A stretch of 43,420 bases of DNA from Lactiplantibacillus pingfangensis (GTDB taxonomy: Bacteria > Bacillota > Bacilli > Lactobacillales > Lactobacillaceae), in the NCBI RefSeq assembly GCF_005404945.1, contig NZ_BJDG01000028.1, positions 1-43,420 of the forward strand, written 5' to 3'. How positions within the stretch are numbered: the first letter of the stretch is position 1; the number at the start of each line of letters is the position of its first letter. This document shows, piece by piece, positions 1 through 43,420 of the stretch. The position numbers and the translations under genes are program-made. Under the pieces are notes generated by a model. It was not told where the DNA came from and did no database searches. It was given only the letters and a program-made list of their open reading frames with translations.

Positions 1-59
1 AATACCGAAATGAGGTCGCTTAGAGACAACAGTAAATTTATATTATTTCATCTGACAAC

Positions 60-971
60 TTGACAGGGCCTAGCGCATACTTCAACTTTAATACCTACTT
101 TGGCTCATACGGCTTCTTTACCGTTATGATTCTAGGGGCAATTGCCAGTGCTTGCTACATTTATTTGATGAAGAAACATATTACGATTAAAATGCCTGAT
201 TCAGTGCCACCGGCAGTTGCCAATGCCTTTACTGGGATTATTCCAGCCGCTGCAGCATTTTACGTCGTTGGGATTATCAACTGGCTCTTCAGTAACTTTG
301 GCCAAACAACCGTTATCGAATGGATTGCCAAAGTTATCCAAGAACCACTATTGAACATGAGTCAAGGTTATGGCGCCGTCTTATTGATGACGTTGTTAGT
401 TCAAGTTTTCTGGTTCTTTGGGATTCACGGTTCCAACGTTTTAGCACCTGTTTTAGATGGGATTTGGTTAACTGCCCAATTAGCTAACGTTAACGCGTTC
501 CAAGCTCACAAAGCCTTACCATATCTCTGGACTCGGAACTGTTTCGACTTGTACGCTTGGATTGGTGGGGCCGGTTCGACCTTACTCTTACTCATCGCTA
601 TCTTGATATTCAGTAAGCGTGACGATCAACGTTCCGTGGCGAAATTAGCCATTGGACCTGGATTCTTCAACATTAACGAACCAGTTATGTTTGGGTTACC
701 AATCGTCTTAGATCCAATTTACTTTATTCCGTTCATTTTAGCACCAGTTGTAACCGTCTCCATTGCGTATGCTGCCATTACCGCTGGTTGGGTTGCCCCA
801 ATCACCAACAACATTGTTTGGTCAATGCCACCAATTATGAATGCTTTAGTTGCCACCATGGATTGGCGTTCAGTTGTCTTACAAGTTGTTAACGGCTTGA
901 TTGCCTTCGCAATTTATGTGCCATTTGTTAAAGCTGCCAACAGAATGAAACCAAACGAGATTGGAGAATAA
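60..971 (+). CDS. PTS cellobiose-type EIIC component, 5' end missing or disrupted
   Basis: Membrane channel subunit of a lactose/cellobiose-family phosphotransferase system, importing a beta-glucoside or diacetylchitobiose-type sugar. The 303 residues are hydrophobic with several membrane spans and carry the family-like segments ITIKMPDSVPPAV near residue 42 and GFFNINEPVMFGLP near residue 199. Family members usually have about 420-460 residues, so roughly 120-160 N-terminal residues are absent. In the same frame stop codons occur at 21-23 and 33-35, so the gene does not simply run in from upstream. The +1 frame is open from 1 to 60, which allows a frameshift near position 48, but its peptide is not convincingly EIIC-like. 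The TTG at 60 is only the first available start and has no good ribosome site. The gene is probably a broken copy or one with a sequencing error. It is followed at 8 nt by a small membrane gene and then DUF3284, a common downstream partner of beta-glucoside PTS genes. Confidence 0.75.
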   Translation: MTGPSAYFNFNTYFGSYGFFTVMILGAIASACYIYLMKKHITIKMPDSVPPAVANAFTGIIPAAAAFYVVGIINWLFSNFGQTTVIEWIAKVIQEPLLNMSQGYGAVLLMTLLVQVFWFFGIHGSNVLAPVLDGIWLTAQLANVNAFQAHKALPYLWTRNCFDLYAWIGGAGSTLLLLIAILIFSKRDDQRSVAKLAIGPGFFNINEPVMFGLPIVLDPIYFIPFILAPVVTVSIAYAAITAGWVAPITNNIVWSMPPIMNALVATMDWRSVVLQVVNGLIAFAIYVPFVKAANRMKPNEIGE

Positions 972-978
972 CTAACTC

Positions 979-1167
979 ATGAAAACCTTAAAGCAGTGTT
1001 TACTCATCGGGATGAACCTTGCATTATTAGCCGTTGTTTTGAGTCCCATGGCCGGCAGTGTTGGTCAATGGGTAACGCTCGGACTAGGGTTAGGAGTCAG
1101 TGCAGTGTTGTTTATCCTTTACCGTCACGTTGGACAGCTTGAAAGGAGCCAAAAAGATGCAAATTAA
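979..1167 (+). CDS. Small two-span membrane protein
   Basis: A 62-residue protein with two predicted membrane helices (about residues 7-26 and 30-49), then a short basic and polar tail. The function is not recognised. It starts 8 nt after the EIIC stop and its last 11 nt overlap the next gene, so it is translated as part of the PTS operon. Its position between EIIC and DUF3284 suggests an accessory role in the same sugar system, but that is inference only. The Shine-Dalgarno sequence is weak; translational coupling to the EIIC gene is likely. Confidence 0.55.
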   Translation: MKTLKQCLLIGMNLALLAVVLSPMAGSVGQWVTLGLGLGVSAVLFILYRHVGQLERSQKDAN

Positions 1168-1576
1168 GATGACATTAAAAGCTCCGGTAGACTATTTGTA
1201 TCAACAATTGATTGACTCAGCTCAAGCAGATATTCAGCAGCAAACTGGTCGACCGGCACCCAAGCAAAGTTTGCAAGGGTTTCAGTATGAAAAGAAATGG
1301 CACAACGGCATGGTGGGTTCACTCAAAGTGACCCATGCCGAACCGGGTGTACGATACGCTTACGAGTTGGAAACCCCGCACGACCATTACTTAGTCGATT
1401 ATCAGTTTACACGGGATGGCGATAATGACGCCGGATTGACTTATGCGGAAACGTTCTTAGGAAAAGATAAGAAAACGGACGCAAATAATCGGATTGGCGT
1501 AATGTTATTAGGCTGGTTCCGAAAACGCCGCTTTAAGAAAATGATGGGTCAGATGGCTGCCACGTATTATCAATAG
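1157..1576 (+). CDS. DUF3284 domain protein
   Basis: A cytosolic protein of 139 residues resembling the DUF3284 family, which is often encoded beside cellobiose/beta-glucoside PTS genes in lactobacilli; its biochemical role is unknown. The ATG at 1157 is chosen because AAAGGAG lies at 1142-1148. A longer reading from 1100 would run backwards through the previous gene and has no ribosome site. The sequence begins MQIKMTLKAPVDYLYQQL, and the fold may be START/SRPBCC-like (inference). It ends the operon: a strong hairpin terminator follows at 1646. Confidence 0.75.
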   Translation: MQIKMTLKAPVDYLYQQLIDSAQADIQQQTGRPAPKQSLQGFQYEKKWHNGMVGSLKVTHAEPGVRYAYELETPHDHYLVDYQFTRDGDNDAGLTYAETFLGKDKKTDANNRIGVMLLGWFRKRRFKKMMGQMAATYYQ

Positions 1577-1645
1577 CATGAACGGACGAAAGCAATCCGG
1601 TCACTTTGAGATTGAAAATAGGTGACACTGAAATTCAATAGTCTT

Positions 1646-1691
1646 AGCATTACCAAACAGCTTAGCAAGGCTGGTTGGTAATGCTTTTTTT
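1646..1691 (+). terminator. Rho-independent terminator of the PTS operon
   Basis: Arms 1646-1656 (AGCATTACCAA) and 1675-1685 (TTGGTAATGCT) pair perfectly and are followed by a run of T. Confidence 0.9.
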
Positions 1692-1755
1692 GTACGACGA
1701 CTAAAGGTCGTAAATTGAAATAGTTGTTGGCGAGTTAATTTTTAAAAGTTTCGGC

Positions 1756-1791
1756 TTGATTATAAGTGACTAATCAGTTATTATTGGCACA
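1756..1791 (+). promoter_or_regulatory. Promoter and operator of TetR gene 1; leaderless
   Basis: TTGATT at 1756-1761, a 17-nt spacer and TATTAT at 1779-1784 form a good vegetative promoter. The expected start point, about 7 nt after the -10, falls on position 1791, the A of the ATG. No ribosome site precedes the ATG, so the mRNA appears leaderless. The imperfect palindrome TGACTAATCAGTTA (1767-1780) sits in the spacer and resembles the site before the next gene (2380-2397), which suggests autoregulation. Confidence 0.7.
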
Positions 1792-2354
1792 TGCGAAAAA
1801 TAGATGAACAAAAAAAACTGAAAATTAAAGCGGCCGTTATGACCTTGGTTGACCAGGATGGGCTAACCAATTTAACAACGGCTAAGGTCGCGAAGACCGC
1901 TGGGGTCAGTCCGGCAACTCTCTATATTTACTATCAAGATAAAACGGATATGTTAAGCCGGATTTATGAGTCAGTGAAAGATGAGTTACATTTAGGCCTA
2001 TTGGCTGAGTTGTCAGCAACGGCCCCGGATTTGGCTGCCCAATTGCGAGCCATGTTACAGTTTTCGGTGACACAGTATCGCCAGCAACCGCGGGCGGCGC
2101 ATTTCGTACAAGCGCTGTGGACGAACCCGGAAGCCTTGGATGAGCAGGCGCTACAGCACGGAACCGAATTGGATTCCGCGTTAGGCCAGTTGTTTACAAA
2201 GTTAGTGGCGGATCAAGCCTATGTGAACTTATCTCGGCCTGCATTTGAATTGATCTTTGCCACCCCCACGCAATTATTATTGCGGCAACCAACTGTTAGC
2301 AATGAAGAAGTCGAACAGCTAATTGACGTGGTCATTAAAGCGGTTCAGCAATGA
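1791..2354 (+). CDS. TetR/AcrR-family transcriptional regulator
   Basis: A DNA-binding repressor of 187 residues. The N-terminal helix-turn-helix spans about residues 8-55, with the recognition region AKTAGVSPATLYIYYQDKTD, which is typical of TetR proteins. The C-terminal ligand domain is not assignable to a known effector. It lies directly upstream of a short-chain dehydrogenase with a matching operator, so it probably represses itself and that gene. It is clearly paralogous to the TetR at 10107, sharing the opening MRKIDE and YYQDKTDML. The start at 1791 is supported by the shared N-terminus of the two paralogs even though no Shine-Dalgarno sequence is present; see the promoter entry. Confidence 0.9.
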   Translation: MRKIDEQKKLKIKAAVMTLVDQDGLTNLTTAKVAKTAGVSPATLYIYYQDKTDMLSRIYESVKDELHLGLLAELSATAPDLAAQLRAMLQFSVTQYRQQPRAAHFVQALWTNPEALDEQALQHGTELDSALGQLFTKLVADQAYVNLSRPAFELIFATPTQLLLRQPTVSNEEVEQLIDVVIKAVQQ

Positions 2355-2379
2355 GCCACTTTAATTTTTGCCATTTAAG

Positions 2380-2397
2380 TAACTAACTAGTCAGTTA
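2380..2397. promoter_or_regulatory. Palindromic TetR operator before the SDR gene
   Basis: TAACTAACTAGTCAGTTA is palindromic except for one base pair and overlaps the likely -10 of the SDR gene (TATAAA at 2396). Thirteen of 16 bases match the site in the tetR promoter (1766-1782), so the same regulator probably binds both. Confidence 0.65.
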
Positions 2398-2417
2398 TAA
2401 AAAGAGGAGCGATTATT

Positions 2418-3317
2418 TTGAAAAAAACAATTTTGATTACTGGTGCCACGGATGGAATTGGCAAAGCAACGGCGATGGCCTTAGCACAACAAGGCCATCA
2501 AGTGATTGTGCATGGACGTAATCGTGAGAAGGCGCAACGGGTCGTGGCTGAAATTCGCACGGCGACTGGCAATCAGCAAGTCACGTTTTTAATTGCGGAT
2601 TTATTTTCACTGCGGGCGGTTCAGCAGCTCGCCGCGCAATTTTTAGCGGAGAATGATCACTTAGACGTGTTGATCAACAATGCCGGGGCGGTCCTGAATA
2701 ATCACCGCGCTGTTTCAGTTGATGGCATTGAAAAAACGATGGCTCTGAACGTGCTGGCGCCATTCTTGTTGACACAATTATTAATACCGAGCCTTGAAAA
2801 AAGTTCAGATGGTCGCATTATCAATATGTCTTCAGCCTCACATCGGGCTAGTGGCCGACCTGACCTGAACGATTTGAACTTGGAAAAGGATAACTCGGCG
2901 CAACGTCGGTATTCGTTATCAAAATTATTTGTGATTTGGAATACGCAGCATCAGGGCAAATTATTGAAGCAGCAAGGCGTTCAGAATGTGACTGTTAACG
3001 CGTCGCATCCTGGGGCAATCGTCACTAATTTTGGTCAGGATAGTGATAAGGGATGGTTGGTAAACTTAGTGTATAAAGTCGCCATCAAGTTAGCGTCGTT
3101 TGGGCCCTTACGCACGATGGCGACACCGGAACATGGTGCAGCAACCAATATTTATTTAGCGACAAGTGAGAACGTTGATGGTATTAGTGGACTGTTTTGG
3201 GGTGACGCTAAGCCACAAAAGCCGTCAACACGATACTATTCGGCAACCGCAGAACAACAAGTTTGGGATTATTGTCAGGCGGTTGTGCGACCGTTTTTGA
3301 GTGATGCCAAGCATTGA
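2418..3317 (+). CDS. Short-chain dehydrogenase/reductase
   Basis: An NAD(P)-dependent oxidoreductase of 299 residues resembling the retinol-dehydrogenase-like SDRs. The cofactor glycine motif TGATDGIG is at residues 8-15, NNAG at 87-90, the catalytic Ser is about 139, and YSLSK (Tyr165, Lys169) completes the active site. Translation starts at TTG 2418 with AGAGGAG at 2403-2409. The substrate cannot be told from sequence. It is the only gene between its operator and the convergent TetR at 3333, and is likely induced when the upstream TetR releases its operator. Confidence 0.9.
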   Translation: MKKTILITGATDGIGKATAMALAQQGHQVIVHGRNREKAQRVVAEIRTATGNQQVTFLIADLFSLRAVQQLAAQFLAENDHLDVLINNAGAVLNNHRAVSVDGIEKTMALNVLAPFLLTQLLIPSLEKSSDGRIINMSSASHRASGRPDLNDLNLEKDNSAQRRYSLSKLFVIWNTQHQGKLLKQQGVQNVTVNASHPGAIVTNFGQDSDKGWLVNLVYKVAIKLASFGPLRTMATPEHGAATNIYLATSENVDGISGLFWGDAKPQKPSTRYYSATAEQQVWDYCQAVVRPFLSDAKH

Positions 3318-3332
3318 GCTAATTATAATGTT

Positions 3333-3878
3333 TCAATCGATTAAGGATAGCTGTGCTTGGATTAATTTTTGACTTGTTTCAGTGACACAGGCATAAGTGA
3401 GTTCCGCCTCGTGATTGAACCAATAAATGTAAGTTTGCATCACTCCTGCTGCCAGCGAGGTTAAGACTAATTGGTTGGCAGGCGTTTTTTGACGAGCGAG
3501 TAGGTTGTCATATAACGTCTCGAACAGCATTTGCTGCAATTGATCTACTAGTCGCTGTTGTTGCTGGTTCAAACAGAGGTATTTAAAACCAGAAAAGTTG
3601 GTCATCAAAATCCGATCAAAAGTTGCAATTAATGTCCGAGCATCTAAGTGTGCGCCTGTTAATGAAGCGGCAACCTGTTCAGCCAAAATGACTTGGTAAT
3701 CATCAAAAATATCAGTGACATGCTCGTAATGACTATAAAAAGTGCGTCGATTAATGTGGGCGGTCCGACAGAGTGCAGTGACAGTTATCGTATCAATCGG
3801 TTGGGTCGCTAATAACTTAAATAATGTGGTGGTTAAGGCTTGTTTGGTCTTTCGAACGCGTTCATCCAAAAAAATCAT
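3333..3878 (-). CDS. TetR/AcrR-family transcriptional regulator
   Basis: A regulator of 181 residues with an N-terminal helix-turn-helix at about residues 9-55 (TVTALCRTAHINRRTFYSHY) and a C-terminal region with the spacing seen in TetR proteins related to YvdT or dihydroxyacetone-kinase regulators. It is transcribed away from the membrane protein at 3979, and the 100-nt gap contains two exact inverted repeats, so that gene is its likely target. It is not closely related to the two paralogous TetR proteins at 1791 and 10107. It converges with the SDR gene, and no clear terminator is seen between them. Confidence 0.88.
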   Translation of the reverse strand: MIFLDERVRKTKQALTTTLFKLLATQPIDTITVTALCRTAHINRRTFYSHYEHVTDIFDDYQVILAEQVAASLTGAHLDARTLIATFDRILMTNFSGFKYLCLNQQQQRLVDQLQQMLFETLYDNLLARQKTPANQLVLTSLAAGVMQTYIYWFNHEAELTYACVTETSQKLIQAQLSLID

Positions 3879-3895
3879 CTCCAGTTAATACACAC

Positions 3896-3959
3896 TTTTA
3901 GCAAAAATGACGCTAAAAGCTGATTTAATAAGTCTATGATAATACACAATCTTATTAAA
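3896..3959. promoter_or_regulatory. Two inverted repeats between divergent TetR and membrane gene
   Basis: TTTTAGC (3896-3902) and GCTAAAA (3912-3918) form one exact repeat with a 9-nt gap. TTTAATAAG (3924-3932) and CTTATTAAA (3951-3959) form another with an 18-nt gap that encloses a possible -10 (TATGAT, 3935-3940). Either could be the operator of the divergent TetR. Confidence 0.5.
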
Positions 3960-3978
3960 CACGAGGAGTTGAAGTATA

Positions 3979-4776
3979 ATGTGGCAGTTTTTGAACAGTC
4001 TAGTAGCAACTTATCATGGGACTGGCTATCGCTTGACCGATTTTGTGACCGCTTTTAGTCCCAATAATCCACATTTTGTCAGCACACTATTAGTGGCGGG
4101 GCTGACTTTTGCGATTGGCTTTATTGAATATATTTACAGCTTTTTATTGGTGAATCGTGAGGGCAAGTCGCCGTACAATTTGTTAATGCATTCATATTAC
4201 TTTGCCATTGATTCAATGGGAATTCTTGTCTTTGCAACGGCATCTCACGCGGTCGGGGGCTTTTGGATTTTTGACTTGGCCGCGGTTGCTGAAGTCGTCT
4301 GGACCTTGTTTGAAGTCTACAATTTAATTAAGTGTGTTTATGTGGAACGCGCAGATATTTGGGGGCCTGATGTAACGGTGCATTCAGCTTGGTTGCGAGT
4401 CGCCGGTTGGGTGATTGTCATGATGGCAACCGTTAACCTGTTCAGGGTCTTCATGAATGATCCGGCGATGTTCAAATGGTATATTTTCACCAATATCTTA
4501 ATGGGAATTATGCCAGGCCTATACTGGGAAAAACGCGGCACGCAATTAGGTGCTTCCAAAGGATTGGCTATCGTCATTTTGATTGGGACGATTAACTCAT
4601 TTTTGCCAACCAATATGTGGGCGGCCGTCAGTCCATATTTTAGCGTGCAAAACAATCCGTGGTTTTATGTGGTGGGCGTCATTGCGATTGCCTTTTCGGC
4701 CCGAAGCCTGTTAGTGCTACATCGTATGCCGGCAAAACCTGCGACTTTAGCAACGGGTAAGAAAACAATTTGGTGA
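3979..4776 (+). CDS. Polytopic membrane protein of unknown function
   Basis: A 265-residue integral membrane protein with about seven predicted helices (roughly residues 35-60, 70-90, 95-120, 137-157, 165-183, 192-212, 226-246). I do not recognise the family and see no nucleotide-binding or catalytic motif. The aromatic and acidic residues inside the helices (for example GFIEYIYSF and VWTLFEVYN) could line a small-molecule path. GAGGAG at 3963-3968 precedes the ATG. It is divergent from the TetR at 3333 and probably under its control, an arrangement typical of inducible efflux or stress membrane proteins (inference). Confidence 0.7.
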   Translation: MWQFLNSLVATYHGTGYRLTDFVTAFSPNNPHFVSTLLVAGLTFAIGFIEYIYSFLLVNREGKSPYNLLMHSYYFAIDSMGILVFATASHAVGGFWIFDLAAVAEVVWTLFEVYNLIKCVYVERADIWGPDVTVHSAWLRVAGWVIVMMATVNLFRVFMNDPAMFKWYIFTNILMGIMPGLYWEKRGTQLGASKGLAIVILIGTINSFLPTNMWAAVSPYFSVQNNPWFYVVGVIAIAFSARSLLVLHRMPAKPATLATGKKTIW

Positions 4777-4782
4777 GTTAAA

Positions 4783-4959
4783 ATTGAGAGACAACTCAGA
4801 GTTGTGTGGCAAGCTATTATCCCTTGCTGGAAGCATGATTTTCGCGATAATTTAAAATGCCGTCGGTACGAGCAAGTTCAGACGGCATTGTCAGTCATCG
4901 GCGGGGTGTTATTAGCCATTAGTGGCGGTGTCATCGTATGGTGGCGTCGTCGACAATAG
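4783..4959 (+). other. Possible small membrane ORF with no standard start
   Basis: The frame is open from just after the previous stop to TAG 4957-4959. It could encode about 58 residues ending in a hydrophobic helix (LSVIGGVLLAISGGVIVWW) followed by Arg-Arg-Arg-Gln. There is no ATG; the candidates are ATT at 4783, with GGTGAG at 4772-4777 upstream, or GTG at 4804. It may be a coupled small gene with a rare start, or a gene remnant. Confidence 0.3.
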
Positions 4960-4988
4960 GCGGTTAGAAAAATAAAATAATGACAGCA

Positions 4989-5029
4989 GAAAAGCTGACC
5001 CACAATTTTGGTGTGTGGGTCAGCTTTTC
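4989..5029. terminator. Long perfect hairpin terminator
   Basis: Arms 4989-5004 (GAAAAGCTGACCCACA) and 5014-5029 are exactly complementary over 16 bp. The A and T flanks make it usable on either strand. It closes the membrane-protein unit. Apart from the possible small ORF, the stretch 4777-5047 holds nothing else I can identify. Confidence 0.85.
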
Positions 5030-5047
5030 GCATTGTAAACTAATTAA

Positions 5048-5089
5048 TTGACAGGCAACCCAAATTATCGTAACTTGAAAGCGTAAACA
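5048..5089 (+). promoter_or_regulatory. Promoter with cre box for the F420-reductase-like gene
   Basis: TTGACA at 5048-5053, a 17-nt spacer and TAACTT at 5071-5076. TTGAAAGCGTAAACA at 5075-5089 fits the CcpA consensus WTGNAANCGNWNNCW at every position. It covers the -10 and start site, so glucose repression is predicted. Confidence 0.75.
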
Positions 5090-5119
5090 ATAAACTTAAT
5101 TAATCAGGGGGTCTGTTTA

Positions 5120-5692
5120 ATGGCAGCAATTACGATTTTTGGTAAAGGTAACATGGGTCAAGCTATTGGTGATGTATTCAAGCAAGGTGGCAACGAAGTC
5201 AACTACTTGGTTAACGGTGATCCAGTTAAAGATTTAGGTGACATCGTCGTTTTGGCTGTGCCATATCCAGCCGCAATTAGTATCGCTAAGGCAAATCCAA
5301 CCGCTTTAGTTGGAAAGATTGTGGTTGATATTACTAACCCATTGAATTTTGACACTTGGGATGAACTAGTTGTGCCAGCAGACAGCTCAGCTGCTGAACA
5401 AATCAAGCAATTATTGCCAGATGCGAAAATTGTCAAGGCGTTCAACACTACTTTTGCGGCAACTTTGCAAAGCCGTAAAGTTGGCGGCCAACAAACGACA
5501 GTTATGGCTGCGAGTGACTCTAGCGAAGCTAAAGCTGCTTTGGAAGCTGCCTTGAAAGACAGCGGCGTGGCCTTTGTGGATGCTGGTACCTTGAAACGTG
5601 CCCATGAGTTGGAAAGCTTCGGTTTCTTACAAATGACCTTAGCTGCCAAAGAAAAGATTGGTTGGGATGGCGGTTTCGCTGTCGAAAAGTAA
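5120..5692 (+). CDS. NADPH-dependent F420-reductase-like NAD(P)-binding protein
   Basis: A single-domain Rossmann protein of 190 residues belonging to the F420-dependent NADP oxidoreductase family (F420_oxidored). GKGNMG, the dinucleotide motif, is at residues 8-13, and VVDITNPLNF and KAFNTTF are typical of the family. Lactobacilli do not make F420, so the natural substrate is probably a different hydride donor or acceptor; this is unknown. RBS AGGGGG precedes the ATG at 5120. The gene is monocistronic, bounded by terminators on both sides, and carries a perfect cre box in its promoter, so it is probably a catabolite-repressed oxidoreductase. Confidence 0.85.
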   Translation: MAAITIFGKGNMGQAIGDVFKQGGNEVNYLVNGDPVKDLGDIVVLAVPYPAAISIAKANPTALVGKIVVDITNPLNFDTWDELVVPADSSAAEQIKQLLPDAKIVKAFNTTFAATLQSRKVGGQQTTVMAASDSSEAKAALEAALKDSGVAFVDAGTLKRAHELESFGFLQMTLAAKEKIGWDGGFAVEK

Positions 5693-5708
5693 TGTAAATC
5701 AAATTAAA

Positions 5709-5742
5709 AGCAGTCATCCAAAAAATGGGTGGCTGCTTTATT
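5709..5742 (+). terminator. Terminator after the F420-reductase-like gene
   Basis: AGCAGTCATCCA (5709-5720) pairs with TGGGTGGCTGCT (5726-5737) through GU pairs and is followed by a T-rich tract. Confidence 0.8.
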
Positions 5743-5747
5743 TTGGC

Positions 5748-6053
5748 CTAAAACTTCTTGTTATCAATCATTGCCGCATTATATTCAGTCCAACCTGAAA
5801 TATGATGCCGTTTTTTGTAAGCTTTCCAAGTCGCCTTGTCAATCCAAATTTTTTCAACCCGATTGTCAACCGGTGAAACTAAGACTTGACTCGCAAATTC
5901 TGCGTAGAGCACATAAACGAGAATTACTAAGATAGGGGCATACAACTTTTGCATGATGAAAATTGAAAGTAAAAATGCGATGACAAACACAACATCGGCC
6001 GTCGAATGTCGGCGGTAGTATTTGGTATTGTCATCTAAAATTTGTTTAGCCAT
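5748..6053 (-). CDS. Small membrane protein, unknown function
   Basis: A protein of 101 residues with one or two hydrophobic segments (about residues 20-52) and a soluble basic C-terminal half ending near SGWTEYNAAMIDNKKF. The ATG at 6053 is preferred over one 33 nt upstream because AAGGAG lies about 9 nt before it. No family is recognised. It stands alone between the F420-like gene and the alcohol dehydrogenase. Confidence 0.65.
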   Translation of the reverse strand: MAKQILDDNTKYYRRHSTADVVFVIAFLLSIFIMQKLYAPILVILVYVLYAEFASQVLVSPVDNRVEKIWIDKATWKAYKKRHHISGWTEYNAAMIDNKKF

Positions 6054-6128
6054 GTTGGTTAGAACTCCTTGTATAGTCTTTTCCAAAGTATAACATAGTC
6101 CTATATCAAATGTGAAAACGCCACCAAT

Positions 6129-6162
6129 AAAAAACGCGACTCAGTAATCCGAGTCGCGTTTT
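6129..6162 (-). terminator. Terminator of the alcohol dehydrogenase gene
   Basis: AAAACGCGACTC (6131-6142) and GAGTCGCGTTTT (6151-6162) pair perfectly over 12 bp. Read on the minus strand the hairpin ends in a T run, just after the stop codon of the gene at 6168. Confidence 0.88.
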
Positions 6163-6167
6163 GGCGA

Positions 6168-7208
6168 TTAGTCGATGGTAATCAGTGCTTTAATCGCTTC
6201 ACGTTTAGTCATCGCTTGGTAAGCCGAATCAATATCGTCAAGTTTAAACCGTTGGGTAAAGACTTTGCCGGGATGAATCTCACCGTCCAAAACAGCTTTC
6301 AGTAGGACTTGCTTGTCATAAGTCGTGACGGAAGCCGGTCCACCAGCGATAATTGTGTTGTTATAAAAGGAAGCCGTCATATCCATCTTAGGTTCATGTG
6401 GTAAACCGACACGTCCAACAATGGCACCGGGACGCGCCGCTTGCATAGCTGTCTCATTAGACAACTCTGTACCGACACATTCGAGAACCGCATCGGCGCC
6501 GGCATGATTCGTTAAGGTCATCACTTTAGCAATCGCGTCGTCACCACGTTCGGCGATAATATCGGTGGCGCCAAATTCTAAGGCTAATTGTTGGCGATCA
6601 GCATGGCGACTCATCGCGATAATCCGTTTGGCACCGCGCATCTTAGCGGCAATGACGCCACAAAGGCCAACCGCACCGTCACCAACAACCACGACGGTGT
6701 CGCCGGTTTTGACATTAGCGACGCGGGCCGCATGATAACCAGTTGCCATGACATCAGCTAAGCTCAGTAAGGAATTCAACATCGCATCGCTGTAGTCTGC
6801 TGGGTGTCCAGGGATTTTCACCAAGGCCCAGTCAGCATGTTGGAAACGGATATACTCTGCTTGGACGCCGTTACTAAAGTTATCTTGATGATTTTGACAA
6901 TCGCCTTCAAAACCAGCGAGACAGGCGGCACAATAGCCACAGCCATGGGTAAATGGGGCAATGACGAAATCTCCGGGTTGAACGGTTGTAATGTCGGCGC
7001 CGACACTTTCGACAACCCCGATGGCTTCATGACCAGAGTTTTCAGAATGGTTGGCCTTTTCTTCCAGACCACGATAAGCCCAGAGGTCCGAACCACAAAC
7101 ACAAGTCCGCACAACGTGAATAATCACATCATCGGCAGCTTGAATGGTTGGTTTTTCAATGTTTTCAACGGCAATTTTGCCGGGTTGCATAAAGATCGCA
7201 CTTTTCAT
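6168..7208 (-). CDS. Zinc-dependent medium-chain alcohol dehydrogenase
   Basis: An NAD(P)-dependent alcohol dehydrogenase of the MDR superfamily, 346 residues. The catalytic zinc ligands are Cys38 (in CVCGSD) and His60-Glu61 (GHE). The structural zinc is bound by Cys90, Cys93, Cys96 and Cys104. The Rossmann fold has VVVGDGAVGLCG. The length and all zinc ligands are normal, so the enzyme should be active; threonine- or sorbitol-dehydrogenase-like substrates are possible but not provable. RBS AAGGAG lies before the ATG at 7208, and a TATAAT box (7252-7257, minus strand) lies about 45 nt upstream. It diverges from the copper operon. Confidence 0.9.
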   Translation of the reverse strand: MKSAIFMQPGKIAVENIEKPTIQAADDVIIHVVRTCVCGSDLWAYRGLEEKANHSENSGHEAIGVVESVGADITTVQPGDFVIAPFTHGCGYCAACLAGFEGDCQNHQDNFSNGVQAEYIRFQHADWALVKIPGHPADYSDAMLNSLLSLADVMATGYHAARVANVKTGDTVVVVGDGAVGLCGVIAAKMRGAKRIIAMSRHADRQQLALEFGATDIIAERGDDAIAKVMTLTNHAGADAVLECVGTELSNETAMQAARPGAIVGRVGLPHEPKMDMTASFYNNTIIAGGPASVTTYDKQVLLKAVLDGEIHPGKVFTQRFKLDDIDSAYQAMTKREAIKALITID

Positions 7209-7343
7209 ATTGGTAGCACTCCTTGTGAGTCAGAATTAATTAACCAGCTCAATTATAGAAATAATGACGGTTAATAACCAGTACTTATTTTGCATACTTC
7301 AGAATACTTAAAAGGCATGGCTCATCGTGTTGAAATTTTATCG

Positions 7344-7395
7344 TTGACAAATGTAAACGATGACGGTAAGATATATCTTGTAGTTTACAAATGTA
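7344..7395 (+). promoter_or_regulatory. Copper-responsive promoter with two cop boxes
   Basis: TTGACA (7344-7349), a 17-nt spacer and TAAGAT (7367-7372). Cop boxes with the CopY consensus TACANNTGTA occur at 7346-7355 (GACAAATGTA, one mismatch) and 7386-7395 (TACAAATGTA, perfect). One overlaps the -35 and the other lies after the start site, an arrangement suited to CopY repression released by copper. No copY gene is in the window. Confidence 0.8.
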
Positions 7396-7430
7396 ATCGT
7401 AAATAATTATTTTGGGAGAAGGCAATTGAG

Positions 7431-7802
7431 ATGACAAAATTACTTGTTTTACTAATTGGTGTGATCATTATCGGGTTTATCCTGTGGTGGTTTTTTGGCA
7501 AGCATCAGGTGGCGAGTGCCGAGGCAGCAGTGACTAACGATCGGCAGTCGGTTGATATTGAAGTAAAGGGTGGTTATTCACCGGAAAATGTGGTTTTAAA
7601 ACAAGGGGTTCCAGCCGTTTTGAATTTTACGCGCAAAGATGCGTCAACTTGTTTAGATCGCGTGGTGTTTAGTGATTTTGGGATTAACCAGGAATTACCG
7701 AAGAATCAATTAGAAACAATTAAAATTGATACTAGCAAGCCTGGCGAATATGAGTGGGCCTGTGGGATGGACATGTTTCATGGCAAACTCATCATTAAAT
7801 AG
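7431..7802 (+). CDS. Membrane-anchored cupredoxin-domain protein
   Basis: A protein of 123 residues with an N-terminal membrane helix (about residues 3-20), then a cupredoxin-like beta domain. Candidate copper ligands are the Cys in STCLDRV and the Cys and Met residues in WACGMDMFHG near the C-terminus. It is first in an operon with a second cupredoxin and a copper ATPase, under two cop boxes. It probably binds copper on the outer face of the membrane, receiving it from or passing it to the pump (inference). The helix may be an uncleaved anchor, because no lipobox or clear cleavage site is seen. The RBS is GGGAGAAGG. Confidence 0.8.
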   Translation: MTKLLVLLIGVIIIGFILWWFFGKHQVASAEAAVTNDRQSVDIEVKGGYSPENVVLKQGVPAVLNFTRKDASTCLDRVVFSDFGINQELPKNQLETIKIDTSKPGEYEWACGMDMFHGKLIIK

Positions 7803-7814
7803 GGGGTCAAACAA

Positions 7815-8087
7815 ATGACTGAAGCACAACAAACTGTAAAGATTACTGTTGCTGGGGGCTATCAACCCGCGGTGGTGACGCTGAAACAAGGCATTCCCGC
7901 TAAATTGATTTTCACGCGAACGAACGCTCAAGGCTGTTTGGATGTGGTGCATTCGACGGACTTGCAGTTTAAAACGACCTTACCCTTAAATCAGCCGCAA
8001 ACGGTGATGATTTCAACCGATCAGGCCGGAGAATTTAATTATAGTTGTGGCATGGACATGTTTAGTGGAAAGGTGGTCATTGCCTAA
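7815..8087 (+). CDS. Cupredoxin-like protein without signal peptide
   Basis: A protein of 90 residues covering only the cupredoxin domain and homologous to the soluble part of the preceding protein. It shares the pattern CLDVV and [10 protein letters not shown]. It has no signal peptide or membrane helix and should be cytosolic, which is unusual since cupredoxins normally work outside the cell. It could act as a copper chaperone or metal-sensing domain for the downstream ATPase, which lacks its own N-terminal metal-binding domain. AGGGGG precedes the ATG, and the stop overlaps the ATPase start by one base (TAATG). Confidence 0.8.
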
Positions 8088-10012
8088 TGACAGTCACAAA
8101 ACGCTTTTGGATTTCATTAATTTTGTCATTACCAATGCTTGCGAATATGATTTTAATGCCTTTTGGTTGGATGCTTCCTGGGGGTAATTGGACACAACTC
8201 GCGCTAACAACGGTGATCATGTTAGTTTCGGCGGGCCCGTTTGCGCAAAGTGCTTGGGCATCTTTCAAAAAGCACCATTCCAACATGGATACACTCGTGG
8301 CGATTGGGACGGTAACAGCTTATTTATATAGTATTTATGCGATGATTACTAATCAAGCGGTCTTCTTTGAAAGTGCCGCCTTTGTCACTGCTTTTGTGCT
8401 ACTCGGACAAGTTTTCGAAGAACGGATGCGCAATAATGCGTCTGACGCGGTAGAGAAGTTGGCCAATTTGCAAGCCAAAGCCGCGGAAGTCTTACGTGAC
8501 GGTCAGTTTGTCAAATTACCACTGAGTGAAGTTGTTTTGAATGACGTGATCCGAGTTAAGCCAGGTGAAAAAGTGCCGGTGGATGGTGTGATTGTCAAAG
8601 GCAGTTCCACCGTTGACGAGTCAATGGTGACTGGTGAGAGCATGCCCGTGACGAAGCAAGTCGACGATAATGTGATTGGGGCCACCATGAACAGTACGGG
8701 GACCTTCTTATTGAAAGCGAATAAAGTTGGCAATCAGACGATGCTGTCACAAATTGTTGAGTTGGTGAAAAAGGCCCAAAATAGTCACGCGCCAATTCAA
8801 AAATTGACGGATAAAGTTTCTGATATTTTTGTACCAGTTGTTTTAATTTTAGCCATTTTAACGTTCTTAACTTGGTATGTCTTCTTAGATGCCAGCGTGG
8901 CGCGCGCCTTGATTTTTGCCGTTTCGGTGGTCGTGATTGCTTGCCCCTGTGCGCTTGGTTTGGCGACACCCACGGCATTAATGGTGGGAACCGGTCGCGG
9001 CGCCAAGATGGGGATCTTGATTAAGAATGGTGAAGTTTTGGAAGCTGTCAACGATGTTAAAACGGTTGTTTTCGATAAAACTGGGACGATTACAGTTGGC
9101 AAGCCCCAAGTGACCGATATTGTGGGTGATGAAGCCCAAGTCTTACAAATTGCGGCTAGTTTAGAAGATTCCTCGGAACATCCACTGGCGGCGGCAATTT
9201 TAGCACGGGCGAAAACCGCTAAGATTAGCGCTAAGGCAGTTGATCAGTTCCAAGCGATTGAAGGCAAAGGCGTGTCAGCGATTATTGATGGCAAACATGG
9301 CTTCGTTGGGAATCACAAACTATTAGCTGATTTAAAGTTTGACAATGACTTAGCTCAGCAAGAAATTAAGTTGCAAAATGAAGCGAAAACCGTCGTCTTT
9401 GTTGGCCTAGATGACCGTATTATTGGCATGATTGCGATTCAGGATGTTCCTAAGGAGACTTCAAAAGAAGCGATTGCCGAGTTGAAGGCTCGCGGGCTGA
9501 AGACCGTGATGTTAACCGGTGATAACGAACGGGTGGCACAAGCCGTTGCTGAACAAGTTGGTATTGATGAGGTCATTGCGGATGTGTTACCTGGTGACAA
9601 AGCGGAACATGTGAAGGCGTTCCAACAAACTGGCAAAGTGGCCTTCGTTGGTGACGGGATTAACGACGCGCCGGCTTTAACGATGGCTGATGTTGGGATT
9701 GCGATGGGGTCTGGGACTGATATTGCCATTGATTCCGGTGGGATTGTCCTAGTCAAAAATGACCTGCGTGATGTGGATAAGGCCCTAGCATTGAGTCGGA
9801 AAACCTTTAATCGGATCAAGCTCAATTTGTTCTGGGCGTTTATCTACAACGTTTTAGGGATTCCTGTGGCTGCCGGTATTTTCTTCACGATTGGCTTCAC
9901 TTTGAGTCCTGAACTGGCTGGCTTGGCAATGGCATTTAGTTCACTGTCTGTCGTCATGAGCTCAGTCTTGTTGAATAAAGCTAAGATTAAGACTAAGGCG
10001 CGACTAGCCTAA
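8087..10012 (+). CDS. Copper-translocating P1B-type ATPase without N-terminal metal-binding domain
   Basis: An ion-pumping ATPase of 641 residues that most likely exports copper. It has the transmembrane metal site CPC (residues 286-288, in IACPCALG), the actuator motif TGES, the phosphorylation site DKTGT (Asp330), the HP motif and GDGINDAP. It starts almost directly with the first membrane helices: no HMA domain (CxxC) or His-rich stretch is present, so it is shorter than CopA or CopB. The two cupredoxins upstream may replace that domain. The ATG at 8087 overlaps the previous stop. CopA- and CopB-like functions cannot be separated by eye, so I give no symbol. A terminator follows at 10022. 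Confidence 0.92.
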
Positions 10013-10021
10013 ATGATGAAG

Positions 10022-10052
10022 GACTTGCTGATGACTTGGCAAGTCTTTTTTT
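10022..10052 (+). terminator. Terminator of the copper operon
   Basis: GACTTGC (10022-10028) pairs with GCAAGTC (10039-10045), followed by seven T. Confidence 0.85.
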
Positions 10053-10071
10053 GTTACGATAATTAAAATAG

Positions 10072-10107
10072 TTGACATTAACTAAATGAACGTTTATTAT
10101 ATAATCA
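10072..10107 (+). promoter_or_regulatory. Promoter and operator of TetR gene 2; leaderless
   Basis: TTGACA (10072-10077), a 17-nt spacer and TATTAT (10095-10100). The expected start is at 10107, the A of the ATG that matches the paralog's N-terminus, and there is no ribosome site. The partial palindrome AAATGAACGTTTA (10084-10096) overlaps the spacer and -10 and recurs as AAATAAATGTTTA (10726-10738) before the SDR gene. Confidence 0.7.
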
Positions 10108-10688
10108 TGCGAAAAATTGATGAAGGTAAAAAGAACAGAATCAAACAGGCTGTTTTTGAAATTGCTCGTGATGAGGGTATTGCCGGATTATCATTTGGTA
10201 AGCTAGCCAAGCGTGCTGGTGTCAGTTCCGGGACACCGTATGTTTATTATCAAGATAAAACGGATATGTTGGGCAAAATTTATCTTGACGTGAAAACGTT
10301 AGTGGATGAGGGGCTACAGGCAGATATTGATCAAGGTAAAACGCCGGAAGAACGGCTGTTCAATGCGGTGAATCACTTTGCCAAGCAACTGGTTGCGCAT
10401 CAACTTGAGGCAAATTATTTGGCCGCAATTGAAGATAATCCGCAGTTGGTCACAGCGGCGGTGTTACAAGCTGGTAATCAATTGGCAGCACCGCTGAAAG
10501 TCGCTTTTGAAGCCGCCGCTGCGACTGGCCGGCTGAAAACGACGAATCCAGAAACGGTGATGGCCTTGCTGTTTGGCCCATTTACAATGGTGTTGCGACA
10601 ACGTTTTGCCATTGACCAACCCGTGTTAGCGAGTGAATTGGAAACGGTGATTCAGTTTTCGATGCAAGGACTACTTAAAGATCGGTAA
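10107..10688 (+). CDS. TetR/AcrR-family transcriptional regulator (paralog of the one at 1791)
   Basis: A regulator of 193 residues when started at 10107. An upstream in-frame ATG at 10086 would add seven residues, but it lies inside the promoter. The helix-turn-helix spans about residues 8-53, with LAKRAGVSSGTPYVYYQDKT. The N-terminal 60 residues closely resemble the TetR at 1791, while the C-terminal ligand domains are more divergent, which suggests duplicated regulators with different effectors. It is followed by an SDR gene, as in the first module. A short hairpin with a T tract overlaps its stop codon. Confidence 0.88.
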   Translation: MRKIDEGKKNRIKQAVFEIARDEGIAGLSFGKLAKRAGVSSGTPYVYYQDKTDMLGKIYLDVKTLVDEGLQADIDQGKTPEERLFNAVNHFAKQLVAHQLEANYLAAIEDNPQLVTAAVLQAGNQLAAPLKVAFEAAAATGRLKTTNPETVMALLFGPFTMVLRQRFAIDQPVLASELETVIQFSMQGLLKDR

Positions 10689-10738
10689 ACCGATTTTTAT
10701 TTTTAAGCTTTAATTAAATAAATGTTTAATCAATTAAA
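10681..10738 (+). promoter_or_regulatory. Hairpin plus operator between TetR 2 and SDR 2
   Basis: ATCGGTAAACCGAT (10681-10694), followed by TTTTATTTTT, is a small terminator-like hairpin containing the tetR stop. The operator-like AAATAAATGTTTA (10726-10738) matches the site in the tetR promoter at 11 of 13 bases. The SDR may therefore have its own regulated promoter here. Confidence 0.55.
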
Positions 10739-10756
10739 AGAAAGCAGGTTTCAAAA

Positions 10757-11575
10757 ATGACTAAAAAAACAATCTTAATTACTGGTGCCTCAAGTGGGAT
10801 GGGTTTAGCGGCGACAAAATTATTTGCTGAAAAGGGCTGGGAAGTCTTCGCTGGTGCACGGCGCGTTACCAAAATTCCAACGGGTGCGCACATTCATGCG
10901 TTGCAATTAGATGTGACCGATACCCCATCTAAGCGTAACTTTGTGCAAACCGCGCAAGAGCTGACGGGACGGATTGATGTCTTACTGAATAATGCCGGCT
11001 ATGGCGAATTTGGCCCGTTAGAAGAAGTCCCAATGGCACGCGCCCGGCAACAGTTGGAGACCAACTTGTTGGGCGCGGCCGAGTTGGCCCAATTAGTTTT
11101 GCCGCTGATGCGCCGACAAGGTTTTGGCCGTATCATCAATAATTCGTCGGTGGGTGGCGACATGTATTCACCACTCGGCGGTTGGTATTACGTCAGCAAG
11201 CACAGCTTAAATGTCTGGTCCGATGTCTTGGATACAGAAATCCGGCAATTTGGGTTGCGGTCAGTCGTGATTGAACCAGGTGGGACTGCCTCGGCCTGGA
11301 GTTCAATTGCGATGGACAATGTCAAAAAGAACCTCAGTACCGATTCGCCGTATCAAGGTTTGGTCGATAAGACCAAAGGGTTGATGACGCGATTGGGTGG
11401 CATGAGCTCGGCAACGTCCGCTGATTTAGCCAAAGTCTTTTATCGGGCTGCCACGGATCAACGTCCCAAGCGACGTTATTTCTATGCCTGGTCGGATCGC
11501 TTAATGGCTCATTTTTCACGTGTTCATCCTGGCGTCTTTCATCAAAGCATGACCATGATGTTTGACAAGAAATAG
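10757..11575 (+). CDS. Short-chain dehydrogenase/reductase
   Basis: An NAD(P)-dependent oxidoreductase of 272 residues. The glycine motif TGASSGMG is at residues 9-16, NNAG at 78-81, Ser130/131 is in the catalytic strand, and YYVSK gives Tyr144 and Lys148. The AGARR after the second strand suggests NADPH preference (inference). The RBS AAAGCAGG lies before the ATG. It is the partner of the TetR at 10107. It is not a close paralog of the SDR at 2418, so the two TetR-SDR modules share a regulator type more than an enzyme. A terminator follows at 11618. Confidence 0.9.
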   Translation: MTKKTILITGASSGMGLAATKLFAEKGWEVFAGARRVTKIPTGAHIHALQLDVTDTPSKRNFVQTAQELTGRIDVLLNNAGYGEFGPLEEVPMARARQQLETNLLGAAELAQLVLPLMRRQGFGRIINNSSVGGDMYSPLGGWYYVSKHSLNVWSDVLDTEIRQFGLRSVVIEPGGTASAWSSIAMDNVKKNLSTDSPYQGLVDKTKGLMTRLGGMSSATSADLAKVFYRAATDQRPKRRYFYAWSDRLMAHFSRVHPGVFHQSMTMMFDKK

Positions 11576-11617
11576 TTTAATTGATTGTCTCAGTGCTAAC
11601 TGGAATTTGGTTGGCTC

Positions 11618-11668
11618 AAAAAAACACTAAGCTCACTTGGAATTTACAAGTGATACTGGTGTTTTTTT
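11618..11668. terminator. Terminator after SDR 2
   Basis: A long hairpin with CTCACTTG/CAAGTGA core pairing and outer AAAAAAACAC/GTGTTTTTTT arms. It has A and T runs on both sides and so may work in both directions. Confidence 0.8.
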
Positions 11669-11710
11669 GTGAGCTAAAGATTAAAAGGTGATACTGACTG
11701 TCGCTTCCGG

Positions 11711-11876
11711 TTGGGACGGATAACATGCGGTCGTGGGACCGGGCCAAGCCAAACACGTCTTGGCCCTCGCCCGGAACTCTTGCTAAAATCGCAAGTGTCC
11801 CGGCCCGTCCGTGGCATAAAATCGGCAAAACCGGCCGATTCAACGCCACCTTCACGACCGATGTTATCCGTCCCAA
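11711..11876. repeat. Structured intergenic element A (multi-branched, GC-rich)
   Basis: An outer stem of 16 exact base pairs (11711-11726 with 11861-11876) extends inward through CGGTCGTG/CACGACCG. Inside are a hairpin GGGCCAAG/CTTGGCCC with loop CCAAACACGT, a hairpin CCGGAACTCTTGC/GCAAGTGTCCCGG with loop TAAAATC, and a third, GTGGC/GCCAC, enclosing ATCGGC/GCCGAT. The sequence is much richer in GC than its surroundings. It is a homolog of element B at 17922. Short open frames here are by-products. The rest of the gap (11877-12030) shows nothing I can name. Confidence 0.8.
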
Positions 11877-12035
11877 TCTCCAGCTAACTAGGCTTCGTGG
11901 AAACAGGTAGAACCGTGCCACAGTGTCAACAAAATTAGTTGGTTTTAACTCAAACACGGCAGTCAAGGTGCTTATATGACTGAATTAGCGGGAATGACGA
12001 ATGAATTAGTTTGTAAGCCATAATTACGGCTTGAA

Positions 12036-12190
12036 TGTCCTTTAAATACGAATGATTACCTGAATAAATTAAATAAGGTTCATATATTTTATGAAAACCA
12101 CTGTTATTTTTCAATGGGTTCTGCTATAGTATTGATGAAATAGTTAACATTTATTTGTTCAGGAATTATATTGTTCGTATTTTAAGGAGG
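12036..12190 (+). promoter_or_regulatory. Promoter region of the purine permease with PurBox-like repeats
   Basis: TATAGT at 12125-12130 with a TG at 12122-12123 forms an extended -10. An exact inverted repeat, AAATACGAA (about 12037-12045) and TTCGTATTT (about 12175-12183), brackets it. Read on the minus strand the downstream copy is close to the PurR box AWWWCCGAACWWT, with one mismatch. No purine riboswitch core was recognised. Confidence 0.4.
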
Positions 12191-12198
12191 AATTGATT

Positions 12199-13656
12199 TT
12201 GGATAAGTTTTTCAAGCTCAAGGAATCAGGAACCACGGTTGGGACTGAAATTGGTGCCGGTGTCACGACTTTCTTCGCCATGTCGTATATTTTATTTGTT
12301 AACCCACAGATTTTGGGTCAAACGGGAATGCCGCAACAGGCCGTCTTTCTAGCGACCATCATCGCTTCCGTTGCTGGGACTTTAGTGATGGGCCTCTTCG
12401 CCAATGTGCCTTACGCGCTGGCGCCGGGGATGGGATTGAATGCCTTTTTCACTTATACCGTTGTCATGAGCTTAGGATTTTCTTGGCAAGAAGGACTCGC
12501 CTTAGTTTTCTTCTGTGGCATTATCAATATTGTGATTACTGCTACCAAGATTCGGAAGATGCTGATTTCTGCAATTCCCATTAATTTACAACTAGCGATT
12601 AGTGGTGGGATTGGCGCCTTCATTGCCTACGCTGGTTTGAAAAATGCGAACTTTCTCAATTTTACGACGGACGCAACTAGTATCACGTCGATCAATAACA
12701 AAGTTTATAATGCGGCTCAAACGACGTTCCAACATGGCGTTAGCACCGTGGTTTCTAATGGGAGTGTGACGCCAGCGTTACAAATGTTTAATTCGCCGGC
12801 GCTCGTTTTGGCGCTGATTGGGTTGATTTTAACGGTCATTCTCAAAGTTAGAAAAGTTCCTGGGGCGTTGCTGATTGGGATCTTAGCCACAACGGTGATT
12901 GGGATTCCCATGGGCGTAACTAATTTACATGTTGCTAGTGGTTATTCCATTGGCGCGTCTTTCCATCAGTTAGGGACAACCTTCTTAGCGGCCTTTTCGT
13001 CAAAAGGGATGGGATCACTTTTCGCCTCACAGAACCGATTGATCTTAGTTTTAATGACGATTTTATCATTTAGTTTATCGGATACCTTTGATTCACTGGG
13101 AACCTTTATTGGGACTGGTCGGCAAACCGGGATTTTCTCCGGTGAAAAAGAACTCGCACTTGAAAAGGCGCCCGGGTTCAAATCAAAATTGGATAAAGCC
13201 TTATTTGCAGATTCAATTGCAACCGGGGTTGGCTCGATTTTTGGCACGTCCAACATTACCACTTATGTTGAAAGCTCTGCCGGAATTGGCGCTGGTGGTC
13301 GGACCGGGCTGACGAGTGTCGTGGTGGCAATCTTATTCTTACTCAGTTCATTGGCGTCACCACTATTGTCGATTATTCCAACCGCGGCGATTGCGCCATC
13401 TTTGATTCTAGTCGGGGTCATGATGATGAGTTCCTTTAGTAAGATTCCATGGTCTGACTTGAGTGAAGCCATTCCAGCGTTCATGACGGCGTTTATCATG
13501 GCATTTGCTTTCAATATTACTTATGGGATTGCGGCCGGGTTTATTTTCTATTGCATCATTCGGACCGTTAACGGTAAAGCGAAGACCGTCCATCCATTAA
13601 TTTGGGGTGTTTCAGCATTATTCGTGATTAACTTCTTAGTCTTGGCACTAGTTTAA
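12199..13656 (+). CDS. NCS2-family (AzgA/PbuG-like) purine permease
   Basis: A proton-coupled nucleobase transporter for adenine, guanine or hypoxanthine, with 485 residues and about 12-14 helices. Typical family stretches are GAGVTTFFAMSYILFVNP, YALAPGMGLNAFF, SDTFDSLGTFIGTG and the AESSAGIGAGGRTG-like loop (ESSAGIGAGGRTGL here). TTG at 12199 is preferred over TTG at 12193 because AAGGAGG at 12184-12190 is 8 nt from the former and only 2 nt from the latter. It stands alone and ends in a strong hairpin. Regulation by PurR is possible from the upstream motifs. Confidence 0.92.
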   Translation: MDKFFKLKESGTTVGTEIGAGVTTFFAMSYILFVNPQILGQTGMPQQAVFLATIIASVAGTLVMGLFANVPYALAPGMGLNAFFTYTVVMSLGFSWQEGLALVFFCGIINIVITATKIRKMLISAIPINLQLAISGGIGAFIAYAGLKNANFLNFTTDATSITSINNKVYNAAQTTFQHGVSTVVSNGSVTPALQMFNSPALVLALIGLILTVILKVRKVPGALLIGILATTVIGIPMGVTNLHVASGYSIGASFHQLGTTFLAAFSSKGMGSLFASQNRLILVLMTILSFSLSDTFDSLGTFIGTGRQTGIFSGEKELALEKAPGFKSKLDKALFADSIATGVGSIFGTSNITTYVESSAGIGAGGRTGLTSVVVAILFLLSSLASPLLSIIPTAAIAPSLILVGVMMMSSFSKIPWSDLSEAIPAFMTAFIMAFAFNITYGIAAGFIFYCIIRTVNGKAKTVHPLIWGVSALFVINFLVLALV

Positions 13657-13680
13657 AATTAGAAAAGCTATTACAAACTA

Positions 13681-13717
13681 AACAACGTCAGCACATAAAA
13701 TTGTGTTGGCGTTGTTT
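13681..13717. terminator. Bidirectional terminator between permease and LysR
   Basis: AACAACGTCAGCACA and TGTGTTGGCGTTGTT pair over 15 positions with GU pairs, and lie between the two convergent genes. Confidence 0.8.
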
Positions 13718-13726
13718 GATTTGTAT

Positions 13727-14599
13727 TTAATTTTCTGGCATTACCGCGACGAACTGGTCAATTAACGGCATGACTTGATGTCGGTCGGCAGTTAAGTAGC
13801 AAGCATAGATCGGCATGCTTGCCTGTGAATCGCTGATGGGGATTTCAACGCGACTATCATCTTGAGCGTGTTGCGCGCGATAGTCGGCATCAAAAATCGA
13901 CAAGGTTGTGCTGAAATAAGGAAAGTCAGAATATTGCGTGATTTCAGTAAAGGCGTCACGTTGTTTCTGGTAAAAGAAGCGGGCGTTGGGAATGGCTTGT
14001 TGAATGAGTGAACGCCATGGTCCAATGTCAGCCATCACGATGAAACTGAGGTCTTTCAGTTCTGAAAAGCTAACGCTAGCTTGGTTAGCTTGATACATAA
14101 ATTTGTTCAAATGAACGGACAGTGCCTCCGTGCCGATAAAGCGTGAGCTAACTTGATCAGTTTTAATCGAATGATTGGAAAAGATCAGTGAAAAATCATG
14201 TTGTCGCAACTGATCGCTGATTTTATCATCAGACAATAGTTGGTCAGTTACCGTAGATTGGGGTGGCAAAGTGACTTGGGCGACTAACAGCAGTGGCCCA
14301 GGAATCGTCATGCCGATTTTAAGGCGGTGTTGGGTTTGATCAAAGTTACGAACAGTGGTGACGAGCTGCTGACTGGCATGTAGCAACTTAGCGGCTTCTG
14401 TTGCGGCTAAGTCGCCAGTGGGCGTTAAAGTGATCCGATTGGGTTGCCGGGAAAAGAGCTGAACGCCAAAATCGGCTTCCAATTTTTGCATGCCGCGCGT
14501 GACGGTTGGCTGCGTCACATTGAGTTGTTCAGCTGTTTTGGCCAAAGTTTTAGTTTGGGAAAAAGTCACGAGTTCTTGTAATAAGTAGTTATCTATCAT
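13727..14599 (-). CDS. LysR-family transcriptional regulator
   Basis: A regulator of 290 residues with the standard LysR winged helix at the N-terminus (TLAKTAEQLNVTQPTVTRGM, residues 18-37) and a periplasmic-binding-like effector domain after about residue 90. It is divergent from two aldo/keto reductase genes with an AGTATAC-N7-GTATACT palindrome between them, the classical LysR arrangement. It probably activates the reductases and represses itself; the co-inducer is unknown. The ATG at 14599 is preceded by GAGGTGAC. Confidence 0.9.
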   Translation of the reverse strand: MIDNYLLQELVTFSQTKTLAKTAEQLNVTQPTVTRGMQKLEADFGVQLFSRQPNRITLTPTGDLAATEAAKLLHASQQLVTTVRNFDQTQHRLKIGMTIPGPLLLVAQVTLPPQSTVTDQLLSDDKISDQLRQHDFSLIFSNHSIKTDQVSSRFIGTEALSVHLNKFMYQANQASVSFSELKDLSFIVMADIGPWRSLIQQAIPNARFFYQKQRDAFTEITQYSDFPYFSTTLSIFDADYRAQHAQDDSRVEIPISDSQASMPIYACYLTADRHQVMPLIDQFVAVMPEN

Positions 14600-14612
14600 A
14601 TTAAGTCACCTC

Positions 14613-14633
14613 AGTATACGCTATGAGTATACT
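14613..14633. promoter_or_regulatory. LysR-type operator
   Basis: AGTATAC (14613-14619) and GTATACT (14627-14633) are exact inverted arms with a 7-nt gap. The site contains the T-N11-A core and lies 14 nt before the LysR start, between the divergent genes. Confidence 0.75.
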
Positions 14634-14712
14634 AGCATGTTAAAGTGGTAATTTTCAAGTGTGACGTCCGATGTTAAAGTGATCACAGTTCAGCAAAGAA
14701 AGCAGGGTAATC

Positions 14713-15576
14713 ATGATTCCAACAGTTAAATTGAATAATGGTATTGACATGCCACAACTCGGATTCGGTGTTTTCCAAGTGCCAGAACTGGCAGCCTGTG
14801 AAACGGCCGTGACCCAAGCCTTGGACGCCGGGTATCGCTTAATTGATACCGCCACGGCCTATCAAAATGAAGCGGCAGTCGGGCGGGCAATTAAAAAGAG
14901 CGGGATAAAACGTGAAGACTTATTTGTAACCTCAAAATTATGGGTTTCAGATTTTACTTATGAACGTGCGCAAAAGGGCATCGATGCCTCATTAGAACGT
15001 TTGGGCTTAGACTACATGGATTTGTATTTGTTGCATCAGCCATATGGGGATGTCATGGGAGCTTGGCGCGCCTTGGAAGAAGCCTATCATGCCGGCAAGA
15101 TTCGCGCGATTGGCGTTTCTAACTTTTATGCTGACCAACTAAAAAATTTGGAGCTAACGATGAGTGTGAAGCCGGTCCTGAACCAGATTGAAGTTAATCC
15201 TTGGTATCAACAGTCAACTGAGGTCGCTTTTAATCAACGTGATGACGTCCGGGTCGAAGCTTGGGCACCATTTGCGGAAGGCAAGCACGGTATTTTCACT
15301 GACCCAACCATTGCAGCGATTGCGGAATCGCATGGCAAAACAGTCGGGCAAGTAATTTTACGTTGGCTATTACAACGTGGGATTACCGTGATTCCAAAAT
15401 CGGTGCATTCAACACGGATGGCTGAAAATATCGCCGTTTTTGACTTCGACTTAACCGAGGCGGAAATGCACACAATGGGGACACTTGATCGACAGGAAAG
15501 CCAATTTTTTGATCATCGTGATCCGGTAACGATTGAACAGATTTTTGGCGCAAGTCTCAAACAACTAAAGGAGTAA
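14713..15576 (+). CDS. Aldo/keto reductase
   Basis: An NADPH-dependent carbonyl reductase of 287 residues with a TIM-barrel fold. The AKR catalytic tetrad is complete: Asp45, Tyr50, Lys75 (TSKLW) and His108 (LLHQP). IGVSNF and the C-terminal IPKSVHSTRM cofactor site are present. RBS GAAAGCAGG precedes the ATG. It is the first of two tandem AKR genes, with only 4 nt between them; they are clearly paralogous and share the numbering of all four catalytic residues. It is likely controlled by the divergent LysR. Confidence 0.93.
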   Translation: MIPTVKLNNGIDMPQLGFGVFQVPELAACETAVTQALDAGYRLIDTATAYQNEAAVGRAIKKSGIKREDLFVTSKLWVSDFTYERAQKGIDASLERLGLDYMDLYLLHQPYGDVMGAWRALEEAYHAGKIRAIGVSNFYADQLKNLELTMSVKPVLNQIEVNPWYQQSTEVAFNQRDDVRVEAWAPFAEGKHGIFTDPTIAAIAESHGKTVGQVILRWLLQRGITVIPKSVHSTRMAENIAVFDFDLTEAEMHTMGTLDRQESQFFDHRDPVTIEQIFGASLKQLKE

Positions 15577-15580
15577 TCGA

Positions 15581-16441
15581 ATGACAGCAACAATTAAATT
15601 AAATGATGGTAATGAAATTCCAGTTATCGGTTTCGGCACCTTTCAAATTCCGAATGATGGGTCAACTTATCGCGCGGTTAGTGACGCTTTAAAGTTGGGT
15701 TATCGCCATATTGACACCGCGGTGGCTTACTTTAATGAAGCCGAAGTTGGGCGAGCCATTAAAGATAGCGGCATTCCTCGAGATCAAATTTGGGTGACCA
15801 GTAAATTATGGCTGCAAGATTTTGGCTTTGAAGCAGCTACCAAAGCCATTGAGACTTCCTTAACGAAACTAGGCTTGGATTATATGGATCTTTACTTGAT
15901 TCATCAGCCTTATGGTGACGTTCCTGGTGCTTGGCGGGCAATGGAAGCGGCGAAGCAAGCCGGCAAGATTAGGTCCATTGGTGTTTCCAACATGACAACT
16001 AAAATTTGGCAAAGCTTTGTTCCACAATTTGTGACGAAGCCGGCTGTGAACCAAGTGGAATTTAATCCCTACTTTCAACAGCGCCCACTGCGGGAGTTGC
16101 TGGCCGCGGATGAGGTTAAATTAGAAGCATGGGCACCGTTAGGACAAGGTAATCAGGCTTTATTAAATGAACCAGTGATTACAAAACTCGCTGAAAAGTA
16201 TGGCAAGGATGCCGGACAAATTATTTTGCGCTTTGAAAATCAAAGTGGCATTATCGTCTTTCCAAAGTCCGTACATCCAGCGCGCATCAAAAGTAATCTG
16301 GAGATTTTTGATTTTGAGCTGACGACATCCGAAATGACAGCGATTGAACAATTAGATACGGATCATGGCCAACATAATCCCGATGCTGACGGGGTTCAAG
16401 CTATCTTGTTGTCAGCTTTCGATGTTCATGCCGATAATTAA
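15581..16441 (+). CDS. Aldo/keto reductase (tandem paralog)
   Basis: A protein of 286 residues with Asp45, Tyr50, Lys75 and His108 as in the upstream AKR. The first part of the barrel is very similar in the two proteins, while the substrate loops near the C-terminus differ, so the two enzymes probably have different substrates. FPKSVHPARI marks the NADPH phosphate site. AAGGAG lies 6 nt before the ATG, and the gene is cotranscribed with its neighbour. It ends with a terminator at 16481. Confidence 0.93.
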   Translation: MTATIKLNDGNEIPVIGFGTFQIPNDGSTYRAVSDALKLGYRHIDTAVAYFNEAEVGRAIKDSGIPRDQIWVTSKLWLQDFGFEAATKAIETSLTKLGLDYMDLYLIHQPYGDVPGAWRAMEAAKQAGKIRSIGVSNMTTKIWQSFVPQFVTKPAVNQVEFNPYFQQRPLRELLAADEVKLEAWAPLGQGNQALLNEPVITKLAEKYGKDAGQIILRFENQSGIIVFPKSVHPARIKSNLEIFDFELTTSEMTAIEQLDTDHGQHNPDADGVQAILLSAFDVHADN

Positions 16442-16480
16442 GTTGTTTTGAAGTAGTGGTCTAATGATAAGAATGGATTC

Positions 16481-16524
16481 AAAAGCGACACTAATCAGTT
16501 TTTAACTGATGGCGGCGCTTTTTT
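16481..16524 (+). terminator. Terminator of the AKR operon
   Basis: A stem from AAAAGCG...CGCTTTT with an inner ATCAGT/ACTGAT hairpin, followed by a T run. Confidence 0.8.
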
Positions 16525-16582
16525 GGTCTAAGCCATTTTTAGTGATTAATCTGTACATTGCGATAATTAATGAGGTGTAGTT

Positions 16583-16591
16583 TGCTATAAT
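16583..16591 (+). promoter_or_regulatory. Extended -10 promoter
   Basis: TGCTATAAT (TATAAT at 16586-16591) lies 38 nt before the start of the fusion gene. No good -35 is seen, as expected of extended -10 promoters. Confidence 0.55.
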
Positions 16592-16628
16592 TAAGATTAT
16601 TAATTGGATCAGACATGCGGAGGAATCA

Positions 16629-17789
16629 ATGAAAAAGCAGGATTATCAATTAACAATCCCGGCAGAAATCGGGGAACAATTTAAACTTAAAGATCAAGAT
16701 TCGGCGAAATTGATTGTTAAACGGGGACGCTTAGTCGTACAGTTTGAGGACTCACGCCTGAGTATTTTTCAAAAGCGCGTCTGGATGTGGCCGGTCTTAA
16801 TGGCTCTATTTGCCAGCATTGGTTATTATATTTATTGTTTAACACAAAATATCAGATCAGTGGCATTAAGTGGTGATAGCTCGCTAGCAACCGCGATTAT
16901 TGTCATCGGCGTCAGTATGGGAATGCTGCTGTTCGCAGGATTCTTCATTCATGACCGCAATAATCCACATAATCATTTTAGTAAAAATATTTATTGGCGA
17001 AACTTTCCAGTCATTGTGCTTTCCTTTGCTTTAATTTTGGCGTTAATCTTGATTGGTGCCATGTGGTTATTAGGGGTCATCTTTAATGGCGCCAGATTTG
17101 ACTTTTTCACGGCCAGTATCATTTTATTTGTTTTTGGGGTGGTCACGAACTTTGCAATGGTGTACGTCTCACTCATCGTTGATGCGAGCTTGTTATCAAC
17201 CGTCTTAACGTTGGTAATTATTAGTGGTGTCGCGATTTCAATGGCGGTGAATAATCAACGTTATTGGTGGCAGCACAATTTGAGCTTTTTGGGTACTAAG
17301 AATGCCTCAAGTGGCTGGGGCTTTAACGCGACGTTGATCTTTGCGGCGTTATTGATGATTGCCTTGGTGGACTATTTATTTGTCAGCTTGCATCATGCGT
17401 TTCCACGGTCACGGCGATTATTTGTGTTGCGGGTGCTGCTGACTGTCACCGCGGTCGATTTAGGCCTAGTAGGGGTCTTTCCGAATAATGCTTGGTCTCA
17501 TGAGGTTCATGATCAGTTTGCGATTATTTTAGTTTACTTGATTATTGCGTTAATCATCGGGATTCGTTGGCTATTACCAAATGTGTCCAAGGATTTTCTC
17601 CATTTATCATACGGCGTGGGCGTGGCGTTAGTCGTCGCGGAAATTCTATTTCAGGGGATTGGCTACTTTTCACTGACTGCTTTTGAGGTTGTTGGCTTCT
17701 TGATGGCCTTTGGCTGGTTACTGATGTTGTTGGATCGAATCGAGTCGCTGATTGATACCGGGATTGAAAGTAAGATCACGAAAAAATGA
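16629..17789 (+). CDS. AbrB-like N-terminus fused to ten-helix membrane domain (possibly DUF998)
   Basis: A 386-residue protein of two parts. Residues 1-42 (LTIPAEIGEQFKLKDQDSAK, then LIVKRGRLVVQ) resemble the swapped-hairpin SpoVT/AbrB DNA-binding fold. Residues 50-375 contain about ten membrane helices, and the FPNNAWSHEVHD loop near residue 288 recalls DUF998 membrane proteins. An AbrB-type domain at the cytosolic end of a membrane protein would be a membrane-tethered regulator, but the hairpin could equally be a protein-binding module. GGAGG at 16619-16623 supports the ATG. The gene is flanked by terminators and so stands alone. The family call is tentative. Confidence 0.65.
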   Translation: MKKQDYQLTIPAEIGEQFKLKDQDSAKLIVKRGRLVVQFEDSRLSIFQKRVWMWPVLMALFASIGYYIYCLTQNIRSVALSGDSSLATAIIVIGVSMGMLLFAGFFIHDRNNPHNHFSKNIYWRNFPVIVLSFALILALILIGAMWLLGVIFNGARFDFFTASIILFVFGVVTNFAMVYVSLIVDASLLSTVLTLVIISGVAISMAVNNQRYWWQHNLSFLGTKNASSGWGFNATLIFAALLMIALVDYLFVSLHHAFPRSRRLFVLRVLLTVTAVDLGLVGVFPNNAWSHEVHDQFAIILVYLIIALIIGIRWLLPNVSKDFLHLSYGVGVALVVAEILFQGIGYFSLTAFEVVGFLMAFGWLLMLLDRIESLIDTGIESKITKK

Positions 17790-17790
17790 A

Positions 17791-17832
17791 AAAAGACCGT
17801 TGCCAGTAAAAATTAGGCAACGGTCTTTTTTA
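17791..17832. terminator. Strong terminator after the fusion gene
   Basis: AAAAGACCGTTGCC (17791-17804) and GGCAACGGTCTTTT (17816-17829) are exactly complementary, with T and A flanks. Confidence 0.9.
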
Positions 17833-17921
17833 GTTATTAAAGGTTGAAGACTGGCAATCGCTAGTAATTACCGTCATGTCAATGATTAGGACATGAAGAT
17901 TGGTTGACACGGCTGTCTCCA

Positions 17922-18093
17922 GTCGCCACTGATAACATGCGGCCGTGGGACCGGGTCAAGCCTGAGGAACGTTTTGGCCCTCGCCCGGAACCCTTGCACA
18001 AATCGCAAGTGTCCCGGACCGTCCGTGGCGTAACGCCGGCAAGGAACATGCCGACCCAACGCCACGGTCACGACCGATGGGATCAGCGGCGAC
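17922..18093. repeat. Structured intergenic element B (homolog of element A)
   Basis: The outer stem GTCGCCACTGAT (17922-17933) pairs with ATCAGCGGCGAC (18082-18093) with one mismatch. The inner helices follow those of element A: a GGGTCAAG/TTTGGCCC hairpin, a CCGGAACCCTTGC/GCAAGTGTCCCGG hairpin with loop ACAAATC, and GTGGCG/CGCCAC enclosing CGGCA/TGCCG. The conserved part begins GATAACATGCGG. The outer stem sequence differs from A yet still pairs. Flanking TCCRG words occur on both sides in A and in B. The remaining sequence to 18335 shows nothing nameable. Confidence 0.8.
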
Positions 18094-18335
18094 TTCCGGC
18101 TAATTTAACTGTTTTTAGGTTAGGTATAGTAGCGGCAGGCAGCGTTGGATTACCACATTAGGAAGGCTAAAGCTAGTTGAAAGCTACCTGATAACAATGA
18201 TAAGTTAGTGTCGATTGTGGTAGTAAGATGAAATGATGGGATTATTTTCCAGCTGATTAATTGGCCTAGTCCGCATGGAGACGGCAATCTTTGGAAAGAC
18301 TGACGAAATTGAGTCTGAAAGCGCAAATAAAATCC

Positions 18336-18364
18336 TTGCAATCGTTTTCTCTCGCCGTTATACT
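18336..18364 (+). promoter_or_regulatory. licT: licT promoter with overlapping cre box
   Basis: TTGCAA (18336-18341), a 17-nt spacer and TATACT (18359-18364). TTGCAATCGTTTTCT (18336-18350) matches the CcpA consensus WTGNAANCGNWNNCW at every position and covers the -35, so CcpA would exclude polymerase. A weaker cre-like word lies at 18315-18329. Confidence 0.85.
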
Positions 18365-18380
18365 AGGAAATTGTAAATAA

Positions 18381-18415
18381 GGATTGTTACCGCTAACGCG
18401 TTAGTGGGCAAAACC
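18381..18415 (+). promoter_or_regulatory. RAT antiterminator 1 (LicT target) before licT
   Basis: GGATTGTTACCG and TGGGCAAAACC enclose CTAACGCGTTAG, the layout of the BglG/LicT ribonucleic antiterminator. The last bases overlap the left arm of the following terminator, so the two folds are exclusive. Confidence 0.85.
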
Positions 18416-18484
18416 TGATGATTTTGAAGACCGTGATATACTAGTAACTATCACTGGTCACAAAATCGTTAGGTTTTTATTTTT
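18410..18484 (+). terminator. Conditional terminator in the licT leader
   Basis: AAAACCTGATGATTTTG (18410-18426) pairs with CAAAATCGTTAGGTTTT (18461-18477), enclosing a GACC(G)TGATA/TATCAC(T)GGTC inner stem, and is followed by TTATTTTT. It is disrupted when LicT stabilises the RAT. Confidence 0.88.
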
Positions 18485-18509
18485 GGCCACGAGTTGAGAG
18501 GTGTGAAGC

Positions 18510-19355
18510 ATGCAAATCAAAAAAGTTTTTAATAACAATGTGTTGCTTGCTGAGCAACAGGGTCACGAAGTTGTTTTAATTGGCAAAGGCATCGGTTTTC
18601 AAAAGAAAACGGGAGACCGGGTTGATGAAAGTTTAGTGACAAAAACTTACACACCGACCGCTGACAATTGGTTGAAAAACTTTCAAGCGCTAATGAGCGA
18701 TATTGAACCTGACTATTTTGAACTCACGTCTGAAATTATTGATTTAGCTGAGCAACGGCTTAATACGACCTTTAACGGCTACTTGTTGATTTCGTTGACA
18801 GATCACATCCATTTTGCGGTCTACCGGCATCAGCGGCAGATGGATATTAAAAATGAGATATTGTGGGAAATCAAACGAATCTATCATCAAGAATATGAAG
18901 TGGGGCGTCAGGCGTTAGCGCTAATTAAGGACCGGTTCAAGGTTCAGTTGCCGGATGATGAAGCTGGGTTTATTGCGATGAAATTCGTAGAAAACAGCCT
19001 GTCAGATTCTAATGGGGATCAAACCGTGGCAATGACGAAATTGATCAATGATATTTTGAATATCGTGAAGTACCAATTGTCATTGACGATGAGTGAAGAT
19101 AGCTTGAGCTTACAACGCTTCTTAGTCCATTTACGTTTCTTTGCTGAGCGCTTGACGCTGAAACAAGCGGATAAGTCGGCCGGTACAGAGGACGAATTCT
19201 TATTTGAACACGTGTCACAAAAGTATCCACAAGCCTTCGCGTGTGTGGCAAAAATTGTGGCTTTCATTCAGAAAACGACGGCTCAGCCGGTGTCGATGAA
19301 TGAACAGATTTATTTAACAATTCATATTCAACGCATGTTGAATGAAGCACAATAA
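18510..19355 (+). CDS. licT: LicT/BglG-family transcriptional antiterminator
   Basis: An RNA-binding antiterminator of 281 residues. The CAT RNA-binding domain is at 1-55 (MQIKKVFNNNVLLAE), PRD1 at about 65-170 and PRD2 at about 172-280. When beta-glucosides are present the dephosphorylated PRD1 (and HPr-phosphorylated PRD2) lets it bind RATs and prevent termination. Candidate phospho-histidines are His99 in PRD1, and a His in LVHLRFF and one in YLTIHIQ in PRD2. At the second PRD1 site (LicT His159, in IALH) this protein has Lys158 (IAMK), so PRD1 has one of its two usual histidines. RATs lie before its own gene and before bglP, so it controls itself and the downstream PTS and glucosidase. 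Confidence 0.93.
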   Translation: MQIKKVFNNNVLLAEQQGHEVVLIGKGIGFQKKTGDRVDESLVTKTYTPTADNWLKNFQALMSDIEPDYFELTSEIIDLAEQRLNTTFNGYLLISLTDHIHFAVYRHQRQMDIKNEILWEIKRIYHQEYEVGRQALALIKDRFKVQLPDDEAGFIAMKFVENSLSDSNGDQTVAMTKLINDILNIVKYQLSLTMSEDSLSLQRFLVHLRFFAERLTLKQADKSAGTEDEFLFEHVSQKYPQAFACVAKIVAFIQKTTAQPVSMNEQIYLTIHIQRMLNEAQ

Positions 19356-19363
19356 TCATATCG

Positions 19364-19392
19364 GGATTGTAACTATTTAATTAGGCAAAACC
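19364..19392 (+). promoter_or_regulatory. RAT antiterminator 2 before bglP
   Basis: GGATTGTAACTA and TAGGCAAAACC enclose TTTAAT, 29 nt in all, the canonical LicT RAT length. It starts 8 nt after the licT stop and overlaps the next terminator at 19387-19392. Confidence 0.85.
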
Positions 19393-19446
19393 CAAGTGAT
19401 TCACTGGACGTCTGTCATGACGACCAGTGGGTGACTTGGGTTTTTA
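19387..19446 (+). terminator. Conditional terminator before bglP
   Basis: AAACCCAAGT...CACTGG pairs with CCAGTG...ACTTGGGTTT and is followed by TTTAG. It is mutually exclusive with RAT 2. Confidence 0.88.
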
Positions 19447-19468
19447 GTTTTTTAGGAGGAAGAGAAGT

Positions 19469-22788
<3,320 letters not shown>

Positions 22789-22840
22789 AACCTACCCACG
22801 GTTATCTGCCGCCATAGCTGTGGGCCCTTGTGAGCCAATC

Positions 22841-22879
22841 AAAAATACCGCCAACGAAAAATTAGTTGGCGGTATTTTT
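22841..22879. terminator. Bidirectional terminator between bglA and a convergent gene
   Basis: AAAAATACCGCCAAC (22841-22855) and GTTGGCGGTATTTTT (22865-22879) are perfect arms. The stop codon of the minus-strand gene (22862-22864) lies in the loop. A weaker CCCAC/GTGGG stem is at 22796-22824. Confidence 0.9.
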
Positions 22880-23410
22880 GTGTGCGACGATGAGTGCATT
22901 GGGGAGCATGTGCCGGACTTTCATAGCCGCATGATCGGTGTTGAGCTGCTTAATAATCGTGTCTAAATCGGTACTTTCAGTCATATCATCACGAAACGAG
23001 TGCACGACGAAACTATGATAAGTGACATTGCCGGTATTTGATAAGGCAAACCAGTTTGGCTGAACCAATTTAGCGCCTTTTTTGATGTCCATATCTGGCC
23101 AAACGAGGACTTTAGTGCCATCAGTGATTGGATACTGTTCAAGTTGCCAGCCCAAGTCAAAATTGGAGACTTCCTGCCAGCGCTGAATTTTACTATGTTT
23201 AATCGCATAGTAGACAATGCTACAATATTTCAGCTTCGGGCTACGGTTGAGTTCAGCTCTAGTGAGTGAGCGGTATTTAGGCTTCGTCTTGACCGCAGTT
23301 TTAGCAGGCTTCGTTGGTTGCTGCTGCGGTTGTTGGTGGAATAGCAACCAGCCCCCACCAATCGCCACAAGAATTAGTAGTGGCAGACCAAATCTAATGA
23401 TTTTTTTCAA
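22862..23410 (-). CDS. Secreted or membrane-anchored hypothetical protein
   Basis: A protein of 182 residues with an N-terminal membrane helix (about 5-24), a Gln/Pro/Thr/Lys-rich linker to about residue 45 (HQQPQQQPTKPAKTAVKTKP) and an extracellular domain of about 135 residues, including YCSIVYYAIKHSKIQRW. No family is recognised; it resembles small lactobacillar secreted proteins with no assigned role. It starts with TTG at 23410 with a weak AAGAAG upstream. Its 3' end reaches into the loop of the shared terminator. No partner gene is adjacent. Confidence 0.7.
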   Translation of the reverse strand: MKKIIRFGLPLLILVAIGGGWLLFHQQPQQQPTKPAKTAVKTKPKYRSLTRAELNRSPKLKYCSIVYYAIKHSKIQRWQEVSNFDLGWQLEQYPITDGTKVLVWPDMDIKKGAKLVQPNWFALSNTGNVTYHSFVVHSFRDDMTESTDLDTIIKQLNTDHAAMKVRHMLPNALIVAHKNTAN

Positions 23411-23480
23411 GATTAACAGACTTCTTTCAGTTGAAATGTGCGTTTTTAATGATCAGGATGTTTCTCTTGCCACTCTGGTT

Positions 23481-23607
23481 GGCCCGAAATCGGCTGGAAC
23501 GTGGTGGCCACGTTTGGAAGCCAAAAGGCGGTCTTCCAAGCCGGGCTTTTTCTAAGCCGGAAAATCACCGGCTAAGAAAAACGACACCACTGAGCCAATT
23601 TCGGACC
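23481..23607. repeat. Structured intergenic element C
   Basis: The outer stem GGCCCGAAATCGGCT (23481-23495) pairs with AGCCAATTTCGGACC (23593-23607) at 13 of 15 positions. Inside are GTGGT/ACCAC, a hairpin TTGGAAG/CTTCCAA with loop CCAAAAGGCGGT, and a long hairpin TTTTTCTAAGCCGG/CCGGCTAAGAAAAA with loop AAAATCA. It is homologous to the reverse complement of element D. The stretch 23411-23480 holds nothing clear. The element could be a non-coding RNA gene or a mobile repeat. Confidence 0.75.
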
Positions 23608-23668
23608 GCCCGGCGTTAGGAACAGTCTAAATTCGTGATTGATCAATAAAATGTGTATTTAGCCGAGA

Positions 23669-23806
23669 GGTTGGGTTCTAAAATGCTCAGCCATGAAATT
23701 GGTCTTAGTGCGGGCGATCTTCCCGGGCTTAGACCAAGGTCAGTTTTGAAGACCGCTTTTTGGCTTCAAAATGGCCCATGGCGTTCCAGCATTTTAGAAC
23801 TCAACC
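23669..23806. repeat. Structured intergenic element D (inverted homolog of C)
   Basis: The outer stem 23669-23687 pairs with 23788-23806 over 19 positions, with a single GU. Inside are GCCATG/CATGGC, TTGGTCT/AGACCAA with an inner CGGG/CCCG hairpin, and GTTTTGAAG/CTTCAAAAT. Its reverse complement aligns with element C, including GGAACG, the loop CCAAAARGCGGT and CTAAGCC, while the stem sequences differ. The rest of the gap (23807-24001) is AT-rich promoter sequence for the permease, including a TTTACC/GGTAAA hairpin. Confidence 0.75.
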
Positions 23807-24001
23807 GGCAGGCGGCAAGTATATGTCGTCAGCAATCGACTTAATTAATTAAATTTAGGCGCGATAATCACATAGAGAAATTATAAACTTATTATCAAAT
23901 TTCAACGTCCTTATTTTTTACGTTCGATAGTATAAAAGTTAACTGTTAATTTACCAAGAGTGGGGTAAATAACAACAATTCAGAAACGATGGGGCGAAAT
24001 A

Positions 24002-25492
24002 ATGGCGGAAAAAGAGAATAAGATTACATTAACCGCGTTAGTCATGATGATTTTTACGACGGTGTTTGGCTTTGCCAACAGTACGGTCGCGTTTTATCTC
24101 ATGGGTTACGCGTCAATTCTGTTTTATTTATTAGCGGCGGTGCTCTTCTTTATCCCGTTTGCATTGATGATGGCAGAATATGGCGCTGCGGTCAAATCGG
24201 ATGATGGCAGTGGGATGTATCAATGGCTTCAAGTCAGTGTTAATGCAAAGTTCGCGTTCGTTGGCACTTTCATGTGGTTTGCGTCCTATATAATTTGGTT
24301 GGTCTCGACGTCTGCTAAAGTTTGGATTCCCTTTACCACGACATTCTTTGGGAGCGACCAAACGCAGAAATTTGCGCTATTTGGTCTCAATGCGACGCAG
24401 GTAATCGGGATTTTGTCCTGTTTGTGGATGATTCTCGTGACGGTGGTGTCAATCAAAGGGGTCAAAGGGATTGTCCGCGTCACTAGTTTGGGCGGAATTG
24501 CCGTGACAAGTTTGAACGCGATTTTGTTGGTCGTTTCGGGGATCATTTTAGCCTTGAATCATGGTCAATTAGCCCAACCATTTGTGCACGCACTACATTC
24601 ACCCAATCCAGATTATCAGGCACCGGTTGGTCTCATGAGTTTCGCTGTCTTTGCTATTTTTGCCTATGGCGGTTTGGAAGTCTTAGGCGGGATGGTTGAT
24701 AAGACTAAGAATCCAGAAAAAACTTTTCCACGGGGTATTATGATTTCGGCGGTCATTATTACGCTTGGTTATGCGCTGGGAATTCTTTGCTGGGGCTTTA
24801 GTACTAACTGGGATGCGGTCTTGTCAGATCCGACAACTAATATGGGAAATATTAGTTATGTGATGATGAAAAATCTCGGTTATGTATTAGGTCAGTCATT
24901 AGGGTTAACCACGGCGACGAGTACCACGATTGGACTATGGTTTGCCCGATACACGGGGCTTGGGATGTTCTTAGCCTATTCTGGCGCCTTCTTCACGTTG
25001 ACCTATTCACCTTTAAAAACGTTGATTCTGGGGACCCCGAAGTCTTTATGGCCCAAGAAATTCACTAAATTAAATAAAAATGGCATGCCAAGTTACGCGA
25101 TGATTGTCCAATGTACAGTTGTCATTGTGATCATTTTGTTAGCCTCATTTGTGACCTCGGATGCTTCGGCGTTTTATAACATTTTGACTTTAATGGCCAA
25201 CGTTTCGATGACATTACCATACTTATTCTTGCTCTATGCCTTTCCTAAATTCAAACAAAATAAGGCGATTCATAAGCCGTTCGAAGTTTATAAATCACAG
25301 ACTTGGACAACAATTATTAGCTGGGTCGTGTTCGTGGTTGTTTTGGGAGCCAATATTTTCACCCTGATCCAACCAATTTTGGAACATGGCAAGATTCAAA
25401 GTACCATTTGGATGCTTGTTGGGCCAGTAGTCTTCGGCTTACTCGGCTGGATCTGGTATGAGGTTCGGACCCGCCAAACGGTCAAGCAATAA
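24002..25492 (+). CDS. yjeM: YjeM-family amino-acid permease (glutamate/GABA-type APC transporter)
   Basis: An APC-superfamily transporter of 496 residues with about 12 helices. The N-terminus ALVMMIFTTVFGFANST and the segment FAIFAYGGLEVLGGMVDKTK recall the YjeM subgroup, and the length fits. The substrate is not known; glutamate/GABA-type exchange is inferred from the family only. A GGGG ribosome site lies before the ATG. It is monocistronic and ends in a terminator at 25502. A long GC-rich pair of elements lies upstream, which may or may not be part of its mRNA. Confidence 0.85.
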   Translation: MAEKENKITLTALVMMIFTTVFGFANSTVAFYLMGYASILFYLLAAVLFFIPFALMMAEYGAAVKSDDGSGMYQWLQVSVNAKFAFVGTFMWFASYIIWLVSTSAKVWIPFTTTFFGSDQTQKFALFGLNATQVIGILSCLWMILVTVVSIKGVKGIVRVTSLGGIAVTSLNAILLVVSGIILALNHGQLAQPFVHALHSPNPDYQAPVGLMSFAVFAIFAYGGLEVLGGMVDKTKNPEKTFPRGIMISAVIITLGYALGILCWGFSTNWDAVLSDPTTNMGNISYVMMKNLGYVLGQSLGLTTATSTTIGLWFARYTGLGMFLAYSGAFFTLTYSPLKTLILGTPKSLWPKKFTKLNKNGMPSYAMIVQCTVVIVIILLASFVTSDASAFYNILTLMANVSMTLPYLFLLYAFPKFKQNKAIHKPFEVYKSQTWTTIISWVVFVVVLGANIFTLIQPILEHGKIQSTIWMLVGPVVFGLLGWIWYEVRTRQTVKQ

Positions 25493-25501
25493 AATCAGGA
25501 G

Positions 25502-25531
25502 GAGTCTGGGACGAACCCCCAGACTCTTTTT
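25502..25531 (+). terminator. Terminator after yjeM
   Basis: GAGTCTGGG pairs with CCCAGACTC and is followed by a T run. Confidence 0.9.
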
Positions 25532-25558
25532 GTAATTCCGAATATTAATAGTCGAAAC

Positions 25559-25667
25559 GTGGAACAAAAGGCACGGATGCAACAGAGCTACGAAAACCGA
25601 ACGATTGAAAGCCCCAATCATCCGGTTTCCTAGGCTATGCTCGGTGGCAAACCGCCTTTTATCCCAC
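25559..25667. repeat. Structured intergenic element E
   Basis: Terminal arms GTGGAACAAAAGGC (25559-25572) and GCCTTTTATCCCAC (25654-25667) are inverted repeats with two mismatches. Inside, AACCG...GATTG pairs with CAATC...CGGTT. It resembles short intergenic repeats common in lactobacilli, with GTGGGANAAAAGG ends, and has no coding content. Sequence homology to A-D was not seen. Confidence 0.6.
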
Positions 25668-25679
25668 TCTTTTTATTGC

Positions 25680-25710
25680 TTGACCTCGAACGCGTTTGAG
25701 AGGGTAAAAT
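25680..25710 (+). promoter_or_regulatory. Promoter with LacI-type operator for the HAD-lacI operon
   Basis: TTGACC (25680-25685) and TAAAAT (25705-25710) are separated by 19 nt, which is longer than ideal. The spacer holds TCGAACGCGTTTGA (25686-25699), a palindrome with central CG, the classic LacI/PurR operator form. The next LacI gene probably binds here. Confidence 0.65.
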
Positions 25711-25741
25711 GAAGTTACTTAAGACGGGAGCGTGGCAATTG

Positions 25742-26557
25742 ATGATAAAACAGTTATTTTCCGATTTAGATGGCACTTTATTGAATCCAGAGGGGCAAGT
25801 CAGTGCTGGCAATGTGGCGGCAATTAAGGCTAGTAGGTTGCCGTTGACGCTAGTTTCCGCGCGAGCACCGATTGAAATACTCGGGGTAATTCGCGCCCTA
25901 GACTTAACTGGTCCTCAGATTGCATTTAACGGTGGTTTGATTTTTCGCTACGGGGATGGTGAAATTCAACCGTTACAGTTGAATCCCATTGGGCATAATC
26001 GTGCGCAAATGTTACTGACATTTATTCAAACGAGTTTTCCGACCGTCAGTTTGAGTTGTTATACCCAGGATCGGTGGTTGACAGAAAAAATTGATCGTGG
26101 CGTGCGGGCCGAATCCCAACTTACTGGTCAAGCGGCAACGGTCATTGGGTATGCAGACTTATTTAAGACTGATGGGCAGCCGGTGTTCAAAATCATGATT
26201 ATGACGCTTGATATAGCGCGGATGCGAGAATTGGCGACGGCCTTGAAACAACTAAATTATCCGGACATTAGTGTGAAACTTTCCGGTCAGACTTATTTAG
26301 AGATTACGAGTGATAAGGTCAAGAAGTCCCGTGGCATTGCATTTATTAAAGCGGAACAACGTTTAGATACTGAAGAATTGGCGGCATTTGGGGATGGCGA
26401 AAATGATCTGCCAATGTTTGAAGCAGTTGGAACCCCAATCGTGATGGCAAATGCGACACCGGCCGTCCAAAAGGTGGGGCGCTGGATTACTAAGTCTAAT
26501 CGTGAAGATGGGGTTGCGTATGCGTTGACGCATTATTTGCGTGAGGTGCCGGAATGA
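25742..26557 (+). CDS. Cof-type HAD phosphatase
   Basis: A HAD-superfamily sugar-phosphate or nucleotide phosphatase of 271 residues. Motif I DLDGT (Asp8, Asp10) and motif IV GDGENDLPMF are intact. The middle cap (about 85-190) is of the type seen in Cof/YidA proteins. ATG at 25742 is chosen because the ORF's earlier ATG (25709) lies inside the -10 region of the predicted promoter. The gene overlaps the LacI gene by 4 nt (ATGA), so the two are coupled. The substrate is unknown; a metabolite of the sugar pathway controlled by the LacI protein is possible. Confidence 0.88.
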   Translation: MIKQLFSDLDGTLLNPEGQVSAGNVAAIKASRLPLTLVSARAPIEILGVIRALDLTGPQIAFNGGLIFRYGDGEIQPLQLNPIGHNRAQMLLTFIQTSFPTVSLSCYTQDRWLTEKIDRGVRAESQLTGQAATVIGYADLFKTDGQPVFKIMIMTLDIARMRELATALKQLNYPDISVKLSGQTYLEITSDKVKKSRGIAFIKAEQRLDTEELAAFGDGENDLPMFEAVGTPIVMANATPAVQKVGRWITKSNREDGVAYALTHYLREVPE

Positions 26558-27498
26558 CAACTATTAGAGATATTGCACGACTTTCAGGTTATTCAGTTTC
26601 GACGGTGTCACGCGTCATTAATCAGCGAAACTATGTGTCACCGGCGACTAGAATGGCGATTCAAAAAGTGGTTGATCAATTAGATTACGCGCCCAATGCG
26701 GTGGCCCGTGATTTGAGTCGTGGCCGGACTTTTAATGTGGGCGTTGTGTTGCCGCATTCGGACCATCCGTATTTTACACAATTAGTCCACGGCATTATGC
26801 GCGCGGCATTTAAGGCCAATTATCGCGTCGTACTGTTGCCATCCAAATATGAGGTCAATTTGGAACGCGGTTACTTAGCCGATTTGAGGCAGCATGCCTA
26901 TGATGCCTTGATATTCACGTCACACGGATTGCCGTTGACTGAACTTAATGATTACCGGCGTTATGGGACAATTGTTGTGTGTGAAAATCCACATGATTGT
27001 CCGATTCCAGCTGCATACGCAGCGCGCCAAACAACCTACGTCGAAGCTTTTGAGCTCCTAAAACAACGCGGGGATAGACGAGTGGCAATATTAGCCAGTC
27101 GATCATTGGCTAAAAGTGCCACGACACAAGCGATGGTCGCGGCTTACCAGCAAGTCTTTGGCACTAAGCCCGCGGCAGCGCTCGTATGCACCGGCGTGAC
27201 GACGCCGGCAGATGGTGAACGTGCGGGTCAAACGTTACTGAAACAGTCCCAACCAGTTGATGCCGTGTTAACTAATGGTGATGATATTGCGGTTGGCTTG
27301 CTACGGGCCTACCGTGCGGCCAAAGTATCAGCACCATTCTTGATTGGACAAGAACACCAACCATCGGGAGAAGCACTCAGATTGCCAACGATTGATCATC
27401 ATTTTGAAACGGTTGGTGCCCGGGCCTTTCAGTTAGCCGTTAGTGGCGAAGTGGCACAGATTCCAGTTGACTCACAATTAGTAGTTCCTGAGACCTAG
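26554..27498 (+). CDS. LacI-family transcriptional regulator
   Basis: A regulator of 314 residues. The N-terminal LacI helix-turn-helix (TTIRDIARLSGYSVSTVSRV, residues 2-21) and hinge helix (APNAVARDLS) are intact, followed by a periplasmic-binding-like sugar domain (about 58-314) starting FNVGVVLPHSDHPYF. It overlaps the HAD gene by ATGA. The operator-like TCGAACGCGTTTGA in the operon promoter suggests autoregulation. The effector is probably a sugar or sugar phosphate; no transporter is adjacent. Confidence 0.92.
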   Translation: MTTIRDIARLSGYSVSTVSRVINQRNYVSPATRMAIQKVVDQLDYAPNAVARDLSRGRTFNVGVVLPHSDHPYFTQLVHGIMRAAFKANYRVVLLPSKYEVNLERGYLADLRQHAYDALIFTSHGLPLTELNDYRRYGTIVVCENPHDCPIPAAYAARQTTYVEAFELLKQRGDRRVAILASRSLAKSATTQAMVAAYQQVFGTKPAAALVCTGVTTPADGERAGQTLLKQSQPVDAVLTNGDDIAVGLLRAYRAAKVSAPFLIGQEHQPSGEALRLPTIDHHFETVGARAFQLAVSGEVAQIPVDSQLVVPET

Positions 27499-27597
27499 CA
27501 CAGCGATTTCTACCAGTCGGAGCGGGATCACTACTAATTTTGGAAGTACCTTTAGCTTATGATTAAATATTTAAACGCTCGGTTAGCGTCAAGCACG

Positions 27598-27630
27598 AGA
27601 CCTCACTTTTTAATGGTGAGGTCTTTTTTT
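27598..27630 (+). terminator. Terminator after lacI
   Basis: AGACCTCAC pairs with GTGAGGTCT, followed by seven T. Confidence 0.9.
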
Positions 27631-27937
27631 GCTTTAAAATAAAATAATTTATAAATTAGCGTTAGTAGCGAAAAGTTGACCGCCTACACTATTTTTAGGG
27701 GTGAAGACAGTTGACGTCAGCAAATCAGACTATAATTAATTGTAATGTTCATGTATATTAACCCAAAACAAAAATGACTATTTTAAAGCGGAAATCTTGC
27801 AGTTACCATAAAATTAATAATAAATATTAATAGTTAAATTATTTATTTGTAAGACTAGAATTATTAGCACCCAATATATTCCAGCAATTGCATTTGGAGG
27901 CTATATGTCGAAACGCTGATGTGACGGCGTTTGTAGC

Positions 27938-27966
27938 TTGAATCACTTCTGTTTAAGGCCTACACT
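27938..27966 (+). promoter_or_regulatory. Promoter of surface-protein gene 1
   Basis: TTGAAT (27938-27943), a 17-nt spacer and TACACT (27961-27966), followed by ATTAA. The second surface-protein gene has the same layout and the same TACACTATTAA. A third TACACTATT is at 27685 without a matching -35. The leader is about 105 nt. The rest of the gap (27640-27937) is AT-rich; a tiny frame MSKR (27905-27919) with GGAGG upstream is the only other thing seen. Confidence 0.65.
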
Positions 27967-28078
27967 ATTAAAGATGAATGAAATTAGAGAATTCTAAATA
28001 GTTAGTCTATGTCAGCCGTGCGACCAGCCTATCTGTGACCGGTCCTAACGAATTGGCAATAATAAGGAGCGATCAATA

Positions 28079-31000
28079 ATGCGTAAAAATTCAGAAAATA
28101 GTCAAAAATTGCACTATAAAATGTATAAAAAAGGCCGTTTCTGGTTATTTGCTGGGGTGTTAGTTATGACAACTTGGCAAGGTAATCAGGCGATTGCGCA
28201 CGCTGATACCGCAACTGCCGCAAGTAGTAGTGATGAGAGCAGTGCGGTGACGAGTAATACTGCACAGTTAACGGCTAAGACAGTCACTTTGAGTAGCAGT
28301 AGTAGTGCGACTAGTTCGCAAGCTGCAACCAGCGCTACTTCAACTAGTTCTGTTGCCAGTGACACTAGTGCGACAAGTGCCGACAACACTAGTACTAGTG
28401 TTAGCCATGCAACCGAGACGGGTACCGCAACCAGTGCGACAAAGACAAGCAGCGCTGCCAAAAGTGCTGCAGCGGCAACTACTGAGTCAACAACGACAGC
28501 AAGTCAGGCTAACGCGGCCACTAGTACCGCGACGACAGCTGCGACATCTTCAGTAGCAAAACAAACTAATTCTCAAGCAGCTAGCCAAGCAACCACTGAT
28601 GAGTCAACAAGTGTTTCCCCAGAATCGGCAACAACAGTTGAAGCAACGTCTGATGAAAATTTAGCCAATGATGACAACAGTCTCAACCCAGTTACGGCTG
28701 AGATGATGGTCGCGGCGCCGGCAACAACCAGTACTGAACAACAAGTGACAAGTAACCGGGCAATGTTATTACGTGCCGCGGCGGTTGCCGCCGATATTGC
28801 GGACGGGACTGATTGGGCTATTGATAGTGCAGGGACGTTGCACCTCAATACGGGTGTCTTGACGGCTAATACTGCGGTTAGCTTGAATGCTGCCTGGACG
28901 CCATATGTGTCACAGATTACGGCGATTTCAATTGATACGCCGGTGGCCGCTGGAACGAGTACCGCGAATTTATTCAAAAGGTTAAATCAGGTCAAAACGA
29001 TTAGTGGTTTATCTAATTTAGACACAAGTTTGACGACTAATTTTGGCGACATGTTTTTCCAAATGACCAATTTAACCAGCTTAGATTTGTCTAGTTTCAA
29101 AACGAGCAGTCTGACTAACACGGCGCAAATGTTTTACGGTGATAGTAATTTAACGAGTGTGAACGTTAGCGGATGGGACACAAGTAAAGTCACCAACATG
29201 GGCCGGACTTTTGGTAGTTGTTCAAAATTGACCAGTTTAGATTTGTCTAGTTGGGATACGAGTGCGGTCACGAGTATGGGCTCGATGTTTTTCGGCGATA
29301 GTGCCTTAACCAGCTTGAATTTAACTGGTTGGCAGACCGCCAATGTGACTGACATGAGTGGGATGTTTACAGCCAATAGCAAACTAACTAGTTTAAATTT
29401 AAGCAACTGGGATGTCAGCAAGGTCACGAATATGACGAATATTTTCAACGGCGACAGTTCTTTGATGACTTTGAATGTTGATGGTTGGCAGCTAAACGCT
29501 AAAATTACGAGTATGGCTTCATTTTTCGCTGGGTTAAAAAGTTTGACGGAATTAGATGCGAACAATTTTAGTGCGAGTGCTGTGACTGATGTCACGAATC
29601 TGTTTAATGGGGATACTGCCTTAACAACTTTGAATGCCAATAATTGGGATTTGAGCAATGTCACAGATCTATCGAATCTATTGGCGGGGCTGACTAACTT
29701 AACAACGGTCAACGCGAAAAATTGGCAAGTTGGTAAAGTAACCAGCGTCTTTCAATTGTTTTACACGGATTCAAAGTTAGCAACTGCTGACCTCAGTGGC
29801 TGGGATACGAGTAGCTTGACTAATATGCGCGGGGCTTTCAATATGGATTCGAGCATTACTAAACTGGCGCTCGATAATTGGGATACGAGCAAGGTTACCG
29901 ATATGGGTTATTTGTTTAACCGGAATAGTGCGTTGACAGATTTGAACCTCACCAATTGGGATACTAGTAGCCTAGTGGAAGCTAGTGATATGTTTTATCA
30001 GGATAGTAATCTGACCAGTTTGGATGTTGCCAACTGGAATATGAGCAATTTAGTGACTGCTAGTGATATGTTTCATTTTGCAAGTGGGTTAACCACTATT
30101 GATGTGGCGAATTGGGATATGAGTCACTTACAAAAGGCTGATAACATGTTTGCCAGTATGACAAGCTTGACCGGTCTTGATACGACAAGTTGGAATTTGA
30201 ATCAGTTAACCGTCGGCAATGATATGTTCTTTGGTGATGTGAATTTAACCAAACTTGACACAAGTAACTGGGGACTGACCAACTTGCAAAATGCCTTTGC
30301 GATGTTTAATAGTGATAAGGCATTAGTGACGTTGGCGACGAGTGCTTGGAATCTCAATAATGTGACCCAGTCAGATTTTATGTTTGCCAATGATCTTAGT
30401 CTAACCAACTTAGATGCTAGCAGTTGGGGGCTTAAAAATGATAAGACTGCCACATACATGTTTGAAATGGATCCCAAGCTGAAACAGCTAGCGACTAGCA
30501 ATTGGGATCTGAATCAAGTTGTTGATGCGAGCTACATGTTTGCGAATGATCCGCTATTAGCTAATCTGGATACGAGTAGCTGGGGCTTGGAAAATCTGAC
30601 CAATTCCTATGAAATGTTCGCGTTTGATTCAGCATTGACCCTAACGGATACGACGAATTGGAATTTAGCCAAGCTTGTCACGGCGCGAGCGATGTTTTAT
30701 CACGATACCAGTTTAACGCAACTAAATGCCGAAAATTGGGATATGCGTAGTGTGACGAATGCTGGCAATATGTTTCAAGGTGACACTGCTTTAACGACGA
30801 TTGGCAACACGGTTAACTGGAATTTGACTAATTTGACGAATGGGACTGATATGTTTTGGCAAGACACCGCGTTAACTAGTTTAGATACGACTAATTGGGG
30901 CTTGAACAATTTGGTCCAAGCATGGGCGATGTTTGATCGCTTGACTAGCCTGACCAGTCTCGGCGATACCACTAATTGGAATTTAAGCCAACTTCAAAAT

Positions 31001-32566
31001 GGGAATTCAATGTTTTGGGATATCGGTAACTTGACAAACTTAAATACGACCAATTGGGACTTAAGCAGTTTAACTGATGGCACGTCAATGTTTTCAGGGG
31101 ATGCTAGTTTGAAAGCCATTGATGCGAGTCAGTGGAAAATCAACGGTGCCGTGCTAGTACCTAAAATGTTCCTAAACGATTCAAGTTTGACGGCTTTAGA
31201 TTTATCAAACTGGGATTTAACTTCGGCTCCCTCAGTGCTTAATATGTTTGGTAATAATGTCGCGCTCCAACAATTAAAAGTCGGCCCGAAAGTGGTCTTT
31301 ATCAATGACAGTGGTACTGCGGCGTTACAAGATGCCCCGTTAAATGACACATACACTGGCAAATGGGTGAACCTCGAAGGCCAAACGTTCACGGCGGCTG
31401 AATTGATGGCGTTGTATCAAAATACGCCAGCCGCAGTTGCGGACACCTATGTTTGGCAAACGGATCAGACTGCGGTAATGGCGCATGATTCGACTGTTGA
31501 TCAAAGTGGTCAAAACACTTGGACCGCCGCTGATAACTTTGACAGTGCGACGAATGCGACTGGTCAAGCCTTAACCTTAGCCGATGTAACGGTCACTGGG
31601 AGTGTCGATACAACAACCCCCGGGACGTATCAAGTGACTTATCAGTACTTGAATAATGTTGGCAATCCGATTAGTTCAGTGGCGACGATTACCGTGGTTG
31701 CCAGCCAAGTTTCAGTCACTGCCCATGATACGACGATTATGCAGGGTCAAGCTTGGAGCGCTGCTGACAACTTTGACAGTGCGACTGATTTTGGTGGCAA
31801 TGCCGTTGATTTTAGTGATGTCACGGTGACCGGTGCGGATCAAGTTGAAACCCAAACACCAGGGACATATGATGTCAACTACCATTACACGGATGCTGAC
31901 GGTAATGAGGCAACTAAAGTCGTTATGATTACGGTCAAAGCCAGCCAAGTTTCAGTTGCGGCAACTGATCAAACCGTTACCCAAGGCCAAACTTGGACGG
32001 CGGCGGATAGCTTCGTTGGTGCAACAGATGCAGCCGGCAATGCCATTGATCTTAGTCAAGTCACCGTCACTGGTGCGGATCAGGTCAATACGACTGTTCC
32101 CGGAACTTATGCCGTGACTTATAGTTACACTGACGCCTATGGCAATACTAAGACGCAAGTCGTGACAATCACGGTTCAGGCCGCAACCACGACAGATAAT
32201 AATGGGAGTGATATCGGTTCGACGACTGGGGACACAGACACGACCAGCCAAGCGGATACGATTACTACGACGAAAGACCCAACGGCCAGTGCTAAGGACG
32301 GGTTATTACGAACGGTTGCAACGGCAGATGTCGTACAACCTACTGCAACGACTACGACTCAAACTAGTGGGACGACAACTCAGGTCGCGGCAATGCAGCC
32401 TAAGTTGCAAGCCACCAGCTCAGCACCAAAAGCGGCGAGCGACCAAGCTAAAAAATTACCACAAACCAACGAAAGCTCCGCAGATAGTGCCGTTATTTTA
32501 GGTGCCATCATGTTAAGCATGACCGGGTTGTTCAGTTTCTTCAATAAAAAACGGCGGACAAGATAA
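28079..32566 (+). CDS. LPXTG-anchored BspA-type leucine-rich-repeat surface protein 1
   Basis: A cell-wall protein of 1495 residues. The N-terminus has a KxYKxGKxW-type signal (KMYKKGRFWLFAGVLVMTTW) with a likely cut after AHA. Residues about 45-240 are Ser/Thr/Ala-rich, probably a stalk and possibly glycosylated. Residues about 300-1063 hold about 32 degenerate repeats of some 23-24 residues of the BspA/DUF285 type (LTSLDLSSWDTSAVTSMGSM and similar). Three Ig-like repeats with AHDTT and PGTYxVxYxYTD lie at about 1130-1370. A Thr-rich linker and the sortase motif LPQTN, a hydrophobic helix and KKRRTR end it. Its role is presumably adhesion or matrix binding. Its paralog is next door. AAGGAG precedes the ATG. 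Confidence 0.93.
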   Translation: MRKNSENSQKLHYKMYKKGRFWLFAGVLVMTTWQGNQAIAHADTATAASSSDESSAVTSNTAQLTAKTVTLSSSSSATSSQAATSATSTSSVASDTSATSADNTSTSVSHATETGTATSATKTSSAAKSAAAATTESTTTASQANAATSTATTAATSSVAKQTNSQAASQATTDESTSVSPESATTVEATSDENLANDDNSLNPVTAEMMVAAPATTSTEQQVTSNRAMLLRAAAVAADIADGTDWAIDSAGTLHLNTGVLTANTAVSLNAAWTPYVSQITAISIDTPVAAGTSTANLFKRLNQVKTISGLSNLDTSLTTNFGDMFFQMTNLTSLDLSSFKTSSLTNTAQMFYGDSNLTSVNVSGWDTSKVTNMGRTFGSCSKLTSLDLSSWDTSAVTSMGSMFFGDSALTSLNLTGWQTANVTDMSGMFTANSKLTSLNLSNWDVSKVTNMTNIFNGDSSLMTLNVDGWQLNAKITSMASFFAGLKSLTELDANNFSASAVTDVTNLFNGDTALTTLNANNWDLSNVTDLSNLLAGLTNLTTVNAKNWQVGKVTSVFQLFYTDSKLATADLSGWDTSSLTNMRGAFNMDSSITKLALDNWDTSKVTDMGYLFNRNSALTDLNLTNWDTSSLVEASDMFYQDSNLTSLDVANWNMSNLVTASDMFHFASGLTTIDVANWDMSHLQKADNMFASMTSLTGLDTTSWNLNQLTVGNDMFFGDVNLTKLDTSNWGLTNLQNAFAMFNSDKALVTLATSAWNLNNVTQSDFMFANDLSLTNLDASSWGLKNDKTATYMFEMDPKLKQLATSNWDLNQVVDASYMFANDPLLANLDTSSWGLENLTNSYEMFAFDSALTLTDTTNWNLAKLVTARAMFYHDTSLTQLNAENWDMRSVTNAGNMFQGDTALTTIGNTVNWNLTNLTNGTDMFWQDTALTSLDTTNWGLNNLVQAWAMFDRLTSLTSLGDTTNWNLSQLQNGNSMFWDIGNLTNLNTTNWDLSSLTDGTSMFSGDASLKAIDASQWKINGAVLVPKMFLNDSSLTALDLSNWDLTSAPSVLNMFGNNVALQQLKVGPKVVFINDSGTAALQDAPLNDTYTGKWVNLEGQTFTAAELMALYQNTPAAVADTYVWQTDQTAVMAHDSTVDQSGQNTWTAADNFDSATNATGQALTLADVTVTGSVDTTTPGTYQVTYQYLNNVGNPISSVATITVVASQVSVTAHDTTIMQGQAWSAADNFDSATDFGGNAVDFSDVTVTGADQVETQTPGTYDVNYHYTDADGNEATKVVMITVKASQVSVAATDQTVTQGQTWTAADSFVGATDAAGNAIDLSQVTVTGADQVNTTVPGTYAVTYSYTDAYGNTKTQVVTITVQAATTTDNNGSDIGSTTGDTDTTSQADTITTTKDPTASAKDGLLRTVATADVVQPTATTTTQTSGTTTQVAAMQPKLQATSSAPKAASDQAKKLPQTNESSADSAVILGAIMLSMTGLFSFFNKKRRTR
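28980..31270 (+). repeat. About 32 BspA/DUF285 coding repeats
   Basis: Degenerate in-frame repeats of about 70 nt encoding the pattern LxxWDTSxVTxMxxMFxxxxxL. Neighbouring units differ too much to be recent exact copies. The repeats produce long spurious open frames on the opposite strand. Confidence 0.8.
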
Positions 32567-32578
32567 CGCCGGTTCAAC

Positions 32579-32612
32579 AAGACGCTTCACTTTTAATAGT
32601 GGGGCGTCTTTT
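32579..32612 (+). terminator. Terminator after surface protein 1
   Basis: AAGACGCTTCAC pairs with GTGGGGCGTCTT through GU pairs and is followed by TTTTG. Confidence 0.8.
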
Positions 32613-32928
32613 GTTTTGGGCGATTGTAAGTAAAGTTAGTAAATTTGATCAAAATTGTGATCATGGTTAAACACGTCAACTATATTGCCGAAATTAGTAT
32701 GCTTCAATGCCTTAATCAGTTATAACTAATCATAATGTTTATTATGATCGACCGAAAAGTAACTCGGCGATTTTTCGGTTGTTTTGTTACGATTTATTTT
32801 AAATCAATAATAACTATTAATGGGGACATAATAGCGGTCAAAAAAATAGTGTTTCAATTAGCCATTGTATTACAGCTGTGTATAAATCACAACCCACTAC
32901 AAATGCTGATACTAAGGCATTCCTTAAT

Positions 32929-32957
32929 TTGATTCTTTATAGTATAGGGGATACACT
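32929..32957 (+). promoter_or_regulatory. Promoter of surface-protein gene 2
   Basis: TTGATT (32929-32934), a 17-nt spacer and TACACT (32952-32957), then ATTAA, matching the promoter at 27938. The leader is about 85 nt. The rest of the gap 32613-32928 is AT-rich with no supportable gene; a 65-codon frame at 32735 lacks a ribosome site and family features. Confidence 0.65.
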
Positions 32958-33047
32958 ATTAATGACGATAAATGTATATGAGTGATAATTGAAAATCAAA
33001 TCCGCGAGAATTTTAACCGATCGGTAGCGGTAAGGAGTGAGTTTACG

Positions 33048-36000
33048 ATGAGTCAGAAAACACAAGTATCAGCCGAACATTACAAAATGTATAAAAAGGG
33101 CCGTTTTTGGTTATTTGCAGGTGTGCTAGTAATGACTACTTGGCAAGGTAATCAGATGATTTCCCATGCCGACGAGACGGGGACAAGTAACACAGCAGAG
33201 ACGACGCCGGTAGTGACTTCGGCTGCTGCTCAGTTAACCGATCAGTCGGTGACGCTAAGTGCAGGTTCGGCTAGTTCAGCGGCTACTGAAAGCGCTGTCT
33301 CGGCCAGTGAGTCAACGACAACTAGCGCGACCAGTGACAGCCAAGCGTCAACCAGTGCAACAGCTGAGGTCAGTCAAGCTAGTCAGGCAACGGCGTCAAC
33401 TGCTGCACAGCTAGCCAACAGTGTCGCCACTGAAGTTAGTTCGGCTGCCGAAGTGACTAAGTCAGGGACGACTGTCGCAGCACAAAGTCAGGTTGCCGGA
33501 TCGGAGACGACAACGGTGGCAAGTTCTGCGGCTCCAACTAATAGTGCTGCTTCGCAAGCAGATCAGACGGTGACCGATGATTTGGCAGTTACGGCGGCCG
33601 TCGATGACGTTACCACTCTCGAAGCGCCTACGACTACGGCTGTCAATAAGTCAGTTACTACGGATGAGAACGTGGTTGCGCCGTCAACAACCACGACTGA
33701 TCAAAAGGTAACCGCTCAGCGGACGATGGTGATGCGCGCCGCCGTCACCGCCGCTGATATTGCTGCTGGTGATGGTTGGAATATTGATAGTAATGGCGTC
33801 TTGCACATTTTAAGTGGTGCCAATTTATCCAGCAATGTGACGCTGAATGCGCAGTGGTTAGCTAATGCTAGTGCGATTACGTCGATTGTTTTTGACGGAC
33901 CTGTAACGGCAGGAGCAAGTACCGGGAATTTATTCAAAGGGTTAAGCAATGTGACTACAATTACTGGCTTAGCTAATTTAGATACTAGCAAAACGACTAA
34001 CTTTGGCGCCATGTTTTCAGGAATGTCCAGTTTAACTAACTTGGATTTATCGTCCTTTAATACGAGTTCAGCGACTAATCTTGCCCAACTGGTTTATGGC
34101 GATAGCGCGTTGACTAGTCTAAACGTGAGTGGTTGGGATACGAGCAAAGTCACCAATATGGGGAGTGTCTTTAATGGCCTAAAATCGTTGACTAGTTTAG
34201 ACCTCTCCAGTTGGAATACGAGCGCGGCGACGACCACGAACTCGATGTTTAGCGGGGATAGTAGCTTGACTAGCTTGAATTTGAGCGGTTGGGATACTAG
34301 CAACGTGAAGAACATGGGCGGCATGTTTTCTGGTGACACGAGCTTAGCCAGTTTAGATTTAAGCAGTTTTAACACTGATAAAGTCACTGATATGAATACA
34401 ATGTTTACCAATGATAAAAGTCTACAAACGATTAATTTTGGGACAAATTGGGATACGGCCAATGTTACGAATATGGTCAACATGTTCAAAAGTAATAGTG
34501 CGCTAACTAGCCTAGATTTGAGCAGTTGGGATATGCATAATGTGACTAACATTAGCACGATGTTTTTGAATGATACGGCGCTGAAAACCCTAAATGTGAG
34601 CGGCTGGCAACTTAATTCAAGTATTACGAGTTTAGCGTCTTTCTTCGCCGGTCTAACGAGTTTGACCGATTTAACGGCTGATAACTTTAATGCCAGTAGC
34701 GTCACTGATGTCAGCAACTTAGTCAAAGGTGATACGCAACTGGTAACGCTGAATGCTGCCAATTGGGATTTGAGCAGTTTGACTGATTTAACGGCGTTGT
34801 TTAAGCAGTTGCCAGCGTTAACGACAGTCGTGGCGCCAAATTGGAAAATCGGGCAAGTCACGAGCGTGTATCAGCTATTTATGATGGATGCCAATTTGAC
34901 GTCTGCGGATCTAAGCGGTTGGCAGACGGGCAGTTTGACAACGACTAGATCACTATTTTATCAGGATGCTAACCTCACGACTGCGAATTTGGCAAATTGG
35001 GATATGAGTCATGTCACCAACATGCACCAGATGTTTAACCAAGACACAGCGCTAAGTCAGTTAGATCTTTCAAATTGGGATACGAGCAGTCTCACGGATG
35101 CTGGTGCCATGTTCTACCAAGATAGTAGTTTGACGACTTTAGATGTGGCTAACTGGGATACCAGCAAGTTAAGTGCCGCAGATGGCATGTTTAGCAGTAT
35201 GACGAATTTGGCAACCTTGGACGTTTCTAAGTGGAATACGAGTCAGCTAACCAATGGTGTTGACATGTTTTACATGGACCTCGGTTTGACGACTTTAGAT
35301 ATAGCCAATTGGGACGTTGGTAATCTCGTCAATGGCTTTGCGATGTTTAATGGAATTCCGAAAGTGACAGTGTTAGATGTTTCCAAATGGCGCCCAGTGA
35401 ACCTTCAAAATGCCGGCTACATGTTTTCGCTGAATTCTGGTGTGACTACGTATGACTTATCCAATTGGGGTGCATATCAGATTACGACGATGGCACATAT
35501 GTTTGATACTAATACTGCGCTGACATCACTCGACCTATCCGGGGTTGATATGTCTAATGTCACCGATGTTAATATGATGCTGATTTACACGAATGCACTG
35601 AAAAAATTAACGTTGGGTACCGAGAATAAATTTAATTTCGCGTCAGCGGGGACCTATTTGCCTGAAATTCAGCCGACAGCCGGGATTGGTGGTTATACTG
35701 GTTACTGGGTTGATAGTAAAGGAAATATGTACACATCAACGCAATTAATGGCGCAATATAACGGGGCAACCATGGCGGATACGTATGTCTGGCAAACGCG
35801 GCAAACTACCTTGAACGTTCATGATTCCACTGTTGATCAAACGGGGACAAATCACTGGCAATTGGCAGACAACTTCACTGATGGCACTGACATCAATGGG
35901 AACGCGTTGACGAGTACCGATGTTGAAGTTGTTGATGGCACAGTTGATACAACGACTCCTGGCACTTATACGGTGACTTATCGTTATACCGATGCAGCTA

Positions 36001-37148
36001 ATTATGCCGTGACGGCGGTGGCAACGATTACGGTAGTTGCTAGCAAGGTAGCCGTTGAGGCGCATGATACCACGGTAATGCAAGGTCAAACTTGGGATGC
36101 GCAAGACAGCTTTGATCAGGCGCTTGACTTCGATGGGCAATCCGTTGATTTTAAGGACGTGACGGTAACTGGCGCGGATGCAGTAAAACCCAATGTTCCT
36201 GGCGATTATCAAGTGACTTACAGTTATACGGATGCAAATGGCAATGTCGATAGCAAGACGATTACTGTGGCGGTTGCAAAATCAGCGGTGGCCGTCAATG
36301 CCAACGATACAACGATTACACAAGGCGAAGCTTGGACCGCGGCTGACAGTTTTGAAGGCGCCACCGACGCTGATGGCAATGCGGTTGATTTCAGCGATGT
36401 CACAGTGACTGGGGCAGATGCCGTTAATAACCAAGTGCCAGGAACTTATCAAGTGACTTACAGTTATACGGATGCTTATGGCAATGTTGCCGAAAAGACG
36501 ATTACGGTGACAGTGGCTGCTAGTCAACTTGGGTTGGATGTCAAAGATGTGACCGTTCAACAAGGGTCGTCATGGACCGCAGCGGATAGTTTTGTCACTG
36601 CCACGGATGAAAACGGACAGCCCGTAGACTTTGCTAATGTGACGGTAACTGGTGATGATGCGGTTGATACGACGACTCCTGGCAGTTATCAAGTCAATTA
36701 CAGCTATACGGATAAGTTTGGCAATACCGTAACGAAGACGGCAACGGTGACAGTTGTCGCTGACAATAATACGGATAACGGTGACGATGGTGATCCTGAT
36801 GAAATTGATCCTGGGACTGACCCTGACACTAGTACCAGCACCGACACTGGTAATACGGACGGTAATGGGACAACGAACAGTTCGAACAATAACGGCCAAG
36901 CTGATACGATTATTGACTCAACTAGTTCTCGAACTGGGACGACGATGAAACCAATGACGAGTCGGCCAACCACAAGTCAAGGGTTGCCAAAATCATTATC
37001 GACCACTAAGACGTCTGCTGATAAGGCCAATACTTTGCCACAAACTGATGACCAGCGTGCCAGAGGCGCAATTTTACTGGGCGTAGCGTTATTGAGTTTG
37101 ACGACGGCACTAGCTTTCTTTGGGAAGAAACATTGGATTGAAAAATAA
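33048..37148 (+). CDS. LPXTG-anchored BspA-type leucine-rich-repeat surface protein 2
   Basis: A paralog of surface protein 1, with 1366 residues. ATG at 33048 is preferred over an upstream in-frame ATG (32982) because AAGGAG at 33032-33037 precedes it. The signal KMYKKGRFWLFAGVLVMTTW is identical to that of the paralog, and cleavage is likely after SHA. A Ser/Thr/Ala-rich stalk is followed by about 24 BspA/DUF285 repeats (about residues 294-855), four Ig-like repeats (about 920-1240, one more than the paralog), an acidic Asp/Asn/Thr linker and LPQTD with a hydrophobic helix. Its function is presumably surface adhesion. Repeat number differs between the paralogs in both modules, as expected after duplication and unequal exchange. 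Confidence 0.93.
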   Translation: MSQKTQVSAEHYKMYKKGRFWLFAGVLVMTTWQGNQMISHADETGTSNTAETTPVVTSAAAQLTDQSVTLSAGSASSAATESAVSASESTTTSATSDSQASTSATAEVSQASQATASTAAQLANSVATEVSSAAEVTKSGTTVAAQSQVAGSETTTVASSAAPTNSAASQADQTVTDDLAVTAAVDDVTTLEAPTTTAVNKSVTTDENVVAPSTTTTDQKVTAQRTMVMRAAVTAADIAAGDGWNIDSNGVLHILSGANLSSNVTLNAQWLANASAITSIVFDGPVTAGASTGNLFKGLSNVTTITGLANLDTSKTTNFGAMFSGMSSLTNLDLSSFNTSSATNLAQLVYGDSALTSLNVSGWDTSKVTNMGSVFNGLKSLTSLDLSSWNTSAATTTNSMFSGDSSLTSLNLSGWDTSNVKNMGGMFSGDTSLASLDLSSFNTDKVTDMNTMFTNDKSLQTINFGTNWDTANVTNMVNMFKSNSALTSLDLSSWDMHNVTNISTMFLNDTALKTLNVSGWQLNSSITSLASFFAGLTSLTDLTADNFNASSVTDVSNLVKGDTQLVTLNAANWDLSSLTDLTALFKQLPALTTVVAPNWKIGQVTSVYQLFMMDANLTSADLSGWQTGSLTTTRSLFYQDANLTTANLANWDMSHVTNMHQMFNQDTALSQLDLSNWDTSSLTDAGAMFYQDSSLTTLDVANWDTSKLSAADGMFSSMTNLATLDVSKWNTSQLTNGVDMFYMDLGLTTLDIANWDVGNLVNGFAMFNGIPKVTVLDVSKWRPVNLQNAGYMFSLNSGVTTYDLSNWGAYQITTMAHMFDTNTALTSLDLSGVDMSNVTDVNMMLIYTNALKKLTLGTENKFNFASAGTYLPEIQPTAGIGGYTGYWVDSKGNMYTSTQLMAQYNGATMADTYVWQTRQTTLNVHDSTVDQTGTNHWQLADNFTDGTDINGNALTSTDVEVVDGTVDTTTPGTYTVTYRYTDAANYAVTAVATITVVASKVAVEAHDTTVMQGQTWDAQDSFDQALDFDGQSVDFKDVTVTGADAVKPNVPGDYQVTYSYTDANGNVDSKTITVAVAKSAVAVNANDTTITQGEAWTAADSFEGATDADGNAVDFSDVTVTGADAVNNQVPGTYQVTYSYTDAYGNVAEKTITVTVAASQLGLDVKDVTVQQGSSWTAADSFVTATDENGQPVDFANVTVTGDDAVDTTTPGSYQVNYSYTDKFGNTVTKTATVTVVADNNTDNGDDGDPDEIDPGTDPDTSTSTDTGNTDGNGTTNSSNNNGQADTIIDSTSSRTGTTMKPMTSRPTTSQGLPKSLSTTKTSADKANTLPQTDDQRARGAILLGVALLSLTTALAFFGKKHWIEK
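33930..35610 (+). repeat. About 24 BspA/DUF285 coding repeats
   Basis: In-frame repeats with a period of about 70 nt, of the same type as in surface protein 1. Confidence 0.8.
35810..36765 (+). repeat. Four tandem Ig-like coding repeats
   Basis: Units of about 80 residues sharing VxAxDTTxxQGxxWxAxDSF and PGxYQVxYSYTD. The last three are more alike than the first. The corresponding region in surface protein 1 (31480-32190) has three units. Confidence 0.85.
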
Positions 37149-37164
37149 GTTCAGGCAATAAAAA

Positions 37165-37202
37165 ATGATGCCACTTCTGAGATTTAGGAGTGGTATTTTT
37201 TG
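37165..37202 (+). terminator. Terminator after surface protein 2
   Basis: CCACT pairs with AGTGG, with flanking A-rich and T-rich arms (AAAAAT/ATTTTTT). The pairing is imperfect. Confidence 0.6.
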
Positions 37203-37366
37203 TGATTGAGAAAGTGTGTGACAGTCTAATTGTTGTGATGATGTTAATTTTGTTTAGTTTTTGTAAACGCGAACAAATGTTCTTTGAATAGTGTTATCTT
37301 TAAATAGTACCATCAGAAGATTTACCGAGTAAGTGTTAATCAACTTGCCCGTATAGCACTCAATAC

Positions 37367-37378
37367 TACAACGTTGTA
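37367..37378. promoter_or_regulatory. Palindrome before the toxin-antitoxin genes
   Basis: TACAACGTTGTA is a perfect 12-bp palindrome. A half-related TTACAATGTGTGTA follows at 37390-37403. It is a likely operator for the antitoxin. The -10/-35 are not clear. Confidence 0.5.
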
Positions 37379-37415
37379 TTTATAAAGTGTTACAATGTGT
37401 GTAGAGGTGATGATA

Positions 37416-37688
37416 ATGTCAAAAGATACCACGTTAACAATTAGGTTAAACAAAGATGTTAAGGCACACGCTTCGGAAGTTGCCGCTGGCATGGGGATTG
37501 ACTTGAGTACGGCAGTCAATATGTTTCTGGTCGAACTAACTAAAACGAACGAATTGCCGTTTGTTCCGACCGGTAAGTCAAACTTTCCAGATATTTGGAA
37601 CGATGATCCAAAAGACATTGCGGCATTTAATCAGCAGATTGGCATCATGGCTGATGGGGTGTCACATGGCGGAGAGAACACGGATTAA
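37416..37688 (+). CDS. RelB/DinJ-family antitoxin
   Basis: A protein of 90 residues with an N-terminal ribbon-helix-helix domain (TTLTIRLNKDVKAHASEVAA, residues 4-23) of the RelB/DinJ type, followed by a C-terminal toxin-neutralising tail. The start at 37416 (MSKDTT) is preferred over an upstream ATG (37395) because GAGGTGA precedes it. It overlaps the downstream toxin gene by 23 nt in another frame. It probably binds the palindrome upstream and represses the operon. Confidence 0.85.
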   Translation: MSKDTTLTIRLNKDVKAHASEVAAGMGIDLSTAVNMFLVELTKTNELPFVPTGKSNFPDIWNDDPKDIAAFNQQIGIMADGVSHGGENTD

Positions 37689-38019
37689 ACAAGATCTGCT
37701 TTGTTGGGTCGATGCTGAGCCGTATGCTGGGCATGAGGAAGGCGGTCACAGTCACTTCGCGGGTAATATTAGACGTCCGGTGGTTGTCGTTTCAAATGAA
37801 CAATACAATCTATCTGGGATGGCAATTGTTTTTCCCGTGATTTCTAAGAAACAGCACAGTCGTTACTTGTTGCCGGTAATGGCAAAACGACCATCGAGTA
37901 TTATTTTAACGCAGGTGTTAGGTTACGATATGATTACAAGAAACGCGACTGATATGGGCGTGAGTGTCTCTAAATTACAGTTGGACTATTTGAGAAAAAT
38001 TATTCAGCGACTGTTATAA
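37666..38019 (+). CDS. MazF/PemK-family toxin
   Basis: A protein of 117 residues matching the MazF/PemK fold. PVVVVSNEQYN aligns to the beta-strand motif RPxxVVSNDxYN, AIVFPVIS to VxVxPIT and SIILTQVLGYDM to the C-terminal strand. These proteins cut mRNA and so stop growth. The conserved Arg in IRRPVVV and a Ser or Thr in the later strands match the active site. The insert of about 12 residues after AGHEEGGHSH is long for the family. ATG at 37666 is favoured since upstream translation would read far through the antitoxin. Pairing of a MazF toxin with a RelB-type antitoxin, rather than MazE, is notable. Confidence 0.82.
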   Translation: MAERTRIKQDLLCWVDAEPYAGHEEGGHSHFAGNIRRPVVVVSNEQYNLSGMAIVFPVISKKQHSRYLLPVMAKRPSSIILTQVLGYDMITRNATDMGVSVSKLQLDYLRKIIQRLL

Positions 38020-38086
38020 GCTAAAACTAGTCTGCCATAAATTTGGTGGGCTATTTATTTTGTCAAAAAAACTTTTTCAAATCGCC

Positions 38087-38142
38087 TTGACTTGAAACCC
38101 GTTCGATAAGTTACAGTAAGGATGAATTAAGAAAGCGCTTAA
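38087..38142 (+). promoter_or_regulatory. Promoter with cre-like palindrome for the EIIA-like gene
   Basis: TTGACT (38087-38092) and TACAGT (38112-38117) are 19 nt apart. GAAAGCGCTT (38131-38140), centred on the palindrome AAGCGCTT, resembles a cre box with two consensus mismatches. It lies after the start site and could block elongation. Confidence 0.45.
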
Positions 38143-38199
38143 TAAATTGATGATACTGGTGGCCACCGGTAATTGAACCCTGACTTAATGGAGGTCTTT

Positions 38200-38664
38200 A
38201 TGATGATGAAATTATTCCAACGTAAACACACAATTACTTTAGCCGCACCAGTCAATGGCATGTACGTTGACTTACGTAAAGCTGGTGACACCGCTGTGAC
38301 AGCGGGATTCGCCATCGAACCAATGGAAGGCGAGATTCATGCACCAATCGCGGGTCAAATTACCAAAGTCACGGATCAAACGGTGACAATTGCAGCCGAT
38401 TTTGGTTGCGAGTATCTTGTTCAAGTCGGGACGATTGCTGACGCATTAGATCCACAAGTGGTTAATTGGCAAGTCGCTGTCGGCGATGCCGTTGCCCCAG
38501 ATGTCATTTTAGCAACGGCGTCGATTGATGCCATTCATGCTGCGAACCAGTCCGCATTGGTGACTTGCGGTTTAATCAACAAGCAAGCCGACGACTTTGA
38601 AATCAGTCAGACCGGGTTGGTTTCACAAGGCAACAACTTAGCGACACTTAAAGTTAAAGCTTAA
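38200..38664 (+). CDS. EIIA(Glc)-like protein lacking both active-site histidines
   Basis: A domain protein of 154 residues related to the glucose-type IIA proteins of the PTS. It retains the beta-sandwich pattern (LAAPVNGMYVDL, HAPIAGQITKV, VNWQVAVGDAV). The phosphoacceptor site, which reads LIHIGID in BglP at 21328 upstream, reads LVQVGTI here, with Gln75 in place of His. The first histidine (GHAIGI) region is shortened to TDQTVTIA and lacks His. It therefore cannot carry the phosphate normally, and may act as a regulatory binding partner or be a decaying paralog. GGAGG at 38190-38194 points to ATG 38200. It stands alone with a terminator after it. Confidence 0.8.
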   Translation: MMMKLFQRKHTITLAAPVNGMYVDLRKAGDTAVTAGFAIEPMEGEIHAPIAGQITKVTDQTVTIAADFGCEYLVQVGTIADALDPQVVNWQVAVGDAVAPDVILATASIDAIHAANQSALVTCGLINKQADDFEISQTGLVSQGNNLATLKVKA

Positions 38665-38671
38665 AAACCGG

Positions 38672-38698
38672 AAAGTCGACGAAATGTCGGCTTTTTTT
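38672..38698 (+). terminator. Terminator after the EIIA-like gene
   Basis: AAAGTCGAC pairs with GTCGGCTTT (one GU) and is followed by seven T. Confidence 0.85.
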
Positions 38699-38754
38699 GT
38701 TAAAATGACTTAGTTAGCTTTTATCTGGTCATCTTAGTTAAAACGGGGGAATCT

Positions 38755-39213
38755 ATGAAAATTCGAAACTATCAATCAACCGACATATTGGCGATTCGAC
38801 GCCTATTTAAAAGAACTGTCTTGCAAATTAATGCCGCCGATTATACGCCTCAACAACTAACTGCTTGGATTGGACCAGATAATGAGCAAGTTGCAGCTGC
38901 ATGGCAAAAATCGCTGGCGGCGCATACTGCCTTAGTTGCGGTCCAAGCAGATCAGATTGTTGGGTTTGCGGATATGAGTGCCAGCGGTTATTTGGACCGA
39001 TTGTATGTCGATGCCGATTGTCAACGGCAAGGCATTGCAACGACTTTAGTTGCCGAGCTGGAGTCCCAAGTTGATTGCGAGCGTTACACAACGGCTGCGT
39101 CGATTACAGCCCGACCGTTTTTTGAAAGTCGCGGGTATCAAGTAGTCCAAGCACAATGCGTCGTGCGAGCTGGTATTCAGATGACTAATTATTTAATGGC
39201 AAAACCTGGTTAA
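38755..39213 (+). CDS. GNAT-family N-acetyltransferase
   Basis: An acetyl-CoA-dependent transferase of 152 residues. The acetyl-CoA binding motif A is seen as DADCQRQGIATTLVAELE near residue 86, following the beta-strand YLDRLYVD, and the C-terminal FFESRGYQVV is the typical end of the fold. The substrate (amine, peptide or antibiotic) cannot be read from sequence. GGGGG precedes the ATG at 38755. It is monocistronic; no strong terminator is evident between it and the next gene. Confidence 0.88.
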   Translation: MKIRNYQSTDILAIRRLFKRTVLQINAADYTPQQLTAWIGPDNEQVAAAWQKSLAAHTALVAVQADQIVGFADMSASGYLDRLYVDADCQRQGIATTLVAELESQVDCERYTTAASITARPFFESRGYQVVQAQCVVRAGIQMTNYLMAKPG

Positions 39214-39365
39214 GTTGTGCCACAGTTTAAGCTGTTTATTTTTGGTTAGCCGGTCTTTCTGGGCATTAGCGATTATCGCACTGTACTTAGGACGACCAAA
39301 TTCGGTATACTTGGGTTATTATTAGCAGACGAGTTTAAACTTGTAAATAGGCAGGAAGTGATCAG

Positions 39366-40181
39366 ATGCGGCAATGTCCAAATTGTGGCACACGCAACAC
39401 TAAAACAGCGCAGTTTTGTGTCAGTTGTGGCACATCATTACAAAATCAACCAGAAATGCCAACTTGCCCCAAATGTGGCCAACCGGTTTCAGCAAAGAGT
39501 CGGTTTTGTGAGCATTGTGGGTATCAGTTAAGCACGACAACCTCACAGGCGACGGCTAGTCAGGGACGATCAAGTCGAAAACCACCTAAACGTCCGGTTT
39601 GGCCAAAAGTGGTGACTGGGTTAGTGGTTGGTTTGATTATTGTGATGGCGGCCTTTGGCTGGTTGATGTATCGCCGGACTCAAATTAATACCCAAAATGA
39701 GCAACGGGTGGCACAGGAACAATCTTCCAAGGCGCAACAAGCTTCCGCTGAGCGATTAAAAGCCGCCAAGGCGTCATCGGCTGCGGAACGTGAGTCCAAT
39801 AGTCGCGCAACTTCTAGCCGACAGGAATCGCTCGCTGAGTCAGCGTCAAGTTCGGCAGCGGCAGAATCTTCAAAACAGGCGGAATCGTCAAGAAAAGCCG
39901 ACTCAGACAGCGTTAGTGCGGCTAGTTCTGAATCAGCTGCAACTATGGCCAAGTCATTACGTCGCATGTTGGTTGACGACTTTGACTGTGATCAGGCCGC
40001 CGTGGCGGCAATCCCGGACAAGGTGCTGGCTAATATGTTGTTAGCATCTAGTAAGGCCGGCGAAGATATCGGTGGCTTTTACAATCGGGTCAAAGCACGC
40101 TATCCCAAGATTGGTGGCAACATTCTAGGGCCGGACGCCACTAGCAGTGATCAAAATGTGGACGCTGATTCGGGAAGCTAA
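39366..40181 (+). CDS. Double zinc-ribbon membrane protein with Ser/Ala-rich extracellular region
   Basis: A protein of 271 residues. Two N-terminal zinc ribbons (CPNCG/CVSCG and CPKCG/CEHCG, residues 4-56) face the cytosol. One transmembrane helix (about 79-98) follows, then a Ser/Ala/Glu-rich, probably coiled-coil or flexible, stretch (about 105-190). A small C-terminal domain (SLRRMLVDDFDCDQAAVAAI onward) follows. Zinc-ribbon proteins of this layout are common in lactobacilli and have unclear functions. The start is supported by GGCAGGAAG before the ATG. It has no operon partner. Confidence 0.75.
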   Translation: MRQCPNCGTRNTKTAQFCVSCGTSLQNQPEMPTCPKCGQPVSAKSRFCEHCGYQLSTTTSQATASQGRSSRKPPKRPVWPKVVTGLVVGLIIVMAAFGWLMYRRTQINTQNEQRVAQEQSSKAQQASAERLKAAKASSAAERESNSRATSSRQESLAESASSSAAAESSKQAESSRKADSDSVSAASSESAATMAKSLRRMLVDDFDCDQAAVAAIPDKVLANMLLASSKAGEDIGGFYNRVKARYPKIGGNILGPDATSSDQNVDADSGS

Positions 40182-40219
40182 AAGTCCGCAGTGAATTTTA
40201 TGAAATTATTTGTTAAACT

Positions 40220-40397
40220 AAAACTATCAGCTTTATCAGAACAGCAACGCTGATGATTAGGGTCGTTGCGCAAGTCTAGTTAGGCATTAGAACAAAAGCA
40301 ATCCAGTTGAAAAACGCACTTTCTGTGGATCAGGCCAAGTTTGACAAAACCTAGAGGCCTTCACGCCAATCCAAACTATTTGTTGGGGGAAGTCACG
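40220..40397 (+). other. Structured leader before the MATE gene
   Basis: About 200 nt between genes contain GCAACG/CGTTGC (40244-40269 region) and AGGCC/GGCCT enclosed by GGAT/ATCC, with an alternative AGTTTG/CAAACT pairing. No known riboswitch motif is recognised, so this is only a candidate regulatory leader. Confidence 0.3.
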
Positions 40398-41729
40398 ATG
40401 GAAGAACTATTCGTTAAAAAGCCGATTCCACAGGCTTATTTTCAACTGGCCTTACCAGTTGTTTTCGGGATGTTAGCCAGTATGATTTATAATCTGGCTG
40501 ACACCTTTTTTGTCTCGCAAACGCAGAATACCGCGTTGGTCGCTGGCGTAGCGCTTTGTACGCCATTATTTTCATTTATGTTGGCGATTGGGGATATTTT
40601 TGGGCTCGGTGGGAGTGCCCTGATGTCACGCCTACTGGGTAAACAAGATACGGCGACCAGCCGACGTGTCAGTAGTTTTAGTGTCTATGCTGGGATTGCC
40701 ACGGGACTAATCGTAACGGCGTTATTACTAGTATTTGAACGCCAAATTTTAATGCTATTTGGCGCCACTAGTGAAACTTATCGCTATGCGGCCCAGTTCT
40801 ATCGGATTATGGCATTAGGCGCGAGTTTTATTATTTTTTCGTTGATTCCAAGCAACATGATTCGAACGGAAGGCTTAGCCAATCAGTCGATGATTGCGAC
40901 CGTCGCGGGGACGGCCGTGACGATTGTTTTGGACCCAATCTTTATCTTTCCACTGGGTCTGGGTGCGGCTGGTGCTGCACTTGCAACGGTCATTGGGTAT
41001 GCGTTGACGGATGCGATTTTGGTATTCTTCGTCTTAACGAAATGTCAGGTAAATAGCGTTAGTTGGCAACAACGGCAGCTGAGTGGCAGCTTGATTAAGG
41101 CCATTCTGTTGATTGGCATACCCGCTTCCATTACAAATTTAATGCAGAGTTTTGGAACGGCATTGTTGAATAACTATCTTGCTCACTATGGCGCGAGCCA
41201 AGTGGCGGCATTTGGGATTGCCAGCAAAATTTACATGATTGTCATGTTGCTCATCGTGGGTTTCGCGTTTGGCGTGCAGCCGATGATTGGCTATAATTTT
41301 GGTGCACGAGAATTTAAACGGCTTAAACAGATTATTCGTTTTGATTTGTTTGTAGAGGCTGGCTTAGCCTTTGTTTTGGCGATTATCTTGATGATCTTTG
41401 CACCAACCGTTGTCAGTTGGTTCATGCCACAGGTTGCGATTGTCCGGGCGGGGAGCCTATTACTCCGAAGCTTACTTAGCACGACGCCTTTGATTGGCGT
41501 GATCCTCGTATTCACGACCGTTTTTCAATCAACTGGGCAGGCACTCGGGGCGTTTATCATGTCGATTGCGCGCCAAGGGGTGGTCTTCTTAGTGGTAATT
41601 GTCATCGCTGATCGCCTATTTGGTTACTTAGGGGTTGTCTGGGCGCAACCGATGGCGGACATCATCACCGTTTTAATCGGGTTTGGATTCTATCATTGGA
41701 AATTTAAGCCGTTATTGGCAACAACGTAA
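40398..41729 (+). CDS. MATE-family efflux transporter
   Basis: A cation-coupled multidrug or metabolite exporter of 443 residues with about 12 helices. Family segments include ALPVVFGMLASMIYNLADTF, GDIFGLGGSALMSRLLGKQD, GFAFGVQPMIGYNFGAREF and PLIGVILVFTTVFQSTGQAL. The ATG at 40398 has GGGGGA at 40385-40390 and matches the usual N-terminus, whereas the upstream in-frame start (40341) lies in the leader. The substrate is unknown. It ends in a terminator shared with the convergent fructokinase. Confidence 0.92.
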   Translation: MEELFVKKPIPQAYFQLALPVVFGMLASMIYNLADTFFVSQTQNTALVAGVALCTPLFSFMLAIGDIFGLGGSALMSRLLGKQDTATSRRVSSFSVYAGIATGLIVTALLLVFERQILMLFGATSETYRYAAQFYRIMALGASFIIFSLIPSNMIRTEGLANQSMIATVAGTAVTIVLDPIFIFPLGLGAAGAALATVIGYALTDAILVFFVLTKCQVNSVSWQQRQLSGSLIKAILLIGIPASITNLMQSFGTALLNNYLAHYGASQVAAFGIASKIYMIVMLLIVGFAFGVQPMIGYNFGAREFKRLKQIIRFDLFVEAGLAFVLAIILMIFAPTVVSWFMPQVAIVRAGSLLLRSLLSTTPLIGVILVFTTVFQSTGQALGAFIMSIARQGVVFLVVIVIADRLFGYLGVVWAQPMADIITVLIGFGFYHWKFKPLLATT

Positions 41730-41756
41730 GTCAGTTAGTCTTTTCGTCAGAATCGA

Positions 41757-41806
41757 AAAAGCAGTTTGCCATTACGCGTGTGACTAGCGTAATGACAAAC
41801 TGCTTT
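41757..41806. terminator. Bidirectional terminator between MATE and fructokinase
   Basis: AAAAGCAGTTTGCCATTACGC pairs with GCGTAATGACAAACTGCTTTT, with one mismatch. The poly-A and poly-T flanks serve both convergent genes. Confidence 0.92.
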
Positions 41807-41821
41807 TTGAAAATAAAAATC

Positions 41822-42694
41822 TTATTTTTGTAACTCGCGAATAGCTAAGGCAAAGTCGCCAAGGGTGGCGGAACCATTGTCTTTTACGACTGGCATGGTA
41901 ATGTACTTGTCCAAGTCGGGCACTTCAACGTAATCATTCAAGAGCGTCTTGAATTGGTCACGTACTTTGACTAGGAACGGTTCACTAACGACACCACCGC
42001 CAAAGACGATTTTTTCAGGCCGTAAAATTAAGGTTGATTGGATCGCGGCTTGAGCGACATAGTAAGCCATGATATCCCAAGTGTGATCGCTCATTGGCAC
42101 GTCTTTGCCGGGTTTGCCGAGCCGGGCGTCAAAAGTTGGTCCGGCGACGAGTCCTTCAAGACAATCGCCATGAAATGGGCAAACGCCTTTGAAATCTAGG
42201 TCATCTGGGTGACGTTTGAGTAAGGTGTGGCCCATTTCAGGATGCCCCATCCCGCCAACAAATTTACCATCGGCGATGGCGCCAGCACCAACGCCGGTAC
42301 CAATCGTGTAATAGACTAAAGAGCTGATCTTTTCGTTGGCTAGTGTTGACATGACGTATTCGCCATAGGCTGAGCCGTTTACATCGGTTGTCCAGAACAT
42401 TGGGATGTTGAGGGCCTGCTTGAGTGTGCCTAAAAAGTCGGTATCACGCCAACCAGGTTTAGGCGTTGAGGTGATATAGCCATACTTTGGTGAATTCTTG
42501 CGTAATTCGATTGGCCCAAATGAGGCAATCCCTAAAGCTTTAATATCAAATTGCTTAAAATAATCAATCGCTTTTTGTAATGTTTCTGCTGGTGTCGTGG
42601 TTGGAAAATGAACACTATCCTTGATACGGTAGTCTTCGTCACCCACGGCACAAACGAATTTTGTGCCACCTGCTTCAATACTTCCTACTAGCAA
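41822..42694 (-). CDS. scrK: ROK-family fructokinase
   Basis: An ATP-dependent sugar kinase of 290 residues that phosphorylates fructose to fructose-6-phosphate. It shows the ATP-binding SIEAGGTKFVCAVG, the catalytic Asp in TTDVNGSAYGE, GTGVGAGA and the zinc motif GHPEMGH...CPFHGDCLEG. The start at TTG 42694 (MLVGSIEAGG) is chosen because AGGAGG is 9 nt before it; reading from 42736 adds 14 residues of poor quality. A cre box lies just after the promoter. Its cofactor and substrate specificity are inferred from the family. Confidence 0.92.
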   Translation of the reverse strand: MLVGSIEAGGTKFVCAVGDEDYRIKDSVHFPTTTPAETLQKAIDYFKQFDIKALGIASFGPIELRKNSPKYGYITSTPKPGWRDTDFLGTLKQALNIPMFWTTDVNGSAYGEYVMSTLANEKISSLVYYTIGTGVGAGAIADGKFVGGMGHPEMGHTLLKRHPDDLDFKGVCPFHGDCLEGLVAGPTFDARLGKPGKDVPMSDHTWDIMAYYVAQAAIQSTLILRPEKIVFGGGVVSEPFLVKVRDQFKTLLNDYVEVPDLDKYITMPVVKDNGSATLGDFALAIRELQK

Positions 42695-42721
42695 TATAAA
42701 ATTCCTCCTATGATGAAAATC

Positions 42722-42771
42722 TGCAATCGCTTTCAATGACTTAAGATACCATTATGAAAACCGGGCGTCAA
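42722..42771 (-). promoter_or_regulatory. Fructokinase promoter with downstream cre box
   Basis: On the minus strand, TTGACG (42766-42771), a 17-nt spacer and TATCTT (42743-42748). The cre box TGAAAGCGATTGCA (42722-42735) fits the consensus core except for one flanking base and lies over the start site, predicting CcpA repression. Confidence 0.8.
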
Positions 42772-42943
42772 TCGCAATTATGGCTGGAACGGCTTTTAAC
42801 CGGTTGTTTTTTCATCAAAGTCACCATTTTTAAGCAGTCTTCGGAATTTTTGACTGGCACTAACTGTTAGCTTCCTGTTACTATAATGATAAGGATTTTT
42901 AATGGATTGGCATGACTTAATTCAAGTGGAAAGGCGCGTTAAG

Positions 42944-43306
42944 ATGACTTTTGCAGATTGGTTTAATTTTAAAGGACGGGTGAAACAAGACCAGGTACTG
43001 GTTAAAACTGTCGATGGCCAGCAGGATACTAAGGTTGTTCGTGGCTCATTCAACTGGTTAGCATTCTTATTTACTTGGTTCTTTGCATTATTTAGTTTTC
43101 GTTATCGGACGCCATTTTTTATTGTTAAAGCGTTGGTGCCGTTCATGGCATTGATGACGATTAACCTGTTGACACAGGCACTATTTAGTACCAATGTTCA
43201 ACTCGTGATTAATATCTTAGGCGCAGTATGGTATGGTGCGATGTTTAATACCTGGTTCCGCAATCAGTTGTTAGTGAATGGGTATCAGTTGCAAAAAGCT
43301 GAATAA
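42944..43306 (+). CDS. Small membrane protein (DUF2628-like)
   Basis: A protein of 120 residues with a soluble N-terminal part, FNWLAFLFTWFFALF and two more helices, of the size and pattern of DUF2628 proteins, which lack a known function. ATG at 42944 is preferred because GGAAAGG (42928-42934) precedes it. An alternative ATG at 42902 adds 14 residues, but a TATAAT at 42882-42887 predicts transcription starting at about 42894, leaving almost no leader for it. The gene is monocistronic. Confidence 0.65.
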   Translation: MTFADWFNFKGRVKQDQVLVKTVDGQQDTKVVRGSFNWLAFLFTWFFALFSFRYRTPFFIVKALVPFMALMTINLLTQALFSTNVQLVINILGAVWYGAMFNTWFRNQLLVNGYQLQKAE

Positions 43307-43389
43307 TAAGAAACTACAAGCAGTTTTGTCGCAGAGACCAGCTTAAAAAATGGCTCTTTGTCAACTGTTGTTGGTAATCAGCTATCATT

Positions 43390-43420
43390 AGCGCCCAGCC
43401 GCCCCGTGGCTGGGCGCTTT
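43390..43420 (+). terminator. Terminator at the window's end
   Basis: AGCGCCCAGCC (43390-43400) pairs with GGCTGGGCGCT, followed by T at the window edge. Confidence 0.8.

Follow-up and report, generated by a model that had tools for sequence, protein, structure and literature searches.

Arms C and D, an inverted pair of folded sequences in Lactiplantibacillus pingfangensis, are most likely the paired arms of a single mobile unit, and the pair is very probably an old copy of an IS982-type MITE whose arms have been kept foldable into a three-way junction. The pair lies in the window, the stretch of 43,420 nucleotides analysed here; this is a single contig of a draft assembly comprising 59 contigs (2.90 Mb). 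Direct support for this reading comes from the fold, its covariation, the arrangement of the arms in pairs, the terminal repeats shared with IS982 and the target duplications in relatives. Several lactobacilli carry this intergenic sequence in tens of copies each, and it has so far remained unnamed in the open-licence literature; the MITE reading accounts for such a large repeat family. Covariation by itself is no proof of an RNA gene. That a MITE transposed by a DDE enzyme keeps a three-way-junction fold over many genera is a puzzle, and if the fold is that of an RNA it would constitute a widespread undescribed RNA structure of Lactobacillaceae.

Judging from the better preserved relatives, the unit appears to consist, in order, of a short terminal inverted repeat (of the ACGCGTTGTGCTAGTT type), an arm, a spacer, an inverted arm and a second terminal inverted repeat. 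A DDE transposase of the IS982 family would move this unit in trans through the terminal repeats, duplicating 6-9 bp of the target, and each arm would additionally retain its capacity to form the three-way junction when single-stranded. If the unit is transcribed, the strand running outward from the spacer would fold as RNA, and such a fold may make the insertion tolerable to the neighbouring genes through processing or insulation; these steps are predicted from sequence comparison.

Arms C and D and their covarying fold

Arm C (positions 23465-23625, + strand) and arm D (23655-23818, - strand) were delimited by model R1, a covariance model trained on 26 L. pingfangensis copies. The two arms score 138.5 bits (E = 2.6e-41) and 159.2 bits (E = 9.7e-48), respectively, each being itself a member of the training set. 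The three-way-junction fold of arm C spans about 160 nt and comprises an outer stem of about 18 pairs (23477-23495 with 23593-23610), an asymmetric GGAAC/TG junction, an inner stem of six pairs and two hairpins, P2 (23507-23522 with 23530-23546) and P3 (base 23547-23553 with 23575-23581). Arm D is a diverged inverted copy of this fold. Folding of both arms on both strands gave four single-strand folds, each of which was better than 200 of 200 dinucleotide shuffles, with z-scores of -6.2 and -6.9 for the two strands of C and -7.6 and -8.7 for those of D.

The facing right ends of the arms are separated by a spacer (23626-23654), the centre of the proposed mobile unit. The initial annotation described the arms as lying head to head, 60 nt apart; the orientation stands, and the gap is corrected to 29 nt by the model boundaries, some 60 nt being the distance between the conserved cores. 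Its alignment of the reverse complement of D to C over the full length is borne out, with 92 of 158 aligned letters identical, as is its claim that the stems have altered with their pairing kept: 14 of the 46 modelled pairs differ on both sides between C and D, two differ on one side, 25 are identical and five are unpaired in at least one copy. The two arms can also, as it proposed, base-pair with one another, over 46 nt with 80% complementarity. Among 26 aligned copies, GCTGGAACG and CTGAG are invariant and the C after CTGAG is nearly so.

In the alignment of the 26 L. pingfangensis copies, 95.6% of the pair cells are standard and 26 of the 46 pairs show two-sided change; the covariation score was reached by none of 500 shuffles, and the number of further pair types by 36 of 500. 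When 77 matches at 51 loci, drawn both from the genus and from other genera, were aligned, 93.6% of the cells were paired and two-sided change was seen in 44 of the 46 pairs; this alignment was fitted to model R1, which favours pairing, and slid controls were 37-46% paired. The covariation score of the 77 matches was again reached by 0/500 shuffles, and their number of further pair types by 251/500; further pair types are in no clear excess in either alignment. Contrary to the outcomes that the initial annotation named as refuting its proposal, the fold has further copies with its pairing retained, both in its own genome and in relatives.

No match at the gathering score was found in the window with Rfam 15, and none at E <= 5 around the locus; tRNAs were the sole Rfam matches of 18 cross-genus arm loci, and a search of the open-licence literature found no description of the arm element. 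The proposal of an undescribed structured element holds in so far as the element covaries, is absent from Rfam 15 and from the literature searched, and is mobile. It is not supported for C and D as two separate elements, since their counterparts in relatives make up single transposable units, of which they are the arms, with IS982-type repeats and target-site duplications.

The pairing of arms is a general feature. In genome G001, 125 matches were listed; of the 26 neighbours among them with starts closer than 700 nt, 25 have their right ends facing. Across the named genomes, the same arrangement is seen in 49 of 54 neighbours closer than 600 nt, duplicates excluded, at loci of Lactiplantibacillus, Levilactobacillus, Companilactobacillus and an uncultured genome; this count leaves out two matches cut at locus ends (L267 and L274, 1-78), the addition of which changes nothing. 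Spacers between these right-ends-facing neighbours measure 3-529 nt. Units of G013 have a spacer near 400 nt and are homologous between copies over about 950 nt, and in G001 a second arm with an extra hairpin follows many copies, as judged by eye. A transposase gene between paired arms was sought and not found: in the named genomes, no ORF reaches 100 aa in the three right-ends-facing pairs whose gaps measure 300-600 nt, and the ORFs within three larger inter-arm gaps are not transposase-like by eye. At locus L005 (1641-2344), two arms 0.7 kb apart flank, by eye, a third arm-like sequence of another class, an arrangement suggesting nested insertions.

A BLAST search of the L. pingfangensis genome gave 25 matches with C and 42 with D, chance-level ones included, and model R1 gave at least 48 matches at E < 1e-35 (150 of 1016 candidates scored). 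The genome searches with model R1 scored part of the candidates, so that their counts are lower bounds. Matches were obtained in 19 of 21 Lactiplantibacillus genomes, L. pingfangensis included (139 candidates scored per genome), where the match counts of the genus genomes, G001 and G013 may include reverse-strand echoes. They were also obtained in at least 52 of 201 genomes and at least 11 of 40 genera of a family sample (14 candidates scored), and in at least 12 of 295 genomes of an order sample, in which the one match outside the family was weak (34 bits). A DNA pattern scan of the named genomes located the element, among the matches listed, in Lactiplantibacillus, Levilactobacillus, Companilactobacillus, Lacticaseibacillus and an uncultured 'Lactobacillus'. 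BLAST against phages and plasmids found nothing. In G001, 74 strong arm matches are spread over the rest of contig C1 and none falls at 1.47-1.91 Mb, where the GC skew switches sign; an arm-free zone at the replication terminus was considered for this region and dropped, as G013 has no such gap. A cluster of seven tRNA genes adjoins an arm in G016 (L097, 1953-2588).

Elsewhere in the window, the arm model matches 11709-11883 (+ strand) more weakly (32.2 bits, E = 2.4e-8). This sequence represents a related class of arm, whose 16-bp outer stem is perfect (11711-11726 paired with 11861-11876), and is possibly element A or B of the initial annotation. A second arm of this class was recognized by eye at about 17915-18105 (+ strand), where model R1 scores just 13.7 bits (E = 0.013) at 17966-18076.

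Terminal repeats, target duplications and the window locus

Many units in G013 are bounded outside the arms by an inverted repeat near ACGCGTTGTGCTAGTT. With one mismatch tolerated, this pattern has 71 matches in G013, and pairs of it lie 0.6-1 kb apart in several genomes. Repeats of the same type also bound insertion sequences of about 0.96-1.05 kb, and some repeat pairs enclose genes of about 290 codons; all four of the enclosed proteins tested match the NCBIfam IS982 profile at 206-269 bits (cut-off 130), as well as PF13612. The pattern ACGCGTTGTGCTAGTT agrees with the end consensus of IS982, 5'-AC(N)6T(N)5TT, given in the available text of PMC7335449.

Exact target duplications of 6-9 bp flank 10 of 20 repeat-bounded units of G013 and G011, which were chosen for intact ends among the matches listed, so that this share is not that of all copies; mismatched flank pairs, used as a control, gave no exact duplication of this length in 380. 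An arm match is present in 19 of the 20 units, including all ten with exact duplications, and both arms are present in 13. The arm fold was found in none of six loci with IS982 copies, which indicates that the arms are not left-over IS sequence.

Among 34 Lactiplantibacillus pairs (33 distinct, one unit being counted twice as L089 and L329), the repeat was found with at most four mismatches at one end or more in 21 and at both ends in 15, compared with 11 of 680 random 66-mers; these figures cover Lactiplantibacillus pairs only, and the four reference repeats were picked from the same data. Just two of the 15 pairs with both repeats have an exact duplication of at least 6 bp, against 1 of 210 controls, namely 9 bp in L303 (L. 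dongliensis) and 7 bp in L107. The arm types of L303 are, by eye, the same as those of C and D. Two of the four scored IS copies (L402 and L406) have no target duplication. Inspection by eye found no IS982-like character in the repeat of Companilactobacillus, and a vague one at most in that of Levilactobacillus.

A match to IS982 is absent from seven of the 19 arm-bearing genomes of the genus (G000, G002, G005, G006, G007, G009 and G012, L. pingfangensis being among the seven), the IS982 match of the unit-rich G013 is a single 60-bit fragment, and G019 possesses IS982 and no arms. Since IS982 is missing from seven of 19 arm-bearing genomes, the case is built on the ends and the target duplications and not on co-occurrence, and the MITE reading becomes slightly less likely; a missing helper is what would be expected if old copies outlive it. 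L403, L404 and further IS982 copies of the genus contain internal stops or are fragments, and the helper may be decaying in some species.

The window copy itself appears to be old. The terminal repeats expected outside arm C (23405-23464) and arm D (23819-23878) are unrecognisable: their local alignments to ACGCGTTGTGCTAGTT were equalled by 440 and 492 of 500 shuffles, respectively. In L004, a sister unit in L. pingfangensis, both terminal repeats are present, with 7 and 3 of 500 shuffles as good. No target duplication was found at the window copy, and a profile search found no IS982 transposase in the L. pingfangensis genome. We infer that the window copy is an old, immobile insertion, which would once have moved as the units of its relatives did.

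Two host genes outside the element flank the pair: an ORF of 182 aa (22862-23410, - strand), whose start lies towards arm C and which has a counterpart 72% identical at the same location in G002, and an ORF of 496 aa (24002-25492, + strand), whose start lies towards arm D and whose first 233 aa are matched in all 21 Lactiplantibacillus genomes. The initial annotation had suggested comparing strains for presence or absence at this site as a sign of mobility, and such a difference is seen among related genomes: the pair is present in G002, and none is found in G010 and G001 with the same neighbour genes. At an orthologous site of two related genomes, a unit is present in G004 and absent from G017. 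By eye, G017 retains an apparent outer repeat, which points to a possible loss of the unit.

Strand asymmetry and the maintenance of the fold

DDE transposases act on double-stranded ends, and the fold therefore needs a separate reason. The distribution of non-standard pairs bears on this reason. Read on the C strand, A.C combinations exceed G.T combinations by 107 to 59 over all 46 pairs, and by 74 to 24 among 3166 cells when two of the pairs and two reverse-strand rows are left out; because one of the two omitted pairs has the opposite asymmetry and the other is badly modelled, the asymmetry is considered moderate. In the outer stem, counts over 136 copies and 17 positions are 86 A.C to 39 G.T, with 39 to 7 at positions 5-14 and a reversal at position 15 (29 G.T to 8 A.C); all 136 copies had at least 11 of 17 Watson-Crick outer-stem pairs, a choice that favours paired copies, and with non-independent copies the asymmetry counts are not probabilities. 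An A.C on the C strand corresponds to G.T or G.U on the opposite strand. In both arms this opposite strand is the one running outward from the spacer, a hint that it may fold as RNA or single-stranded DNA.

Selection on the outward strand as RNA or single-stranded DNA is our preferred, sequence-based reading, and its main rival is templated correction of the palindrome. A more far-reaching version is offered tentatively, as one that we would sooner doubt than assert: the arm may be a functional structured RNA or folded single-stranded DNA domain carried on parasitic DNA, kept for its own sake across genera of Lactobacillaceae, read outward, aiding spread or shielding host genes, and mobile through IS982-type ends.

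Complementarity of the stems could also persist in the absence of selection, if the two sides of a stem were matched to each other by hairpin-templated repair or template switching. Such a process would suit the outer stems, which change fast and blockwise even between same-site copies of related species, and the rarity of G.U pairs in most stems. It is less readily reconciled with the unpaired junction bases GGAAC and TG, which show no variation among the 26 copies and are seen again in most of the cross-genus loci listed (the exceptions being L102 and L103), and with the excess of A.C over G.T on the C strand, moderate as this is. We regard templated correction as unlikely overall. The weaker asymmetry obtained with all 46 pairs makes it more likely, and the functional-domain proposal less so.

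The hairpins might instead be the single-strand substrate of a Y1 (HUH) transposase, as in REPIN/RAYT-like or IS200/IS605-like systems. A unit made of two folded sequences in inverted orientation does resemble REPINs, and the strand asymmetry would suit single-stranded DNA; however, the units with clear ends bear terminal repeats and 6-9 bp target duplications, and to our knowledge Y1 elements make no target duplications. Moreover, Y1 (PF01797) occurs in 13 of the 21 genus genomes, is missing from 8 of the 19 that bear arms, including the copy-rich G001, G004 and G010, and is present in the arm-less G018 and G019; this argument is weak alone, because IS982 fails the same test in seven of 19. 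The arms show no clear replication-strand bias in G001. A Y1 substrate is accordingly a very improbable account of the arms.

Gene context and comparison with known systems

It is similarly hard to believe that C and D are independent, riboswitch-like cis-regulatory RNA leaders of two divergent genes. Each arm of the window locus does face one gene start, and in 38 of 42 L. pingfangensis copies the left-side gene has its start towards the arm (by a simple ORF caller, with short-flank copies dropped), the common class having a gene start on its left side in 29 of 31. This orientation is not general, however: 11 of 28 loci show it within the genus and 15 of 23 in other genera; the downstream genes have no common function by eye (e.g. 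pyrH, asnS, argS, truB, lspA and dapB), a TTGACA promoter recognized by eye between arm and gene in several copies would place the arm outside the leader, and both the geometry of the pairs and the target duplications are typical of a transposon. A common downstream regulon was looked for among the genes beside the copies, and none was seen.

This common class of copies in L. pingfangensis, GCCATGAAC/GCTGTGAAC (L008 to L067), has 31 members, 29 of which share one orientation and lie upstream of a gene start. A-rich sequence and TTGACA adjoin the element in several of them, and copies of this class could be mobile upstream promoter elements. In G010, a similar class has the gene-start orientation in seven of eight copies (short-flank copies dropped), an apparent rule.

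The MITE reading of the C-D pair invites comparison with several known systems. In REPINs and RAYTs, amplification likewise concerns two folded sequences in inverted orientation; the arm unit differs from REPINs in its far larger arms, its terminal repeats with target duplications and its lack of a clear tie to Y1. ERIC, Correia/NEMIS, BOX and RUP are dispersed, intergenic, stably folding small bacterial repeats, from which the arm unit appears to be set apart by a three-way junction that covaries over many genera. Closer to it are the IS982 insertion sequences. According to the available text of PMC7335449, ISLpl4 of Lactobacillus plantarum and ISLhe1 belong to the IS982 family and make 8-bp target duplications; they share with the arm unit short target duplications as well as ends of the consensus AC(N)6T(N)5TT, whereas the arm unit has no transposase and carries two folded arms of about 160 nt. 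MITEs derived from IS982 are already known (PMC9769881), and we found none with covarying three-way-junction arms over many genera. The available text of PMC9769881 describes MITECca01 of Cardinium as an IS982-derived MITE of about 240 bp that originated from its parent IS. Like the arm unit, MITECca01 is non-autonomous, has IS982-type ends and is present in many copies; 'secondary structure' goes unmentioned in that text, whereas the arm unit is folded and its arms are not IS sequence.
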